Shown: positions 1 to 64,000 of the stretch, in pieces
Numbering within the stretch: the first letter of the stretch is position 1
Layout: every line of letters starts with the position of its first letter
DNA from: Candidatus Eremiobacterota bacterium
GTDB taxonomy: Bacteria > Vulcanimicrobiota > CADAWZ01 > Ess09-12
Direction: 5' to 3'
DNA: 64,000 bases
NCBI GenBank assembly: GCA_031082125.1
Contig: JAVHLM010000001.1
Location: 383,931 to 447,930 of the forward strand
The notes under the pieces: generated by a model
The model's input: the letters and a program-made list of their open reading frames with translations, nothing else
Databases searched by the model: none
Told to the model about the DNA's origin: nothing
Program-made: the position numbers and the translations under genes

Positions 1-829
1 TCGGGCCAAGGTGCGCCCCTATGACGGCACCAAGGGTTCCCTTCATTATGGGGGAGCGGGGATGGCCGGCTTGCAGCATTTCCGCGAGCCTGTCTCTCTC
101 CTCGATGAGCTCCCCCGTGACTAGGGCGAGCGAGGGAGGTGGAGAGCCGCTCCCCTTCTGCTGTATGTATTCCCCTATCTTCTTAAGGCCTGCCTGGACT
201 CCCACGGCTTTCCCGAGAGGTTCAAGAACCCCCTGCTCCATCTTGATAAGAGGCACGACCTTAAGAAGGGACCCGAAGAAAGCCTGGCTCCCGGAAAGCC
301 TTCCCCCCCGGGAGAGATGGTGAAGATCCTTCACAAGGCCCACGCCGTGATTCCGCGGTGCCATGCTGTTGAGGTCTGCCGCGATATGCTCCACGGGCAT
401 TCCCTGCCCTGCCAGGGCATGGGCCTTCAGCACCATCATCCCAAGGCCAAGCGTGGCAGTCAGCGAGTCAATGACGGTGACAGAGGCGCCGGGCTCATCT
501 TCCATCAGCAGATCGCGTGCCATCCTTGCGGAATTTACCGTGCCCGATAACCGGCTCGAGAGATGAATGGAGAGTATGGAAGCACCTTCCCCGGCAAGCC
601 GCCGGTATATTTCCAGAAAATCGCCTGGCGCAGGCTGGGAGGTAGTAGGGAGCTCGCTGTGGTCTGCCATCATCCTGTAAAACTCTCCATGCCCTATGTC
701 AAGGCCATCGCGGTACGACCTGGCACCGAACCTCACCGAGAGGGGAACAAGGGTAATCCCCCGCTCTTCCAGGTCGGAAAGGGGAAGATCACATGTGGAA
801 TCCGTGACAATTCTTACCACATTGCACAT
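1..829 (-). CDS. DegV family fatty-acid-binding protein, 3' end cut by the window
   Basis: Reading the minus strand from an ATG at 827-829 gives an open frame to the window edge (276 codons). It begins MCNVVRIVTDSTCDLP, the signature start of the DegV family, and contains LPTTSQPAPGDF and a near-C-terminal GAVIGAHLGP. DegV proteins bind one fatty acid and in Firmicutes can act as FakB subunits that present it to the FakA kinase; no FakA is seen here. Usual length is about 280-290 residues, so only about 10-20 residues are missing. It starts 12 nt after the stop of the B3/B4 gene and is probably the last gene of that operon. The family call is firm; the bound lipid is unknown. Confidence 0.9.
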   Translation of the reverse strand, partial: MCNVVRIVTDSTCDLPLSDLEERGITLVPLSVRFGARSYRDGLDIGHGEFYRMMADHSELPTTSQPAPGDFLEIYRRLAGEGASILSIHLSSRLSGTVNSARMARDLLMEDEPGASVTVIDSLTATLGLGMMVLKAHALAGQGMPVEHIAADLNSMAPRNHGVGLVKDLHHLSRGGRLSGSQAFFGSLLKVVPLIKMEQGVLEPLGKAVGVQAGLKKIGEYIQQKGSGSPPPSLALVTGELIEERDRLAEMLQAGHPRSPIMKGTLGAVIGAHLGP

Positions 830-841
830 CCATCACCATGC

Positions 842-1492
842 CTAGAGCACATGAATCTCGTTACTCGATGCCCCGCCGAACCTCGAGAGCATATGGGCGA
901 ATTTCCCGGCGATTTCACAGGCTTCCCATGAGGCCACCCCTTCGACAGGAGCATACACGACGGCCACGACATTCTTTGTCTCCGCGCCAAGCTTCGCCTC
1001 CATCGAGTCTTTTACAGGGTTCCCCAGGGGAGTGCCGTCTTCACGGCACGCGCATATGAGACCCTCAATATCGATGACCTGACCGGCACTGTTGAAAACA
1101 AACTGTTCGCCCGCACGGCCTGTCCTCAGCACTATCCTGTCTCCCGCCACATCGGCGTCCAGGAGGCTCATGGGAAGACCCGTAAGAAGGGAAAGGTAAT
1201 TATTGCAGTCCACAAGGTTGTTGATGAAAGGGAACCTTCCCTCGCGGGCTGCCTGGGCAAGATATTCACTGGCGGGCTTGCTCCTCCCCGAAGGCTTGAA
1301 GCCGCCCCGCTTGAGGAGCTGCCTCACAGCCTGCCTGAGTGCCTCGTTGGATAGCTCCCCCGTGCTCCTCTCCTGGACAAGAAGCATCAATTCCCTCACC
1401 TGTTCTGCTTCTGAAGGATGGATCGAGATGGACTCCCCCGTAATGACCGCCACTCTCAGCCCTATATCAGCTGATTCATTGATTACAATCAT
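842..1492 (-). CDS. B3/B4 (tRNA-binding-like) domain protein
   Basis: 216 residues. The fold-defining stretch (about 85-200) with [21 protein letters not shown] and the G-x-P-x-x-x-D segment after an ICACRED motif matches the stand-alone B3/4 domain otherwise found in the beta subunit of phenylalanyl-tRNA synthetase. Stand-alone copies are proposed to hydrolyse or sense mis-charged or free amino-acid derivatives, but their job is not settled. The start overlaps the 3' end of the histidine kinase gene by 17 nt, so translation is probably coupled. DegV follows 12 nt downstream. The domain call is good; function is open. Confidence 0.75.
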
Positions 1493-3851
1493 GGCTCAAC
1501 CTTTCCGGAATGCCCGCTGATATTCCAATGGCATTCCTAAAATCATTGAAAGCTTTTTCTGCAGGCCCGATGAGCGCCTTGAGCCTCTTAAGGTTGTTTT
1601 CCCTGCCTGCACGCTCCATCTGGCTTGCAAGCTCATTGAGGGCGCCAGCCTCCAAATTCGCCGAGGCGCCCTTCAGGGCATGGGCGCTCCGGGCAGCTTT
1701 CTCCCCCTCCGAGTTTTTGATGGCTTCCTTTATCTTCCCTAACTGCAGCGGAGCATCCTGAAGGTACACTTCCAGGATTTCCGCCAGAAGCTCCTCGTCA
1801 TTTCCCAGGCGCGCCAGCAAGGCATTCCTGTCAAAAACCTGGTGTTCCTCCATGGAAGGGCTCTTCTGCAAGGGCATCGCAGTAGTCTCAAGAGGAAGAT
1901 ACTTTTTCATTTCCAGGGCAAGCTCCTCCAGGTGATAAGGCTTTGAGAGGTAGCCGTTCATTCCGGCGATGATGCAGCGCTCCCTGTCTCCCTTCATTGC
2001 CGCGGCGGTGACGGCAATTATCACCACATTATGGTTGAAAACCTTTGACTCGGGGCTCCTTATGACTTTTGTCGCCTCAATGCCATCCATTTCGGGCATC
2101 TGCACATCCATCAGCACAATGTCATAGGGGATATGCTCCAGGGCGGCAAGAGCCTCAAGGCCCGTAGCCGCCACGGAGGCCTCGTACCCCAGGCTTTCCA
2201 GGAGCTTGCAGGCTACCTTCTGGTTCACCAGGTTATCCTCTGCAACAAGCACCCGGAGCCTTCTCGCGCTCTCGATACGGCTTGCTCTCTCCACAGTCTC
2301 GCCGCATATGGCAGGAGAGACCTTTCCTCCTTCACCGGAGAGCAGGGTAAGGACCTGATGGATCTGGGAAAGCTTGAGAGGCTTGGTAAGGTAGGCGGAA
2401 AAGCCCTCATCAAAGAGATGGTGGACTTCGCCAAGCCTTCCGAAGGGGACAAGCATGACAGCCTTCATATCGTTGCAGGCGCCCTGTTCCTTCATAAGCC
2501 TGCCTGCCCCCACGCTGCCCTGCATATTCATCTCAATGAGGGCCATATGGAAGGGATGCCCTGCTGCATATGCCACGCGGGCCCTCTCAAGCGCATCAAG
2601 AACATCAGATGACTCCATGCATTGAAATCCCCATTTTGCAAGCAATTCGATGAGGAAGCCCCTCTCGGTGCCATTGCCGACGGTGACAAGAATCCTCTTT
2701 CCTTCCGTCCCGAAAGGCATGGTAAGATAAGCCGGCACTGAAGACAGGGACCGGGGAAATTCAAGGGTAAACCAGAAGAGGGAGCCGCGACCTTCGTCGG
2801 AAGCTCCATGGAGGGAGCCGCCCATGAGCTCTACAAGCTTTCTGGTAATTGACAGGCCCAGGCCTGTTCCGCCGTACTTCCTGGTGGTGGAAGCGTCAAT
2901 CTGCGTGAAGGCGTCAAAAACCTGCGCAAGCCTGTCACGGGGTATGCCAATGCCTGTATCACTCACTGAGAACCTGATTCTGGACGAGGCGGCGTCCTCA
3001 TGCTCAAGAATGAGCTGCACGATCACCTCTCCATGGACGGTGAACTTGATGGCATTGTCAACAAGATTGAGCAGAATCTGCCGCAGCCTCCCGGGATCGC
3101 CCCTGACAAGGGCCGGGAGGGCCGGGTCAATAGAGCAGAGGTACTCAATGTCACGCCCGAGGACCTTGAGGGCAAGGGTATCGTTGATATCCTCAACAAG
3201 CCTTACAGGGTCAAAATCAAGCAGCTCAAGCTCGAGCTTCCCTGCCTCTATCTTGGAAAAGTCCAGGATATCGTTGATTATGGTGAGGAGCGAATCGGCG
3301 CTGTTCCGTATTGTCTCCACATAATCGCTCTGCTCCGACGAGAGGGGGGAGTCAAGCAGAAGAGCCGTCATCCCCATGATACCGTTCATGGGTGTTCTTA
3401 TCTCGTGGCTCATGGTGGCAAGAAAATCGTTTTTCGCCCTGCTGGCGCTTTCAGCCCGGGAGGCAAAGGTACGCAGTCTCTTTCCCTCGCTCCGCAAAGC
3501 GATCAGTGCCTGTTCCAGGCGGCGGCAGAAAAGCATCATCAGGCGGCTTTCACCGTCATCGGGAGGAGGGGCCTTCTCAATGAGAATCTCTGTATATTCC
3601 TCCCCTTCACCGAAGCGGTGAATAAACCGGCCGGGCAGAAGCTCCCCGGCTCCTGCGAGGGCCACCCGGGGATCACTGTATCCCCAGGAGGCAGTCACCT
3701 GCCGGGACTCACCCATGCCTGTAATAAGAGCAAAACAACGGGCAGAGAAGAGGCGGGAGCACTTCTCGATGGCTTCGCCTGCCAGTTCCTCTTCTGACTG
3801 AAAGGATGGCATCGATGCTATCTCATTGAGGACCGAGAGCTCAGAATCCAT
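1476..3851 (-). CDS. Hybrid sensor histidine kinase (HisKA-HATPase-REC-REC-Hpt)
   Basis: 791 residues, no membrane segment. An N-terminal GAF-like region (about 1-120) is followed by HisKA with the phospho-acceptor His149 in [11 protein letters not shown]. The ATPase domain has DNAIKF (N box), DTGIGIP (G1) and GGTGLGL (G2). A first receiver-like domain (about 385-500) lacks the canonical Asp pocket and looks degenerate. A second receiver has AEDN, the acceptor in [12 protein letters not shown] and a conserved SKPY lysine. A C-terminal Hpt domain carries His in SAHALKGAS. This is a BarA/phosphorelay layout. No response regulator with a DNA-binding output is next to it, so the final target is elsewhere. 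First gene of a kinase-B3/B4-DegV operon; AGGCAGGGGG precedes the ATG. Confidence 0.92.
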
Positions 3852-3987
3852 TTTCCCCCTGCCTCATAAAAAGCGATTTATTACTTATTTTCCCCTCGGC
3901 ACTTACAAATCCTTTTGCATCGGCGAGGGATACACAGGATATCAGTTTTCTCTGAAGAAACTCCATGAGACAGGCAGGGGCTGCAGA
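3852..3987. other. Divergent intergenic region
   Basis: 136 bp between the kinase (minus) and the DUF218 protein (plus). It must carry both promoters. I see AT-rich candidates (TTGTAA and TAATAA on the minus strand, about 19 bp apart) but none close enough to consensus to call. Confidence 0.4.
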
Positions 3988-4653
3988 ATGGCTGATTGCT
4001 GCTGGACCATAAGAATTCACAGGAAAAAGGCTCTCATCGCCGCCGGGGTGTTTCTCGCCCTGGTATGCCTTCTCTTTTTCACCAGGCACCTTCTGGTGGG
4101 ATGGCTTGCAGGGTGGCTCACCGTGCAGGATGGCGCACAGGCCTGCGACATAGTTTTCGTCCATGGCGGCAAGGCTGAGAGGAGAGTGCCCTATGGCGCC
4201 GAGCTCTTCAAGAAGGGGTATGGGAAAAAAATCGTCATCACCATCGGGCGCGACGATCAGTGGGTCACGGATTTTTCAAGAGAATACGGCATTGACAAGT
4301 TCGATGTCATGGTCGTCAAGGCCATCCTGAAAAACCGCGATATTCCCCCTTCATCGTCTGTGCTGCTGATGGATTCCCTGAGCACCCGCGATGATGCCCG
4401 GAAGCTCAGGGAATACTATGACAGAACCCCCTTCAGGGATGCCCTGGTCGTGACGGACTCAATCCATTCACGGCGCTCCATGCTCTGCCTCCACCGCGCC
4501 TTCAAAGGCACCGGCGTGAAGTTTTACTCCCACCCCCTCGTGCTGGAGGAGCAGCTCGGCAAGTTTTCCGACAGTGATGATTATGTGAATTATGTGATAG
4601 AGGAGGAGCTGAGGCTTCTCTTTTACACCTTCGGCTTCAAGAAGGGGAGGTAA
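3988..4653 (+). CDS. DUF218 / ElyC-SanA-YdcF family membrane protein
   Basis: 221 residues from the ATG at 3988 (CAGGGG 5-10 nt upstream); the frame is open further upstream but without a ribosome site. Residues about 12-38 form one hydrophobic helix after a basic N-terminus, so the protein is anchored with its domain outside. The domain starts at ACDIVFVHGGKAERR and continues with LFKKGYGKKIVIT, SLSTRDDARKL and DALVVTDSIHSRRS, the pattern of the DUF218 fold (SanA/ElyC: envelope integrity, undecaprenyl-phosphate metabolism). Its 3' end overlaps the convergent hydrogenase protease gene by 17 nt. Family call firm, substrate unknown. Confidence 0.85.
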   Translation: MADCCWTIRIHRKKALIAAGVFLALVCLLFFTRHLLVGWLAGWLTVQDGAQACDIVFVHGGKAERRVPYGAELFKKGYGKKIVITIGRDDQWVTDFSREYGIDKFDVMVVKAILKNRDIPPSSSVLLMDSLSTRDDARKLREYYDRTPFRDALVVTDSIHSRRSMLCLHRAFKGTGVKFYSHPLVLEEQLGKFSDSDDYVNYVIEEELRLLFYTFGFKKGR

Positions 4654-5110
4654 GGAAGGCCACGAGGGCATCGGCGGCCCTTTGCACTTCTACGGTAAGG
4701 CCTTCGCCCATCGTGAAGGTAACGGCCTGGATGCCGAGAAAGATCACCGCAGATCCGCAGTCCTTCTGAAGGAGCGAGGCAAGCACCGGGAGAGGGAAGG
4801 TATGGGTCGAAAGCGTCGTGGCCGGTATCTCCTCTATAGAGAAGAGCCTCATCTCGCCGGCATGGCCTCCGAAATCCGCCGCATCAAGTATCACGGCCCT
4901 CGGCGCAGGCCTTCCGGCGGCTTCATAAAAGATCCTTTCGGGCTGCTGACCGGCGTCGAGCACAAAAAAACCTTCCCCCAGGGGGGGAAGGCGTGAGGCG
5001 ATGTAGGGCCCCACCCCGTCATCACCGCGGAGGCTGTTCCCCACGGTGATGATCGTGACGGGATGTGAAGGGTCGGGCCTGAGGGCCTCCCTTATGTCAG
5101 CGGTCAACAA
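4637..5110 (-). CDS. [NiFe]-hydrogenase maturation endopeptidase
   Basis: 157 residues of the HyaD/HybD/HycI (M52) family. The opening VTIITVGNSLRGDDGVGPYI holds the nickel-sensing Glu/Asp region (GNxLxxDDGxG), and AVILDAADFGG supplies the second conserved acidic residue. These proteases remove the C-terminal tail of the large subunit after nickel is inserted. The matching substrate, with a 9-residue tail after DPCISCSTH, is the gene directly upstream, overlapping by 14 nt. It is the last gene of the hydrogenase operon. No hyp genes are seen in the window, so cofactor assembly genes must be elsewhere. Confidence 0.93.
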   Translation of the reverse strand: MLTADIREALRPDPSHPVTIITVGNSLRGDDGVGPYIASRLPPLGEGFFVLDAGQQPERIFYEAAGRPAPRAVILDAADFGGHAGEMRLFSIEEIPATTLSTHTFPLPVLASLLQKDCGSAVIFLGIQAVTFTMGEGLTVEVQRAADALVAFLTSPS

Positions 5111-6428
5111 ACTTCACGTCCAGGAAATGAGTTGAGCAGGAGATGCAGGGATCATAGGCCCTCACCAGGGCTTCGAGGGTGAAGGTGATCTCCTCCTCGC
5201 TCTTTGAGGGCAGCAGCTCTGGCACAATCTTCTCCATGTCCTCCTCGATATTGTTGAGGTTCTGGTTGGTCGGGATGATGCAGGTGGCATCTGTTATCAT
5301 GCCCTTCTCGTCAATCTCGTAATTATGGAAGAGGATGCCCCTGGGCACCTCGACGGCGCCGACACCTTTCCCGGCCTTCACGGGGATTCTCCCGGCCTCG
5401 TCAATACCGACGACAAGCTCCTCATCGTAATTTATCCCTTTGTTTTTAAGATCTTGGAGAATATGGAGCGAATCCTCAAGGCAGTGGGCCCATTCCACGA
5501 CCTGGGCCACGGTGTTCAGGAAGGGGTTGGTGCATTTCGCCTTGAGCCCCAGCACGGCTGCCACTTCCTTGGCAAGAGGATGGAGCTTCCCGTGGTTCAG
5601 GTTGAACCTGGCAAGTGCCCCCACGGCGTAAGCTGTCCTGTTCCACTTGGTGTGCTTTGCTGAAGAGTGGGGCACGACAAACTCATTGGTGATGGCTCTA
5701 AAGTCATGCCTGTCTTTTCTTGCGCCGTCGGTGGAGCCTACATCGCCCATGAGCATGGGGTATTCTGCCTCATCGCTCACCAGGGCCACGTACTCGGTGT
5801 CACGCTCAAACTCGGGGAACCGGAGCGTCTTCAGCAGCTCTATGGAAGCCTCCACGTCGGGCTTTGTGTCTATGAGTATCTTTTCCATGGCTTCAAGGTC
5901 CTTCTCGCGGGGAAGCTTGGTAAAGCCGCCCACAATGGCCGAGATGGGATGGACATGGCGGCCCACAAGGATGTCGCACACGTCATTACAGGCCTTCTTG
6001 AGGCGAAGCGCCCGGCGCACCACCTTTTCATGGGTGGTGATGAGGGGAACGAAGCTCTTCACCCCCAGCAGATCGGGCGCCGCGAGGAGGTAAATGTGAA
6101 GGATATGGCTGTCAAGCGTCTCCATATGGAGGAGCAGCTTCCTGAGGGCCACTGTCTGGGGCGAAGGCGTGAATCCCAGGGCATCCTCGGCTGCCTGGAT
6201 TGAGGCAAGGGAATGGCCGCAGGAGCAGATGCCGCATATCCTGCTCGTGATATGCTGCGCTTCAAAAATGGAGCGCCCCCTCAGCATCCCCTCGAAGAAC
6301 CGCGGGGATTCCACGATCTGGAGCTGGCAGGTCTCAAGCCTGCCCTCCTTCACGTTCACGACGATATTTCCATGACCCTCGACGCGGGTGAGATATTCTA
6401 CTTTGATGTCAATGTTTTTTGTGCTCAT
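5097..6428 (-). CDS. hydA: [NiFe]-hydrogenase large (alpha) subunit, group 3b type
   Basis: 443 residues from the ATG at 6426-6428. That start has AGGGAG about 10 nt upstream and only a 20-nt overlap with the small-subunit gene; a start 26 codons earlier lacks support. The Ni-Fe site is complete: RICGICSCGH near the N-terminus (Cys65, Cys68) and DPCISCSTH near the C-terminus (Cys428, Cys431). The tail FLDVKFVDR is the expected protease-cleaved extension. Soluble; with beta, gamma and delta subunits it should form the bidirectional NAD(P)-linked enzyme known as sulfhydrogenase I/II in Pyrococcus. Gene order beta-gamma-delta-alpha is the classical one. Confidence 0.95.
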   Translation of the reverse strand: MSTKNIDIKVEYLTRVEGHGNIVVNVKEGRLETCQLQIVESPRFFEGMLRGRSIFEAQHITSRICGICSCGHSLASIQAAEDALGFTPSPQTVALRKLLLHMETLDSHILHIYLLAAPDLLGVKSFVPLITTHEKVVRRALRLKKACNDVCDILVGRHVHPISAIVGGFTKLPREKDLEAMEKILIDTKPDVEASIELLKTLRFPEFERDTEYVALVSDEAEYPMLMGDVGSTDGARKDRHDFRAITNEFVVPHSSAKHTKWNRTAYAVGALARFNLNHGKLHPLAKEVAAVLGLKAKCTNPFLNTVAQVVEWAHCLEDSLHILQDLKNKGINYDEELVVGIDEAGRIPVKAGKGVGAVEVPRGILFHNYEIDEKGMITDATCIIPTNQNLNNIEEDMEKIVPELLPSKSEEEITFTLEALVRAYDPCISCSTHFLDVKFVDR

Positions 6429-7170
6429 GTGTTTCCAGCTCCCTGCATTTGTTGTACATATCCATTTTATTGAGAACCCAGTCCATAGGTATCTTGTATC
6501 GCTCAAGCACTTCCTTTGCCCCGTCCTTATTGGGATTGGTCACCATGCCGCGGCACCCGTAACAGATATTCCCGTTGTTGATGCACCAGGAGTTGCAGCC
6601 GGCGCGGGTGAGGGGTCCCATGCAGGTGATGCCCTTTTCATACATGCAGACGTTCTCGTTAAACTTGCACTCGACGCAGACTGAATGGTCGGGAACATGA
6701 TAGGGGAGTCCCATGAGGGCCGTCTTGAAGATCTCCAGGAACTCCGGCTTATAGACAGGGCATCCGTTTACGAAATAGTCAACCTTCACCACCTGGTGAA
6801 GGGGCCTGGTGGGTAACGTGTCAAAGTACTTGTAATCCATCCCGTACACGTAGGTGCGTATGTCCCTGAGATTAAACGCGTTTTTCATGCCGTTCACCCC
6901 GCCGATGGTAGCGCAGGATCCATATGCGATAAGGATCTTTGAGCGCTCGCGGATCTTCTTGATCCGATCCTCGGCATGGTGATCGGTGATGCTCCCTTCC
7001 ACCACTGCCGCGTCATACTCATCATCCCACTTTTCCGACATCACCTCGCGGAACTCCACTATATCAATATGATGCAGCATCTCCAGGAGCGTTTCACCAA
7101 GGTTTGCCACCTGGAGCTGGCACCCTTCACAGCACGCAAAATCAAAGAAAGCGACTTTTGGTTTTCTCAT
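6409..7170 (-). CDS. hydD: [NiFe]-hydrogenase small (delta) subunit
   Basis: 253 residues without a Tat signal, so cytoplasmic. FDFACCEGCQLQ gives the first two ligands of the proximal 4Fe-4S cluster, and GSCATIGG and NGCPVYKPE supply the others. A C-terminal part rich in paired cysteines (CVECKFNENVC, CMGPLTRAGC, CYGC) provides further clusters for electron transfer to the gamma subunit. The start lies 1 nt after the stop of the gamma gene, and its 3' end overlaps the large-subunit start by 20 nt, consistent with equal production of the two core subunits. Length fits the group 3b delta subunit. Confidence 0.95.
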   Translation of the reverse strand: MRKPKVAFFDFACCEGCQLQVANLGETLLEMLHHIDIVEFREVMSEKWDDEYDAAVVEGSITDHHAEDRIKKIRERSKILIAYGSCATIGGVNGMKNAFNLRDIRTYVYGMDYKYFDTLPTRPLHQVVKVDYFVNGCPVYKPEFLEIFKTALMGLPYHVPDHSVCVECKFNENVCMYEKGITCMGPLTRAGCNSWCINNGNICYGCRGMVTNPNKDGAKEVLERYKIPMDWVLNKMDMYNKCRELETHEHKKH

Positions 7171-7171
7171 G

Positions 7172-8008
7172 TTATATTGCCTCTTCCAGATTCTTTATTT
7201 TATCGTAAGTGAAAACAGGGCCGTCCTGGCAGCAGTAATAGTTATGAATCTGGCAGTGGCCGCACTTGCCGATACCACACTTCATATGCCGCTCAAGGGA
7301 GACGATGATCTGGCGCTCAGGGATGCCCTTCTCCAGGAGCTTCGCGATGACGAACTTGTACATGATGGGCGGGCCACAGACTATGGCAAAGGTCCTGTCG
7401 GGTTCAAGAGTGATGCCGGGAATGAGGGAGGTGATGAGGCCTACGTTCCCGTCCCACTCGGCATCCCCCCTGTCAACGGTGCATTCAAACATCACGTCAA
7501 GGCGGTGGTTCCACTTGTCAGTCTCGTCGGAAAAGAGCAGGTCCTTGGGAGTGCGGCAGCCCAGCAGGATGGTGACCTTTCCGAAATCCCTCCTGTTGTC
7601 TATGGTATAATTGATGATGGAGCGGATGGGCACGATACCCAGCCCCCCTGCCACGATGAGGAGGTCATTCCCCTCAAGATACCTTATGGGGAAGCCGTTT
7701 CCAAAGGGCCCCCTGATGCCCACCTCGTCACCGGCCTCGAGGCGGTGAAGGGCCGTGGTGACTCTCCCGGCTTTTCTTACCACCAGCTCAAAGGATCTTC
7801 TCTTTGTCGGTGAAGATGATACTGAAATCGGCGCTTCACCAACGCCCAGGAGGGAGACCATTACAAACTGGCCCGGCAGGTGATCGAGGCTCTCGCCGCC
7901 GGGGAGGGCAATCTCAAAAAGCTTTTCCAGGGGGGTCATCTGCCTTGTGCGGAGAATCTTTCCCACTTTGGTTTTGAATTCTGATTCGAGCAGTGCTGTT
8001 TTTTTCAT
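7172..8008 (-). CDS. hydG: Hydrogenase gamma subunit, FAD/NAD(P)-binding and 2Fe-2S reductase
   Basis: 278 residues, ferredoxin-NADP reductase-like. FAD-binding part: PGQFVMVSLLG and the short GRVTTAL region. NAD(P)-binding part: LLIVAGGLGIVPIRS and CGPPIMYKF. C-terminal cluster motif: MKCGIGKCGHCQI followed by YCCQDGPVF, the four-cysteine 2Fe-2S site shared with PyrK and sulfhydrogenase gamma. It links the [NiFe] core to NAD(P)H. It begins 1 nt after the beta gene stop. A PyrK role is unlikely because no pyrD is present and the neighbours are all hydrogenase subunits. Confidence 0.92.
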   Translation of the reverse strand: MKKTALLESEFKTKVGKILRTRQMTPLEKLFEIALPGGESLDHLPGQFVMVSLLGVGEAPISVSSSPTKRRSFELVVRKAGRVTTALHRLEAGDEVGIRGPFGNGFPIRYLEGNDLLIVAGGLGIVPIRSIINYTIDNRRDFGKVTILLGCRTPKDLLFSDETDKWNHRLDVMFECTVDRGDAEWDGNVGLITSLIPGITLEPDRTFAIVCGPPIMYKFVIAKLLEKGIPERQIIVSLERHMKCGIGKCGHCQIHNYYCCQDGPVFTYDKIKNLEEAI

Positions 8009-8009
8009 A

Positions 8010-9047
8010 TCAGTTTAACTCCTTCACGAGCGAAGTCAGGGTCTCCTTGAGGTTGATCTTGGCCATGCAGGTACGGCTGCATCTGCCGCATCCCGTGCAG
8101 AAATAGCGAAAAAAGCGCTCCACGGGGTACTTGAACTTCCTGTAGTAGCGGTGGCGCTGCTTGGCACCGCGGTCTTCCCTGAAGCTCTCGCCGCCCGCCA
8201 CCCTGGCGAAGGAGGCGCTCTGGCAGGAATCCCACTTCCTGCGGCGCCTTCCCGTGATAAGGTCGAGATCGGGCTCATCGACTACATCAAAGCAATAGCA
8301 TGTGGGGCATACATTGGTGCAGTTGCTGCAGGCAAGGCAGCGCTTTGCAATGTCGCTCCACACAGGGCTTTTCCAGGCATTATCGAAAACCTCCTTGATT
8401 TTCTGGTGGGTGACAGGCACTTCATTTTTAAAGACTGAGCGCTTCTTTTCCCTGAACTTCATCAGCTCATCCCAGTGGCTCTCCGTTGAAGGCTCGATGA
8501 GCTTTGTCCTTCCAAGAACATCATCGCCCATCTGCGTGTTGAGATGGATGATGAAATAGTCACCAAGGTCCGTGAAGAACGCATCATAGCCGCCGTTGGG
8601 AAGATCATTTGCCATGAGATGGCAGCTCGCATACTCATCGCAATAATCCTCGCACTCAAGGCCTATGATGGCTATCTTGTTTTTCCGGGAAAGATAATTG
8701 ATATCCTCTGGATGCTCCGAGAGGGCCATGTTCAGGCACTGGACGCCCATAAGGTCGCAGGTGTGGACGCCGAAAAGGATCATCTTCTCATACTCAACGA
8801 CAGGGTGCACTGCCTCTCCCTCGCGGCGCGAGTATTCCAGTATGGTCTCCGAGGGGGGCATGAAATACTTTTTTGGGGGAAGGATGGTGGGGATGTGCTT
8901 GAGAGCAATCTGGCTGGCCCGGGTCACCGGTTCAAAGGCATAGTTATCATATCCCTTTGCCACAGGCGCCATCACCGACTGCTCCACTGCCAGCGCTGAA
9001 ATGAAATCAGCAAAATGGCTCTTCTGTAAGATCGCATATTGCTTCAT
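8010..9047 (-). CDS. hydB: Hydrogenase beta subunit, 4Fe-4S protein (anaerobic sulfite reductase A-like)
   Basis: 345 residues. Two 4Fe-4S motifs sit at the C-terminus: CLACSNCTNVCPTC and CTGCGRCSRTC, each followed by a distal Cys/Pro context. The N-terminal 220 residues match the AsrA/HydB fold (LFGVHTCDLMGVQCL). It passes electrons between gamma and the catalytic dimer. It is the first gene of the operon; the promoter lies 42-70 bp upstream of its ATG. A sulfite reductase role is disfavoured because no siroheme subunit is present. Confidence 0.93.
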   Translation of the reverse strand: MKQYAILQKSHFADFISALAVEQSVMAPVAKGYDNYAFEPVTRASQIALKHIPTILPPKKYFMPPSETILEYSRREGEAVHPVVEYEKMILFGVHTCDLMGVQCLNMALSEHPEDINYLSRKNKIAIIGLECEDYCDEYASCHLMANDLPNGGYDAFFTDLGDYFIIHLNTQMGDDVLGRTKLIEPSTESHWDELMKFREKKRSVFKNEVPVTHQKIKEVFDNAWKSPVWSDIAKRCLACSNCTNVCPTCYCFDVVDEPDLDLITGRRRRKWDSCQSASFARVAGGESFREDRGAKQRHRYYRKFKYPVERFFRYFCTGCGRCSRTCMAKINLKETLTSLVKELN

Positions 9048-9075
9048 TGCCTTGTACCTTTCACTGGAATTTTAT

Positions 9076-9090
9076 ATCTCAAAGTGAGAT
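9076..9090. promoter_or_regulatory. Palindrome at the hydrogenase +1, possible operator
   Basis: ATCTCA-AAG-TGAGAT is a perfect 6-bp inverted repeat that covers the predicted transcription start and touches the -10 box. A repressor bound here would block initiation. No regulator gene is adjacent. Confidence 0.45.
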
Positions 9091-9117
9091 TGTAACACTT
9101 CCACCCTTCATGGTCAA
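9089..9117 (-). promoter_or_regulatory. Hydrogenase operon promoter
   Basis: On the minus strand TTGACC (9112-9117) and TACAAT (9089-9094) are separated by exactly 17 bp. The predicted +1 is near 9082, giving a leader of about 35 nt before hydB. Confidence 0.75.
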
Positions 9118-9271
9118 GAGGAATCTTTCCTACATCCAAGGTCTTAATACCCGCCATATTGACTTTCTGATGGCTTGTGGAGGCATTCTTTCAAATACAG
9201 GAAGGCTTTGAGAAAAAGAGGAACGAGACCATCCCAATCGGTTATGCCCCCTCTACCGGGCAAAAAGCTTG

Positions 9272-9308
9272 CATTGGCGAGGTTTTTTCAAAATTAACCT
9301 CACCAATG
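9272..9308. repeat. Imperfect inverted repeat
   Basis: Arms CATTGGCGAGGTT (9272-9284) and AACCTCACCAATG (9296-9308) are complementary at 12 of 13 positions around an 11-nt AT-rich loop. It could be an RNA hairpin or a protein site. Confidence 0.6.
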
Positions 9309-9486
9309 GCAGCAGCATCTCTATTTGTGTTGATTTTTTTTCAATGCCTGGATCCTGGCTAAAAAGCCCATGATATAAGGGAAAGTAAAGGGCAAAAAAA
9401 TATTTTTGCATGCAAGGGAATTTAGCATGATTTTAAGAGGATCATGGAGAATTATCCTCCTGGAGATTCAGGGACGATCAGTGGAT

Positions 9487-9526
9487 GATTTTTCAGGCAC
9501 ACCCTCACCGGTGTGCCTGAAAAATC
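9487..9526. repeat. Perfect 17-bp inverted repeat with 6-nt loop
   Basis: GATTTTTCAGGCACACC (9487-9503) and its exact reverse complement (9510-9526) flank CTCACC. The AT ends and GC core look like a bidirectional terminator, but it lies 48 bp upstream of ridA and far downstream of the hydrogenase promoter, so it may end an unseen small RNA or act as a leader element. Confidence 0.8.
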
Positions 9527-9574
9527 TGGAGGACTCCCTGAAAAGAATTCCCGAGAGAGGCAGCGTGAAACACT

Positions 9575-9961
9575 ATGGCGGAAAAGGTGATAATCCATAC
9601 AGACAATGCGCCCAAGGCAATCGGCCCTTACTCGCAGGCAGTGAAAGCGGGGCAGTTCATCTACACGTCAGGCTCACTGGGCATTGATCCCACGACGGGG
9701 AAGCTCGTCGAGGGAGGCATTGAGGCCCAGACTGCCACTGCTCTCTCGAATATGAAAGCGATCCTCGAAGCGGCGGGGACCTCAGTGGCACATGTAGTCA
9801 AGACCACCGTCTTTGTCACCGATATCAGGGACTTCCCCAAGGTGAACACTCTCTACGGCGAGTTCTTCAAGGAGAGCCCCCCGGCACGCTCCACAGTTCA
9901 GGTTGCTGCCCTCCCCCTCGGAGGGGTGGTGGAAATCGAGGCCGTGGCTCTCGCTGACTAG
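9575..9961 (+). CDS. ridA: RidA family enamine/imine deaminase
   Basis: 128 residues, the normal RidA length. [23 protein letters not shown], the substrate-binding Arg in [16 protein letters not shown], and the terminal [10 protein letters not shown] are all present. RidA hydrolyses reactive 2-aminoacrylate and related imines made by PLP enzymes. Cytosolic trimer. It is a single gene; its stop overlaps the convergent hemW stop by 4 nt. Confidence 0.95.
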
Positions 9962-11109
9962 CTTTCCTCGATAAACCTTGAAGCGATTTCGCTCTGCAGG
10001 AAGAAATGGCGGGGCGGGATGCGGATTGTTCCGCTGCTTTCCACGATGACAAGACCCCCGGCAGCGAGATCGTCAAGCTCTCTTCTGTAATGCTCAAGAG
10101 GATCAACTCCGAAGCGCTCCATGAAATCCTCTCTGCCTGCTCCTTTCTCAGTCCTGAGGGCCATCATCATATACTCTCCCATCTGGCGGCCCAGGGAAAG
10201 CCTCTCTGCAAACACAATGGGAGAAAGTCCCTCCTCGATGCGCCTCACGTATTCCCGGGGATCAGAGGTATTCGAGAAGCGCCAGCGGTTCATGAAAGAG
10301 CATGCCGAGCTCCCGAAGCCAAGATAGTCACCACCAAGCCAGTATCTCATGTTATGACGGCATTCATGGCCTGCCAGGGCGAAATTGGAAACCTCGTAAT
10401 GGACGTAGCCGCAGCTTGTGAGCCTTTCATGGGCCGCCTCCATCATCATCGCCTGCTCGTCATCGCCGGGAACCTCTGCAAGGCCCCTTATGATGGCATC
10501 ACCAAGGGGCGTGCCTTCTTCGGGGGTGAGCCCATAGGCTGAGAGATGGTGAAGCCCGAGAGAGAGGACCTCGTCAAGATCCCTTTCCCATTCCGCCAGG
10601 CCCTGGCCGGGGATGCCGTAGATCAGGTCCATGCCTATGGAGGGGAAGCCTGCTTTTACGGCGCCATCACGGGCCTCGAAGATCTCCCTCCTCCCATGGA
10701 TTCTACCCAGGGCGGCAAGGCGGTCATCGCGGAGGCTCTGGGCCCCGATGCTCAGGCGGTTGAAGCCGCAGAACCTCAATGCCTTAAGGGTTCCCGCGTC
10801 AATGGTGCCAGGATTCGCTTCAATGGAGAGCTCGCATGACTCCGCTTCATGAAAGCAGTGCCTCAGCCTGGCGGTGATTTCCCGGAGAAATCTCAGGGGC
10901 AGAAGAGAGGGGGTCCCTCCCCCGAAAAATATGGAATCGACAGCCAGTTCTTCACCTGCAGCCTGAGCCGCTGACTCTATCTCACTCAACAGGGCCTCCA
11001 CATAGCTCTCACAGAAAGCATCATCCCACTCTGTCCTCGGAATGGAAGGGAAATTACAGTACCGGCATTTTTTTTCACAGAAGGGGATATGGACATAAAG
11101 GCCCGTCAT
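9958..11109 (-). CDS. hemW: Radical SAM HemW-like protein (coproporphyrinogen oxidase-like)
   Basis: 383 residues from [20 protein letters not shown], which puts the CxxxCxxC cluster motif plus the extra HemW Cys where the family has them. An upstream extension of the frame lies over the small ORF at 11117-11296 and is not used. Other motifs: [48 protein letters not shown]. HemW proteins bind heme and deliver it to client enzymes; true HemN would be longer and carry its own N-terminal motif. Probably co-transcribed with the short ORF 7 nt upstream. Confidence 0.92.
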
Positions 11110-11116
11110 AAGGGCG

Positions 11117-11296
11117 CTATGGCGAGGATCGGAGGGCTTTAAGGGCGTCATGGAGCTTGGAGCCCAGCGAGGCCTGTTCATACTCGAGGCGAGCCTTCTT
11201 GACGGCATCAGCATCAGGGCCTGCCTGGCCCGGGGCCTTCGCGGCGCCGTGAGGCGCGGAAGCTCCCTGCATCGCTGTGTCGGAGCGTATTTCCAT
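11117..11296 (-). CDS. 59-residue protein of unknown function, leaderless, upstream of hemW
   Basis: Begins MEIRSDTAMQGASAPHGAAK and ends with a predicted helix (KLHDALKALRSSP). The frame overlaps no other real gene, codons end mostly in G/C, and a perfect consensus promoter sits exactly 6 nt before the ATG, which argues that it is real. The first half is Ala/Gly/Pro-rich and probably disordered; the second half (about 32-59) is helical. It stops 7 nt before hemW, so it may regulate or couple hemW translation. I do not recognise the family. Confidence 0.6.
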   Translation of the reverse strand: MEIRSDTAMQGASAPHGAAKAPGQAGPDADAVKKARLEYEQASLGSKLHDALKALRSSP

Positions 11297-11302
11297 GCCT
11301 CT

Positions 11303-11331
11303 ATTATATCCCCTGCCATGGCCTGTGTCAA
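11303..11331 (-). promoter_or_regulatory. Perfect consensus promoter, leaderless
   Basis: TTGACA (11326-11331), 17 bp, TATAAT (11303-11308) on the minus strand. The ATG of the 59-residue ORF follows after 6 nt, so transcription should begin on or next to the start codon. Confidence 0.85.
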
Positions 11332-11406
11332 CAAAGCTGGCCATTCCATCGGATCGCTTTTTCCCGCTCAATTCCCTACCTGGTCGTTGTTATCCCGGCA
11401 CTGCAT

Positions 11407-14052
11407 TCAGCAAATTCTGCCGGCCGGCCCCCGGGGGAGAATGAAGCAGAGGCCCCGCTTTTTTACTCCACTTTCATAAACCAGGAAGGGCTCGCAACCT
11501 GGCCGGGAGCCGAAGGTGAAAGTGAGGTTATGAGGCGCCTGCCCCTTGAGAACGAGGGCCCTCAGAGTGTGGAGGATATGAATGTGATGGGCTTTGCAGA
11601 GCGTGATGAGGTTCCTGGGATCATCGGTGCCGCCCTGGGAGCGCCTGATGATATGATGGACCTCAAGGTTGTGGCGGCAGTGGCAGCCGGGGACCTGGCA
11701 GCGGAACCGGTCACGCTTGAGAATGTCGTGGTGGCGGGCCGCCTTGTGGAAGACCTTTTCGGCGGTGAGATAGTCGGCGAGGAGGGAGGCAAGGAATCTT
11801 TCTTCCCAGGGAGGGGTGGCTAAGTCTATCGCGGCTGAGTCCAAGGCGGCAGATTCCGAAGCGCCAGATTCATTGGCGGCTGATTCTTCTGATTGTGCGG
11901 CAAGGCGCAAGAAGGCCGTAGCGGCGGTATTCCAGAGATTATAGAGGTCCTCAGGAAGGAAGAACCTGATGGCTATGGTGCACCCTCCTGTGGCAATACC
12001 GCCTGCTGCCGAGGCAGCGCTTCCCCTGATGAGATCCATGAGGAAGATCTCTTCGGGATTTTCTCCATGGGGGATGGTGCAGGCCACACGGGTCTGCCTG
12101 TGCACCTCTCCGTCGGCCTGGCAGGCTGCCCCTGCACATGAGCATGGTGATGATTTCAGGTCATCCTGAGGCGCACGCAAGGCAATTCCGCCCTTTTCCA
12201 TGGTGAATGCCTGACTCCCGTCAGCCGCACACAAGACGGTTTTACGACTCTCTTTCATAGCGGCTTCATAGGCCACCAACTCATCAACATCTTCAAAATA
12301 CTTCCAGGGCTCTTCAAGACGTTTGTCACGGCTTACTGCAGATTCCCCGTCATTTTCTGCGAGAGGCCACGAAGGCCGAAGTGACGGCCCCTCATACCAC
12401 GATCCCGTCCTGATGCACTCCCGCACCTCTTCAGGCAGCTCGGCAAACCGCTCGTCGGTGATATACCGGAAGCTTGGCAGGAGCCTGTATTTATGAAGCA
12501 CAAGGCAGTCATACTCCACAATCCTGGCGCAGCGCTGAGCCTCCTCCCGGAGCGTAATCACCGGCACAGAGGCGGCATAGGCAATCCACTCGTCCTCATT
12601 GTTCTCGTTCACTATGGGAAGAATGAGACGCGCCTGCTCCCTGGTGATGATACCCGACTTGAAGGCTTCTTCGGTGAGCGAATGACGGTGAAAGTCTTTC
12701 GCTAGCCTTATGAAGCGGTATATTTGCGCCTTGGAGAAGCCGCACTTATCTGCCCCATATTCCTCCACTGAGTCATAGCCGAACACACGGTAAAGCTGTC
12801 GCATGTCCATCGCCCGCAGGAGCATCCCTATTCCCACCTCGAGCCTCTGGCGCATCCAGGCGGCCTTAATGAGCCTCCTGGCCAGCACTCTCACCTCTCT
12901 CCCTGTCACCTCCGTCACTTCCTCAAGCCACGATGGAAAGAAGATGCTCCAGGGATACTTCCAGGGATCGTGTGATTCGAGGTCGGACGCGCTCTGCATG
13001 TAACCCCGGCGCCTCCGGAAAGAGCGCCTCTCACGGGAGGAATGCCTATCGCAGCAGGATTGCTCCTCACAAGAGTGCTGCTCCCCATCGGAAGGCATCG
13101 GCTCAACGTTTCTCCTCCACCTGGAAAGAGGAACGCGGTAAAATACAGGCAAGCTTCCCCGGTCATCAAGGGGGACAGGCACTGTGCCGACACCCCTCTC
13201 AGAGAGCTTTCCCGAGGCCATCCAATTGGAAAGGAGGGCCTCGACGAACCCCGCCTGGGGCCCGCTGTAATGCTCCTTATCCCTGAAGTAGGAAAGGGCG
13301 AAATCCCAGGTGAGGGCTAAAGCGGGCGACACCCTGAAGCGCATCATCATGCCATTTTTTTTATCGCTGTCTGGCACCAGGTCGGCTGAAGTTTCCTCCA
13401 CAGCCTGTGACGCAAGAGCCTCTTTCGCTTCCTTCTCAAGGGCCCTCACCGGGAGGCGCCCCGCCTTCTCGAGCCACTCCTCCTCGTTCTCAGGATTGAT
13501 TACTCTCGAGAGAGGGCGGAGTGCGCTCTTGGAAACTCTGCCTTGAAGATAAGCCTCGCATGTTCGGGGAAGCCGCGAGAGAAGCTCATAATTGTGTATC
13601 AGCTCCGATGCTGTGCGCCCCGAGAGGGAGAGGTGCTCGACGGCGAAGGTCTCGAGGGAGCGGTAGCCCAGGTGGTCCACCCCCTTCTGTTTCAGGATCT
13701 CGAGAAGCCTGCCCAGGACAAGGTCCAGGGCCATGCGGCTGCGCACTGCCCTGCAAAGATCGGAGTCTATCTGCGAGGCCTTCTCTTCCCTGTCGAATGA
13801 GCTGAAGGCAAGGCACTCCACTAACCTCTCCGCCTCGGTGAGGAACGCATCTATATCGACCTTCACCAGGTGATCATAGCGGTGAATACCATCTTCTTCA
13901 ACCTCATAGGGCTCAGGCAGGAGAAGAAAGTCTATGTCGCCCACAGGAAAAGATATCTCAGTGTCATGAGAGCGCGATTCATCTTCCTGGCGGGATCGCT
14001 CTTCTTCTGGATCAAAGCATGGCAAATCAGGGATAGTAATAGGGTGATTCAT
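11407..14052 (-). CDS. Large HNH endonuclease-domain protein with duplicated DUF222-like helical module
   Basis: 881 residues. Two related helical segments, about 100-210 and 395-515, both run from a MALDLVLGRLLE/RLEVGIGMLLRA helix through a tyrosine loop to a conserved INPENEEEWLEKA / VNENNEDEWIAYA motif. The HNH nuclease (about 780-825) has CQVPGC, LEVHHIIRRSQGG, NLITLC and KAHH, so the metal-binding His and Asn residues and zinc cysteines are intact. Linkers (310-360, 620-660, 720-745) are low-complexity. DUF222/13E12-type HNH proteins are common, often multicopy, and of uncertain role (mobile-element or defence nuclease). The promoter places the mRNA start on the ATG. No partner gene or inverted repeat suggests an intron or IS. 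Confidence 0.85.
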   Translation of the reverse strand: MNHPITIPDLPCFDPEEERSRQEDESRSHDTEISFPVGDIDFLLLPEPYEVEEDGIHRYDHLVKVDIDAFLTEAERLVECLAFSSFDREEKASQIDSDLCRAVRSRMALDLVLGRLLEILKQKGVDHLGYRSLETFAVEHLSLSGRTASELIHNYELLSRLPRTCEAYLQGRVSKSALRPLSRVINPENEEEWLEKAGRLPVRALEKEAKEALASQAVEETSADLVPDSDKKNGMMMRFRVSPALALTWDFALSYFRDKEHYSGPQAGFVEALLSNWMASGKLSERGVGTVPVPLDDRGSLPVFYRVPLSRWRRNVEPMPSDGEQHSCEEQSCCDRHSSRERRSFRRRRGYMQSASDLESHDPWKYPWSIFFPSWLEEVTEVTGREVRVLARRLIKAAWMRQRLEVGIGMLLRAMDMRQLYRVFGYDSVEEYGADKCGFSKAQIYRFIRLAKDFHRHSLTEEAFKSGIITREQARLILPIVNENNEDEWIAYAASVPVITLREEAQRCARIVEYDCLVLHKYRLLPSFRYITDERFAELPEEVRECIRTGSWYEGPSLRPSWPLAENDGESAVSRDKRLEEPWKYFEDVDELVAYEAAMKESRKTVLCAADGSQAFTMEKGGIALRAPQDDLKSSPCSCAGAACQADGEVHRQTRVACTIPHGENPEEIFLMDLIRGSAASAAGGIATGGCTIAIRFFLPEDLYNLWNTAATAFLRLAAQSEESAANESGASESAALDSAAIDLATPPWEERFLASLLADYLTAEKVFHKAARHHDILKRDRFRCQVPGCHCRHNLEVHHIIRRSQGGTDDPRNLITLCKAHHIHILHTLRALVLKGQAPHNLTFTFGSRPGCEPFLVYESGVKKRGLCFILPRGPAGRIC

Positions 14053-14058
14053 AATATC

Positions 14059-14087
14059 ATTATAGCCGATATAGAAAGAGATATCAA
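14059..14087 (-). promoter_or_regulatory. Promoter of the HNH gene, leaderless
   Basis: TTGATA (14082-14087), 17 bp, TATAAT (14059-14064). The ATG at 14052 is 6 nt after the -10 box and there is no room for a Shine-Dalgarno site. Confidence 0.75.
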
Positions 14088-14385
14088 ATGCTGCGATCTC
14101 TAAAAAGCTTACTGTATAAAGATTATAAGGCCTTCGCCTGATGCCATGTGGAGGGCCTGGAAGGAGGCGGGATGGTAAAAATGACCTGGAGATCCATCAA
14201 TGCCTTCTCCTCGGCCTGTTTGACGGGGCTGCGGCGATCTTTGCACGCGCTGTCCGCAGGATGCGGCTTATCAAATATATTTTGGATATTTTCCAGACAG
14301 ATCATACCAGGGTGCCTTCCCCCCAGGCGCAGCAACAAATATGCGGACATCACTTTTCAAAAAAAAGAAGCGGCCTCTGAGGATT
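14088..14385. other. Intergenic region downstream of the antiporter
   Basis: About 300 bp. Short open frames exist on both strands but none has a ribosome site or recognisable product. A run of eight T on the minus strand (14355-14362 as A) follows only a weak stem, so I cannot call a terminator with confidence. Confidence 0.5.
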
Positions 14386-15564
14386 TCAGCCTGCCAGGCA
14401 GGTTTCGCCTTTTCCATTGCCATTCTCCCCGTTCAGCATGTCCTCGTCGCTTACCGGCATGAACCATCTCTGGGCGATGAAAGTGGGGATGACGGCGCTG
14501 GCTACGACCACACCGACAAGCACCGAATACTGGACCTGGGTGATGATCCCCGAATTAAGGCCGAAAAGGCTCGCGATGGTACCGAAGGTCAGGCCTGTGC
14601 TCATAAGGAGGGTAGTGTACATGCTCCCCTGGGGAAGGTACTTCTTTGCAAGAAAATAGACTCCCAGGAATTTCAAAGCCACTTTGATGAAAAAGAGCAC
14701 TATGAAGAGGCCGAAAGCAGAAGCTATGAGAGGAATGGATATCCTCATGCCTCCCACGATAAAAAAGAACGGGGTAATCATGGTGTAGGCCACCGTTCTC
14801 AGCTTGTTCCTCAGGAGCTTTGTCTTCCGCTGCTCCTTGAAATGCTTCGACATCACAAGGCCCATTATAAAGGCGGGAAGCACTGCATGGCCCTCTCCGA
14901 TGTTCGCAAAAAATATAAAGATGAGCAGCACCAGAAAGATCAGCTTGACCTCAGGCTCTATCACCTTATTGGAAAAATAGGTCCCCCTGAGGAACAGCAG
15001 CGAGAACCTGTCAACGAACACTATCACCACGAGGGAGACCGCTATGAAAAGAAAAGTGTAAAGAGTGGGCTTCAGAAACATGATGCTCAATGCCAAGGCA
15101 GTCCCCATATCGGTGACAAAGGTTGCTGCCATGATAGTCTTGCCAAGCTCAGAAGCGCAAAGGCCGGTCTCCACGAGAACCGAATAGACAACGGCAAGCG
15201 AGGTCGTCGAGAGGGCCGCGCCTGCAATAAGCGATGCTCCATAGGTCCAGTGAAGCATGAAATAGGTATAGAGAAAAACTCCTATAAAGGGGAGAAGAAA
15301 GGAAAATATACCAATGAGGAAACTTTCTTTAAACTTGTTTCTCATGAGCCGCGTATCTATCTCGGCTCCCGCCAGGAAGGTGAGAATGATGCCGCCGAAG
15401 CCCGCCAGATAAGTCATCCATTCTTCCGGCACAATTCCCAGGTTGCCTGCGATGGCTCCCGTGAGAATCTCCACAATGGCCACCGAAATGGCGAATCTTA
15501 TGGAGACAAGGCTTGCAAGATATATGATGAGGCCTACAAGAAGGGGAGTGAAGTCTGCTTTCAT
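14386..15564 (-). CDS. CPA2-type cation:proton antiporter under fluoride riboswitch control
   Basis: 392 residues from the ATG at 15564, with AAGGAG 7 nt upstream; the longer frame would start inside the riboswitch leader. About 12 hydrophobic helices, with AGFGGIILTFLAGAEIDT, AGAALSTTSLAVVYSVLVE and MAATFVTDMGTALALS, the last carrying the paired acidic region of KefB/NapA-like exchangers. No TrkA-N domain follows. Antiporters are an established group of genes behind fluoride riboswitches, where they are thought to relieve the acid or ion load that accompanies HF entry or to export fluoride. The substrate here is inferred from that context only. Confidence 0.92.
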   Translation of the reverse strand: MKADFTPLLVGLIIYLASLVSIRFAISVAIVEILTGAIAGNLGIVPEEWMTYLAGFGGIILTFLAGAEIDTRLMRNKFKESFLIGIFSFLLPFIGVFLYTYFMLHWTYGASLIAGAALSTTSLAVVYSVLVETGLCASELGKTIMAATFVTDMGTALALSIMFLKPTLYTFLFIAVSLVVIVFVDRFSLLFLRGTYFSNKVIEPEVKLIFLVLLIFIFFANIGEGHAVLPAFIMGLVMSKHFKEQRKTKLLRNKLRTVAYTMITPFFFIVGGMRISIPLIASAFGLFIVLFFIKVALKFLGVYFLAKKYLPQGSMYTTLLMSTGLTFGTIASLFGLNSGIITQVQYSVLVGVVVASAVIPTFIAQRWFMPVSDEDMLNGENGNGKGETCLAG

Positions 15565-15610
15565 GGTTATCTCCTTTTGGTAAATAGAGAGCATATGAGA
15601 TTGGTGCTTT

Positions 15611-15657
15611 GTAGGAGTCATCAGCGTGAAAAGCAGTTAAAGGCGAACTCCATCGCC
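15611..15657 (-). ncRNA. Fluoride riboswitch (crcB motif) upstream of the antiporter, translational type
   Basis: Minus-strand RNA reads GGCGAUGGAGUUCGCC, then UUUAAC, a short weak P3, then GCUGAUGACUCCUAC. P2 (GGCG/CGCC), the long-range GGAGU/ACUCC pairing and the invariant CUGAUGA match the crcB aptamer. It starts 10 nt after the dynamin stop codon. No terminator follows; instead the aptamer's CUCCU could pair with AGGAG of the antiporter ribosome site 40 nt downstream, so fluoride binding would free the site. Aptamer call is strong; mechanism is inferred. Confidence 0.9.
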
Positions 15658-15666
15658 TTTTTTCAA

Positions 15667-17457
15667 TCAGGCACTCACCTCCCCGGCAAGGAGGCTCTCC
15701 AGGTACGCCTTCTTCTCCCTGAGGGTGCCGATGAGAGGCTCCTGGGAGCCCGAAGTCTCTCCCTGGAGGGTGCGGGCCTGCTGGACAGCCTCCCTGATGT
15801 CGCGGAATCCCTGCTCCAGCTCGCTCGCCAGGGCAAAATTCAGGTTCCTTATCACGCGCTCGAGGCCGTCAAGGAGGGCGTAACGGAGCTTGCCCGCGTT
15901 TTTCAGGACAAGGCTTTCGGCCTCCTCCATCGCCTCCCTCCTCAGGACTTTTTTCAGCGTCGAGACAGGGACGGCATGGTAGAGCAGCTTTTTTGCCACC
16001 TCGAAAAGGCCGCATGAATAGACGATGTGCTCCCAGATGAAGCGGGGCCACTTCAGGGAAAAAGGCTCAAATACAAGCGGTGACGTGCGCACTTCAAAGA
16101 TCGCAAGGGCATCACGCCTTACCGTCGCGATGAGATTCTCCGCCTTCGCAAGAACGGGGGAGAGCTTCTCTTCCGAGAGCCTGCAGGCATCGGCAATAAA
16201 GGAGTCCTTCCTTGCGATGAAAAAATCGGGGACCGCGCTGTCAAGAAACGTGCGGAGTCTTGAGGAGATCGTTCTGAAGCTCTCCTTTTTGTCATTGGTG
16301 CCTGTGATATCCCTGATTCCCTGGAAGATGGCCTCCATGGCTTCCTGTTCGAGACGCTCGGTCTTTCTCCTGATTTCCAGGGCGATTCTCTTCTCCTCGG
16401 CCTCAAGCGCGTCCCTGATCCAGAGCCTCTCTTCCTTCACATGGGCCTCCAGGGCCGAGAGCCTCAGAATTTTTTCATCAAGCTCCCTGAGGGGGGTCGC
16501 CAGAAGGTTGATTCTCAGGTCAATTGCCGCAAGGGATCCTTCGATGATCGCCCTGGTCTTCATCGCAAGGGCCCTGCAGAGGATCTGCTTCTTTTCATGC
16601 TCAAAGAATGCCGCCAGATGGCTCTCAAGCCTCTCCATGCCGCTCTGCTCCCAGGCATCCTCATTTCCTGCAAGCCGCCCTTCAAGACCTCTCAGGGCGG
16701 AGACAGGAAAGATTTCCAGGGGAGCCCTGAAGCCGGCTTTTTCCCTGAGATTTTTCTCCAGAAAGCTCAGCAGCTTCCTGAGTTCCTCTTCGCTCAGAAT
16801 GTCCCTTTTGTTGAGCACAAAGAAGAGGTGCGCCGCATGCTTTGATATGAGAGAGAGAAATTCAAGCTCGGCCTGGGTGAGAGGCGGATCGGGCGAGGTG
16901 AGAAAGAGGGCCAGATCGCACTGGGGCAGGAACTCCACCGTCACCGCAGTATTATGGGTGAGTGTCGAGCCTATGCCGGGCGTGTCGATAATGACCACTC
17001 CTTGCCTCAGAAGCGGGGCATCGCAGAATATTTCCGCCCTTTCGACATTTTTCTCATTGCCCGGGTTCCCTTCCTCTGTCACAAAGAGCGGAAGATCTTC
17101 CATGGCAGCATTCCGGGACGACCCATCCCGGAAAAGAATTGTCACGATCCTCTCCTCTCCATACTTCAGGAGCGTCGGCACCGACGTGAGGGGGAGCATG
17201 GCCCGCGGAAGGATATCATGCCCCAGGAGTGAGTTGATGAGGGTGCTTTTTCCCCTCTTAAACTGTCCAAGGACTGCAATATGGAGCACGGAGTTATCGA
17301 GACGCCCGGCAAGTTTTTCAATATCATCGATGCACTGTTTCCAGGGACCTTCGATGGATGCAAGGGAAAGCATTGTTTCCCGCACTTTCTCCATCTGGGA
17401 CCTGAGGTCCGGGATAGAGGTCCCGGCCTGCCTTTCCGCTTTCTTCGGCTCTTTCAT
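15667..17457 (-). CDS. Dynamin-like GTPase under fluoride riboswitch control
   Basis: 596 residues from the ATG at 17457 (GGAGAG about 10 nt upstream); a GTG 15 codons earlier falls inside the riboswitch terminator. The GTPase has GQFKRGKST (P-loop, Lys70), the switch-I Thr in PLTSVPT, DTPGIGST (G3) and NKRD (G4). The rest is long helices typical of the bacterial dynamin stalk, plus a hydrophobic stretch near 480-510 (HIVYSCGLFEVAKKLLYH) that may be the membrane paddle. Such proteins bind, tubulate or repair the inner membrane; usually two paralogues are adjacent, but here there is one. Directly followed by a second fluoride switch and the antiporter. A fluoride-induced dynamin is not something I know from the literature. 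Confidence 0.9.
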   Translation of the reverse strand: MKEPKKAERQAGTSIPDLRSQMEKVRETMLSLASIEGPWKQCIDDIEKLAGRLDNSVLHIAVLGQFKRGKSTLINSLLGHDILPRAMLPLTSVPTLLKYGEERIVTILFRDGSSRNAAMEDLPLFVTEEGNPGNEKNVERAEIFCDAPLLRQGVVIIDTPGIGSTLTHNTAVTVEFLPQCDLALFLTSPDPPLTQAELEFLSLISKHAAHLFFVLNKRDILSEEELRKLLSFLEKNLREKAGFRAPLEIFPVSALRGLEGRLAGNEDAWEQSGMERLESHLAAFFEHEKKQILCRALAMKTRAIIEGSLAAIDLRINLLATPLRELDEKILRLSALEAHVKEERLWIRDALEAEEKRIALEIRRKTERLEQEAMEAIFQGIRDITGTNDKKESFRTISSRLRTFLDSAVPDFFIARKDSFIADACRLSEEKLSPVLAKAENLIATVRRDALAIFEVRTSPLVFEPFSLKWPRFIWEHIVYSCGLFEVAKKLLYHAVPVSTLKKVLRREAMEEAESLVLKNAGKLRYALLDGLERVIRNLNFALASELEQGFRDIREAVQQARTLQGETSGSQEPLIGTLREKKAYLESLLAGEVSA

Positions 17458-17484
17458 GGGATGCTCTCCAAGCTCTCCTGGCGT

Positions 17485-17515
17485 AAAAATAAAAACTCCC
17501 ACTCTCTGCAGGAGT
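17485..17515 (-). terminator. Riboswitch-controlled intrinsic terminator
   Basis: ACUCCU pairs with GGGAGU around a 9-nt loop, followed by UUUUUAUUUUU. The 5' arm is also the 3' strand of the aptamer's long-range helix, so ligand-bound aptamer and terminator are mutually exclusive: fluoride should switch transcription on. Confidence 0.85.
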
Positions 17516-17550
17516 CATCAGCCTTTCGGCACCGGGCGAACTCCATCGCC
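17508..17550 (-). ncRNA. Fluoride riboswitch (crcB motif) upstream of the dynamin-like gene, transcriptional type
   Basis: The RNA reads GGCGAUGGAGUUCGCC, a GCC-GAAA-GGC hairpin (P3), then UGAUGACUCCUGCAG. All core crcB elements are present: the GGCG/CGCC helix, GGAGU/ACUCC pairing, and CUGAUGA. It lies just downstream of a promoter and overlaps a terminator, so both sensor and expression platform are visible. Confidence 0.93.
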
Positions 17551-17560
17551 ATCACCACAT

Positions 17561-17590
17561 AGTATAGCAGATTCAGCCGGCTCCTGTAAA
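17561..17590 (-). promoter_or_regulatory. Promoter of the fluoride-responsive dynamin transcript
   Basis: TTTACA (17585-17590), 18 bp, TATACT (17561-17566) on the minus strand. The predicted +1 (about 17554) is a few nucleotides before the aptamer. Confidence 0.75.
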
Positions 17591-17879
17591 TATGGCAGCC
17601 ACTCATTTTTCCTGCAGCTCTCACGGCTTTTTGGACGCCCTGGGCGCCTGTGAGGGCCTGGGCGCATAAGGAGTCTTCGTGGGATGCAGCACTGACTTCT
17701 GGCTCTTCTGACAGCCGGATCAAGAATCAAGTTCTGATGAGAGATCGGGTCCAGGATGCTCGTGGGCCCGGGAGGTGCCGAAGTGCCCGGGAACGGGCAG
17801 TGCACAGGCCGCCGTGGAAAAGGGTGGAACTCTGTCTAAATTTTTTCCTCAGGGGAATATCATTGCCAGGGGTGATTCG
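17591..17879. other. Intergenic region
   Basis: About 290 bp between the dynamin promoter and the zinc-ribbon membrane protein. Apart from a short direct repeat (CCTGGGCGC twice near 17638-17665) I see nothing I can name. Confidence 0.5.
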
Positions 17880-18317
17880 ATGAGACTGACCAGGGTAGTG
17901 ATGATAGCCTGCATGGCAATTATCCTGTGCATTGCGGTCGCGGCACTCATTTTCAATCAGCGGCACCATGAAAAGCCTGCAGAGACAGAATTTCCCGCTC
18001 TTGCCGCCGCCCGCGAGATTACCATGTGGGAATATGAATGCCACTGCAGACGGATCTCGAAGATGCTCTGTTCCGTGGAGAGGGAATCGCTCCTTCTGAA
18101 GATCTCCCTTCATCTGCAGGATGATCCCGAAAGAGAGAGCCATGAAAAAAGGATTCTGAGAGAGCTTTACGGCGGTGACGATTTTACCCAGGTCCTCTCC
18201 CCTGAGGAATGTCCCCGCTGCTGCAGCAGGGATACTTTCGGCGAGCGGGATGAGCTCTTTAATTCTTACCAATATTGCCGTAAGTGCGGAGAAGTGACTA
18301 TCTTTCAGGGGCTGTAA
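17880..18317 (+). CDS. Membrane-anchored protein with zinc-ribbon-like cysteine pairs
   Basis: 145 residues from the ATG at 17880 (CAGGGGTGA upstream). Residues about 5-28 (VVMIACMAIILCIAVAALIF) form one membrane helix after a short basic N-terminus. The C-terminal third has CPRCC and YCRKCGE, two CxxC knuckles about 30 residues apart that should bind one metal ion. Between them and the anchor is a charged helical segment. No family recognised. It ends 8 nt before the convergent endonuclease IV gene. Confidence 0.75.
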   Translation: MRLTRVVMIACMAIILCIAVAALIFNQRHHEKPAETEFPALAAAREITMWEYECHCRRISKMLCSVERESLLLKISLHLQDDPERESHEKRILRELYGGDDFTQVLSPEECPRCCSRDTFGERDELFNSYQYCRKCGEVTIFQGL

Positions 18318-18324
18318 GGGGCAT

Positions 18325-19218
18325 TCAGCAGGGCAGCAGTTTTCGGAGCGTCGCAAGATTTATCACGTCAAGATCAACACCTTTGCGATCCTTTCCCTTG
18401 GGTGTCTCTATAATGAAAGGCACCGCGGCAAGACGATCGTCAGCCAGGAGATTTCTGAAGGTATTGAGCCCAAGAAATCCTTTTCCGATGTGGGCATGGC
18501 GGTCAAGACGGGAGCCGAGATCGCCCTTGGAGTCGTTACAGTGAAGGAGCATGAGGTTTCCAAGGCCGAGAGTATCGTCAAACCGCTTCAAGGTGTCCCT
18601 GCAGGCCCGGGATGTTCTCATGTCATAGCCTGCGGCAAAGACATGGCAGGTGTCAAGGCAGAAGCCTATCCGAGGGGCCAGAGCCCTCATCCTGCCGAGG
18701 CTCTCGAAAGTGGCGCCAAGGCCTGTTCCCTGCCCTGCCGTGGTCTCAAGAAGCACCATGCCCCGCCATGAAGGCATCGTCTCAAGCAGCATATGGAGCG
18801 CTTCCGCCACGAGGCGCTCTCCCTCCTCCTCGCCCGCTCCCATGTGGTTTCCCGGGTGAATCACAAGATATGCTATTGCCAGTGATTCCGCCCTTGTGAG
18901 CTCAACCTTCATGGCCCTGAGAGAGCGTTCGCGAAGCGGAGGGCTTGGCGATGCCAGGTTGATGAGATAGTTGCTGTGGGCAACTACTGTTTCAATGCCG
19001 GTTCTTTTCCGTTCAGCGGAAAACAATGCTGAGGCCCCGCCGGCAAGGGGAGGGGTTTCCCACTGCATGTTGTTCCTTGTGAATATCTGGAGAGCTGTGC
19101 AGCCGGCCTTTTCTGCACGCTGAAAAGCGGTATGCACTCCCCCCGCGATGGACATATGGGCTCCAAGGAGCCTGGTGGCGCCCCGGCGGCTCAGGGAATC
19201 TTCAGCTTTCATTGCCAT
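18325..19218 (-). CDS. nfo: Endonuclease IV (AP endonuclease)
   Basis: 297 residues with LLGAHMSIAGGVHTAF at the start of the barrel, TRNNMQW, AHSNYLINLASP, VIHPGNHMG, LETTAGQGTGLG, GFCLDTCHVFAAGYD, LHCNDSKGDLGSRLDRHAHIG and PFIIETP, i.e. the full set of His, Asp and Glu ligands for the trinuclear zinc site. It incises DNA 5' of abasic sites. The frame is open to 19359, but a promoter-like TTGAAA/TAAAAT pair lies just upstream of 19218 and the family begins a few residues before GAHMSIAGG, so I chose the ATG at 19218 (19212 is equally possible). No ribosome site is obvious. Confidence 0.93.
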   Translation of the reverse strand: MAMKAEDSLSRRGATRLLGAHMSIAGGVHTAFQRAEKAGCTALQIFTRNNMQWETPPLAGGASALFSAERKRTGIETVVAHSNYLINLASPSPPLRERSLRAMKVELTRAESLAIAYLVIHPGNHMGAGEEEGERLVAEALHMLLETMPSWRGMVLLETTAGQGTGLGATFESLGRMRALAPRIGFCLDTCHVFAAGYDMRTSRACRDTLKRFDDTLGLGNLMLLHCNDSKGDLGSRLDRHAHIGKGFLGLNTFRNLLADDRLAAVPFIIETPKGKDRKGVDLDVINLATLRKLLPC

Positions 19219-19387
19219 CTCATTAATTCGGGATTTTATCTGTGTGTGTGGCGATTTCAAGCACGGTCTTTCGCTTGATTTACCTGCACCATCAGCATAA
19301 AGGCTCTTCTCTGCTTCGAAGGCCATTCCCTGCTCTGATACCGGAGCTTCACCATGCATGCCTATGGAGAAGGCACTTTAATTCCTC

Positions 19388-19416
19388 TATACAAGAGCGC
19401 TTTAATAGGCTATAAT
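19388..19416 (+). promoter_or_regulatory. Promoter of the M28 peptidase gene, leaderless
   Basis: TATACA (19388-19393), 17 bp, TATAAT (19411-19416). The ATG at 19424 follows after 7 nt; the earlier ATG at 19415 lies inside the -10 box and cannot be the start. Confidence 0.6.
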
Positions 19417-19423
19417 GAAGGTT

Positions 19424-20422
19424 ATGATTCCCCTTTCATCCGATAATTCCACCCCTGATTACCCCCCCTTCGATGAACAGAGAGCCTTCAGGCTCATCTG
19501 CACCCAGGCTTCTATGGGACCCCGCCCCCCGGGATGCGGCGCCCACAGGACCCTTATCGAGTTCATCAAGCAGGAGCTTGGGAAATATGCCCCCGACAGC
19601 CGCACCCAGCCTTTCGAGGTGATCCTCGGGGGTGAAAAGGTGCCCTGTGAGAACGTGCTTGGCCTTTTCAAATCCCATTCACCTCACCGTAAGATACTTA
19701 TAGGCACCCACTTTGACACGCGCCTCACTGCCGACAATGAGCGCGATGCCGCGGAGCAGGCGAAGCCCATCATCGGAGCAAACGACGGCGGGTCCGGCAC
19801 GGCGGTGATGCTTGAGCTTGCCAGGCTCTTCTCCCTCAGGCCTCCCCCATGCGATATCGTCCTTGCCTTCTTTGACGCCGAGGACGTAGGCAACATCGAC
19901 GGCAACGACTTTTACATGGGCTCCCTTTACTTCTCCCGGCACATGGGAGATTTCAGGCCCGACGAGGTCATTATCCTCGACATGGTGGGAGGAAAATGCA
20001 TGAGCCTCGATATTGACATGAACGGCCTGTATTATGACCAGTGCTACAATCTGGGATGGAAAGCCATGCTGCAGAAATTTGTCATCATTTCAAAGACTCT
20101 TTCTTACAGGCAGCTTGCGGCCCCGAAGAAAAGAAAGTTCAAGTACATCGGATGTGATCATATCCCCTTCCTCCAGGTCCTCATTCCGGCCTTCATCCTC
20201 ATCGACATAGACTATCCCCAGTGGCACACCCACAAGGATCTCCCCGAGCACTGCTCCCCCGATTCCCTCAAGGCCATAGGCCATATCCTCCTGGAATATA
20301 TCTACCACTACCCTTGCTATGAGGAACTTGTGGCGGAAATCAACCGAAAAGCGGAACAGGAAAAGGCAAAAAAAGATGAGCCCCCGCAGCCTGCACCCGA
20401 GGGCTCACCAGTAAAAAGCTGA
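19424..20422 (+). CDS. M28-family zinc aminopeptidase / glutaminyl cyclase-like protein
   Basis: 332 residues. Zinc-site motifs in order: ILIGTHFDTR, GANDGGSGTAVMLELA, LAFFDAEDVG, ILDMVGG and DIDYPQWHTHKD. The last, with its Trp-His pair, is the form seen in glutaminyl-peptide cyclotransferases and their bacterial relatives rather than classical aminopeptidases. There is no signal peptide, so it is probably cytoplasmic, unlike most QC-like enzymes. The C-terminal 25 residues are charged and Pro-rich. Single gene; it converges on the clostripain-family gene with an 8-nt gap. Confidence 0.85.
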   Translation: MIPLSSDNSTPDYPPFDEQRAFRLICTQASMGPRPPGCGAHRTLIEFIKQELGKYAPDSRTQPFEVILGGEKVPCENVLGLFKSHSPHRKILIGTHFDTRLTADNERDAAEQAKPIIGANDGGSGTAVMLELARLFSLRPPPCDIVLAFFDAEDVGNIDGNDFYMGSLYFSRHMGDFRPDEVIILDMVGGKCMSLDIDMNGLYYDQCYNLGWKAMLQKFVIISKTLSYRQLAAPKKRKFKYIGCDHIPFLQVLIPAFILIDIDYPQWHTHKDLPEHCSPDSLKAIGHILLEYIYHYPCYEELVAEINRKAEQEKAKKDEPPQPAPEGSPVKS

Positions 20423-20429
20423 GAGAATC

Positions 20430-22406
20430 CTACTTCACGAAGTGCCCCTTGTTCTGCTCTATCTCCTGGAGCTTCTGCTGCACTGTCTTGCCATCGGCGG
20501 GGCTGGGCTGCTGCATTTCCTCGGCCTTTTTCTTGAGGTTCTTCGGAACGGCGATCCCGTCGTAGATCACCTTGGCCACCGGGAGAGCGAAGCTGAGCAG
20601 TCCTGCCGTGGTCTTGATTCCCGCCGAGGCTCCCATCAGAAGGGCCGCATTCACCGCCACAAGCGCCGCGCCCTCCGCGGTATTGAGGCTTGCATTGACC
20701 ATCTTGGTTTTCTTGTCAAAAAGCACATCGGTGATGCCTTCAGGAGGCCGGTCCTGCGAGGCTTTGTAGAGATCGCTCACGCCTTGGAAGGCCTTGTAGG
20801 CGCCACCGAGCATGCCAAGCTGCGTCGAGAGCTCGCTCCCGAGCCATAGGTAGCTCTTGGGCATGCCATGACGGAGTGCCTGGTATGCCTCGTAATGGGC
20901 GCCCAGTTTCCCTGCCCCCAGGATGGTCTTGGAAATGCCGATAGCCGTATTGCCTACCGTGGAAAGCCTCCTGTCAAGGGTATCAATGCCTTCCTTGGAC
21001 ATCCCGAAGGTCCTGAGAAGGTTGTGCCATGAAGAGTCCCTGGCAATATCCTTCACCATATCGTCCCAGCCCGTCTCCTTGGCATAGGGGATTCCTTCAT
21101 AGTTGTGCGTCGAGCTGAAATTGACGGAATCGGTCTTGGGCGCCGGGTCGAAGCCGTAATTCGTGGGAAGATAGGTCGAGAGGCCTGTTGACTCGGTATA
21201 GCCCTTGCCCTGGTGCTCCACGGCGATGACAGCGCTCCCAAGCGCATCAAGCAGCTCCCGGGCCGCTTTTTTCACGTTCTCATCCTGGATCTTCGCGTCC
21301 TGCTGGAGAATCTTCGCGAAATGCCCCACGTCGTGGTAGTCGTTGTAAAGCTTGTAATTGAGGCCCTGGCAGTAGTTCTCGCTCTTTGCGGCATCCTTCC
21401 TTATCTGCTTATGCTCATCTTTGTCGCCCATGATTGCCTTTGCAAGGGCGTCGGTCGATGCCGTCACCTTGTCAATCTTTGCGAGATCGACCGCTGACAG
21501 GGTTGTGGTAAACATCTCGCTGCCTGTCTGGTAAAAAGACTCATACACAAAGAGCTTCGCAAGGTCCTCTGGCGACATGGGGAGGTCCTTGCTCCCTTCC
21601 TGGAGGACTTTCATTACCTTGGCGAGAGGCTGGGCCGAGCCTCGCTCGGTCTCCTCTGAGGCCACCATGTAGCTGGCGCCGTCTTTCAATGCGTGGGCCA
21701 CCTCTACCTGCGCCATCAGGCATGCGTCAAAATCCACAAGGTCTATCTTCTTGCCTGCCGCCTGGGCAGCCTTGTCAACGACCTCTTTCATTTCAGCGGT
21801 ATCCACGAGGTTCCCTGACTTCTCGTCGCTCAGGGACCCGGCGAACCCGGCGCCATGGTTGAAGAATATGATGGCGTAATGCTCGGCGGGGAACTTCTTG
21901 ATGCCCCATTCCAGGAAGTCGGAGACCACCTTGGGGTCCCCCATGTCCTGCTCACCAAGGTCGGCGAGCTTGGGTGACTTGATCTGGGGGGATTCGCTGT
22001 TATCCTTGGTGACATAATACCTTCTTACCGTCTCGATCTTCTTGTCCTTCATCGTGGTATTCATGATAGTCTCAAGAATGCCGCCGTGGCCCTTGTCACC
22101 GGGATTGCCCCCGATCTCGGCGACAATATTGACGTCGTTGTTGGATCCTACGCCTTCAAGGCTCTTCAGGGCGTCAAACATGGGGACAAAGAGGTTGTTA
22201 TTGCCGTCCATATAGAGAAGGACTGTCCACTTCTTTTTGTCAGGCACCGCATCAAGCGCCCCTGAGAGGTCGAGCCTGTCAGTGGCGGCATGGAGCACTG
22301 CCTTCTGTTCGTCATGCTCCTTCTCTTTCTTCTTGAAAAAATTCTGCAGCAGCTTGTCGGCCTGATCAACCGAGCCTCTTCCGAAATCGGGTATCCTGTT
22401 ATCCAT
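20430..22406 (-). CDS. Clostripain-family (C11) cysteine peptidase
   Basis: 658 residues from MDNRIPDFGRG, chosen because AGGAG is 9 nt upstream and the predicted +1 (about 22449) lies downstream of longer alternatives. KKWTVLLYMDGNNNL opens the caspase-like domain; the catalytic dyad is His184 in FFNHGAG and Cys229 in DFDACLMAQ. A region near 570-620 (AALVAVNAALLMGASAG, LLSFALPVAKVIYDG) is strongly hydrophobic and could insert in a membrane. There is no N-terminal signal, which is unusual for C11 enzymes. The target is probably Arg/Lys-directed by family. Confidence 0.88.
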   Translation of the reverse strand: MDNRIPDFGRGSVDQADKLLQNFFKKKEKEHDEQKAVLHAATDRLDLSGALDAVPDKKKWTVLLYMDGNNNLFVPMFDALKSLEGVGSNNDVNIVAEIGGNPGDKGHGGILETIMNTTMKDKKIETVRRYYVTKDNSESPQIKSPKLADLGEQDMGDPKVVSDFLEWGIKKFPAEHYAIIFFNHGAGFAGSLSDEKSGNLVDTAEMKEVVDKAAQAAGKKIDLVDFDACLMAQVEVAHALKDGASYMVASEETERGSAQPLAKVMKVLQEGSKDLPMSPEDLAKLFVYESFYQTGSEMFTTTLSAVDLAKIDKVTASTDALAKAIMGDKDEHKQIRKDAAKSENYCQGLNYKLYNDYHDVGHFAKILQQDAKIQDENVKKAARELLDALGSAVIAVEHQGKGYTESTGLSTYLPTNYGFDPAPKTDSVNFSSTHNYEGIPYAKETGWDDMVKDIARDSSWHNLLRTFGMSKEGIDTLDRRLSTVGNTAIGISKTILGAGKLGAHYEAYQALRHGMPKSYLWLGSELSTQLGMLGGAYKAFQGVSDLYKASQDRPPEGITDVLFDKKTKMVNASLNTAEGAALVAVNAALLMGASAGIKTTAGLLSFALPVAKVIYDGIAVPKNLKKKAEEMQQPSPADGKTVQQKLQEIEQNKGHFVK

Positions 22407-22455
22407 GGCTTTCATCTCCTGAAAACAGCAGTAATGCATCTTCATGCCTGATCCT

Positions 22456-22485
22456 ATTATAAGGACCGGACAGGGTGAAAATCAA
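22456..22485 (-). promoter_or_regulatory. Promoter of the clostripain-family gene
   Basis: TTGATT (22480-22485), 18 bp, TATAAT (22456-22461) on the minus strand, giving a leader of about 43 nt with an AGGAG site. Confidence 0.75.
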
Positions 22486-22552
22486 CGGATTTTTGTTACA
22501 GGACCGTTAACTTATTTACAGGAGGGATATAAGGGGAGCGGATACCTGCCCT

Positions 22553-22583
22553 AAAAAAGAAGCCGGCTGCGAAAACCGGTTTC
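22553..22583 (-). terminator. Intrinsic terminator after the zinc-ribbon gene
   Basis: GAAACCGG and CCGGCTTC (one G-U pair) around a 9-nt loop, followed by TTTTTT on the minus strand, 30 bp beyond the stop at 22613. Confidence 0.75.
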
Positions 22584-22612
22584 TGGAGAAGTCGAATCTT
22601 TATCGGAGAGCG

Positions 22613-22903
22613 CTAGTTAATCATGCAGGAGAGCTTTTCATAGGCTTTCTTGTCATCAAGATGATGACGCTCCTTCACCAGCGTGAAGATATCCCTGAAA
22701 TACCCGCACTCGCACACGAGGATCACTCCTGTCTTGTAAATACGTGCCGTGCGCATGCCACACTGGGGGCAGGTCATAAGGAACCTGTTCTCCGCCTCCA
22801 CGGGATCGAGGTCCCTGAGGGCCTGGGCCCTGTCCAGAGTAGGATAGATCTGTTGTTGCAGCATTTCCTCCACAAATTTCATGAAACCGTTCACTCCTTC
22901 CAC
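22613..22903 (-). CDS. Small CHC2-like zinc-binding protein
   Basis: 96 residues from a GTG at 22903 with GGTGGAG 6 nt upstream. CPQCGMRTARIYKTGVILVC followed by ECGYFRDIFTLVKE resembles the zinc-binding domain of DnaG-type primases (CPxC, then CxCG and a FTLV-like helix). The polymerase domain is absent, so it may be a stand-alone nucleic-acid- or protein-binding module. The N-terminal 40 residues are helical. Single gene with its own promoter and terminator. Confidence 0.75.
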   Translation of the reverse strand: MEGVNGFMKFVEEMLQQQIYPTLDRAQALRDLDPVEAENRFLMTCPQCGMRTARIYKTGVILVCECGYFRDIFTLVKERHHLDDKKAYEKLSCMIN

Positions 22904-22931
22904 TTTTTACTCCACCGAACAAGAGAAGAGT

Positions 22932-22961
22932 ATTCTACGGATCCCCCTCCAAACCATGCAA
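22932..22961 (-). promoter_or_regulatory. Promoter of the CHC2-like gene
   Basis: TTGCAT (22956-22961), 18 bp, TAGAAT (22932-22937) on the minus strand; the leader is about 20-25 nt and includes the GGTGGAG site. Confidence 0.55.
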
Positions 22962-23117
22962 TTTTCTTCCCTCTTTCATTTTTTTTTTCCACCTGAAGGG
23001 GAGGGCTTTTTTGAAGCATCCTGCCGAAAAACTATTTTATATATGGCTCTTTTCTGATGAGGTGCCTTCTATTCCCATGAGAACAACATATTTATCAGTT
23101 GCGAAAAGAGGAGAAGA

Positions 23118-24443
23118 TCACTTCCCGATCCCCTCAGGCATGATCCCGAGCCTCTTATATACCGGGAAAAGCGTCTCCCTGAGGACTGGCAGTTTTTGCG
23201 CAAAGGCAAGGGCTCCCGCAATGCAGAATGAGCCACCCAGCAGCACGGTGAGCGGCGCCCCTATAATGGTGGCAAGTCCTCCTGCGATTAAGGCTCCAAT
23301 CGGCGAGGCTCCCATGAAAGAGGTCGTGTAGAGGCTCATTGTGCGGCCGCGCTTGTCTTCATCGACAACGGTCTGGATGAGAGTATTGCAGGAAGCGAAC
23401 TGGACCATCATGCCGAATCCTGTTATCATAATAAGGATTAATGAGAGCCAGAGGTGCCTGGACAGAGCAAAGGCAACGATGCCCCCGCCGTACAGCAGTG
23501 TGGCAACTACTATGATGCGGCCGAATCCCAGGACGCTCCTCCGCGATGCAAGGAAAAAGCCGCCGGCAAGAGCCCCCACTCCCGAAGCTCCCAGCAGAAA
23601 TCCCAGTGTTTCGGGACCGCCATGCAGTATGGTGGAGCTGAAGATCGGCATGAGCACCACGGCCGGGACGCCCATCAGGCTTGTGAGGAAAATGAGGGAG
23701 AGAAGAGATTTAATGGGAAGAAAGCCGAACACATAGGAAAATCCTTCCTTGAGAGCGCTGAGAAGAAAGGTGCGCTCCCCCTTTTTCACCGCTGAGAAGG
23801 TCCTGATAGCCAGAAGTGCTGCCAGTATGGCGGTAAAGCTGAGAGCGTTGACAAGGAAACACATCCCCTCCCCCACGCGGGCCACTATGATCCCCGCGAT
23901 GGAAGGGCCCAGCATGCGCGCCGCGTTAAAAAGAGATGAGTTGAGTGCAATGGCATTCCCGAGATCTTCTTTTCTCTCGACTATATCATAGACAAAACTC
24001 TGGCGTCCCGGCATGTCGAAGGCCGTGATAAGTCCCATCACCACGTTCAGAGTAATGATCTCCCAGACGGTAATGAGGCCTGACAGGGTGAGAAAGGCGA
24101 GCACATATGCCTGGATCATCATAAGGGTCTGGGTCACGATGAGAATTCTCCGCCTGTTCCAGCGGTCAAGCAGTACGCCGGCAAGGGGGGAGAATATGAA
24201 GGCCGGTATCTGGCTCGAGAAGGCCACAAGGCCAAGGTAGAACGGGGAGCCGGTGAGACGGTACACGAGCCAGCTCGTGGCAACCATCTGCATCCAGTTG
24301 CCAATCTGGGAGACACTCTGGCCCATGAAAAAAAGGCGGTAATTTCGGGAGCGCAGGGCTCTTACCAGGAGCGCCGGGCCCTTGACTTCGGATTCATTAC
24401 TGTGATGAAGACGGGATCCCTTGCGAGATTCTGCGATGGCCAT
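23118..24443 (-). CDS. MFS transporter, EntS/MFS_3-like exporter
   Basis: 441 residues from the ATG at 24443. Typical MFS_3 features: RNYRLFFMGQSVSQIGNWMQMVATSWLVYRLT in the first helix, GVLLDRWNRRRIL in the 2-3 loop, and MPGRQSFVYDIV in the 4-5 loop; 12 helices in all. Relatives export siderophores, drugs or unknown small molecules; nothing nearby identifies the substrate. The predicted mRNA begins at the ATG, so earlier starts in the frame are excluded. Confidence 0.9.
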   Translation of the reverse strand: MAIAESRKGSRLHHSNESEVKGPALLVRALRSRNYRLFFMGQSVSQIGNWMQMVATSWLVYRLTGSPFYLGLVAFSSQIPAFIFSPLAGVLLDRWNRRRILIVTQTLMMIQAYVLAFLTLSGLITVWEIITLNVVMGLITAFDMPGRQSFVYDIVERKEDLGNAIALNSSLFNAARMLGPSIAGIIVARVGEGMCFLVNALSFTAILAALLAIRTFSAVKKGERTFLLSALKEGFSYVFGFLPIKSLLSLIFLTSLMGVPAVVLMPIFSSTILHGGPETLGFLLGASGVGALAGGFFLASRRSVLGFGRIIVVATLLYGGGIVAFALSRHLWLSLILIMITGFGMMVQFASCNTLIQTVVDEDKRGRTMSLYTTSFMGASPIGALIAGGLATIIGAPLTVLLGGSFCIAGALAFAQKLPVLRETLFPVYKRLGIMPEGIGK

Positions 24444-24450
24444 ATAGTAA

Positions 24451-24478
24451 ATTATAGCACTTATTTCTGCCATGTAAA
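24451..24478 (-). promoter_or_regulatory. Promoter of the MFS gene, leaderless
   Basis: TTTACA (24473-24478), 16 bp, TATAAT (24451-24456); the ATG at 24443 follows 7 nt after the -10 box. Confidence 0.7.
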
Positions 24479-24579
24479 GGGAAAAAGAAGTAAAACGAAG
24501 AAAAACGAAACAGAGCAACCGGGGACTGAAATTTTTGAAAAAGAGCCTGTCCCTGTCACCTGGTAAGGAGGAAAAAACG

Positions 24580-25191
24580 ATGAAAATTCTAGTGGTCTTT
24601 TATTCCATGTACGGCCATGTCTACAGGATGGCTGAAGCCGTTGCTGAAGGCGCGCGCGAGGTGCAAGGCGCCGAGGCGGTCCTGCGGCGAGTGCCCGAGA
24701 CTCTCACGGAAGAGATCCTTGGGAAGATGGGCGCCCTGGAAGCCCAGAAGAGCTTCGCCCATGTCCCTCTCTGCACCGTCGATGAGCTTGCCGGGGCAGA
24801 TGCCATCATATTCGGTACTCCAACGCGCTTCGGGAACATGTGCGGGCAGATGCGCCAGTTTCTTGATGCCACAGGGCAGCTCTGGGCTAAAGGGGCGCTT
24901 GTGGGCAAGGTGGGGAGCGTTTTTGCCAGCACGGCGACTCAGCATGGCGGCCAGGAATCTACCATTCTCTCGTTCCATACCACGCTTCTCCACCAGGGCA
25001 TGGTGCTCGTGGGGCTCCCTTACAGCTTCCAGGGCCAGTCGGGTGTCGAAGAAGTGAAGGGAGGAGCGCCTTATGGCGCCACAACCATTGCAGGTACCAA
25101 GGGTGAGCGCATGCCATCCGATACGGAGCTTGCAGGGGCCCGCTTCCAGGGAAAGCATGTGGCGGAAATCGCAGCAAAACTGAGCCGCTGA
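24580..25191 (+). CDS. wrbA: NAD(P)H:quinone oxidoreductase, WrbA family flavodoxin-like
   Basis: 203 residues from the ATG at 24580, 8 nt after a perfect [27 protein letters not shown] binds the FMN phosphate; [23 protein letters not shown] and [15 protein letters not shown] complete the flavin and quinone site; [11 protein letters not shown] and the C-terminal [11 protein letters not shown] are family marks. It reduces quinones by two electrons, protecting against redox cycling. Single gene ending before a shared terminator. Confidence 0.95.
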
Positions 25192-25235
25192 GAGCTCCGG
25201 GGCTTCAGATTACCGTGTCTTCAGGCCGGTACAAC

Positions 25236-25264
25236 AAAAAGGAGGGGCACCGCGGTGACCCTCC
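25236..25264. terminator. Intrinsic terminator between wrbA and the convergent hypothetical gene
   Basis: GGAGGG-x-CACC-GC-GGTG-x-CCCTCC forms a long stem, followed on the minus strand by TTTTTGTTG. It mainly serves the minus-strand gene; for wrbA the downstream T-run is missing. Confidence 0.75.
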
Positions 25265-25280
25265 CTGAGTGCTCCCTGCC

Positions 25281-26231
25281 TTACTCCCGGGGCTTCTTGT
25301 TCCGGTCTTTCTCCTCTTCAGGCTCCTGGGGCTCCTCGAGGCTGAAGTCCATGACACCCGAAGCCCGCTGCTTCTCGAGCTTCTCAATCCTCTTTTTCAC
25401 TTCTTCGGCATCGGGGGCATCGGGGTTATCCCTGAGGTACTGCTGCGCCTTCTGGAGCTCGTCGCCGCCTTCTTCCTTCATAAGGGTCTTGAAAGGCTCA
25501 TTCCCGTCAAGCCCCTGGACAGAGAGGACACGCTGCCCTCCCTCGAGCTTGCCCTGGCCCGCGATGAAAAGGATCTTCATCAGGGAGTCGGCCTTCAGGT
25601 TCCCGTCGCCGGGGATGCCCATGGATTTCCCGCTGTTCTTCTCCATGAGCCTCATTGCCGATTGTTTTATCGCCTGCTGATCGACCTTGTCGGCGTCCTT
25701 GCCCTTTATCTGCACGTCAAAATGGGCGATATTTCTTCCCGGCGTCGCCACGTCGCCTGCCCTTATGAGGGGGGTGAAGATGAGATCGACCTCGATGTCG
25801 AGCTTCTTCTTTTCCTTTGCCTTGCCGGTCTTTTTCACGTCCTTGGGGGCATTTGCCTCAACGCCAGGCCGCGTCTCGCCTGCTTCGACATTATTCTGCA
25901 CGGCGCCCGTGGGATCGGTATCGAGAGATTCCTCGGCCCCGCTGTTTTCTTCACCCTGTCCCTGCTGCGGAACTGCCTTTTCGTCAAGATTGGGAAAAGC
26001 GCCAGGATAGCGGATCTGATCGATGGCATCAAGAGTTTTGTTGTAATAGGCCTGGAGATCCTGCACATTCCCCGGGGTGATCTGCTCCACGGGCATCAGG
26101 GAGCCCGAAGCGGCATCATCGGTACGCCTCTCTCTCTCCACCTGCCTCTGTCGGATCTCCGCGAGGTCCTGGGGGGATATCTGCCCTGTCGAGGAGGACA
26201 GAGCGGGATTGAAAGCGATAGGATCGTTCAT
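25281..26231 (-). CDS. Hypothetical charged protein
   Basis: 316 residues from MNDPIAFNPALSS (ATG at 26231, AGGTGAG just upstream). There is no signal or membrane segment. A low-complexity middle (about 85-145, Glu/Gln/Pro/Lys) separates a Gln/Arg helix from a folded part with KKLDIEVDLIFTPLIRAGD, FDVQIKGKD and KILFIAGQGKLEGG. The C-terminus is acidic and coiled. I do not recognise a family. It has its own promoter and a 60-nt leader. Confidence 0.7.
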   Translation of the reverse strand: MNDPIAFNPALSSSTGQISPQDLAEIRQRQVERERRTDDAASGSLMPVEQITPGNVQDLQAYYNKTLDAIDQIRYPGAFPNLDEKAVPQQGQGEENSGAEESLDTDPTGAVQNNVEAGETRPGVEANAPKDVKKTGKAKEKKKLDIEVDLIFTPLIRAGDVATPGRNIAHFDVQIKGKDADKVDQQAIKQSAMRLMEKNSGKSMGIPGDGNLKADSLMKILFIAGQGKLEGGQRVLSVQGLDGNEPFKTLMKEEGGDELQKAQQYLRDNPDAPDAEEVKKRIEKLEKQRASGVMDFSLEEPQEPEEEKDRNKKPRE

Positions 26232-26300
26232 GGAACTCACCTCTCCCGTGCCTGCAGATCTGATCACAACCTACTGGCAACAGTAATTTATATTATCATT

Positions 26301-26329
26301 ATTATAGCGTACCGCAGCGGCATAGTCAA
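26301..26329 (-). promoter_or_regulatory. Promoter of the hypothetical gene
   Basis: TTGACT (26324-26329), 17 bp, TATAAT (26301-26306) on the minus strand. It is back to back with the plus-strand promoter that begins at 26346. Confidence 0.75.
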
Positions 26330-26345
26330 TATTTTTCCTCATGCC

Positions 26346-26374
26346 TTGACAGCATGGAAAAAATCTGTTTTAAT
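26346..26374 (+). promoter_or_regulatory. Promoter of the short peptide gene
   Basis: TTGACA (26346-26351), 17 bp, TTTAAT (26369-26374); predicted leader of about 25 nt with AGGGAG. Confidence 0.7.
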
Positions 26375-26405
26375 GTGAGTCCACAGAGACAAACTTATCA
26401 GGGAG

Positions 26406-26567
26406 ATGAATACCGTGAATTACGCCGACCAGATCAGCTCCAGGGACTTCCTGGAGAACAAGAACGCACTGAAACAGAAGCTCATCATGGCTTTCGGGAA
26501 TACCTGCAAGGATTCCGGCGAGCTCGAGGAATACATCAACAAGGTGAACGAGATCCTCAGGGCTTGA
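26406..26567 (+). CDS. Short peptide, 50-53 residues, unknown function
   Basis: Starts MNTVNYADQ and ends YINKVNEILRA. AGGGAG directly abuts this ATG, so the GTG at 26415 (9 nt after the site) is the likelier start, giving 50 residues. It is helical and charged, with a single Cys in GNTCKDSG. It has a good promoter, G/C-ending codons, and overlaps no other real gene. It is followed by a C39-like peptidase and a radical SAM/SPASM gene, so it could be a peptide substrate, but each of the three has its own promoter. No family recognised. Confidence 0.6.
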   Translation: MNTVNYADQISSRDFLENKNALKQKLIMAFGNTCKDSGELEEYINKVNEILRA

Positions 26568-26623
26568 CGAGGTGCATTACCGCCACCCTGTCCAGAATTT
26601 AACCAAATGTTAATAAGAAATAA

Positions 26624-26653
26624 TTGACTTTCCAGGCACCGGGATGTTACAAT
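26624..26653 (+). promoter_or_regulatory. Promoter of the C39-like peptidase gene
   Basis: TTGACT (26624-26629), 18 bp, TACAAT (26648-26653); leader of about 24 nt with GCGGAG. Confidence 0.65.
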
Positions 26654-26683
26654 TTCTGTAAGAGATAAAAAAGCGGAGACCTG

Positions 26684-27445
26684 ATGAACGAGATATCGCC
26701 TGGCGGTCTTTCACCATACTTCAGCGGCCAGCTTGAAAAAATACCCGCCGGCCCTCTCGGCAGTGAGCAGCAGACTCCCCTGCCTTCCGATACTTTCGAG
26801 CGTCTCTGCCATCACAATAATGGCCACGCGGAGGCTCCGCACGGCGGGATAACACCGGCGACCCAGCCATCGATCAAGCCTGAAGACCCGAAAACCGAAG
26901 AGATCCCCCCGCCCCTTCTCCCCGTCCCCGATACAAGGCAGGCCTTTGACTACACATGCGGGGCGTCATCACTTCAGGCCGTCCTGATGTATTACGGCGA
27001 GGAGTACCTCGAGAGCGACCTCATGAAGATGCTCGGCACGACGCAGAACGGAACCACCCCCCAGGATATCGTCCGAGTGGCCCGCGAGCTTGGCTTTGAC
27101 GTGGAGATGAAAGAGAACATGACAGTAGATGACCTGGCGAAGCTCACCAGGGAGAAGGTCCCCGTCATTGTTGACGGACAGGCATGGCGTGAAGGCGAAG
27201 ATCTCAAGAAGCCCTGGAGCGAGGTCTGGGAATCAGGCCATTACATGGTGGCCGTGGGCGTGGGCGAAAAGAATGTCTACCTTGAGGACCCCTCCATCCT
27301 GGGGAGCAAAGGAATCATACCGCGCGGCGAGTTTGAAGAGCGCTGGCATGACTACGATGACAGGAAGTATTATAACCTCGGCATCATCATCAAGGGCAAA
27401 AAGCCCATGCCCCCGCCGCCCTTTATCTCCGTCCTCTCGGCATAG
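26684..27445 (+). CDS. C39-like (Peptidase_C39_2) cysteine peptidase
   Basis: 253 residues. The first 85 are Pro/Gly/Gln-rich and probably disordered. The papain-like fold follows: Cys92 in FDYTCGASSLQAVLMYYG, His186 in GHYMVAVG and Asp202 in VYLEDPS, the full triad of the C39 bacteriocin-processing family. No ABC transporter domains and no signal peptide. Relatives cleave leader peptides at double-Gly sites or process unknown substrates. The neighbouring 50-residue peptide has no double-Gly motif. Confidence 0.85.
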   Translation: MNEISPGGLSPYFSGQLEKIPAGPLGSEQQTPLPSDTFERLCHHNNGHAEAPHGGITPATQPSIKPEDPKTEEIPPPLLPVPDTRQAFDYTCGASSLQAVLMYYGEEYLESDLMKMLGTTQNGTTPQDIVRVARELGFDVEMKENMTVDDLAKLTREKVPVIVDGQAWREGEDLKKPWSEVWESGHYMVAVGVGEKNVYLEDPSILGSKGIIPRGEFEERWHDYDDRKYYNLGIIIKGKKPMPPPPFISVLSA

Positions 27446-27453
27446 TCTTCAGG

Positions 27454-27600
27454 CTACTTCACGTCTGCTTCCTGCAGGTCAAAGGTGGAGACTTTCCTGA
27501 TCTTCTCTATGACATGCCACCTGCATTTCAGCCCCTTGGGGAAGAAGATGATATCCCCGGTGTTTATCTCCACTTCCTGGTCATCGGTGGTGACTTTCAC
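27454..27600 (-). pseudogene. Remnant of a cupin (DUF861/Cupin_3-like) protein, N-terminal half lost
   Basis: Translating the minus strand gives VKVTTDDQEVEINTGDI, then IIFFPKGLKCRWHV and EKIRKVSTFDL, 48 codons to a TAG. This is the C-terminal half of a Cupin_3 domain (GEVKVT, GDxxxFPKGLxCxW, VRK). In-frame upstream there is a TAA where LEG should be, and the usual first 45 residues are absent; the radical SAM promoter occupies that space. A GTG at 27600 with AAGGA upstream could still be translated. Confidence 0.55.
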
Positions 27601-27634
27601 TTTTCCTTACCTTTCTTTCCCGGTGAAATCCCCG

Positions 27635-27663
27635 TTGATCACACCTTCCGTCTGTGATATACT
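27635..27663 (+). promoter_or_regulatory. Promoter of the radical SAM/SPASM gene
   Basis: TTGATC (27635-27640), 17 bp, TATACT (27658-27663); the +1 near 27670 leaves a 40-nt leader ending in GAGGGAG before the ATG at 27710. Confidence 0.65.
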
Positions 27664-27709
27664 CAAGAGCATGAAAAAGGAGCATATCGAAGCAGCAGAG
27701 GGAGCACCA

Positions 27710-29011
27710 ATGAGACTCACAAAAGACAACGTCAATCAAGCACGGATCAACACAAGGCTGCACCACAGAGATTACGGGGATTTGAGCGCTCCAGGGGCCG
27801 TGATGATGAAAAAATGGGGCAGAAACGGCGCCCCCTGCAGGGAATATGCCCCTCTTTTCATCCATCTCACCGTGACAGGAAGATGCAATGCCCGCTGCAA
27901 GGGGTGCATCAACACCTATGTGACTCTTGGACAAGAGGGATCAAGAAAAGGCATTTTTCAGGAATCAGAGGCCCTTCCCCGCAGAGATGCGAGGGCCGTG
28001 ATAAACCTTGCCCACCTTCACCCCGATGATGAGGTCACCGTGTGCCTTTACGGCGGGGAACCCCTCCTTGTGGCCGACAAGGTGGCGGAAATCATGGGTA
28101 TCATCAGGGATTCCGATATAAGCAGCAGGATCCGCTACCTCCTGTATACGAACGGGGAGCTGCTTGCAGTCTCCATCAGGGAGCACCCCGAGGTAATGAA
28201 GCAGATATGGCTCTATGCCGTCGGCATTGACGGGGGGCCGCAGCAGCATAACTCCATCAGGAGGGGCACCGATCTGGCCCGTATCCGCGGGAACCTTGAG
28301 GAGCTGAGAGCGCAATGCCCCGGGAAGGTCCTCATGTGGTCCACCCTCCGGGAGGAGCAGTCCCTCCTTGACTGCTTCGAGGAATTCCTTTCCCTTCAGA
28401 AGAGGGGCCTGGCCGACCACCTCTTCTGGCACTGGGTGGAGACCGACGAGCGCTTCGAGAATTTTCCAGGCTACGCGGCCCGCTATGAAGACCATCTCAG
28501 AAAGATAATGGACTCCTTCCTTGAATTCCTGAGGAAAGGCGTCATACTCCCCATCGCCCACGTGAACGAGCTCATCCTTTTCCTTCTCGAGGGGAAAGTA
28601 AGGGGGAGCTCGGCCTGCGGGGTGGAAGTGGCAAAGAACTATGATCTCATGGGAGGAAAAATCCACGCATGCGCCGATCTCCCTCCCGAGCTTGCCATAG
28701 GGGATATCGGCGACGACGGCGAGCTCCATATCAGGGAGCACCGGCTTGCTGACCTGGTAAGATACCAGCAGGTGCTGGAATGCCCCACATGCGGTGTCGT
28801 GGCATACTGCGGGGGACGCTGCCCCGTGCAGGCGCTCACCAGCACGCCGGAGCGGCTTGTGCAGTACTGCGAGCTCATGAGGCTCCACGTGGCGGTCATA
28901 CAGGATTTCATGCCCCGGATCACGGCATTGATGGAAGAGCAGGCTCTCGCGCCCCAGGACCTTTATGACCAGTCAGCCATGATCGCCCAGTTCACCGATG
29001 TCGCCCCCTGA
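27710..29011 (+). CDS. Radical SAM protein with SPASM-like C-terminal cysteines
   Basis: 433 residues from the ATG at 27710 (GGGAG 5-6 nt upstream). The AdoMet cluster is CNARCKGC (Cys60, 64, 67), followed by VCLYGGEPLLV, the GGEP motif. The C-terminal part has CADLPPE, CPTCGVVAYCGGRCP and QYCELM, spaced like the auxiliary-cluster ligands of SPASM/twitch enzymes. SPASM enzymes modify peptides or mature sulfatases; a 50-residue peptide gene and a C39-like peptidase lie upstream. No sulfatase nearby. Substrate unknown. Confidence 0.88.
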   Translation: MRLTKDNVNQARINTRLHHRDYGDLSAPGAVMMKKWGRNGAPCREYAPLFIHLTVTGRCNARCKGCINTYVTLGQEGSRKGIFQESEALPRRDARAVINLAHLHPDDEVTVCLYGGEPLLVADKVAEIMGIIRDSDISSRIRYLLYTNGELLAVSIREHPEVMKQIWLYAVGIDGGPQQHNSIRRGTDLARIRGNLEELRAQCPGKVLMWSTLREEQSLLDCFEEFLSLQKRGLADHLFWHWVETDERFENFPGYAARYEDHLRKIMDSFLEFLRKGVILPIAHVNELILFLLEGKVRGSSACGVEVAKNYDLMGGKIHACADLPPELAIGDIGDDGELHIREHRLADLVRYQQVLECPTCGVVAYCGGRCPVQALTSTPERLVQYCELMRLHVAVIQDFMPRITALMEEQALAPQDLYDQSAMIAQFTDVAP

Positions 29012-29017
29012 AGGTGC

Positions 29018-30454
29018 CTACCCCTTCCTGCATTCCGGGAGCTCCAGCTCAACGATCACGCCGGGTATGCCCGCCCGGTTATAAAGACGGCATGTCCCCC
29101 CGGCCTGCCATACCAGCGAGGACACGACAGGAAGACCGAGCCCTTTCCCCTGCTGCTCGCCTGAAGCCCCCGCCTGGTAATAAGGAGTCCAGACCCGGGC
29201 AAGCACACCGGCAGGAAGAGTAAGGCCGTTATCGCTCACCGTGATCCTCACTTTCCCCGCTTCGCTCTGCCATGCCTTGATTTCCAGCGCCGGCGCCTTG
29301 TCGGGGTGGAACTTCCTCGCATTTCCCGAGACCTCCCAGAGAATGAGCTCCATCGCCGGGGGCATGAGGTTCACCAGAACCCCTTCGAGCCCAGGATCCA
29401 GTGAGACCGCCAGAGAGCCCAGATTGAAGCGGGCTCTTATCTCTTCACCGAGAGAGGCAAGGCGCGAGAGCGGAAAGCCTTCGCCGGGCAAAGGGATTAC
29501 CCTGGGCTCAAGAGACTGCTGCACCGAGGCGGAAGCGCCAAGAGCCCTTTCAAGAAGGGCAGAAACCTTCTCTGCACGTGCTTCAGGAGGGGAAGCATCA
29601 TTCTTCCTGAGAATCCTCAGAGCTTCCTGAAGGGGCGGGATAAGGCGGTGCTCAACAATCTTCCCCAGGGTCCAGAGGGCGCGGTTCATCGCTATCTCTG
29701 TGCTTACCTCCTGGAGCCTCAGAAGCCACTGCGAATCCCTGCCCACGGTCTTCTCGAAGGTGCTCACCTGGAGCCACCGCGATGCCGTCGAGGGGCCCTC
29801 GCTCCTCACGAGATATCGCCTGGCTCCCGAGTTCTTCACCGCCCTCTCATCCCATTTCTCCCAGGCCTCGGCAGGCTCGCAGCGGTAATGCTCCCTGGCC
29901 AGGTCCAGAAATTTCTCGTCGATGGGTTCATTGACCTCTCCGATAATCCCCAGGTAGAGGCGGGCTTTTAAATTGGCATAGACAATCCCGTCGCTGCTGT
30001 CTATCAGCAGGTATCCCTCGCCTGACTGCTCAAGCATCCAGTCCGCCTGGGCCCGCTCCATCATGAGATGGCGGTAACGGTTGAGCCTGGTGATGGTGCG
30101 GATCCTTGCCCTCAGCTCCATGCGGTTATATGGCTTTGAGATGAAATCATCGGCGCCTGCCTGAATGCCGGCGAGCCTTGAGTCCTGGTCATCAAGGGCC
30201 GTCAGCATCAGCACGGGCACCTCGCTGAGTATTGGATTGGCCCTTAGATGGCGGCACACTTCAAAGCCGTTCATCTCCGGCATCATCACATCAAGGAGAA
30301 TGAGATCGGGCAGGTACAGTTCTGCCTTCTCGAGGGCCTCCCGGCCGTCTGCGGCTGAAATCAGCTCGTAGCCCTGGCCGGTGAGGAGGCCCTGGAGGGC
30401 CTCCCGGCCCCTCTGGTCATCATCAACGATAAGAATAGTGCAGGCACGCGGCAT
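29018..30454 (-). CDS. Response regulator fused to PAS-like and histidine-kinase ATPase domains
   Basis: 478 residues. Receiver 1-125: VDDD, phospho-acceptor Asp55 in ILLDVMMPEMNG and Lys107 in ISKPYN. A PAS-like part follows (about 135-260, GEGYLLIDSSDGIVYAN). The C-terminal ATPase has the G1-like VSDNGLTLP and QGKGLGL (G2), but the HisKA segment lacks an obvious H-E/D-x-x-P phospho-site, so it may phosphorylate poorly or bind nucleotide only. GGGGGAG precedes the ATG. The gene lies 23 bp after the larger hybrid kinase, and the two probably form a pathway. Confidence 0.88.
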   Translation of the reverse strand: MPRACTILIVDDDQRGREALQGLLTGQGYELISAADGREALEKAELYLPDLILLDVMMPEMNGFEVCRHLRANPILSEVPVLMLTALDDQDSRLAGIQAGADDFISKPYNRMELRARIRTITRLNRYRHLMMERAQADWMLEQSGEGYLLIDSSDGIVYANLKARLYLGIIGEVNEPIDEKFLDLAREHYRCEPAEAWEKWDERAVKNSGARRYLVRSEGPSTASRWLQVSTFEKTVGRDSQWLLRLQEVSTEIAMNRALWTLGKIVEHRLIPPLQEALRILRKNDASPPEARAEKVSALLERALGASASVQQSLEPRVIPLPGEGFPLSRLASLGEEIRARFNLGSLAVSLDPGLEGVLVNLMPPAMELILWEVSGNARKFHPDKAPALEIKAWQSEAGKVRITVSDNGLTLPAGVLARVWTPYYQAGASGEQQGKGLGLPVVSSLVWQAGGTCRLYNRAGIPGVIVELELPECRKG

Positions 30455-30477
30455 CTGGCTCCCCCTTTTCTATTTGG

Positions 30478-33423
30478 TTATTCTTGCAATGAAAGATCTC
30501 CATGGCTTTTTCCACGGTGCGCTTCTATGACGGCCTTGAGTTTCTTAAGGCTCACCGGCTTGCTCAGATAGTAATCGGCACCTGCTTCAAGGCAGCGCTC
30601 CCTGTCGCCTGGCATGGCAAGGGCGGTGAGGGCTATGACGGGAATATCCCTTATGGCGGCCTCATTCCTGATGCGGCGCGTGGCTTCGAGCCCGTCCACG
30701 CCAGGCATCTGGACATCCATCAGGATGACCTCGGGGTGCCATTCACGGGCCGCCGTCACGGCCTCCCCGCCGTTGCGGGCCACGACGACACGGTATCCCT
30801 TCGCCTGGAGGTAATCAGTCACCATGCCTATGATGGTCTCATTATCTTCAGCAAGAAGGATAAGTGACTCTGACGGCGGAGACGGGGGGACCACCATGAG
30901 GACCTTGCTTCCCGCCTCAGGCTTCTTGAGAGCCGCGCCGAGCACTCTCCTGAGCTCTCCCCGCGAAATGGGCTTCACGATGTAATCAAGGGCCCCTTTC
31001 TTCACGCCCTCGGCTTTTTCATCAATAACCGAGGTGATTATCACAGGAATTGACGCCGTCTGCTCATCGGCCTTGAGCATCGAGAGGACTGCCCAGCCAT
31101 CAATCCCCGGAAGCATGAGGTCCAGAATCACTATGTCCGGCTTGATCTCCATGGCCTTCTGAAGCACGTCCTCCCCTTTCGGGTGCACTACGGTGCTGAT
31201 ACCGAGCTCCCCGAGGTATCTTGAGACCTGCTCGGCATCTCCCAGGGAATCTTCCACGACAAGCGCCTGCTTTAAAGGTGCGGCGACTGGAAAAGAGTCT
31301 GTCTCATGCCCCGTCTCCCCGGGCGCCTCAGTCTCCGTGGGCTCCCAGGGAAGATTTATCGTGAAGCGGCTCCCCTTGTCCGGGGCGCTCTCAAGTGATA
31401 CACTCCCCCTGTGAAGCTCTGCCAGGCGGGCTACAAGCGCAAGCCCGAGGCCGGTGCCTCCATACTGACGGGAAAGACTGCTGTCAAGCTGCGTAAAAGG
31501 CTTGAAGAGAAGGGCGATCTTATCGGGAGGTATGCCTATGCCGGTATCCCATACGGCAAATCTTGCCACCTGGTGCTCGCCGTCACCCTGGACCTCCATT
31601 CCTATCTTTCCTCCCTCGGGCGTGAACTTCACCGCGTTGCTGAGAAGGTTCACCAGCATCTGCTTGAGATAGCGCTCATCGGCGTTGATGAACGACACAT
31701 TGCTGTCAACGGTGAGAGAGAGCGTAAGCTGCTTCTTGTATGCCTGGGCCTTGGCAAGCCTCATGCTTGCCTGGCAGACCGCTTCGACATCGGTGCTCTT
31801 CAGATCAAGAGTGATCTTGCCGGCTTCTATCTTTGAGAGATCAAGGATGTCATTGATAAGGGAGAGAAGGTGCTGCCCGCTCTCGCTGATATTCTTGAGG
31901 GCCTTTTTCTGGCTCTCGACCAGGTCACCGTACACCCCTTCGTCAAGCGATTCAGAGATGCTGAGAATGGCGGAGAGGGGGGTGCGGAGCTCATGGCTCA
32001 TGCTCGCCAGGAACTCATCCTTGGCCCTCACCGCCCTGGAGAGCTCGGCATTGGCAGCCGAGAGCTCCGAGGTCCTCCCGGCAACCCGCTCTGACAGCAG
32101 GGAGCGCTCATGGCGGAGCTCCTCCTCGACCTTGTTCCTCTCCAGTATCTCTTCGCTGAGGGCCTTTGTCCTCTCGGCCACGCGGTGATCAAGCTCCTCG
32201 TTGAGGCGCTTGAGCTCTTCCGTGGCCCTCTTCCTCTCGGTGATATCGCGCATCACGCCGTCTTCCTGGAGAAAGTCGCCATTGCGGAGGTACCTGCTGT
32301 GGGAGTTGAGCTCAATCCACATTATGGAGCCGTCCTTCTTCACTATCCTGAACTGCATGCCGCGGTTGTAATCTCTCTTGATCCGCATCCCTTCAAGAAA
32401 ACTGTCAAGGACCCTTTCGCGGTCATCCTCGTGGATATACCTGAGAAAGGGAGTGCCGACGATTTCTTTCTCGCCGTACCCCGTGAGGTCGCTTGAGATC
32501 TCGTTCACGGCAATAATCTTGCCCTGCTTGTCGATTGATACGATTATATCGGGGATGCTGTGGGCCAGGCCCCTGTATTTCATCTCGCTTTCGCGGAGAG
32601 CATCTTCGGCGAGCTTGCGCTCCGTGATATCCCGCACGACAGTGGCTACCATGATTACCTTGTCGCCCTCCATGAGAGGGATGCGCCTGATCTCCGAGAT
32701 ATACTCGTTCTCCATGATGAAAGTGGTATCTTCCGTCACAAGGGTCTGGGCCGTGTCGAAGACTTTCCTGTAATCAGCCATCTGCCTGTCAGTGATAAAG
32801 GGGAAAAGCTCCGTGAGAGGCCTCCCGATGAACTGCTGGGGGTCAATTTTAAGGACTTCCATTGACTTCTCACGGAAGATCCTGTTGAAAAGAACGATCC
32901 TGAGGTCCCTGTCAATCACCGAGACGGAGTCACCCATCGAGTTGATGGTGTCACGGTACTGCTTTTCAGAGTTGCGCAGGGCCTCCTCGGCGTGCTTCCT
33001 GCCGGTGATGTCAATTATGAAGCCCAGGAGGCCGCTCAGGGAGCCGTCGTAATTGATGAAAGGCGCATTGTTGACTATGGCGTATCGTGTGGTGCCCTCC
33101 TTATCCTGAAAGGAAATCTCGTAATTCTGGGTGGCCTGGTCCTCCATCAGGATACGGTCCATTTCCATGAACTTCTCCGAGAGGGGCGGGGGGAAAATGT
33201 CGGAAGCAGTTCTCCCTATCAGATCCTGGCGGGGCTTCCCGGTAAAGGCCTCGAATTCCCTGTTGCAGCCTTCATAGACCCCGTTCCTGTTCTTGAAATA
33301 AAAAGGATTGGGGATGCCGTCAATGACCTTCTGCATGAAGTCAATATTGGTCATGATAAGGTCTTCCGCTTTGATGCCCCTGGCCTCCAGGGCTGCCGCC
33401 TTCTCTGGTCTTTCTTCATCCAC
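30478..33423 (-). CDS. Multi-PAS hybrid histidine kinase with two receivers
   Basis: 981 residues from a GTG at 33423 (GGGAGGGGG upstream). Three PAS/PAC units (about 25-145, 150-270, 275-395), a coiled coil, HisKA with MSHELRTPLSAI, an ATPase domain with NAVKFTPEGG, DTGIGIP and GGTGLGL, then two receivers (VILDLMLPGIDG and VILMDVQMPGVDG, each with a conserved Lys). No membrane helix, so it senses a cytosolic cue, perhaps redox or a ligand bound by PAS. The first receiver follows the kinase directly and may be a relay domain. No DNA-binding output gene is adjacent. Confidence 0.93.
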   Translation of the reverse strand: MDEERPEKAAALEARGIKAEDLIMTNIDFMQKVIDGIPNPFYFKNRNGVYEGCNREFEAFTGKPRQDLIGRTASDIFPPPLSEKFMEMDRILMEDQATQNYEISFQDKEGTTRYAIVNNAPFINYDGSLSGLLGFIIDITGRKHAEEALRNSEKQYRDTINSMGDSVSVIDRDLRIVLFNRIFREKSMEVLKIDPQQFIGRPLTELFPFITDRQMADYRKVFDTAQTLVTEDTTFIMENEYISEIRRIPLMEGDKVIMVATVVRDITERKLAEDALRESEMKYRGLAHSIPDIIVSIDKQGKIIAVNEISSDLTGYGEKEIVGTPFLRYIHEDDRERVLDSFLEGMRIKRDYNRGMQFRIVKKDGSIMWIELNSHSRYLRNGDFLQEDGVMRDITERKRATEELKRLNEELDHRVAERTKALSEEILERNKVEEELRHERSLLSERVAGRTSELSAANAELSRAVRAKDEFLASMSHELRTPLSAILSISESLDEGVYGDLVESQKKALKNISESGQHLLSLINDILDLSKIEAGKITLDLKSTDVEAVCQASMRLAKAQAYKKQLTLSLTVDSNVSFINADERYLKQMLVNLLSNAVKFTPEGGKIGMEVQGDGEHQVARFAVWDTGIGIPPDKIALLFKPFTQLDSSLSRQYGGTGLGLALVARLAELHRGSVSLESAPDKGSRFTINLPWEPTETEAPGETGHETDSFPVAAPLKQALVVEDSLGDAEQVSRYLGELGISTVVHPKGEDVLQKAMEIKPDIVILDLMLPGIDGWAVLSMLKADEQTASIPVIITSVIDEKAEGVKKGALDYIVKPISRGELRRVLGAALKKPEAGSKVLMVVPPSPPSESLILLAEDNETIIGMVTDYLQAKGYRVVVARNGGEAVTAAREWHPEVILMDVQMPGVDGLEATRRIRNEAAIRDIPVIALTALAMPGDRERCLEAGADYYLSKPVSLKKLKAVIEAHRGKSHGDLSLQE

Positions 33424-33582
33424 AGGCGCCGCCCCCTCCCGTCATAGAGAATTGCCCTCTTTCCACTTCAACGGGAAGGAGGTGATTCCTGGTATTTTTT
33501 TAACAAATTGTCAATATGCTGGTACCCCTGTCTGTGTTATGATTGTTCTGAAGAGTCATGGTCATGCGAAAGGATGAGTGCT

Positions 33583-34404
33583 ATGGACGGAATCCAGAGA
33601 ACTCCACAGGGCTATTCAGGGTCAGGCGTTCCCCAGTTATATACGGGAGAGAGGCCGGCACAGGAGCCCTCTTACAGAGGCCCTTCAGATGGTTTTGATC
33701 GGGGCATGGCGCTCGAGGGTGCTTCAATGCCGTATTACGGTGCTGAAACCGGCGAGGTGGCAGGGAAGTGCCCCTGCGATGAGCCGCCGCCCTCTCCCAC
33801 CCTCGGGTGGGAAAGCTCCACAGGCGTTCACAACGGCACCAACTTCTCGGTCATGCACCCGCCGGGATGGAAGCTGATCACTCTTCCCAACACGGCACTT
33901 CTGGTGTCACCGGACGACAAGAACACCGTCGTGAGCTTTATGTGGTTTACCGGCCTAGGCACCATGGATCCCGGGAGCCTTACCAACAACACCATTGCCT
34001 ATAACAACCTGCAGAATTACGAGGTCCTGGGCCAGACTCCCATCCAGACGGTCAACACACCCGGAGGGAGCTACCGCTTCATGGAGCAGGACGGCTCATA
34101 TGATTACCGCGGCGAGAGATGCCGGCACCACCTCACCTCGATAGTCAACGACAGCGGCAACCCTTACCTGGCTTTCTGGAGCGGGAGCATGATCTGGAGC
34201 CAGGCGCCTGAGGATAAGTTTGACGACTCCAGGCAGACCCTCGATCTCATTGCCAACAGCATCAAGATTGTGCCTCCGGAGCCGGCACCGCTCCCGCCGC
34301 CAGGGCCTCCAGGAATACCTCCGGGCCCGCCGGCTCCTGAGCCGCCACCGGGCGGGGGCGGCGTGGGAATCGCTTCAAGGAGTCCCTACGGCTCGGGGTT
34401 CTAG
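33583..34404 (+). CDS. Hypothetical protein with PsbP/DcrB-like middle and Pro-rich tail
   Basis: 273 residues from the ATG at 33583 (AAAGGA 8-9 nt upstream). The first 80 residues are Gly/Pro/Tyr-rich and end in CPCDEPPP. The middle (about 80-235) begins NFSVMHPPGWKL and continues as beta-rich sequence with NTVVSFMWF and YLAFWSGSMIW; a start of the form F-V-x-P-x-G-W-K is typical of PsbP/DcrB-type folds, though I cannot confirm it. The tail (240-273) is Pro/Gly repeats. No signal peptide. Followed by a good terminator. Confidence 0.7.
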   Translation: MDGIQRTPQGYSGSGVPQLYTGERPAQEPSYRGPSDGFDRGMALEGASMPYYGAETGEVAGKCPCDEPPPSPTLGWESSTGVHNGTNFSVMHPPGWKLITLPNTALLVSPDDKNTVVSFMWFTGLGTMDPGSLTNNTIAYNNLQNYEVLGQTPIQTVNTPGGSYRFMEQDGSYDYRGERCRHHLTSIVNDSGNPYLAFWSGSMIWSQAPEDKFDDSRQTLDLIANSIKIVPPEPAPLPPPGPPGIPPGPPAPEPPPGGGGVGIASRSPYGSGF

Positions 34405-34421
34405 AAATACAGGCCAGTTTG

Positions 34422-34457
34422 AAAATCGTCATGCGTGAAAAGGCATGGCGATTTTTT
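34422..34457 (+). terminator. Intrinsic terminator
   Basis: AAAATCGTCATGC and GCATGGCGATTTT (one G-U pair) around an 8-nt loop, running into TTTTTT; 18 bp after the stop of the Pro-tailed protein. Confidence 0.85.
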
Positions 34458-34555
34458 GTCATGCCCGGGTGAGGGCAGGAATGGCCTGCCGAGCTTCCCG
34501 AAAGAGAGACAGGAGAGGCATTCGGCCCTGAAGCCCCGAAGAAAGGTATTCCCCA

Positions 34556-35023
34556 GTGAAAACTCGAGATGAGGACGGCAGCCCCCCCAAGATCCAGGCC
34601 GCCGCCAGAGAGCCCGTAATTCCCGCCCTTATTTCATGGGGCGCTCTCGCCGTGCTCCTCCTCTCGTTTCTCATTCCCTCCGGGTTCTTCAAGCATACCC
34701 TCTGCACTTTCAAAGTCCTTACCGGCCTTCCCTGTCCTGGCTGCGGCATAAGCAGGAGCATCCTCCAGATCTCCCACGGCCACTTCATCAAGGCATTCCG
34801 CTTCAATCCCATGGGGTTTCCCGTGTACCTCTTCCTCATATTCTGCTCTTTTTACAATTTTATCCCACAGGAGATCCGGGATCGTGTGGATTCATTTCTG
34901 CTGAGGCACAAGAAAGCCTGTGCCCTGGCATCGGCGCTCTTCGTGGCCCTCCTTCTTGCCCTCTGGACGATCCGCCTTGTCATGCAGAGCTCGGGAAGCC
35001 TTATCTTTCTCGATGCCATATGA
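34556..35023 (+). CDS. DUF2752 membrane protein
   Basis: 155 residues from a GTG at 34556 (GAAAGG 9 nt upstream; no better ATG). The family signature LCTFKVLTGLPCPGCGISRS with a following H-F-x-x-A-F-x-x-NPMGFP is intact. Hydrophobic helices at about 24-45, 88-105 and 122-145. The conserved CPxCG suggests metal or redox chemistry at the membrane but the role is unknown. It converges with the B12-type radical SAM gene. Confidence 0.85.
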   Translation: MKTRDEDGSPPKIQAAAREPVIPALISWGALAVLLLSFLIPSGFFKHTLCTFKVLTGLPCPGCGISRSILQISHGHFIKAFRFNPMGFPVYLFLIFCSFYNFIPQEIRDRVDSFLLRHKKACALASALFVALLLALWTIRLVMQSSGSLIFLDAI

Positions 35024-35057
35024 GCGGCAGGCACGGGCCTTGCTCCACCTCGATATT

Positions 35058-36683
35058 TCAGGGCTTCCCCTCCCTGAAGGATCTTTTTCCCGGCCGCTTT
35101 TCATGGTGAAATATATTTCTGAGGTGACGCCGGATTTTTCTCCCCGCCTCAATAAGGCCGTGGCTTGCAAAAAACAGGTAAAGGAAGCTCACAAGCTTAT
35201 AGAGACTGCTTACGGCATAGAACCGGTAATTACACTTCCTGCAGTAAACCATCTTTGAAAAGTACAGGAGGCTCACCGGAACTATGGAGAGCACAATGAA
35301 ATTTTTCTTCGTCACATCATAGTTCCTGTACTCATTGAGCTTTCGGCAATGGGGGCAGCGGACCGTCATATGGTCCGGGCCCACAGAGAGCGGGATCGCG
35401 TGGTAATAGTGGCTGAGAAATATCTTCTTCATCACGACATCGAGTTTCTCAAATTCCGCGTCAGAGAGTGCGGTCATATTGAATTTGTCAAAAATATGAT
35501 GCTCAATATAATCAAGCCTGTCCCTGATGATTCCCCTCTGCAGGCAGTAACGGTAAAGCTCGCTGTCGGGGCAGGGCATGACATAGCCAAGCTGAATTCC
35601 TGCGAAACTATGCTCTTTCCAGAACGACATCGTCTCGTGAAAGGTCTCCCAGGTCTCGGCGGGATCACCGAAAATAAAATTCGCCTGGATGGCCATGTTT
35701 CTCTCCAGGGAAAGGTGCACTGCCCTGTCAATCTGCTCGGGCGTGATGTGTTTTTTCATGCTCTTGAGGACGAGGGGACTGTAGCTCTCGAAACCATAGG
35801 CAATGCCGGTGCAGCCCGAGGCTTTCATGGTATCCAGCAGCTCCTCGTCAAGCTTATCCACCCTGAGCTGGCATCCCCATCTCAGCTCCCAGGGTATCTC
35901 TTTTCTGAGCTCACTGAATCTTGTGCAGAACTCAAAAACTCTCTCCCTGTTCTGCGAAAACAGTTCATCAGAGATTGCCACATTGTTGATTCTGAATTTC
36001 GGGACCATTTGGCGCAGCTCGTCAAACAGAGCCCCGATTGAGCGCTGACGGTACTTATTCCCAAGCGGATGATAGCAGAAAGTGCATTGAAAAGGACAGG
36101 AGCGGGATGCTAAAAGGTGATATATCCGGGGATGGTCAGAAAAATCAAAATAATATTGATCGGAAGGCTTTGCAGCTTCAAGATGCCTTTCAAAGTCCAG
36201 AGAATCCCAGTCCGGGAAGGGGAGGCTGTCGAGATCATTTATCGGTGGTCTCCTTTTTGTCAATATGAACTGATCACCGCTGAAGAAGCCTATCCCTGCG
36301 ACAGCCTGCAGATCACCGCCCTTTTCAAGTGTGGCAAGGAGCTCAAGGATCGTCTCTTCACCCTCACCAATCACTGAGTAGTCTATCTGTAAAACCCTGC
36401 TGATCAGCTCCGGCTCCGACGTAACGATCCCGCCGCCAAGAATCACCTTTGCCCCGCCTTCATGGGCCTGGGAGACGATTTCCTCTATGAGGTGGTAATT
36501 GCACGACATGCCTCCTGTTGCCACAAATTCATGCTTTTTTTCCGCAAGGACAAGAGGGAGCAACGGGGTATCCTGCTTATTGAGTATGTCCACTTGATAT
36601 CCGGCCCTTTTCAGAACTGCAGAGATGATTGCTATCCCGAAGGGCTCAAGCTCATAATTGGGAACAACCATTAACAATCTCAT
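35058..36683 (-). CDS. B12-binding-type radical SAM protein with C-terminal zinc ribbon
   Basis: 541 residues. N-terminal Rossmann part (1-130) resembles cobalamin-binding domains (MRLLMVVPNYELEPFGIAI, ILGGGIVTSEPE, VIGEGEETI) but lacks the DxHxxG base-off motif. Radical SAM core: CPFQCTFC (Cys196, 200, 203), AYGFESYSPLVLKSMKKH. After 440, VRCPHCRKLNEYR and YCRKCNYRFY form a zinc ribbon, then a hydrophobic helix (LVSFLYLFFASHGL) and a very basic tail, so it may sit at the membrane. Family members act in lipid, tetrapyrrole and natural-product pathways; it lies beside the glycan locus. Confidence 0.85.
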   Translation of the reverse strand: MRLLMVVPNYELEPFGIAIISAVLKRAGYQVDILNKQDTPLLPLVLAEKKHEFVATGGMSCNYHLIEEIVSQAHEGGAKVILGGGIVTSEPELISRVLQIDYSVIGEGEETILELLATLEKGGDLQAVAGIGFFSGDQFILTKRRPPINDLDSLPFPDWDSLDFERHLEAAKPSDQYYFDFSDHPRIYHLLASRSCPFQCTFCYHPLGNKYRQRSIGALFDELRQMVPKFRINNVAISDELFSQNRERVFEFCTRFSELRKEIPWELRWGCQLRVDKLDEELLDTMKASGCTGIAYGFESYSPLVLKSMKKHITPEQIDRAVHLSLERNMAIQANFIFGDPAETWETFHETMSFWKEHSFAGIQLGYVMPCPDSELYRYCLQRGIIRDRLDYIEHHIFDKFNMTALSDAEFEKLDVVMKKIFLSHYYHAIPLSVGPDHMTVRCPHCRKLNEYRNYDVTKKNFIVLSIVPVSLLYFSKMVYCRKCNYRFYAVSSLYKLVSFLYLFFASHGLIEAGRKIRRHLRNIFHHEKRPGKRSFREGKP

Positions 36684-36919
36684 AATGGTCAGTCCCTTTC
36701 AGGAGCCGAAAACTCTCTCACTCTCGAATGGGTCAATTATCTTCTCCTCCGCGACGTGGCTACACATCCTCGGCGCCGGCAGGCTCAATGTCTGCCCGAT
36801 ACCATAGGCTCTCTCCCTGCAATGACTTCTGCAAAGGTCTTCCGCATTAAGAAAAGAATTTGTAGAGACAATTGTACACAATCTCTATTCTTATGTCAAA
36901 CCGGAGAAAATGAGGCCAC
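36684..36919. other. Divergent intergenic region
   Basis: About 235 bp between the radical SAM gene (minus) and the glycan locus. A TTGACC on the minus strand near 36731-36736 lacks a good -10 partner. No gene seen. Confidence 0.5.
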
Positions 36920-36948
36920 TTGCAGCGGCCAGCGGATTTTGCTATAAT
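36920..36948 (+). promoter_or_regulatory. Glycan-locus promoter, leaderless
   Basis: TTGCAG (36920-36925), 17 bp, TATAAT (36943-36948). The ATG at 36956 follows 7 nt later and no ribosome site fits. Confidence 0.7.
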
Positions 36949-36955
36949 TCCTTTA

Positions 36956-38320
36956 ATGATGAAGGTAATGTTCGGAAATGTATACTCCGTAGGGCACTTT
37001 CATGGAGTCACCACTTATAACAAGCGATTCATAAAAAGCATCTGCGACAAGGTGGATCTGCACCTGCTCTGTGCCGATTCCGGCGATGAGCAGAACCCCG
37101 GCCTCCCCGGCATACGTTGGGGTGAATATAACGGCCTGCCTTCTCTCTTTGCCCAGAGGGACGAGCGATACGTGACGAGGTTCAGCGTTCCAGGCGAAAC
37201 CAGGGAGTTTGACCGCTTCGTGGAGGAACTCGCCGCCCATATCCGCGAGCGAGACATAGCACTGATCCACCTCGCTGACTGGGAGGATTCCATCGGCATC
37301 GCATCATTTGCAGCAGCGGGAAAAGCGGGAATTCCCTGGATCCTCTCGCCTGTTGACTACAGGCTCATCTGCGGGCAGGTACATCTTTTCGAGAAGGGGA
37401 TAAGGCCGTGCACCGGCCCGGACAGCAGCTTCAACAAATGTGCCCGCTGCATTGCGACAAGCAGAGTAGCCTGGGGAAACGCCTACACGAAGTCAAGAGC
37501 CCTGCTGAGGGAAATCCTCTATGCTCTGGGCCTCAGAAAGCTCCTTCACTGTTACCACCGCCCTGAATCATGGCGCAAAAGGTATGAAGCGATAAAAAGC
37601 TTTCTGCCCGACTGCTCATCCATTGTCTGCATGAGCCGGTTCCATGCACACAAGCTCCAGCAGTTCACAGGCCTCGATCCATCAAAGTTCAAGACCATAT
37701 ACTATGCTGCCGAGGAACCCGGGGCCCGGTACAGCCCTGATCCCGAAAGGTTCACCCCCCCTCTCCGCATAGGCTGGATGAACAGCCTGCTGAGAGAATG
37801 GGGCTTCACCTTCCTGCTCGAAGCCTGGAAACGATCAGGGGTTCCAAGCGAGAAGGCCCAGCTTGTACTCTATCTGTACCCTGGCACGGGAAGGGCAGTA
37901 AAAGTCGAGGGCTATGAGTCACTCGTGAGAGAAAAAAAGGTCGTCATCATGGAAGAGAGAGTGCTTGGCCAGGAAGATAAAGTGTTTTCCAGGCTCTCCG
38001 CATTCATCATTGCATCGCTCTGGCATGAAAATGGAACCACCTATGATCCGTTTATCAGGAAAGTTCCCTTTATCGCCCCTGACATCGGACCCCACAGGGA
38101 AATCATAGAGCACGGCATAAACGGCTTCCTCTACAGGAAAGCTGATATAAATTCCCTTGCCTCTCTTATCAGGAGCCTGGCTGATGATCCGGCCATTCTG
38201 AAAAAAGCCTCCGAGGGCTGCCTCTTTTCCAGGGAATATGGACACCATGCCTGGGGGGAGAACTACCTGGAGCTTTACACTCAGATTCTGGCGCCCCACG
38301 GCAAGAATCAAAACGGGTGA
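36956..38320 (+). CDS. Glycosyltransferase, GT4-like (GT-B fold)
   Basis: 454 residues. N-terminal acceptor domain: MKVMFGNVYSVGHFHGVTTY, LIHLADWEDSIG, then an insert CTGPDSSFNKCARC with paired Cys often seen in GT4 enzymes of surface-glycan loci. C-terminal donor domain: RIGWMNSLLREWGFTFLLEAW, FIIASLWHENGTTYDPFIRKVPFIAPDIG and HGINGFLYRKADINSLASLI, matching the GT4 E-x7-E region only loosely. Cytosolic or peripheral. It is the first gene of the locus and overlaps the flippase by 4 nt. Confidence 0.85.
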   Translation: MMKVMFGNVYSVGHFHGVTTYNKRFIKSICDKVDLHLLCADSGDEQNPGLPGIRWGEYNGLPSLFAQRDERYVTRFSVPGETREFDRFVEELAAHIRERDIALIHLADWEDSIGIASFAAAGKAGIPWILSPVDYRLICGQVHLFEKGIRPCTGPDSSFNKCARCIATSRVAWGNAYTKSRALLREILYALGLRKLLHCYHRPESWRKRYEAIKSFLPDCSSIVCMSRFHAHKLQQFTGLDPSKFKTIYYAAEEPGARYSPDPERFTPPLRIGWMNSLLREWGFTFLLEAWKRSGVPSEKAQLVLYLYPGTGRAVKVEGYESLVREKKVVIMEERVLGQEDKVFSRLSAFIIASLWHENGTTYDPFIRKVPFIAPDIGPHREIIEHGINGFLYRKADINSLASLIRSLADDPAILKKASEGCLFSREYGHHAWGENYLELYTQILAPHGKNQNG

Positions 38321-39780
38321 GAGACAGATTGAAAAAGCTCTATCACACTCTGACAAAAGTTGCGGGGCTGCTGGGAATAGACCCCGCGGTGGCTTATGCG
38401 GTCATCGCCAGGGGATGGGGGCTGCTGGCCGGCCCTGTCACCATTCTCCTTATCACCACGAGGTTCAGCCCGGAGCTCCAGGGGTATTACTACACCTTCA
38501 ACAGCATCATAGGCTTCAATATTCTCTTCGAGCTCGGGCTCAGCAACGTGCTCATCCAGTTTGCAAGCCACGAGTGGGCCCTCCTCCGCCTGGAGAGAGA
38601 TGGAACCATAACCGGCGACAGCAATGCGCTCTCGAGACTTGCAAGCCTCACCCGCCTCTCCCTTCTCTGGTACCTGGTCATGTGCTCTCTGCTTGCCGTC
38701 GGCCTCTGCGCCGCAGGCAGCATATTCTTTGCCCGGTCTTCCCAAGGCGCCATATCGTGGCAGGGCCCCTGGTTCACGCTCTGTATCCTCTCTTCACTGA
38801 GCCTTTCCGCCACTCCCCTTACCGCTATTCTCACCGGCTGCAACCATGTGAAAGAGATCAGCCTCTTCAGGGTCTACCAGGCGATTTTCTTCAACGCCGC
38901 AATCTGGATTGCAATCCTGGCAGGAGCGGAACTATGGACAGGGCCCATTGCGAGCGCCGTGATTATCCTGTGGACGGCGGCTTTTCTCACTGCACACTAC
39001 AGGAAATTCTATCATCAGCTTCTCCAGCCTTTCAATGGAGAGGTGATTTCCTGGAGGGAGGAGATTCTTCCTTTCCAATGGAGGATGGCGACGAGCTGGC
39101 TCTTCGGCTTCCTGAACACTAATCTCTATATCCCTGTGCTCTTTTATTACAAGGGCGCCGTTGCCGCAGGGCAGATGGGAATCACCTGGGCCCTCATCAA
39201 TGCCGTGTCCGAGGTGTCGTTCAACTGGGTCACCACCAAGATCCCGCAGTTTGGCATCTATATCGCCCAGAAAAGCTACAGCGCCCTCGACAGCCTCTAT
39301 TACCGCGCGAGCAGGCTCTCCTTTTTCGTCCTTGTCGCAGGCAACCTGCTCATAGCGGGAGGAGTGTGGATACTCAACGCGCTGCATAATCCTCTCGCGG
39401 CGCGTTTCCTCCCCTTTCTTCCCACGGTTTTGTTCCTTGTTGTCTCGACAGGCAACAATATCGTGGGAAACATGGCGAATTATCTGCGGGCTCACAAGAA
39501 GGAGCCCTACCTGGTGACCTCAATCCTTGGCGGCATTGCCTCAGCGATAATCACCTTCACCCTCGGGAGCCGGTACGGGGCCCCCGGCATAGCAGCGGGG
39601 AGCCTGGTCCTCGCATGCCTATTCTTTGTTCCCAATGTCCTGATCTTTCTCCGCTGTAAAGCGGTGTGGCACAGGGACGCCCAGAGTGAAAAGCTTCCTG
39701 ATCAAAGCATCGTGCCGCAGGGAGGAGCAGGCACCCATGGACAGAGCAGAGAGCCCGCTGGTGAAGAATTTCTGCCATAA
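38317..39780 (+). CDS. Wzx-like oligosaccharide flippase
   Basis: 487 residues, GTG start inside the GTGA overlap with the upstream glycosyltransferase. About 12-14 hydrophobic helices; LGLSNVLIQFASHEW at the second helix and ILFELG are characteristic of the Wzx/MOP superfamily. It would move a lipid-linked glycan to the outer face of the inner membrane. A polymerase (Wzy) or ligase is not seen in the window. The C-terminal 35 residues are polar. Confidence 0.88.
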   Translation: MRDRLKKLYHTLTKVAGLLGIDPAVAYAVIARGWGLLAGPVTILLITTRFSPELQGYYYTFNSIIGFNILFELGLSNVLIQFASHEWALLRLERDGTITGDSNALSRLASLTRLSLLWYLVMCSLLAVGLCAAGSIFFARSSQGAISWQGPWFTLCILSSLSLSATPLTAILTGCNHVKEISLFRVYQAIFFNAAIWIAILAGAELWTGPIASAVIILWTAAFLTAHYRKFYHQLLQPFNGEVISWREEILPFQWRMATSWLFGFLNTNLYIPVLFYYKGAVAAGQMGITWALINAVSEVSFNWVTTKIPQFGIYIAQKSYSALDSLYYRASRLSFFVLVAGNLLIAGGVWILNALHNPLAARFLPFLPTVLFLVVSTGNNIVGNMANYLRAHKKEPYLVTSILGGIASAIITFTLGSRYGAPGIAAGSLVLACLFFVPNVLIFLRCKAVWHRDAQSEKLPDQSIVPQGGAGTHGQSREPAGEEFLP

Positions 39781-39788
39781 CAGGCTTT

Positions 39789-41123
39789 TCACTCTCCCGG
39801 ACCTTTGGAAGATAAGTCCTCTTTCCCGCCAAAGACCCAGTCGTAGTCCTCCACTTCCACCACTTTCTCCTGATCGTTGATGAAATGCTTCGGATCATCT
39901 ATCTTTTCTCCACACCTCATGGGCCTCGCTTCCCCGCCGCCGAAGATTTCGATGTAATCGCGGTAAAAGCCGTCACAGATTTCCTTGACGTCACATTCGC
40001 TGCAGCTTTCAGCATAGGAAAATTCCTGGCGGCGCCTCATAAAAGCGTTTTTCCGGTAAAGCTCCTCGATGCTCACCCAGTCTGTTTTCCCTTTGAGCTT
40101 TCTGTTCCTGAAAGCGTTCAGCTTCCGGTACACGGTAAAAATCGGCTCCTTGAGAGCGGGGAAATTGCATATGGCAGTCTTTCCCACTTCGGCGAGATGC
40201 TTCACTATCCCCCTGTGGGGAGGAGAAGAGGTCTCCTCGATCTCTATGAGCTTTGAAACATCGCCATCCTTGATCCTCTGGGGAAGCCACCATGTCCATG
40301 ACCATGAGGCAAAGTCCCATTCATGAATATCATAGGAAAGCTGCTGAAAGTTATAGAACGATTTCAGGTGGCGCCCGGGAGCGATGCAGAGGGGCAGGTA
40401 GCGCACATTTACCTCTACCCCATGATCTTCAAGCAGATCCATGGCCGGCGAAAGCGCCTCTTTCACTTCACGGTAACGGGGCACATTCTCGCTTGAGCGC
40501 TTGCCCTCAATTTTCTGGTCCTCGAAAGGGTTGAAGGAGATGAAGTTGACTACCCTGGCTCCTGAATCTATGGCAATCCGTGCGATCCTGGACAGGTCCG
40601 GCAGCGCCCATTTCGAGAGGACTGTGTTAAAGCGGAAGGGCACTCCCAGTTCCCCGAGGTTTTCCAGCGCCTTCATCTGGCGTGTATGGGCCCCTGCGAG
40701 GCCCACAACGCCATCATACCCTTCTCCAAGCCCATGGACACTTATCAGAAAATCGCGGACTCCCGCGTCCATGAATTTCCTGCAGACATCCTTCTTTGCA
40801 AGCACGATGGCGTTCGTGATGAGGGTGGGAAGGAGGCCCACCGTGCTGCAATGCTCACAAAGCTCATAAATCCAGGGGTATATGGTAGGCTCGCCGCCCT
40901 GGATGTCAACAGAATTGTTATGGTAGTGGCTGACAAGAACCGAGCATATTTTTTTTGCCTTTTCAATGGCCATGAAAGGATGTTCCGGATGGCTCCTTGC
41001 CTTTACCCTGTCCACGAAATAACAGAAACGGCACCGGAGATTGCATGTCTGCCCAAGCCATATGCACCCCCGGCGGGTGATCACCTTTTTCTTTGTCTTG
41101 CGGTATTCGGGGAAGGTGCCCAT
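39789..41123 (-). CDS. Radical SAM protein with SPASM-like C-terminus
   Basis: 444 residues from MGTFPEYRKTKKK. Core cluster motif CNLRCRFC (Cys27, 31, 34), VDIQGGEPTIYP, LITNAIVL and ISVHGLGEGYD. Near the C-terminus SCSECDVKEICDGFYRDYIEIFG resembles the final SPASM/twitch cysteines. Encoded against the glycan operon, with a promoter that places the mRNA start on the GTG at 41126 or ATG at 41123; upstream starts lie within the -10 box. Several glycan loci contain such enzymes, with mostly unknown substrates. Confidence 0.85.
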   Translation of the reverse strand: MGTFPEYRKTKKKVITRRGCIWLGQTCNLRCRFCYFVDRVKARSHPEHPFMAIEKAKKICSVLVSHYHNNSVDIQGGEPTIYPWIYELCEHCSTVGLLPTLITNAIVLAKKDVCRKFMDAGVRDFLISVHGLGEGYDGVVGLAGAHTRQMKALENLGELGVPFRFNTVLSKWALPDLSRIARIAIDSGARVVNFISFNPFEDQKIEGKRSSENVPRYREVKEALSPAMDLLEDHGVEVNVRYLPLCIAPGRHLKSFYNFQQLSYDIHEWDFASWSWTWWLPQRIKDGDVSKLIEIEETSSPPHRGIVKHLAEVGKTAICNFPALKEPIFTVYRKLNAFRNRKLKGKTDWVSIEELYRKNAFMRRRQEFSYAESCSECDVKEICDGFYRDYIEIFGGGEARPMRCGEKIDDPKHFINDQEKVVEVEDYDWVFGGKEDLSSKGPGE

Positions 41124-41133
41124 CACGAGATAC

Positions 41134-41162
41134 ATTGTAATGGAATTTGCTTTCCCTGTCAA
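41134..41162 (-). promoter_or_regulatory. Promoter of the radical SAM gene, leaderless
   Basis: TTGACA (41157-41162), 17 bp, TACAAT (41134-41139) on the minus strand. A GTG follows 7 nt after the -10 box and an ATG directly after it. Confidence 0.8.
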
Positions 41163-41288
41163 CGCGAAAGAGGATTTTCGCGGCACCGGAGGAGAGCATC
41201 CTTCTTTGAAGAATATTGCCATTTATAACCACCTATGCTCAGGGAAGGAGAGCGGGCACCCCCGGGGTGAATCCTGTCAATTGAACTC

Positions 41289-42074
41289 ATGAAAACCGTC
41301 ATACTCGCCGGAGGCATGGGAAGCCGCATCAGCGAAGAATCATACCTGCGGCCCAAGCCAATGGTGGAGATCGGGGAAAAACCCATTCTGTGGCATATCC
41401 TGAAGATTTACTCCCATTTTGGATTCCGGGAGTTTGTCATCTGCCTGGGCTACAAAGGGTATGTCATCAAGGAGTATTTTGCCCATTTTTTTCTCCATTC
41501 AAGCGATGTCACCTTTGATTTCAGCAACAACAGGGAGACGATATGCTATCAAAGTCCCGCCGCGGAGCCCTGGAGAGTCACCCTCGCCGACACAGGCATT
41601 GAAACGGCAACAGGTGGCCGCATAAAGCGCGTTGCTTCCTATATCGGCAATGAGCCCTTTATGCTCACCTACGGTGACGGCGTCGCCGATATCGATATCG
41701 GCAGACTCCTGGCCTTTCACCGATCCCATGGGAAAAAAGCCACCGTTACCGCCGTGCAGCCCGGGGGGAGGTTCGGCGCCATTGAGCTGGGAGACAATGA
41801 TACCGTGACAGGCTTCAAGGAAAAGCCAAAGGGGGACAGATCCTTGATAAACGGAGGCTTTTTTGTGCTTGAGCCGGAGGTTTTCGATTATATCAGCGAT
41901 GACAGCACCTATTTCGAGAAAGAGCCCATTGAAAAGCTCGCTGCTGAGGGCGAGCTGAAAGCATACCTTCATAAGGGATACTGGCAGCCCATGGATACCC
42001 TGAGAGACCGGCAGGTCCTTGAGCAGCAGTGGCAGTCGGGCAGGGCGCCCTGGAAAATATGGAGCGCACCATGA
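41289..42074 (+). CDS. rfbF: Glucose-1-phosphate cytidylyltransferase
   Basis: 261 residues. MKTVILAGGMGSRISEESYLRPKPMVEIGEKPILWHI is the RfbF signature, followed by KGYVIKEYF, TGGRIKRV, LTYGDGVADI and the GGFFVLEPEVFDYI region. It makes CDP-glucose from glucose-1-phosphate and CTP. First gene of the tightly coupled run; the stop overlaps rfbG by ATGA. Confidence 0.95.
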   Translation: MKTVILAGGMGSRISEESYLRPKPMVEIGEKPILWHILKIYSHFGFREFVICLGYKGYVIKEYFAHFFLHSSDVTFDFSNNRETICYQSPAAEPWRVTLADTGIETATGGRIKRVASYIGNEPFMLTYGDGVADIDIGRLLAFHRSHGKKATVTAVQPGGRFGAIELGDNDTVTGFKEKPKGDRSLINGGFFVLEPEVFDYISDDSTYFEKEPIEKLAAEGELKAYLHKGYWQPMDTLRDRQVLEQQWQSGRAPWKIWSAP

Positions 42075-43150
42075 ATGACCATTGCTTCTGGAGAGGGAAA
42101 AAAGTCTTTCTTACGGGCCACACGGGCTTCAAGGGAGCATGGCTTGCCCTTGTCCTCACTCACCTTGGCGCCACTGTCGCCGGGTATGCCCTCCCCCCTC
42201 CCACGGAACCATCCCTTTTCGCACTCGCCGGCCTGGACAGCTGCATGGTCTCCACTATTTCCGATATCAGGAAGGGCGAAGACCTGGCCAGGGCCGTAGG
42301 TGACTTTTCCCCCGGGGTGGTCATCCATATGGCGGCACAGGCCCTCGTGAGAGAGTCATACCGCAGGGCTTTCGAGACTTACGAAGTGAACGTGATGGGC
42401 ACGGTGAACCTTCTGGAGGCCGTGAGGAAATGCCCCTCCGTCAAGGCGCTCGTCATCGTGACCACCGACAAGGTCTATGAGAACAGGGAATGGTTCTGGC
42501 CTTACAGGGAAAGCGAGCCCCTGGGGGGATACGATCCTTACTCGGCAAGCAAGGCCTGTGCGGAGATCATCACCTCATCTTACAGGAACTCCTTCTTCAA
42601 CCCCGAAGCCTTCAATGACCACGGCGTGGCGCTTGCCACAGTCCGCTCGGGAAACGTAATCGGCGGGGGGGATTGGGCAGCTGAAAGGCTTGTCCCCGAC
42701 TGCATCAACTCCTTTCTGGCGGGAGAGCCTGTCATGATAAGGTATCCTGAGGCCACAAGGCCGTGGCAGCACGTGCTTGAGCCCCTCCTGGGGTACCTCA
42801 TGCTTGCAGAAAAGCTTTACCATGAGGGATACGCATGGGGAGGGCCCTGGAATTTCGGGCCTGCCTATGATGATGCAAGGACGGTCCTCTCAATTGTTGA
42901 CTATCTCTCCTCCCGGTGGGAAGGCGGGGCGCGCTACCTCGTGAAAAAAGGCGAAAAGCCCCATGAGGCGGGCTTCCTCAGGCTTGACAGCTCAAAGGCT
43001 CTCACGCTTCTCGGGTGGGCGCCCCGCTGGAACCTTGACTATGCCCTCGACATGGTTCTCTCCTGGACCCATGCCTGGAGAGAGAAAAAGGATATGCAGA
43101 AAGTATCTCTGGAACAGGTAGAAGCCTATCTCGCCCCCTTGATGCCATGA
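42071..43150 (+). CDS. rfbG: CDP-glucose 4,6-dehydratase
   Basis: 359 residues, start in the ATGA overlap. FLTGHTGFKGAWL binds NAD; VIHMAAQALVRESYR and IVTTDKVYENREW hold the active-site Thr/Asp region, and YDPYSASKACAE the YxxxK pair. RPWQHVLEPLLGYL is specific for RfbG. The product is CDP-4-keto-6-deoxyglucose, the common precursor of 3,6-dideoxyhexoses. Confidence 0.95.
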   Translation: MNDHCFWRGKKVFLTGHTGFKGAWLALVLTHLGATVAGYALPPPTEPSLFALAGLDSCMVSTISDIRKGEDLARAVGDFSPGVVIHMAAQALVRESYRRAFETYEVNVMGTVNLLEAVRKCPSVKALVIVTTDKVYENREWFWPYRESEPLGGYDPYSASKACAEIITSSYRNSFFNPEAFNDHGVALATVRSGNVIGGGDWAAERLVPDCINSFLAGEPVMIRYPEATRPWQHVLEPLLGYLMLAEKLYHEGYAWGGPWNFGPAYDDARTVLSIVDYLSSRWEGGARYLVKKGEKPHEAGFLRLDSSKALTLLGWAPRWNLDYALDMVLSWTHAWREKKDMQKVSLEQVEAYLAPLMP

Positions 43151-44577
43151 GCACCCCCAGGGCGACAATCTGCATGGTCACCGGTGATATGCGGCGATGG
43201 TTCGCGAAGAAAAGTATCTCCCTGGTGAAAAGGCACACCGATGCCTGCGAGCTCATCATAATGGACAACGGCAGAAGCCCGGATTTCAACCATGCGCGCG
43301 AGATGAACAGGGCTCTGGAAATGACCTCATCAGATTTTCTCGTGCTCATGGACGATGATGTCTTCGTCGGGGAAGGCTGGCTCGAGGGGCTCATTGCTTC
43401 GCTGGACAGCGATACGGCCGTCGTATCGCCCTCCCACATCGACAGGTACGGCGTCTTCACCCATTCGGGTATCTACCTCCTCGGTGACGGCCTGGGAACC
43501 CACGCCCACTTCACCGACACCCCTGCGGAGCCCAGAGAATGCCAGTGCCTCTGCAGCGCGCTCCTCCTCATCGATATGAGGAAAATCAGGCACCTGCGCT
43601 TCAGCCCGTCATACAGAAAATACTATCATGATCTTTGTCACAGCCTCCAGGTATGGGAGGCAGGCTTCAAGGTGCGCTGTACGCCCCATGTGGCCGTCAC
43701 CCATCTTGGCGGTGCCACCATCCAGGAACTGCCTTCGAAGCTCCCGCTGCTGTGGAACACGGACAGGGAGACCTTCGTCGAGGAATGGGTCGCTTCGGGC
43801 CGCCTGGGAACTCTGGAAGAGGGGATATGGGCAGGATCGCCGTTCATAAGCCCCCTGGGCGCCGTCGTGAGAAGGATAAGAAATCTCCCCTCGCTTTATG
43901 CGAGCCAGGAAGCGCTTGAGAAGGAAGTGGATTCCCTCGCTCTCGACAAGTATTTCCCCCTCTTCAAGAGCTTCCTTGTGAGCACGCTCCGCCAGGGATG
44001 CCTCCAGGAGCACAGCCCTTTATCTCGAAGCTTCGTGGACTCTGTGCAGCGCAGGCTTATGAGCCTTGTCTCCTCCCCGGGCTGCCCCCGGGGAGGGTAC
44101 CTCTCCGGCTGCCTCCCTGTGGAGCGCGAATCCCGGGGGTCTTACAGGATAGTAGAGTATAAGGGGCATTTCACGGCCTTTCCCTTCACTTTCACGGCAG
44201 GGGACATGGTGAAGGATGAGGCCCTTCTTCTTCCCGATATTGTTGAAAAAAAATCAATGGAAGACATTGACAAGGTCCTCAAGAGGGAAAAAAACGGCAC
44301 CGCCGCCGCGGGCAATTCCCGGGAGTCTCTCTGGCTTCTTCTGCGGGCGGCTGCAATGGCGGCCGCGTCGCTTGCCCCTTCGCTCTGGACAGTTTTCTCT
44401 GAGCCTGTGCCCCTTTACCAGAGCCTTTCTTTCTGGGGACGCCTCAGGGGAGCCCTCTGGGTGCTTGCAGTGAAGCTCAGGAAGCTGGCGGCGAGAGGGC
44501 GTCTTCTCTTCAACTACCACCGCTGGGCGCTGGCCTTAAAACCGGAGCCCCTGCCGGAAGAGCCGGCGGCTCGATGA
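43147..44577 (+). CDS. GT-A glycosyltransferase (GT2-like) with long C-terminal region
   Basis: 476 residues, ATGA overlap with rfbG. VTGDMRRWFAKKSI and ELIIMDNGRSPDFNHAREMNRALE begin the GT-A fold; SSDFLVLMDDDVFVGEGW contains the DxD metal motif. Residues 250-476 are helical, and residues about 390-420 (LLRAAAMAAASLAPSLWTVF) are hydrophobic, perhaps a membrane contact. Linkage and acceptor unknown. Confidence 0.85.
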   Translation: MSTPRATICMVTGDMRRWFAKKSISLVKRHTDACELIIMDNGRSPDFNHAREMNRALEMTSSDFLVLMDDDVFVGEGWLEGLIASLDSDTAVVSPSHIDRYGVFTHSGIYLLGDGLGTHAHFTDTPAEPRECQCLCSALLLIDMRKIRHLRFSPSYRKYYHDLCHSLQVWEAGFKVRCTPHVAVTHLGGATIQELPSKLPLLWNTDRETFVEEWVASGRLGTLEEGIWAGSPFISPLGAVVRRIRNLPSLYASQEALEKEVDSLALDKYFPLFKSFLVSTLRQGCLQEHSPLSRSFVDSVQRRLMSLVSSPGCPRGGYLSGCLPVERESRGSYRIVEYKGHFTAFPFTFTAGDMVKDEALLLPDIVEKKSMEDIDKVLKREKNGTAAAGNSRESLWLLLRAAAMAAASLAPSLWTVFSEPVPLYQSLSFWGRLRGALWVLAVKLRKLAARGRLLFNYHRWALALKPEPLPEEPAAR

Positions 44578-44616
44578 AACGAATATATTGAGACACTATG
44601 AGAAGGAGGGACTCCT

Positions 44617-45555
44617 ATGAGCAAAAGTATTCTTGTCACCGGTGGCGCCGGCTACCTCGGCTCGGTGCTCTGCGAGCATCTTCTGGCTGCAGGTTTCTCC
44701 GTCAGGGTGCTGGATAGCCTCATGCACGGCCAGGGGAGCCTCTTTCACCTCTGCGCCCATAAGAACTTCGACTTTGTGCATGGTGATGCGCGCAACGAGA
44801 AGATCCTTGCCGAATGCCTCAGGCATGCCGATGTGATCATTCCCCTCGCGGCCCTCGTGGGTGCCCCCGCATGCGACAGGGATCCTTTCTTTGCCCGCAG
44901 CGTCAATTACGAGGCGATCTGCCTCATCAACAGGCTCCGCTCGCCGCAGCAGCTCGTCGTCTATCCCACGACCAACAGCGGCTACGGCACGAAAACAGGC
45001 GATACCTTCTGCACCGAGGAGACTCCCCTCGAGCCCATCTCCCTTTACGGGCAGACAAAAGTCGATGCCGAGAAGGAGCTCCTCTCGAGCAGCAACGTCA
45101 TCACCCTCAGGCTTGCCACCGTGTTCGGCATGTCAGCGCGCATGAGGCTCGATCTGCTGGTGAACGATTTTGTGTACCGGGCCCTCACGGACCGTTACCT
45201 TGTCATCTTTGAAAAGGATTTCAAGCGCAACTATATCCATATCAGGGATGTGGCCGACTGCTTCATCCACTGCATCACCCATTTCGAGAAGATGGCAGGA
45301 CGGCCTTACAACGCGGGGCTTGAAGAGGCCAACCTCTCAAAGGAGGAGCTGGCTCTCAGGATAAAAGAGGTGCTCCCCGGGCTTTACCTCCACTTCTCAG
45401 AAGTGGGAAGCGACCCCGACAAGAGAAACTACGTGGTGAGCAACAGGAGGCTCAGGGAGGCGGGCTTTGAGGCGAAGCGCTCCCTTGAGGATGGCATCAG
45501 GGAGCTTGTCAAGGGCTACAGGATGATGAAGGCCGGCCCTTACCGGAACGCGTGA
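44617..45555 (+). CDS. NAD-dependent sugar epimerase/dehydratase (extended SDR)
   Basis: 312 residues with GGAGGG about 10 nt before the ATG. ILVTGGAGYLGS (NAD), LAALVGAPACDRDP, YPTTNSGYGT and SLYGQTKVDAE (Tyr-x-x-x-Lys) define an SDR acting on a nucleotide sugar; KRNYIHIRDVAD is typical of epimerases. It lies between the CDP-glucose genes and the heptose genes, so either a CDP- or GDP-linked substrate is possible. In 6-deoxyheptose pathways, a 3,5- or 4-epimerase of this family follows the dehydratase. Confidence 0.88.
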   Translation: MSKSILVTGGAGYLGSVLCEHLLAAGFSVRVLDSLMHGQGSLFHLCAHKNFDFVHGDARNEKILAECLRHADVIIPLAALVGAPACDRDPFFARSVNYEAICLINRLRSPQQLVVYPTTNSGYGTKTGDTFCTEETPLEPISLYGQTKVDAEKELLSSSNVITLRLATVFGMSARMRLDLLVNDFVYRALTDRYLVIFEKDFKRNYIHIRDVADCFIHCITHFEKMAGRPYNAGLEEANLSKEELALRIKEVLPGLYLHFSEVGSDPDKRNYVVSNRRLREAGFEAKRSLEDGIRELVKGYRMMKAGPYRNA

Positions 45556-46313
45556 AGAAAGGGCGTATCATGGAAGGCTTTGAGGACCTTACGGCGGTAA
45601 TTCTGGCAGGGGGCCTCGGCACAAGACTCAGGTCAGTCCTTCCCGACAGGCCGAAGACCCTGGCGCCGGTGAACGGCAGGCCTTTCCTGGCCTACCTGCT
45701 TTATTTCCTCGGGCGTGCGGGGATAAGGCACGCCGTCCTCTCCACCGGCTACAAGGGGGAAGAGGTCGAGTCGGTCTTCGGAGACCATTACAGCGGAATG
45801 GAACTTGCCTATTCAAGGGAATCATCACCCCTTGGGACAGGAGGGGCACTCCGTCTCGCCCTCTCCCGCGTACGGTCGCCGCTGATGCTTGTCATTAACG
45901 GGGACTCTTTCTGCTCCTTCTCACCGCGGGAATTCCTTGAGTTCCACGGAAGGCACGGGGAGTCAACGTCAATGGTGCTCATCGAGGTCGCCGACACAAG
46001 CCGTTTCGGCTGTGTTGACGTGGACAATGAAGGAATCATTCACCGTTTCATCGAAAAGGACTCAAGCGGCGGGCCCGGTTTCATCAATGCGGGGATATAT
46101 CTCATCACGGGCGGGACTGTCGCCGGCATACCGGAAGGAAAGCCCCTCTCGCTTGAGCGCGATCTCTTTCCCGCCCTGGCCGGCAGGGGGCTTTTCGGGT
46201 ACCGGAGCCCCGGCCCCTTTCTGGATATAGGCACACCGGAAACTTTCAGAGAGGCTCAAGAGTTTTTCAACAATGACGAGTGGGAAAAGATCCCCCCCTT
46301 TCGTGGTGCTTGA
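45552..46313 (+). CDS. hddC: D-glycero-alpha-D-manno-heptose 1-phosphate guanylyltransferase
   Basis: 253 residues from the GTGA overlap; an ATG at 45570 (AAAGGG upstream) is an equally good start. AVILAGGLGTRLRSVLPDRPKTLAPVNGRPF is the nucleotidyltransferase start of the HddC group, with LVINGDSFC for the metal site and FINAGIYLI. It makes GDP-heptose. Assignment rests on the motifs plus the adjacent gmhB and hddA. Confidence 0.9.
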   Translation: MKKGRIMEGFEDLTAVILAGGLGTRLRSVLPDRPKTLAPVNGRPFLAYLLYFLGRAGIRHAVLSTGYKGEEVESVFGDHYSGMELAYSRESSPLGTGGALRLALSRVRSPLMLVINGDSFCSFSPREFLEFHGRHGESTSMVLIEVADTSRFGCVDVDNEGIIHRFIEKDSSGGPGFINAGIYLITGGTVAGIPEGKPLSLERDLFPALAGRGLFGYRSPGPFLDIGTPETFREAQEFFNNDEWEKIPPFRGA

Positions 46314-46854
46314 CAGGGACGGCACTCTTATCGAGGAGCGGCATTACCTTTCTGATCCGGGGCAGGTGGCGCTGCTGCCTGGTGCGGCGGAGGCTATGAG
46401 GCAGATGAAAGAGAAAGGCCTTGGCATTATCGTCGTGAGCAACCAGTCTGCCGTGGGGAGGGGCTTCATAGACGAAATGCGCCTCGGCGAGATCCATGAA
46501 AGGCTTGTGACACTGCTTGCCGGCGAGGGGGTTACCCTTGACGGGATATTTTACTGTCCCCACGTGCCGGAAGACAACTGCCGCTGCAGGAAGCCGAAGG
46601 ACGGGCTCATAAGGCAGGCGGCGGAACAGCTTGGATTAGATCCTGCCAGGTCCTTCGTGATTGGCGACAAGAAATGCGATATCGACCTGGGCATTGCCGT
46701 CGGAGCAGTGCCTCTCCTGGTGAGAACAGGCTATGGCAAGAGAACGGAAGAAGAGCTCGGGAGCGCCTATCCCGGGCTTATAGTGGTCAATGACCTCATG
46801 GAGGCGTCGGAATATATGGCGAAATCAAGCATGGTACTCGAGGAGCACCGGTAA
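46273..46854 (+). CDS. gmhB: D-glycero-D-manno-heptose 1,7-bisphosphate 7-phosphatase
   Basis: 193 residues, HAD family. FVVLDRDGTLIEERHYL is the catalytic DxD motif; VVSNQSAVGRG is motif II; CPHVPEDNCRCRKPK is the zinc loop unique to GmhB; FVIGDKKCDIDLG is motif IV. The 5' end overlaps hddC by 41 nt. It removes the 7-phosphate before HddC acts. Confidence 0.94.
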   Translation: MTSGKRSPPFVVLDRDGTLIEERHYLSDPGQVALLPGAAEAMRQMKEKGLGIIVVSNQSAVGRGFIDEMRLGEIHERLVTLLAGEGVTLDGIFYCPHVPEDNCRCRKPKDGLIRQAAEQLGLDPARSFVIGDKKCDIDLGIAVGAVPLLVRTGYGKRTEEELGSAYPGLIVVNDLMEASEYMAKSSMVLEEHR

Positions 46855-46856
46855 TT

Positions 46857-47972
46857 ATGATAATAAGCAGGACACCTTTTCGAATCTCCTTCTTCGGCGG
46901 CGGAACCGATTACCCGGAGTGGTACCGCCAGCACGGCGGCGCCGTCCTCGCCACGACGATAAACAAGTACTGCTATATCACCTGCCGCTACCTGCCGCCT
47001 TTCTTCGAGCACAGGATAAGGGTAGTCTATTCAAAGATCGAAGACTGCCAGACCGTGGGCGAGATAGGCCACCCCGCCGCCAGGGAGATACTCCGCTTCC
47101 TCAGCTTCGAGCGGGGCGTCGAGATCCACCATGACGGCGATCTTCCCGCAAGGAGCGGCATGGGCTCAAGCTCTTCGTTCACCGTGGGCCTCCTCAACGC
47201 CCTTTATGCCCTTAAAGGGGAGATGCTCAGCACCCACAGGCTTGCCATGGAGAGCATCCACATTGAACAGGAGGTCCTCAGGGAGAACGTGGGCTCCCAG
47301 GACCAGGTCCTTGCGGCATACGGCGGCTTCAACCATGTGACCTTCATGCAGAACGGCGAGATCAGCGTGCGGCCCATCACCGTGGGAAGCGACCGCATAA
47401 GGGAGCTGAACTCCCACCTGATGCTTTTCTATACCGGCGTAAAGCGCACCGCCTCGGAGATAGCAGGATCCTACGTGCAGGACATGGCGGCAAAAAAAAG
47501 GCAGCTCAGGCTCATGAGGGAGCTCATCGATGAAGGGCTCTCTATTCTCAACAGCAAAGGAGACATCCGCTCCTTCGGTGAGCTGATGGCTGAAGCCTGG
47601 CAGGCCAAGAGAAGCCTCAGCACCAGCGTGTCAAACCCTTACGTGGACGAAATTTACGAGGCGGCATGCCATTCTGGCGCTCTCGGGGGAAAGCTCACGG
47701 GAGCGGGAGGCGGGGGGTTCATGCTCCTCTTCGTGCCGCCAGGGTGCCAGGCCGCAGTGAGGGAAAAGCTCGGCAGGCTTATCTATGTGCCTTTCAAATT
47801 TGAATATTCGGGAAGCCAGATAATCTTCTGCGAGCACGAGGAAGACTACCGAGATATAGAGGAAGCGCGGCTCTCCCAGAATATAGAGGCCTTCAGGGAG
47901 CTTGGCTGCCCGACCCGGGAAAGCCCCCGGCACGGGACCAGGGGAAAGGGAAAGAAAGTGCCCCATGGATAG
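46857..47972 (+). CDS. hddA: D-glycero-alpha-D-manno-heptose 7-phosphate kinase
   Basis: 371 residues, GHMP kinase. ISRTPFRISFFGGGTDYPEWY is typical of HddA, SGMGSSSS is the ATP loop, and GGKLTGAGGGGFMLLF the third motif. It phosphorylates C1 of heptose 7-phosphate. GmhA, the isomerase that supplies the substrate, is not in the window. The final codons overlap the next gene by 8 nt. Confidence 0.93.
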   Translation: MIISRTPFRISFFGGGTDYPEWYRQHGGAVLATTINKYCYITCRYLPPFFEHRIRVVYSKIEDCQTVGEIGHPAAREILRFLSFERGVEIHHDGDLPARSGMGSSSSFTVGLLNALYALKGEMLSTHRLAMESIHIEQEVLRENVGSQDQVLAAYGGFNHVTFMQNGEISVRPITVGSDRIRELNSHLMLFYTGVKRTASEIAGSYVQDMAAKKRQLRLMRELIDEGLSILNSKGDIRSFGELMAEAWQAKRSLSTSVSNPYVDEIYEAACHSGALGGKLTGAGGGGFMLLFVPPGCQAAVREKLGRLIYVPFKFEYSGSQIIFCEHEEDYRDIEEARLSQNIEAFRELGCPTRESPRHGTRGKGKKVPHG

Positions 47973-48924
47973 GAATTCGCGGGTTTTCGTCGCAGGCGCC
48001 GATAAGCCCCTTGGCGCCGCTATCGCGAGAGCTCTCATTGAGAGAGGGTACCGGCTTGTCCCCGGGGAAGGCGGGAGGAGAGCCGATCTCACCAGTCTCC
48101 CCGAGGTCCGCTCCCTTTTCAGGGAGGCCTCGCCGACTCATGTGGTGATGGCGGCAGGAAAATCAGGTGGTATCGGAATGAACCGGAAGCATCCGGCAGA
48201 CCTGATGCTCGACAATCTGGTCATCGAGTCGAATATCATAGGCGAGGCCCACCGTGCCGGCGTGGAAAAACTCCTCTACCTTGCAAGCTCATGCTGCTAC
48301 CCCCGCCTGTGCCCTCAGCCGATGAAGGAGGAATATCTTTTTACAGGCCCCCTGGAGCCCACCAATGAGGCCTATGCCATGGCCAAGCTCGCAGGGCTCA
48401 TGCTCTGCCGCGCCTTCTCGTCGCAGTATGGCTCACCCTTTATCTCCGCCATTCCCACCAATTATTTCGGCCCCGGTGACGACCTCGACGAAGAGAACTC
48501 CCACGTGGTGACAGCCCTTATGGTGAGAACAGAGAGGGCCATGGAAGAAAAGGCCTCCTCCCTGGAAGTGTGGGGCACGGGGAAAGCCCGGAGGGAATTC
48601 ATGTTTATTGACGACGTGGCCGACGCAGTCATTTTTCTCCTGGAGCGCTATGATTCCGCTGATCCGGTCAACATCGGGTCAGGCGAGGCTTTATCCATAG
48701 CTGATCTCGCAGAGATGATAAAGGAAATTGCGGGCTTCGGCGGTGAGATCCTCTTTGACCCCACGAAGCCCGACGGCATGCCCGTCAAGATACTTGACAG
48801 GGGAAGGCTCGATTCTCTTGGATGGAAAGGGCGTACCACCATGAGGCAGGGCCTCGGGCTGACCTATGAGTGGCTCAGAGGCCTCAGAACCGGGAATTTT
48901 CACAAGGGGAGGACAAGTGTGTGA
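47965..48924 (+). CDS. GDP-L-fucose synthase-like epimerase/reductase
   Basis: 319 residues from the ATG at 47965. VFVAGADKPLGAAIARAL (NADP), VMAAGKSGGIGMNRKHPADLM, LLYLASSCCYPR and NEAYAMAKLAGL (Tyr-x-x-x-Lys) match Fcl/WcaG, including the paired Cys of that family. GDP-fucose itself would need a GDP-mannose dehydratase that is not present. Fcl-like enzymes also reduce GDP-4-keto-6-deoxyheptose, and the three heptose genes lie directly upstream, so that role is favoured. Confidence 0.88.
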   Translation: MDRNSRVFVAGADKPLGAAIARALIERGYRLVPGEGGRRADLTSLPEVRSLFREASPTHVVMAAGKSGGIGMNRKHPADLMLDNLVIESNIIGEAHRAGVEKLLYLASSCCYPRLCPQPMKEEYLFTGPLEPTNEAYAMAKLAGLMLCRAFSSQYGSPFISAIPTNYFGPGDDLDEENSHVVTALMVRTERAMEEKASSLEVWGTGKARREFMFIDDVADAVIFLLERYDSADPVNIGSGEALSIADLAEMIKEIAGFGGEILFDPTKPDGMPVKILDRGRLDSLGWKGRTTMRQGLGLTYEWLRGLRTGNFHKGRTSV

Positions 48925-50135
48925 GCACCGGGAGAAAAGTCCCTTTCGGCACCATCACCATTCCGGAAAAGTCAAAGAGGCTCATCAGGGAAATACTCGA
49001 TTCGGCAAGGGTTTCGGGCGGTAAGTACGTGCGGCTCTTCGAGGAGCGCTTCGCAGCCCTCATGGGCTCCCGGGAGGCCGTGGCCGTGTCGAGCGGCACC
49101 GATGCCGACGTGCTTGCCCTGGCGGTCCTCCACGATTTCGGCGCCAAAAGAGGCGACGAGGTGATAGTCCCTGCTCTCTCATTCGTGGCAACAGGAAATG
49201 CCGTGATCCATGGAGGCTTCACGCCCGTCTTTGTTGATATAGACCCGGAAACTCTCAACATCGATCCCTCCCTCATTGAGAGGGCCGTCACGGAGAAAAC
49301 CAGGGCCATCATGCCGGTGCACCTCATGGGAAAGCCGGCCGCCATGGATGCCATAGGAGAAATCGCCAAAAAGCATGATCTGCGGGTAATAGAGGACGCC
49401 GCCGAGGCAATCGGGGCACTTTACAGGGGAAAGCCCGTGGGCACTCTCTCCGATATGGGGGCCTTCAGCCTCTATCTTGCCCATATCATCTCTACAGTAG
49501 AAGGCGGAATCATCATCACCGATAACGAGGAATACGCCGGGATCCTGAGGTCCCTCAGGGCCCATGGGAGGGGATGCACATGCCGCCAGTGCTCCCTCAA
49601 CACGGCGTCGGCCTTCTGCCGGAAGCGCTTCAGCGGTGATGACGGCGAGGACATAAGGTTCCGCTTCGACAGGATAGGCTACTCCTGCAAGATGAACGAG
49701 CTTGAAGCCGCAGTGGGCCTCGGCAACATGGATCTTTATGACGAGATACTGGCAAAGCGCCATGGGAATCTCCTTTATCTGATGGAGCACTTCCGGCAGT
49801 TCTGTCCATACCTGACGACTTTCCGCGAGGAGCCCCATGAAAAGATAGGCCCCATGGCCTTTCCCTTCATTGTGGGCAAAGAAGCCACCTTCACCCGCGC
49901 CAGCCTTTCTTACTTCCTTGAGACCAGAGGTGTCGAGACAAGGAGCCTCTTCGCCTCGATGCCCACGCAGTGCCCCGGATTCGCCTTCCTGGGCAGGACG
50001 CCGGGTGAGTTTCCCGGCGCGGAATACGTGGGGACACACGGGATTCACATCGGCGTTCATCAGGACCTGGAGCGCGAAGATCTTGAGTATTTTATAGAGG
50101 TGGTAAAGGAGTTTCTTGAGATACACCAGAAATGA
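48921..50135 (+). CDS. RfbH/ColD-type PMP-dependent sugar 3-dehydratase (DegT family)
   Basis: 404 residues from a GTG in a GTGA overlap (GGGGAGG upstream). DegT/DnrJ/EryC1 fold with SSGTDADVLAL and EDAAEAIGALY, but the usual Schiff-base lysine is replaced: AFSLYLAHIISTVEGG has His188 where aminotransferases have Lys. This change defines ColD and RfbH-type 3-dehydratases. Soon after, RGCTCRQC with a further Cys nine residues on and RKRF (Cys219, 221, 224, 233) resembles the 2Fe-2S segment of RfbH/E1, though exact spacing differs. It should deoxygenate C3 of CDP-4-keto-6-deoxyglucose. The partner reductase (E3) is not in view. Confidence 0.85.
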   Translation: MSTGRKVPFGTITIPEKSKRLIREILDSARVSGGKYVRLFEERFAALMGSREAVAVSSGTDADVLALAVLHDFGAKRGDEVIVPALSFVATGNAVIHGGFTPVFVDIDPETLNIDPSLIERAVTEKTRAIMPVHLMGKPAAMDAIGEIAKKHDLRVIEDAAEAIGALYRGKPVGTLSDMGAFSLYLAHIISTVEGGIIITDNEEYAGILRSLRAHGRGCTCRQCSLNTASAFCRKRFSGDDGEDIRFRFDRIGYSCKMNELEAAVGLGNMDLYDEILAKRHGNLLYLMEHFRQFCPYLTTFREEPHEKIGPMAFPFIVGKEATFTRASLSYFLETRGVETRSLFASMPTQCPGFAFLGRTPGEFPGAEYVGTHGIHIGVHQDLEREDLEYFIEVVKEFLEIHQK

Positions 50136-50192
50136 ACAGATTTCCATAGAGGCAAAAGGCGCCCCCCTGTCAAATAAAACAAGGTGCACGCC

Positions 50193-51707
50193 ATGACAGA
50201 CATAGTCTTTATAAACCCTGGCGACAGGAAATCGTTGTACCAGTCACTGGGCTCGACGCTCTCAGCCATCGAGCCTCCCATATGGACAGGGCTCTTGGCT
50301 GAATTTGCCCGCCTGAAAGGGAAAAGGGTGCTTATCATAGACGCAAATGCTGAAGGGCTTGAGCCCGGGGAGGCGGCAGACCGCGCTGCCGCTTCAGGGG
50401 CTCCCCTGGCAGTGATTGTCGCATACGGGCAGAACCCCTCGGCGTCTACCCAGGTCATGCCTTCTGCAGGCGCTTTCGCCCGGGCGCTCCGGGAAAGGGC
50501 ACCAGGTGTCAGGAGCCTCATGGTGGGCGGCCATGTGGCTGCCCTGCCGGAACGGACGCTCATGGAGGAAGAGGTGGACTACATCTGCGGCGGCGAAGGC
50601 CCTCACACCATAGTTGCCCTGCAGGAAGCCCTGGAGACGCCGTCACCGGACTTCCGCAAAGTGCCCGATCTCTGGTTCCGTGAAGAGGGAAAGGCAGCTT
50701 TTACCTCGCCTTCGCCTCTCATCAGCGACCTGGACCGTGAAATGCCCTCCCTCGCCTGGGATCTCCTCCCGATGGAGCTTTACAGGGCCCATAACTGGCA
50801 CTGTTTCGGCGATATTCCCCGGAAGCCCTACGCATCCCTGTATACTACCCTGGGCTGCCCCTTTCACTGCACGTACTGCTGTATCCAGGCCCCCTTCAGG
50901 AACGGGGAGCGGGCACAGGGCATGCGCCGGGGGATCAACAGCTATCGCTACTGGAGCCCCGAGGCGGTAATCGCACAGATTGACATGCTCGTAAAGCGCT
51001 ATGGCGTGAAAAACATCAAGATCGCCGACGAGATGTTCGTCTTCAACAGGAAGCACGTCACGGGGCTCTGCGATCTTATCCTGGAGAGGGGCTACGATCT
51101 TAATATCTGGGCCTATGCGCGTATCGATACCATGAAGGGAATGGCCCCCCTTCTCAAGAAGGCCGGAGTGAACTGGCTCTGTTTCGGCATCGAGTCGGGA
51201 AGCGCCGCCGTCCGCGATGACGTGAAAAAGAAGCTTGACCAGGAGCAGATCATCAGGACCATTGAATATGTCCGCAGCGAGGGGATAAGCGTGATTGCCA
51301 ACTATCTCTTCGGCCTCCCCGAGGACAACCTGGAGCGCATGGAGGAGACGCTGGCCCTGGCACTGGACCTTAACTGCGAGTTCGCCAACTTTTACTGCGC
51401 CATGGCATACCCCGGCTCGCAGCTCTACGAGACCGCCCGGCACGAGGGATGGCCTCTCCCCTCTGAATGGAGCGGTTACTCGCAGCATGCGAAGGGAACC
51501 CTTCCCCTCCCCACCCGTTACCTGACGGGCGCCGAGGTCCTCGCTTTCCGCGACGAGGCCTTTCACCGCTACCACACGAATCCCCGCTATCTCTCGATGA
51601 TCACGGCAAAATTCGGCGCCGCCACGGCGGAGCAGATAATGGAAATGGCATCGCACAGACTTGAACGAGACCATGTGAAGGAGGAGCCTCTATGGAAGAA
51701 AAGTTGA
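50193..51707 (+). CDS. B12-binding-type radical SAM protein
   Basis: 504 residues from the ATG at 50193 (AAGGTG 8 nt upstream). The N-terminal 180 residues look like a degenerate cobalamin-binding domain (VIVAYGQNPSASTQV, LMVGGHVAALPE, YICGGEGPHTI) without DxHxxG. Cluster motif CPFHCTYC (Cys222, 226, 229), IADEMFVFNRKH, CFGIESGSAAVRDDV. Placed between the 3-dehydratase and the transketolase pair, so it may act on the same sugar; this is inferred from position only. Confidence 0.85.
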   Translation: MTDIVFINPGDRKSLYQSLGSTLSAIEPPIWTGLLAEFARLKGKRVLIIDANAEGLEPGEAADRAAASGAPLAVIVAYGQNPSASTQVMPSAGAFARALRERAPGVRSLMVGGHVAALPERTLMEEEVDYICGGEGPHTIVALQEALETPSPDFRKVPDLWFREEGKAAFTSPSPLISDLDREMPSLAWDLLPMELYRAHNWHCFGDIPRKPYASLYTTLGCPFHCTYCCIQAPFRNGERAQGMRRGINSYRYWSPEAVIAQIDMLVKRYGVKNIKIADEMFVFNRKHVTGLCDLILERGYDLNIWAYARIDTMKGMAPLLKKAGVNWLCFGIESGSAAVRDDVKKKLDQEQIIRTIEYVRSEGISVIANYLFGLPEDNLERMEETLALALDLNCEFANFYCAMAYPGSQLYETARHEGWPLPSEWSGYSQHAKGTLPLPTRYLTGAEVLAFRDEAFHRYHTNPRYLSMITAKFGAATAEQIMEMASHRLERDHVKEEPLWKKS

Positions 51708-52525
51708 AAGCCCTCATGGAGAAGGCAATGGACCTCAGGCGCGGCGTCCTTGAGATGTGCGTGAAGGCCAGGACGGGCCACGTCACCTCTTCATTCTCCT
51801 GCGCCGAGATCCTGGCAGCCCTCTATTATGGCGGCGTCATGCGTTACAAGGTTGATGAGCCCCGGTGGCCGGGCCGCGACAGGTTCATCCTGAGCAAGGG
51901 GCAGGCAAGCCCCATACTCTACGTGCTCCTTGCAGACCTGGGCTTCTTTCCTCATTGCAGACTGGGGCAGTTCTGCGAAGCCGAGGGCATGTTCGGCGTC
52001 CACCTCCAGCATGACGTGCCCGGCGTGGAAGTGACGACGGGATCGCTCGGCCACGGCCTGGGAATCGCCGCGGGGATGGCTTTCAAGGCAAGATATGACG
52101 GCGAGAGCCACCTCGTGTTCACCCTGCTGGGCGACGGCGAGCTTTACGAGGGCTCCATCTGGGAGGGAGCCCTCTTTGCAGCCCACCACAGGCTCAGCAA
52201 CATGGTGGCGATCGTGGACAGGAACTGGCTTTGTGTCACCGACTTCACCGAGAACATCGTGAAGCTCGAGCCCCTCACGGAGAAATGGCAGGCTTTCGGC
52301 TGGGACGCCGTGAACGTTGAAGGCCACTCAATGGAGGCCCTTCTCGGGGTCCTCGAGGGCGTCCGGGAGAGAAAGTCCGAGAAGCCTCTGGCCATCATCG
52401 CCAACACCGTGAAAGGGAAAGGTGTCTCTTTCCTGGAAAGCCAGATCCTCTGGCACGGTGTGGCGCCCTCAGGCGAAGAGGCGGAAAAGGCACTGGCCGA
52501 GCTGAGAAAGGAGCTGAAGGCATGA
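51692..52525 (+). CDS. Transketolase-like enzyme, N-terminal (TPP pyrophosphate) subunit
   Basis: 277 residues, 16-nt overlap with the radical SAM gene. GHVTSSFSCAEILAALYY, FILSKGQASPILYVLL, TTGSLGHGLGIAAGMA and GDGELYEGSIWEGALFA with VDRN form the TPP/Mg site. It lacks the pyrimidine and C-terminal domains, which are in the next gene. Split transketolases occur in glycan loci; this one may move a two-carbon unit onto a keto-sugar rather than serve the pentose pathway. Confidence 0.92.
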   Translation: MEEKLKALMEKAMDLRRGVLEMCVKARTGHVTSSFSCAEILAALYYGGVMRYKVDEPRWPGRDRFILSKGQASPILYVLLADLGFFPHCRLGQFCEAEGMFGVHLQHDVPGVEVTTGSLGHGLGIAAGMAFKARYDGESHLVFTLLGDGELYEGSIWEGALFAAHHRLSNMVAIVDRNWLCVTDFTENIVKLEPLTEKWQAFGWDAVNVEGHSMEALLGVLEGVRERKSEKPLAIIANTVKGKGVSFLESQILWHGVAPSGEEAEKALAELRKELKA

Positions 52526-53463
52526 GTCACCTTTCAATGAGAGACGCATTTTTCAACAAGCTTTACGACATAGCGAAAAGCAACAGGGATATCTTCGTGG
52601 TGAGCGCCGACATGGGAGCTCCCAGCCTCGACCGGTTCCGGAGCGACCTGGGGCCGCAGTTCATCAATGTGGGCATTGCCGAGCACAACATGGTGACCGT
52701 GGCGACGGGCCTTGCCCTTGAAGGGAAGAAGTGCTACCTTTACGCCATCATGCCCTTTGTGACATCACGCTGCTATGAAATGATCAAGGTGGACATGAGC
52801 CTCATGAACCTTCCCATCACGGCAGTGGGCGTGGGCTCGGGCTTCAGCTACGATGACTCGGGGCCTACCCACCACTCCACCGAGGACGTTTCCATCATGC
52901 GTGTGCTGCCCCATATGACAATCCTCAACTCCTCTGACAGTGTCATGGCTTCCCGATTCGCCGAGATGACTGTCACCCTCGAGGGGCCCTCTTATGTGCG
53001 GCTTGACAGGGAGGCCGTCCCTCCCCTTTATCCTCCCGGGGAGACCTTCCAGGAGGGGCACTTTGTGCACCACGAGGGACGCGATCTCCTTATCATCGCC
53101 ACTGGCACCATAATCAGGAGGGCCCTGGTGGTCCGCGAGGATCTCAGGGAAAAAGGAGTGGACGCGGGAGTCATTGATCTTTACAGGCTCAAGCCCCTCA
53201 ACGAGGAAGCTCTGGTGAAGCTCATAGCCGCGGTGCCTGCCGTAGTGACCCTGGAAGAGCATCTCCTTGCAGGGGGCCTGGGAAGCATTCTGGCGGAGCT
53301 GATGGCTGACAGCGGCATCCTGAAGCCTCTTGTGCGCGTGGGGATAAAAGACCGCTATTACTATGCCTACGGCGGCAGGAACAATATCCATGGGATCTGC
53401 GGAATTGACAGGGAGGCCGTCGTTGATAAGATCTGCTCCTCCCTCCCCGCAGGAAGGCATTGA
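52522..53463 (+). CDS. Transketolase-like enzyme, C-terminal (pyrimidine-binding) subunit
   Basis: 313 residues, ATGA overlap with its partner. FVVSADMGAPSLDRF, FINVGIAEHNMVTVATGLAL (the conserved Glu that activates TPP), DDSGPTHHSTEDVSIM and the C-terminal Rossmann part with EEHLLAGGLGSILAE. It completes the enzyme formed with the upstream gene. One operon and minimal overlap imply a 1:1 heteromer. Confidence 0.92.
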   Translation: MSHLSMRDAFFNKLYDIAKSNRDIFVVSADMGAPSLDRFRSDLGPQFINVGIAEHNMVTVATGLALEGKKCYLYAIMPFVTSRCYEMIKVDMSLMNLPITAVGVGSGFSYDDSGPTHHSTEDVSIMRVLPHMTILNSSDSVMASRFAEMTVTLEGPSYVRLDREAVPPLYPPGETFQEGHFVHHEGRDLLIIATGTIIRRALVVREDLREKGVDAGVIDLYRLKPLNEEALVKLIAAVPAVVTLEEHLLAGGLGSILAELMADSGILKPLVRVGIKDRYYYAYGGRNNIHGICGIDREAVVDKICSSLPAGRH

Positions 53464-53465
53464 CC

Positions 53466-55199
53466 ATGAGCGATAATGGGCAGAAGCTTTTAACCCTTGT
53501 GGTGACAGGGAGAAATGACACCTATTACGGCAATTTCATTTACCGTATAAGCACCTGCATTAATTTTCTCGCCTATAACCTTGCAAAGCTTGATAAACTC
53601 GACGATCTCGAGGTGATGGTCACCGACTGGGGAAGCGATGTGCCCCTCTCCAGGGCACTTACCCTCACTGCCGAGGGGGCCCGTCTTGCCCGCTTTGTCT
53701 ACGTGCCCCGCGAGATAACGCGGCGCAAGAGGCCTGACGGCGATTTCTACCCTTCATGCGCCATCAATACGAGCATAAGAAGGGGACAGGGAAAATATCT
53801 GATGATCTTTGATGCCGACAGCCTCTTTCCCCTCTACTCTGTCAAGGGCGTCATCGATCTGCTCGAGGGAAGGCTCTCCCTTCCTCTTGACGTCGAAAAA
53901 GCCTTCTTCTTCTTCTCGCGCCACCAGGTCCCATGGGAGCTCGTGCAGCGCGAGCCAAGCATTGCCGAGTGGGAGCGCTACCTCGCCCTCAACATCGGCC
54001 TCCTGCCGAGAGATCAGGGGCCCTCGGGGCTTGGAGGGAGAGGAGCGGGGCAGCTCATGCACCGCTCAATCTGGCATGAATGCCGCGGCTACAATGAATC
54101 GCTCATCGGGCAGGGATGGATTGACGTGGAGTACACCCTCCGCGTGACACAGCGCTATCCCTGGATGGATCTCTCGGGGATAGGCGTGGCACTCTTCCAT
54201 ATGAAGCACTGGCGGGGATCCATCCAGGGACTCTGGCCCAATGCCGTGCAGAATCCCACAGTGGTGAGCCCGGCCCCTTGTGCAAACGACGAAGACTGGG
54301 GCCTCGGAGAGGAGAAGCTTGAGGCGGTCACTTTGCAGGCCGAGGCGAAAGCACATCCGGTGGCACCATTCCAGGGGATGCTCACAAAAAGCGGAAAGAC
54401 GGCGAAAGAGTTCAGCGAAGAGATGAGGCACCGGGATGTGGCACGGCACGTGAGGAGATACCTCCATGCCCCTGCCCGGAGCACCGCCGAATGGGAAGTA
54501 CTCTGCGCCCTCGCCTGGTTCAGCCTTTCCTATTATCCTGCCAGGTTCATCGATACCTTTGCTCGCATGGTCAACCCTGCCTGCATTGTGGGGGCAGCCA
54601 ACCCGGGTGTCGAATTTTACGGCATCGATACATGGAAAGGGGTGCAATGGCCCCGCGAAGCCCTCACCCCTGAGCACGTGACGATGATCCTCGGGGAAGT
54701 GGGCTATGAAGGCTATACAAGGTTCGTGAGCGGCGATGCTGAAACGGCGCTTGAGCGCCTCAAAGGCTCATTCAGCGGCGAGTGCCTCTTTGATCTCCTG
54801 CTTCTCCGCGATAATCTTATAGAGATCGGCACCGGCTCCCTGGAGGCCCTTCTCTCCCTCCTTGCCCCCGGCGGGATGGCGGTAATATCCATGGGGAGCC
54901 GTGACAGGCTCCGCGTCCTCCTTGACGGCCTGAAGCCATTGAGGAAGGACCTTGCCCTCATCACGGGCCATTCCGGCAAGACGGCCTTTTGCCTCTCCCT
55001 GGGAGAGGAACAGAATCGCGGTGAAATCCTTAAAGTGGTCTTTGGCACGCCAAAAAAGCCCCTTGTGGCAAGACAGGTGAAAAGGGGCATCAGAACCCTT
55101 GCAAGGGGGCTCCGCAAGCCCCAGAAAGCCCTGGACTACCTGAAGCGCGCCTGCCGCTCAATTATTGCGCCTTCAGGCGAGAAGGAAAAAACACCTTGA
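53466..55199 (+). CDS. Glycosyltransferase fused to a SAM-methyltransferase-like domain
   Basis: 577 residues from the ATG at 53466. GT-A domain about 1-270: VVTGRNDTYYGNFIYRI, YLMIFDADSLFP (DxD), GGRGAGQLMHRSIWHECRGYNE, then GWIDVEYTLRVTQRYPW. The C-terminal 190 residues start ACIVGAANPGVEFYGIDTWKG and look like a class I SAM fold (related to macrocin O-methyltransferase-type domains), but the glycine-rich loop is weak, so it may be inactive or bind sugar. Last gene of the overlapping run. Confidence 0.8.
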   Translation: MSDNGQKLLTLVVTGRNDTYYGNFIYRISTCINFLAYNLAKLDKLDDLEVMVTDWGSDVPLSRALTLTAEGARLARFVYVPREITRRKRPDGDFYPSCAINTSIRRGQGKYLMIFDADSLFPLYSVKGVIDLLEGRLSLPLDVEKAFFFFSRHQVPWELVQREPSIAEWERYLALNIGLLPRDQGPSGLGGRGAGQLMHRSIWHECRGYNESLIGQGWIDVEYTLRVTQRYPWMDLSGIGVALFHMKHWRGSIQGLWPNAVQNPTVVSPAPCANDEDWGLGEEKLEAVTLQAEAKAHPVAPFQGMLTKSGKTAKEFSEEMRHRDVARHVRRYLHAPARSTAEWEVLCALAWFSLSYYPARFIDTFARMVNPACIVGAANPGVEFYGIDTWKGVQWPREALTPEHVTMILGEVGYEGYTRFVSGDAETALERLKGSFSGECLFDLLLLRDNLIEIGTGSLEALLSLLAPGGMAVISMGSRDRLRVLLDGLKPLRKDLALITGHSGKTAFCLSLGEEQNRGEILKVVFGTPKKPLVARQVKRGIRTLARGLRKPQKALDYLKRACRSIIAPSGEKEKTP

Positions 55200-55271
55200 T
55201 GGAAAAGAGTATTGGAGAGCCTGTCACTAAAAAAAAGTATCCGCCACCAGAGCAAAAAACGAGGAGGACCC

Positions 55272-56711
55272 ATGGAAGTCAAGAAAATCAAGATCTTTGC
55301 GTCGTACGACTGGAGCATGCGCATGGCATTGACGGAATTTCTCACGTTCCTCAATCCCACCATCCAGTGGAAAAAGAAGAAATATGACATCGAGCTCGGG
55401 AGGGTAATTGCAAAGCCCATAGTATGCGGGGAGTCCCTCAATGACGAGGCCGATTTCATCATCGACCGCACGGTGCACTGGAACGCCTATTTCAAGTGCT
55501 GGGCCCAGCAGGCCATCAACTCGCAGATGAACATCATCAACCACAGCAACACCTTTGGGAACCACGACAAGCACAGCACCTATGACCTCATCGCGAGGGC
55601 CATGCATCCCAAGGACCGCCTCCCTACGACGGTGCTCCTCCCTCAGTTCGGCCCCTACACCGAGGACCAGCGCAACCAGGAGAAGTGGGAATACTACCAG
55701 AGCCTCATCATAAAATATACCAAGCATGGCTTCGACGACCAGAGGAGAACGACAGACTGGGAAAAGGTAAACCATGACTTCCAGCGCATGCTCAACTTCG
55801 AGGAGAAGAACAAGATCATGCGCGAGCTCTTCTACTGCCAGGGGAACTACATCCTGGATACTGTGGAAAAGAAGTTCCACAACAAGTTCCCCCTCTACCT
55901 GAAAAAGGCCTTCGGCGGAGGCGGGAGCGATGTGTTCAAGATTAACTCCCTGGAAGAGCTTTATGAGAAATACGACGAGACCGGCGGGAAGGTCTTCCAC
56001 CTCCAGGAGGGCATTGACGATTTTGACATCTTCATCCGCTGCATGTCCATAGGCCCCCAGGTGCTCCCGATGCGCTACATGCCTGACAAGCCTCTTCACG
56101 AGCATTACAGCCCGGAAAAAGTCCGCATGGACCCTGATATTTTTGACAGGATCGCGAGCTACTCCCTCTTCATCAACGGCTACCACCGGTGGACGTACAA
56201 TTCATTCGAGGCCGTCGTCAAGGACGGCGTCATCTATCCCATAGACTTCGCGAACGCCTGCCCCGACTCGAACCTCACCTCGCTCCATGTCCATTTCCCC
56301 TGGGTCATCTGTGCCCTCGCGAAATGGACCACCTTCTGCGCCGTCACCGGGAAAGACATGCGCATCGACATGGAGCAGAACAAGTACCTCGATGTCCTCA
56401 ACAATCCCAGGAAATCGGCGCTGGAGAAATACCAGCATGCCAGGGAGCTGAGCCGCGAGTACTTTGACATGGAGCTCTTCCAGGAGTTCTGCGACCAGAA
56501 CTTCAAGAACATCGACGACAAGATGATCGAGTTTTACGACGAGCATTTTGATCCCATCATCAGGCATGCCATCGCGATGAGCGACTTCCCCAAGGACGAG
56601 AAGGAGAACTTCTACATGGAATACAGGGGGATGATGGACAACATATTCAGAAAGAATGCCAAGGAATACCTCACGTCGGTAATCTTTGCCGATGACAAGG
56701 TAAAGGCATAG
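55272..56711 (+). CDS. ATP-grasp-fold protein of unknown substrate
   Basis: 479 residues from the ATG at 55272 (GAGGAGG 4 nt upstream). FPLYLKKAFGGGGSDVFKINSLEELYEKYDE is the ATP-grasp central domain with its flexible Gly loop; VFHLQEGIDDFDIFIRCMSIG and PIDFANACPDSNLTSLHVH supply the metal-binding end. Relatives ligate an amino acid, peptide or similar to a carboxylate. It ends the glycan locus and has its own terminator. Well conserved looking, but no named family recognised. Confidence 0.75.
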   Translation: MEVKKIKIFASYDWSMRMALTEFLTFLNPTIQWKKKKYDIELGRVIAKPIVCGESLNDEADFIIDRTVHWNAYFKCWAQQAINSQMNIINHSNTFGNHDKHSTYDLIARAMHPKDRLPTTVLLPQFGPYTEDQRNQEKWEYYQSLIIKYTKHGFDDQRRTTDWEKVNHDFQRMLNFEEKNKIMRELFYCQGNYILDTVEKKFHNKFPLYLKKAFGGGGSDVFKINSLEELYEKYDETGGKVFHLQEGIDDFDIFIRCMSIGPQVLPMRYMPDKPLHEHYSPEKVRMDPDIFDRIASYSLFINGYHRWTYNSFEAVVKDGVIYPIDFANACPDSNLTSLHVHFPWVICALAKWTTFCAVTGKDMRIDMEQNKYLDVLNNPRKSALEKYQHARELSREYFDMELFQEFCDQNFKNIDDKMIEFYDEHFDPIIRHAIAMSDFPKDEKENFYMEYRGMMDNIFRKNAKEYLTSVIFADDKVKA

Positions 56712-56721
56712 CAGGGAGAAT

Positions 56722-56752
56722 AAAAAAGAGAGGCCCGAGCCTCTCTTTTTTT
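56722..56752. terminator. Bidirectional intrinsic terminator
   Basis: AAAAAGAGAGGC and its exact complement around a CCGA loop, with T-runs on both strands. It ends the glycan locus on the plus strand and the short minus-strand gene at 56787. Confidence 0.9.
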
Positions 56753-56786
56753 ATTCCGCCGAGCCTGCCGGCGATATCGGCAGGTC

Positions 56787-56990
56787 CTATTTCTTGTCGC
56801 CCGCGATGAAGCTCTCAAGTATCTGCTTCTGCTTCTTGATGGCGCCCTCAAGCCTGTCTATCTTCTTTTTCGCGCTCTGGAGCTCCTGGGGAATTTCATC
56901 CCTGATATCGCCGATATCCTTGAGGGCATCTTCAAGAGCTTTCCGGAACGTGCCCGCCACTGTGGAAAAATCCTTTGCCTTCTCTTCCAT
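56787..56990 (-). CDS. Short coiled-coil protein, 67 residues
   Basis: Starts MEEKAKDFSTVAGTF with AGGAGG 4 nt upstream of the ATG. Heptad-like Leu/Ile/Ala spacing from residue 15 to 60 (LQSAKKKIDRLEGAIKKQKQ) predicts one long helix. No Cys, no signal. Divergent from another short coiled-coil gene at 57137. Function unknown. Confidence 0.75.
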   Translation of the reverse strand: MEEKAKDFSTVAGTFRKALEDALKDIGDIRDEIPQELQSAKKKIDRLEGAIKKQKQILESFIAGDKK

Positions 56991-57136
56991 GGTTCCTCCT
57001 CGTCATCGTTTCTCCCTGAAGTATTCTCAAAGGCATCTCCTTTTCCTGCATTGCCGGCCTTCGCTTCATGGGCAGGAGGGCGAGTCTTGACAGGCGCCCC
57101 CCTTGTGGTACGATACAAAGAGGAAAAAGAGAGAAA

Positions 57137-57358
57137 ATGCTTAACTTTTCTGATATGGGAAAGAAAAAGCCTGAAGCACGCGAGGACCTGCACAAAGGGG
57201 CAGAAGATCCCGATGAGCCCATTGATTTCCTGGCCGTCGATCTCACGTCATTCAAAGAGCAGTCACAGTCCGAGCTTGAGAAAAAGCTCCTGGAGCTGAG
57301 GGCTCACTTTCACCACCTCACGGGAAAGCTCCAGAGATTTCTTTCCACGCGCACCTGA
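57137..57358 (+). CDS. Short coiled-coil protein, 73 residues
   Basis: From the ATG at 57137: MLNFSDMGKKKPEAREDL, then an acidic loop and a helix (SELEKKLLELRAHFHHLTGKL). AGAGAG lies about 8 nt upstream. It ends 24 nt before the methyltransferase gene and may be in its operon. Function unknown. Confidence 0.65.
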   Translation: MLNFSDMGKKKPEAREDLHKGAEDPDEPIDFLAVDLTSFKEQSQSELEKKLLELRAHFHHLTGKLQRFLSTRT

Positions 57359-57382
57359 TAGAAAGGCGCCAGAAGAGATACC

Positions 57383-58402
57383 ATGCCCCATGATTCCGCA
57401 CTCACTGCTGCAGGTGTAATGGAGATAAGCAACGCTTACCGCCAGTCGGCTGTCCTTTTCGCCGGCCACTCCATGGGAGTTTTCGACCTCATTGAAAAGG
57501 CCCCCGGGAACTCTGAGCTGCTGGCGGAAGGGCTCCGCTGCGATGCCCGTGCCGTGGAAATCCTCCTTAACGCCCTTGCCGCGATGGGGCTGCTGGAAAA
57601 GGAAGGTGAGATCTTCCGCAACAGCGTCCAGGCTTCGCGCTACCTTGTAAAGTCATCACCGTCATACCTGGGTGCCCTCGTGACCCATAACCGCAATGCC
57701 TGGGACCGATGGGCCCTGCTGGGGCGGACAGTGAAATCGGGCAGGCCTGCGAAGAGCCGGGTTCAGGACAGATACCTCCATGAGAACGGCAGGAAAACCC
57801 GGGAGTTCATCCTTGCCATGGAGGGTGCCGCCGTTGATGCCGCCTCTGCCCTCGCGGAAAGCCTTGACCTGGGCGCCGTGAAAAGGATGCTGGACGTGGG
57901 GGGAGGCCCCGGAACGCACTCCTTCGAGATTATAAAGCGCAAAGGCGATATCCACGCGGTAATAATGGATCTTCCCCTCACCCTGGCCGTCACGGCGAAG
58001 CTGGTAAAAAAATACGGGATGAAAGGCCGCGTCTCACTGCGGGAGGGCGACTTCCTGAAAGATGATTATGGCAGCGGTTATGACCTGGTGCTGATGTCAA
58101 ACGTGCTCCACAGCAACAATGCTGAGCAGTGCGGCCTGATGATAGGCAAGGCCTATGACGCTCTTAACCCGGGAGGGTGCCTCGTGGTAAAGGAATACAT
58201 GCTGGACGAGAGCGGCTGCGCCCCCCTTCAGCCCGCCCTCTTTTCGGTGAACATGCTTCTCAACACCGAGGGGGGCCGGTCTTACAGGAAAAGCGAGATT
58301 GAAAGGTGGATGAAAAACGCGGGCTTCAGCTCCCTTGAAGCACACGGCCTCTTGAAATACACCATCATCCAGGGAAAGCGCCCGCCCGGTCACTCAGCCT
58401 GA
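57383..58402 (+). CDS. SAM-dependent O-methyltransferase (Methyltransf_2 family)
   Basis: 339 residues. The N-terminal winged-helix dimerisation domain (AVLFAGHSMGVFDLIEKAPG, VEILLNALAAMGLLEKEGE) precedes the methyltransferase fold with MLDVGGGPGTHSFEI (SAM loop), VIMDLPLTLAV, LVLMSNVLHSNN and GGCLVVKEYMLDE. This is the hydroxyindole/caffeate-type layout used by bacterial small-molecule O-, C- or arsenite-independent methyltransferases. Substrate unknown. It ends 9 nt inside the convergent CDF gene. Confidence 0.88.
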   Translation: MPHDSALTAAGVMEISNAYRQSAVLFAGHSMGVFDLIEKAPGNSELLAEGLRCDARAVEILLNALAAMGLLEKEGEIFRNSVQASRYLVKSSPSYLGALVTHNRNAWDRWALLGRTVKSGRPAKSRVQDRYLHENGRKTREFILAMEGAAVDAASALAESLDLGAVKRMLDVGGGPGTHSFEIIKRKGDIHAVIMDLPLTLAVTAKLVKKYGMKGRVSLREGDFLKDDYGSGYDLVLMSNVLHSNNAEQCGLMIGKAYDALNPGGCLVVKEYMLDESGCAPLQPALFSVNMLLNTEGGRSYRKSEIERWMKNAGFSSLEAHGLLKYTIIQGKRPPGHSA

Positions 58403-59290
58403 GGAAATACCCGCAGTGCCCTGCGGATCCTCCTTTGCGGCATTCACATGGATGGTGCAGTAAAGAGAGTTTGTCTCCTCCTTGATTTTCATGGACATTT
58501 CCTTTGAGATCCTGTCTGCCTCCTCGATGAGCATCCCTCTCGGCACTACGATGTGAAGATCGACGTGTACCGTCTCGGGGCCTACATATTCGGCCCTTAT
58601 GTTGTGCACATTCAGAACTCCCTTGAAGCTTTCCGCTATGCCCGTTATTTTATCAATGAAGGCCTTGCCCGGGGAAACGCCCAGCAGGAGGTTCAGATTC
58701 TCCCTGAAAAGGAGCACGGCGTTCACCGCGATTACCGTGGCGACTGCCAGAGAGGCTATGGGATCGCCCTGGGGAAAGCCCCTCATGATCGAGAGGGTGC
58801 CGAAAAGGGCGGCGAAAAGGCCGAACTCATCATTGATGAGCTCGAGCATCTGGGCCTTGGCGGCCGCGCCGCGCTTTTTCTGCCTTATGAGGTCAAGAAG
58901 AGGCGCCGCTGCTATCACCATGGAAATTATGAGGACTGCCAGCACGTAATTCAGGTTCCGGTAATGGACCTCCTCGGGGTGGATAAGCCTTGGAATCGCC
59001 TCTTCATAGAGCTTGAAGCTCGTAAAGGAGATGAAGAGCGTTGCCGCCACAAGGGCCGCCACGTTCTGAGCCCTCCCGTGGCCAAAGCGGTGGCGCTCGT
59101 CATCACTCTTTCCTGACCATATGAGGGCAATCAGCAGAAAGCCCGAGATAAAAAGATCACAGAGGGTATGAAGGGCCTCGGCGAAGAGGACCATCACCCC
59201 GCTCAGGAAATAGAAGGAAAGCTTCAGGACAAATACCACAAAGTAGATTATGACGACGTTCCTGAGCGTCCTGACTTCACTTTCAGCCAT
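58394..59290 (-). CDS. Cation diffusion facilitator (CDF) metal exporter
   Basis: 298 residues. VMVLFAEALHTLCDLFISGFLL holds the second-helix H-x-x-x-D pair, SDDERHRFGHGRAQNVAALVAA is the conserved loop, and LELINDEFGLFAALFGTL the fifth-helix acidic pair. The cytoplasmic C-terminal domain begins about 210 (AESFKGVLNVHNIRAEYVGPETVHVDLHIVV). It exports Zn, Fe, Mn or a similar ion against protons; the H-D/N-D pairing does not fix the metal. Confidence 0.92.
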   Translation of the reverse strand: MAESEVRTLRNVVIIYFVVFVLKLSFYFLSGVMVLFAEALHTLCDLFISGFLLIALIWSGKSDDERHRFGHGRAQNVAALVAATLFISFTSFKLYEEAIPRLIHPEEVHYRNLNYVLAVLIISMVIAAAPLLDLIRQKKRGAAAKAQMLELINDEFGLFAALFGTLSIMRGFPQGDPIASLAVATVIAVNAVLLFRENLNLLLGVSPGKAFIDKITGIAESFKGVLNVHNIRAEYVGPETVHVDLHIVVPRGMLIEEADRISKEMSMKIKEETNSLYCTIHVNAAKEDPQGTAGISSG

Positions 59291-59486
59291 AATGAGCTCA
59301 TGGCTCCTTCCTTCAGTTCACTGGTTTCCTCCTTATTCTCTATTTCCGCAGGCCTCTCCTCTCCCCCCGCGGCTTCCGGAAACCTTGCAGGATATTTTCA
59401 AACCACCATGGTAATTATTAAGTGCTGACCCCAGGCACCATCTACTCCATCAGCCACGTTTCACTGAACAGGAAAAAGGTGATTCC

Positions 59487-61241
59487 ATGAAAAGCAGGCC
59501 CGCTCCCAGGGAGATATTCAGCAGGATGACAAAAAGCCCCGACAGGATAAGGAGCTCAGACCTCATCAAACACCTTTTCACAAAGATAACTTATTTCAGG
59601 GCAAAGGATGACGCCCTTATCTGCGGAAGGGGCATAATCAACAAGAAGGAAGTCATCTTCATGGGCCAGGAGAAGCCCAGGGGCAGCGACCCATCTTCCG
59701 CCCACAAGGTCAATTCCGGCATGATGAAGCCCGAGGGCTACCGCCAGGCCCTTGAGCTCCTCGGCTATGCCGAGGACAACATGCTGCCCGTCATCACCTT
59801 TATCGATACCCCCGGTGCCGATCCCGGCCTGGAATCGGCAAAAAACCTCCTGTCCTGGGCCATATCGGACTGCATCTCAAAATTCTGCAGCGTGAGGACC
59901 CCTACGATATCGCTTATCCTGGGGGAAGGCGGAAGCAGCGGGGCCCTGGCGCTCCAGGTCACCGACAGGAGGCTCATGATGGAGCATGCCATGTTTTATG
60001 TCATTGCCCCGGAAACCTGCGGCTCCCTCATATTCCGCGACAGCTCCAGGCTCGACGATTCCATTGAGCTCCTGCGCCCCACGAGCAGGGACATGTCTCA
60101 TTTCGGCATCATTGACGAGGTCATCAAGGAGCCCGAGGAGCCGTCACACCATGAAAAATATGTGAGAGTCATCCGCATGGCCGTTGCCAGAGCCCTGGGG
60201 GAAGTCACCAGAACCGAAATGGACAAGCTCCTTGAGAAAAGAAGAAAAAGGGTGCTGAGCCTCGGGGTATACAGGAAGCACGGGCTTATCTCGTCAGTAG
60301 TGGATTTTTTCCAGAGGTCCTCTCATGACCGGGCGCCGGCGATGAAGGGAAAGGCCAGGGCAAAAGTCATAGAGGCCACCAACGTGAGCGACGTCATTGA
60401 GCTTGCCTACCTGGAGAGCAGGAACATCGACCTCTCAAAACCCCACATTCTCTGTGAAAAAAACGACTTCAGGGGGTGCGGGAAATACATCCCCCTTGAC
60501 GCCTACCTTGAGAACCACAAATCCTGCCCCTTCTGCGGCAAGGGTGAGGCTCTCTCCTCCGACGAGTGGATTGAGCTTCTCTGCGATCACAACAGCTTCA
60601 CGGAGTTCAACAGCAAAATCACCGTCCGTGAGCTTCTGAACAGGGAAGATCTGAGCGATGAATACCTCCGGATGCTCGAGAATGCCGAGATAAAATCGGG
60701 ATGCTCAGAAGCCCTCACGACGGGAGTCGCCAAGATAAACAGGCACCGCTGCGTCATTGCCCTCTCCAATTTCAGCTTCCTCGGCGGATCAATGGGATCG
60801 GCCCTCGGCGAAAAATTCTGCCGGGCCGTGCAGTTCTGCATTGTGAAAAAGCTCCCCTTCATTTCCCTTTGCTCTTCCGGAGGGGCCCGCATGCATGAAG
60901 GCACAGTGTCATTGATGCAGATGGCAAAGACGATCATGGCCCTCACGCTCCTCAAGGAGGCCGGCCTCCCGTGCCTTTCCGTGATTGCCCATCCCTGCAC
61001 GGGGTCTGCCATTGCAAGCTTCGCCACCCAGGGCACCATCAACATCGGCGAGGAGAATGCCCTCATGGCCTTTGAAGGCCCCCGGGTAGCACAGGTTGCC
61101 GGCACCGCTCTCGATCCCGAGGTGACAGGCTCACGGTTCATCTTTGAGCAGGGGGGCATTGACGAGCTCACCTCGCGGAAAAAACTCCGGAAGCTGCTGG
61201 CCCGGTACCTGAAGTTCTTCTACGAGACACGGGAAAAGTAG
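59487..61241 (+). CDS. Fused acetyl-CoA carboxylase carboxyltransferase, AccA-AccD order
   Basis: 584 residues, ATG with AAAAAGGTG upstream. Residues 1-300 resemble the alpha subunit (FIDTPGADPGLESA, LGEGGSSGALAL, FYVIAPETCGSLIFRD). Then a four-Cys zinc ribbon (Cys323, 331, 347, 350), as at the N-terminus of beta subunits, and a beta-type crotonase domain (GGSMGSALGEKF, FISLCSSGGARMHEG, IAHPCTGSAIASFATQ, GPRVAQVAG). It transfers carboxyl from biotin to acetyl-CoA. Normally alpha and beta are separate; here alpha comes first. The 3' end overlaps the convergent permease by 22 nt. Confidence 0.88.
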   Translation: MKSRPAPREIFSRMTKSPDRIRSSDLIKHLFTKITYFRAKDDALICGRGIINKKEVIFMGQEKPRGSDPSSAHKVNSGMMKPEGYRQALELLGYAEDNMLPVITFIDTPGADPGLESAKNLLSWAISDCISKFCSVRTPTISLILGEGGSSGALALQVTDRRLMMEHAMFYVIAPETCGSLIFRDSSRLDDSIELLRPTSRDMSHFGIIDEVIKEPEEPSHHEKYVRVIRMAVARALGEVTRTEMDKLLEKRRKRVLSLGVYRKHGLISSVVDFFQRSSHDRAPAMKGKARAKVIEATNVSDVIELAYLESRNIDLSKPHILCEKNDFRGCGKYIPLDAYLENHKSCPFCGKGEALSSDEWIELLCDHNSFTEFNSKITVRELLNREDLSDEYLRMLENAEIKSGCSEALTTGVAKINRHRCVIALSNFSFLGGSMGSALGEKFCRAVQFCIVKKLPFISLCSSGGARMHEGTVSLMQMAKTIMALTLLKEAGLPCLSVIAHPCTGSAIASFATQGTINIGEENALMAFEGPRVAQVAGTALDPEVTGSRFIFEQGGIDELTSRKKLRKLLARYLKFFYETREK

Positions 61242-62479
61242 AGGTAAAGAGGCAGCCCCGCCGCTAATCCCACTATGCTCCAGAGAATATTGAGGGGCTC
61301 CACCTGGGAGACAAGCACAATGCAGATAAGGACCGCGCATAAAGGCACCACAGGCCCCCCGGGGATGGTAAATGCCGACGGTTCAGCAAATTTTTTCCTG
61401 GCCACCAGGACGGCGATGCATGTGGGAAGGTGCTGCCAGAGCGCTGCAAGAACACTCAGCTTCAGGAGCACCTCAAAGGTTCCCGTGGCAGCAAGGGCAA
61501 AAGTGAGCACGCTGTTTACCACTATAGCCCTCCCGGGAGTGCCGTGGCTGCGGTGAAGAACCGTAAGCCACCGGGGAAGAAAGCCCGACGCCGCCAGGGT
61601 GTAAAGAGCACGGGGGCCCGTGAGGGCAATGGCGGAGTTTATACCGCCTATGGACAGGAGGGCTCCCAGGGCTACGAAAACCTCGCCCGGGCGGCCCATG
61701 CACTGAAATGCCGCATCGGAGAGAGGCTTCTCAGAAGATGCAAGCCCCTGGAATACTCCCGTCGTGACAGTCTGCACGAGCATATAGATAATTGAAGCCC
61801 CGCCCAGGACGAAGAGAAGGGCTCTTGGCACGTCCTTCCGGGGATCCTTCCCTTCGGCAGCGGGAAGGGATATCTCCTCGAAGCCTGTAAAGGCGTAAAA
61901 GACCACCACAAGGGCGGCACCCCATTCCGGCAGAGCTCCCCTGAAGAAGGGGACAAAATTCTGGCTCTTCATGCAAAAGAGGCCCGCCGCCAGGAACAGC
62001 AGGAGGGGGACAAGCTTTGAGAGGGCGAAAAAATCGGACACTCTACTCCCCATCTTGACTCCACGGTAATTCAAAGCGCTGAGGCCTGCGATAATGATGA
62101 CAAGGAGCGCAATATCGTCATGGGGAAAGAGGGGGGGCACAAGGGCCCTCCAGTAAAAATAAAAGCCCCTGGCCACGGAAGCCCATCCCACGAGGGATGA
62201 GAGCCACATCTGCCACCCCACGAGGAATCCCATGAGGGGGCCAAGGGTCTCCCCGGCATAAAGGGCGGCTCCCCCTGTTTTTTCGAAGCGGCCCGACATC
62301 TCGCAGAAACAGAGGCCAATGAACATGCAGAGGGTGCCGCACACCAGGTAGGCGACGATGCCCGAGGGTCCAAGGTTCTTATAGACGAGCGCAGGGATGA
62401 GGAAAATACCGGTGCCCACGACGCAGTTGATGCCCAGGCACAGGAACTCTGCAAAACCGAGGGAGCGCTTGAAGCTCAT
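61220..62479 (-). CDS. APC-family amino-acid permease
   Basis: 419 residues, about 12 helices. GFAEFLCLGINCVVGTGIFLIPALV is the first unwound helix (G-x-G-I-F), GGAALYAGETLGPLMGFLVGWQMW the third, and FYAFTGFEEISLPAAEGKDPRKDVPRAL the sixth-seventh loop, all standard APC marks. Substrate not determinable from sequence. No ribosome site is strong. Confidence 0.9.
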   Translation of the reverse strand: MSFKRSLGFAEFLCLGINCVVGTGIFLIPALVYKNLGPSGIVAYLVCGTLCMFIGLCFCEMSGRFEKTGGAALYAGETLGPLMGFLVGWQMWLSSLVGWASVARGFYFYWRALVPPLFPHDDIALLVIIIAGLSALNYRGVKMGSRVSDFFALSKLVPLLLFLAAGLFCMKSQNFVPFFRGALPEWGAALVVVFYAFTGFEEISLPAAEGKDPRKDVPRALLFVLGGASIIYMLVQTVTTGVFQGLASSEKPLSDAAFQCMGRPGEVFVALGALLSIGGINSAIALTGPRALYTLAASGFLPRWLTVLHRSHGTPGRAIVVNSVLTFALAATGTFEVLLKLSVLAALWQHLPTCIAVLVARKKFAEPSAFTIPGGPVVPLCAVLICIVLVSQVEPLNILWSIVGLAAGLPLYLYFSRVS

Positions 62480-62502
62480 CAGTCCATTACCGGCAAGTAT
62501 AT

Positions 62503-63336
62503 CTAAGGCGTCATGAAGGTATTCCAGTCTGGCAAAAGGGAAACCTGCCGGCCGACCTCTTTGAAACCGAGTTTATTGAGCGTAGCAATCCTCGCTTGAT
62601 TGGACTCAAGAGGATCGCTTATCATGGACTTTCCCTGGAGAAGGTAAAAAGCACCCACATTGGCATTGAGCTGGGAAGCATAGCCTTTTCTGCGGTGCTC
62701 AGGGGGGGTATACGTAGCGGAAAACTTGACAATTCTCTTCCCTATATAGGGAATGCGCATGCAAGAGACAATTTTACCCTCCTTTTCATAGACATGCACT
62801 TTGCCCTTTCTCACCTGGTCCCGATAATCAATGGAGAGGTTTACCCAGAAGCTGTCTTCCTTCAGAAACTCCTCGTTCCACTTCTCAAGAACCGGCAAAT
62901 CTTCTTCAGTGGCTTCCCTCGAGCGCCCGTCAGGAGCTATGAGCAGGCCGCCAGGATCGAGGCGGTAAATCAGGTTTACCCGCACATAGCACCATTCGCC
63001 GGGAAAGTGCTCCACGATGAGGGAGAATACTCCGGGCTCAGCAATGATGATCTCAGGGCGGGCATCCTTCACCACACGAAAGACCTGTGGGATGAGGGGG
63101 CCGAAATCTCCAAGCATTATCACGTAATGGTCCTTCTGATCAAGGATCACAAGCGCGGAAAGGCCGGCCGGGGAGGCTATACGAAAAAAAATCCATTGTT
63201 TTTTCACACCGGAAGACACCCGGCTCCATTGTTCCAGCAGGGGAACAAGCCACAGGGCTGCCTGAGAAGGGCGCTCCTCGATGAACGAGATCATAAAGGG
63301 GATATCTTTCTCTTCAAGCAGATCAAGCGAGTAAAT
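62503..63336 (-). CDS. GNAT acetyltransferase, possible ATT start
   Basis: The conventional ATG at 63294 gives 263 residues but has no ribosome site. In the same frame 14 codons of good coding sequence precede it (YSLDLLEEKDIPF), beginning at ATT (63334-63336) exactly 6 nt after AAGGAGG. The GNAT core is C-terminal: IVKFSATYTPPEHRRKGYASQL (motif A) and ARIATLNKLGFKEVG. The N-terminal half is the partner domain of two-domain GNAT proteins. Substrate unknown. Confidence 0.82.
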   Translation of the reverse strand: MYSLDLLEEKDIPFMISFIEERPSQAALWLVPLLEQWSRVSSGVKKQWIFFRIASPAGLSALVILDQKDHYVIMLGDFGPLIPQVFRVVKDARPEIIIAEPGVFSLIVEHFPGEWCYVRVNLIYRLDPGGLLIAPDGRSREATEEDLPVLEKWNEEFLKEDSFWVNLSIDYRDQVRKGKVHVYEKEGKIVSCMRIPYIGKRIVKFSATYTPPEHRRKGYASQLNANVGAFYLLQGKSMISDPLESNQARIATLNKLGFKEVGRQVSLLPDWNTFMTP

Positions 63337-63360
63337 GACACACCTCCTTGAAAAGAATAA

Positions 63361-63388
63361 AGAGGGGGCTGGAACTCCAGCCCCCTCT
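63361..63388 (-). terminator. Intrinsic terminator
   Basis: AGAGGGGGCTGGA and its complement around a 2-nt loop, followed by TTTATTCTTTT on the minus strand; 13 bp after the stop of the Gly/Gln-rich gene and just upstream of the GNAT ribosome site. Confidence 0.88.
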
Positions 63389-63400
63389 CTTCGGCTGTTC

Positions 63401-64000
63401 CTAAGTGTTCTGGTAAGGCTGGCCCGTGAGGTTGGAATACTGGTTCATCATATTGTTCATCTGATTCACCGTCTGGTCATTACCCTGGCCCTGGTTCTGG
63501 TTCTGGTTCAGGTTGATGCCCGCCCCCTGAAGGGTCTGCTGCACGAGCTGCTCTGTCTGCGGTTGGAGCTGCGCACCTGCCTGCTTGAAGCCCTGGTAGT
63601 CGTTCATCAGCTGCTGCACCGAGGGTGATGAGCCGCCGGCTCCTACACCGCCCATGCCCTGGCCCTGCTGGGGCATGCCGGCTGTCATGCCGGTGCCGTT
63701 TGCCATGCCGCCGGGGGTCTGGACGCCTCCTACAGGCGCGGCACCGCCGGCACCGCCCTGGCCCATCTGTGCGCCGCCCGCACCCATCATCGGATTGGTG
63801 GCGCCGCCCGCACCCATCTGCGCGCCCATGGCCGCCCCGGCCTGCTCCTGCTGCACTTTCTGGCAATCAGCCTGGAGCACCTGGTTAGGATCCATGCCCT
63901 GCTGAGGCATGCCGGCCTGCTGTGGTCCGCCGGCGCCGCCGGCTTTCTGGCCACCGCCTCCGCCGCCTTTCTCGCCGCCACCCTTCTCGGCCTTCTTGTC
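63401..64000 (-). CDS. Gly/Gln/Met-rich low-complexity protein, 5' end cut by the window
   Basis: The frame is open from the window edge to a TAG at 63401 (at least 199 residues). The visible N-terminal part is Lys/Gly (KKAEKGGGEKGGGGGG), then repeats of GA/GG/QM/PQQG, then a Gln/Asn-rich end (INLNQNQNQGQGNDQT). A helix with one Cys (NQVLQADCQKVQQEQAG) interrupts it. Such composition is found in surface, secreted or scaffold proteins, but no domain is recognisable. No start visible. Confidence 0.75.
   Translation of the reverse strand, partial: DKKAEKGGGEKGGGGGGQKAGGAGGPQQAGMPQQGMDPNQVLQADCQKVQQEQAGAAMGAQMGAGGATNPMMGAGGAQMGQGGAGGAAPVGGVQTPGGMANGTGMTAGMPQQGQGMGGVGAGGSSPSVQQLMNDYQGFKQAGAQLQPQTEQLVQQTLQGAGINLNQNQNQGQGNDQTVNQMNNMMNQYSNLTGQPYQNT

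Follow-up and report, generated by a model that had tools for sequence, protein, structure and literature searches.

On the minus strand of the window, the whole 64,000-nucleotide stretch of DNA analyzed here, a promoter-like site, a fluoride riboswitch aptamer (RS1) with an overlapping terminator, a dynamin-like GTPase gene (P0002), a second fluoride aptamer (RS2), and a Na+/H+ antiporter gene (P0001) follow one another in that order (Table 1). The first base of RS2 is the base directly after the dynamin stop codon. An earlier note on this DNA had delimited positions 15667 to 17590 as a dynamin-like gene under riboswitch control. That unit stands, but the interval stops one base short of RS2, the stronger of the two aptamers, which the note missed. 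The gene likely starts at the ATG at 17457 rather than at the GTG at 17502. Past the antiporter gene lies an 881-aa open reading frame (window positions 11407 to 14052, minus strand) whose C terminus, read by eye, is HNH-nuclease-like.

Table 1. Features of the dynamin-antiporter locus, in window coordinates
Feature	Position	Strand	Description
Sigma-70-like promoter	17561..17590	-	TTTACA, 18 nt, TATACT, extended TG; 10/12 consensus positions
Fluoride riboswitch aptamer 1 (RS1), leader of the dynamin-like gene	17502..17559	-	Rfam RF01734
Intrinsic terminator	17484..17516	-	Stem 17516-17494 and U-rich tail; overlaps RS1 3' strand
Dynamin-like GTPase gene P0002, 596 aa	15667..17457	-	ATG 17457, stop 15669-15667; 597 codons including stop
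Fluoride riboswitch aptamer 2 (RS2), leader of the antiporter gene	15605..15666	-	Rfam RF01734
RS2 expression platform (predicted)	15565..15604	-	Shine-Dalgarno AGGAG 15575-15571, complementary to upstream UCUC/CUCCU segments
CPA-type cation/proton antiporter gene P0001, 392 aa	14386..15564	-	ATG 15564; PF00999

Both aptamers exceed the gathering score of 34 for the fluoride riboswitch covariance model (crcB RNA motif, RF01734). RS1, the weaker one, matches the model over its full length (1-64) with 38.7 bits (E = 3.6e-7), and RS2 scores 57.6 bits (E = 2.3e-13). The crcB aptamer that the earlier note had placed at 17508 to 17550, with a covariance-model search proposed as its check, is thus confirmed. 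A search of the whole 7.43-Mb genome found no fluoride aptamer besides RS1 and RS2. In an alignment of 39 aptamers of the family, 95% of cells are paired, the pseudoknot is kept in 100%, and eight pairs have changed on both sides. The consensus-like promoter that had been reported ahead of RS1 is also present; its -10 box ends (17561) two bases ahead of the start of the RS1 match. Since three sites of the TTTACA/TATACT type were seen in the 3.8 kb scanned versus 1.8 expected, the promoter is suggestive by its position only.

The overlapping intrinsic terminator, previously put at 17485 to 17515, was recovered as a stem followed by TTTATTTTTA, with a folding energy of -12.2 kcal/mol (z = -3.61). 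The stem has the 3' pseudoknot strand of the aptamer, GACTCC, in common with RS1, which gives the layout of a transcriptional ON switch. Without fluoride, this strand (GACUCC in the RNA) would pair into the terminator and transcription would stop; fluoride would stabilize the pseudoknot, block the terminator, and allow the dynamin gene to be transcribed by antitermination. No terminator with a T run was found downstream of RS2, from which we infer that this second gate, for the antiporter, probably acts at translation. The RS2 Shine-Dalgarno sequence is paired in the minimum free energy structure of the full 112-nt leader, but folding of the short segment gave no significant structure (z = 0.26), and Shine-Dalgarno sequestration is a weakly supported candidate for the expression platform. 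The RS1 leader resembles the known riboswitch class in sequence, in its two stems and pseudoknot, in the overlapping terminator, in the promoter just upstream, and in having fluoride-response neighbors. The difference here is that the regulated gene encodes a dynamin-like GTPase.

The identification of P0002 as dynamin-like, also made earlier, is borne out by its match to the Pfam family Dynamin_N (PF00350, E = 7.9e-28) and by sequence matches to the solved bacterial dynamins 5owv (7e-22), 2j68 (1e-21), and 6j72 (6e-16); no NCBIfam model reaches its cutoff for this protein. The P-loop (GQFKRGKS), DTPG, and NKxD motifs are invariant or nearly so across 76 homologues, so the GTPase is probably active. 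An AlphaFold model built with these 76 sequences (mean pLDDT of 88.6) has a G domain and long helices whose far ends are joined by a low-confidence loop, and it contains the helical neck and trunk fold of the dynamin superfamily. In a Foldseek comparison with solved folds, IniA came first (1.6e-19) and BDLP next (4e-19). The whole-chain TM score is about 0.4, probably because the domain orientations differ.

Like P0002, IniA of Mycobacterium (6j72) is a single dynamin-like protein of similar length, but the two are only about 16% identical, and IniA is known from its induction by the drug isoniazid, not by fluoride. BDLP of Nostoc (2j68/2j69) and the Cj-DLP pair (5owv) share the G domain and the long helical stalk with P0002, with comparison of the paddle limited by the confidence of the model at the tip. 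We know of no link of BDLP or the Cj-DLP pair to fluoride. Across the family, the tip loop (residues 453 to 497) is 15.7% aromatic versus 4.6% in the stalk. The N terminus aside, model confidence is lowest at this tip (pLDDT block means of 54 to 68 over residues 461 to 490). Its composition is what a tip that touches the membrane should have, but this is no more than suggestive.

P0001 has a whole-protein Na_H_Exchanger domain (PF00999, E = 1.2e-36, residues 13 to 363), and its nearest solved relatives are the Na+/H+ antiporters 4bwz and 5bz3. With its place behind RS2, it is a candidate for pH repair rather than for fluoride export. The genome encodes one CLC protein, which was considered as a CLC-F exporter and set aside, as the letters of its filter region (GSGGS and GREGP, judged by eye only) look like those of an ordinary CLC. 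No CrcB was found in the window genome, a departure from the known fluoride regulon that is shared by 18 of the 30 dynamin genomes tested. The dynamin is therefore not simply a CrcB adjunct. It is not a general CrcB replacement either, since the other 12 of the 30 have CrcB.

The earlier note had also proposed that other genomes be searched for the pairing of aptamer and dynamin gene, and it recurs widely. GTDB genomes were scanned by protein alignment, the 80 best relatives of P0002 were kept on protein similarity alone, and their loci were searched with a covariance model trained on 39 fluoride aptamers from the window's phylum. Of the 80 loci, 61 contain an aptamer. In 55 of these, the aptamer and the dynamin match share a strand, with the aptamer no more than 1 kb upstream and mostly 12 to 150 nt ahead of the likely start codon, and three further loci (L082, L095, and L111) have the order aptamer, MutS-like gene, MutS-like gene, dynamin gene in one direction. 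When the dynamin-proximal aptamer was retested with the Rfam model, 27 of 28 loci were confirmed (17/17 and 10/11). The hosts belong to about 14 named phyla of Bacteria and Archaea, among them methanogenic archaea, Moorella, Atribacterota, Latescibacterota, Acidobacteriota, Planctomycetota, and Desulfobacterota-type bacteria. This recurrence rules out a one-off chance pairing. A viral origin was also rejected, the single relative on a viral contig being without an aptamer. Lichenicola cladoniae, a cultured lichen bacterium, has a plasmid on which a fluoride aptamer (L164:4813-4877) leads a crcB gene and a universal stress protein (UspA) gene, and a more distantly related dynamin gene lies divergent from this pair.

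Choosing homologues by best match could bias the aptamer count, and we set against this an even sample of 118 genomes from the phylum to which a Desulfomonile genome belongs. Twenty of these genomes encode the dynamin, with 21 homologues, and 16 of the 21 have a same-strand aptamer no more than 400 nt upstream. A fluoride riboswitch is present in all 20 dynamin genomes versus 32 of the 98 others (Fisher P = 6e-9, a guide rather than an exact probability because genomes share ancestry). Viewed from the riboswitch side, a dynamin gene stands directly behind 16 of the 72 fluoride aptamers in this sample (22%).

The pairing also recurs in the window's own phylum, where 98 genomes were examined and homologues scoring over 130 bits were counted as close relatives of P0002. 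All 12 close relatives fall inside gene clusters with fluoride aptamers. Five are directly behind an aptamer, six are behind an aptamer and one to four genes of the same direction, and one (L063) is beside a divergent aptamer. Also in these clusters are CrcB, DUF190, tandem MutS-like genes, and membrane genes resembling complex I or formate hydrogen lyase. As a negative control, 19 more distant dynamins from this phylum were examined, and none had a significant aptamer in the surrounding 1.5 kb or so; two dynamins encoded on plasmids (L165 and L166) also lack one. It was therefore rejected that any dynamin simply happens to sit near fluoride switches. Several clusters of this phylum in the family coded f9 (L062, L063, L064-L066, L067-L068, and L071) have multiple fluoride aptamers on both strands and look like fluoride-response islands, containing CrcB, DUF190, MutS-like pairs, dynamins, and complex I- or hydrogenase-like genes.

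P0002 thus represents a distinct, widespread dynamin subfamily that is usually under fluoride riboswitch control, and the regulatory link of this family to fluoride is strong. Nearly all parts of a tree of 88 proteins carry the aptamer, from archaea to Acidobacteriota; the tree came from a quick search, and the placement of P0002 beside a long branch in it is unsure. One clade of 11 members, mostly Desulfuromonadales, has kept the gene with no fluoride aptamer nearby (L119, L120, L134, L138, L139, L145, L148, L150, L152, L156, and L159), and the protein is therefore not always fluoride-controlled. Such a clade would be expected if the protein were a general envelope-stress dynamin, placed under fluoride control in some lineages with no fluoride-specific chemistry and with fluoride as one trigger only, and the drug induction of IniA, its nearest solved relative by fold, points the same way. 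However, the breadth of the aptamer across the tree and the riboswitch in every dynamin genome of the even sample make this explanation unlikely.

In other phyla, the dynamin gene has neighbors that encode enolase (18 loci), MutS-like pairs (12 loci), antiporters, MFS transporters, UspA, DUF190, CrcB, and HEAT-repeat proteins, and no partner is constant across the dynamin operons. At L082, L084, L111, L127, L130, and other loci, tandem short MutS-like ATPases (MutS domain V, about 510 and 570 aa) stand beside the dynamin under fluoride switches. Enolase, antiporter, mutS, and formate hydrogen lyase genes are documented fluoride riboswitch targets; two published gene lists also name exporters, pyrophosphatase, HAD, and chorismate mutase and hold no dynamins (PMC2864571, PMC11139923). 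The dynamin gene is found in the same operons and under the same switch as the known fluoride regulon of CrcB/Fluc, CLC-F, NhaA-type antiporters, enolase, formate hydrogen lyase, and MutS.

Such company could mean that the dynamin-like protein, though a member of the fluoride regulon, has a task other than treating the membrane: it may scaffold or cluster transporters (antiporter, CrcB, or MFS) or take part in some other repair with the MutS-like pair and HEAT-repeat proteins. The repeated joining of the dynamin to the antiporter, MFS, enolase, UspA, CrcB, DUF190, MutS-like, and HEAT-repeat genes is what such a role would predict. Yet in several loci (e.g., L108 and L137), the switch precedes the dynamin gene and no recognized partner is directly behind it, and the fold of P0002 is that of membrane-remodeling dynamins; we regard a role of this kind as quite improbable. 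An antiphage dynamin of the LeoA/LeoBC type, beside fluoride genes by chance, is very improbable indeed: the PADLOC LeoA and LeoBC profiles do match P0002 (E = 1.5e-20 and 2.9e-14), but for a protein of 596 aa such values are weak and at the level expected within one superfamily, the NCBIfam LeoA model falls far below its cutoff (E = 0.0014), the neighbors are fluoride genes rather than defense genes and are unlike a leoABC operon, and many phyla share the pairing with the aptamer.

We consider it likely that the locus is a two-gene, two-switch fluoride-response operon in which a dynamin-like GTPase of a widespread subfamily protects or reshapes the membrane while the antiporter restores pH. 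The dynamin-like protein would most likely assemble on the cytoplasmic membrane via its aromatic-rich tip and use GTP to protect or reshape the bilayer, with the antiporter correcting pH after HF entry. HF crosses the membrane and acidifies the cytoplasm (PMC11139923), which makes the pairing of a membrane-acting GTPase with an antiporter reasonable. The recurrence supports the proposal in the earlier note of an undescribed arm of fluoride resistance, with membrane repair against HF as its putative mechanism and with RS1 and RS2 presumed to bind fluoride. A more far-reaching version, to which we give somewhat less than even credence, is that a dedicated bacterial and archaeal dynamin subfamily forms a core, unrecognized arm of fluoride resistance, often in the absence of CrcB, in which fluoride induces a GTPase that seals the inner membrane, or reshapes it, to keep HF from entering.

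A literature search for dynamins with a fluoride riboswitch or crcB found nothing relevant, with an earlier mention in the gene tables of the defining 2012 Science paper being possible. Neither the riboswitch class nor the dynamin superfamily is new; what appears to be new is that the fluoride riboswitch recurrently targets a widespread subfamily of dynamins. Fluoride resistance has so far been ascribed mainly to export, pH repair, and overproduction of inhibited enzymes, and to our knowledge the physiological triggers of bacterial dynamins are mostly unknown. These results suggest that a dynamin-like protein is part of the fluoride defense of many microbes. If this is true, membrane remodeling would join the list of fluoride resistance mechanisms, with a fluoride-controlled dynamin-like GTPase in about 14 named phyla of two domains, and bacterial dynamins would gain a defined inducer open to experimental testing.
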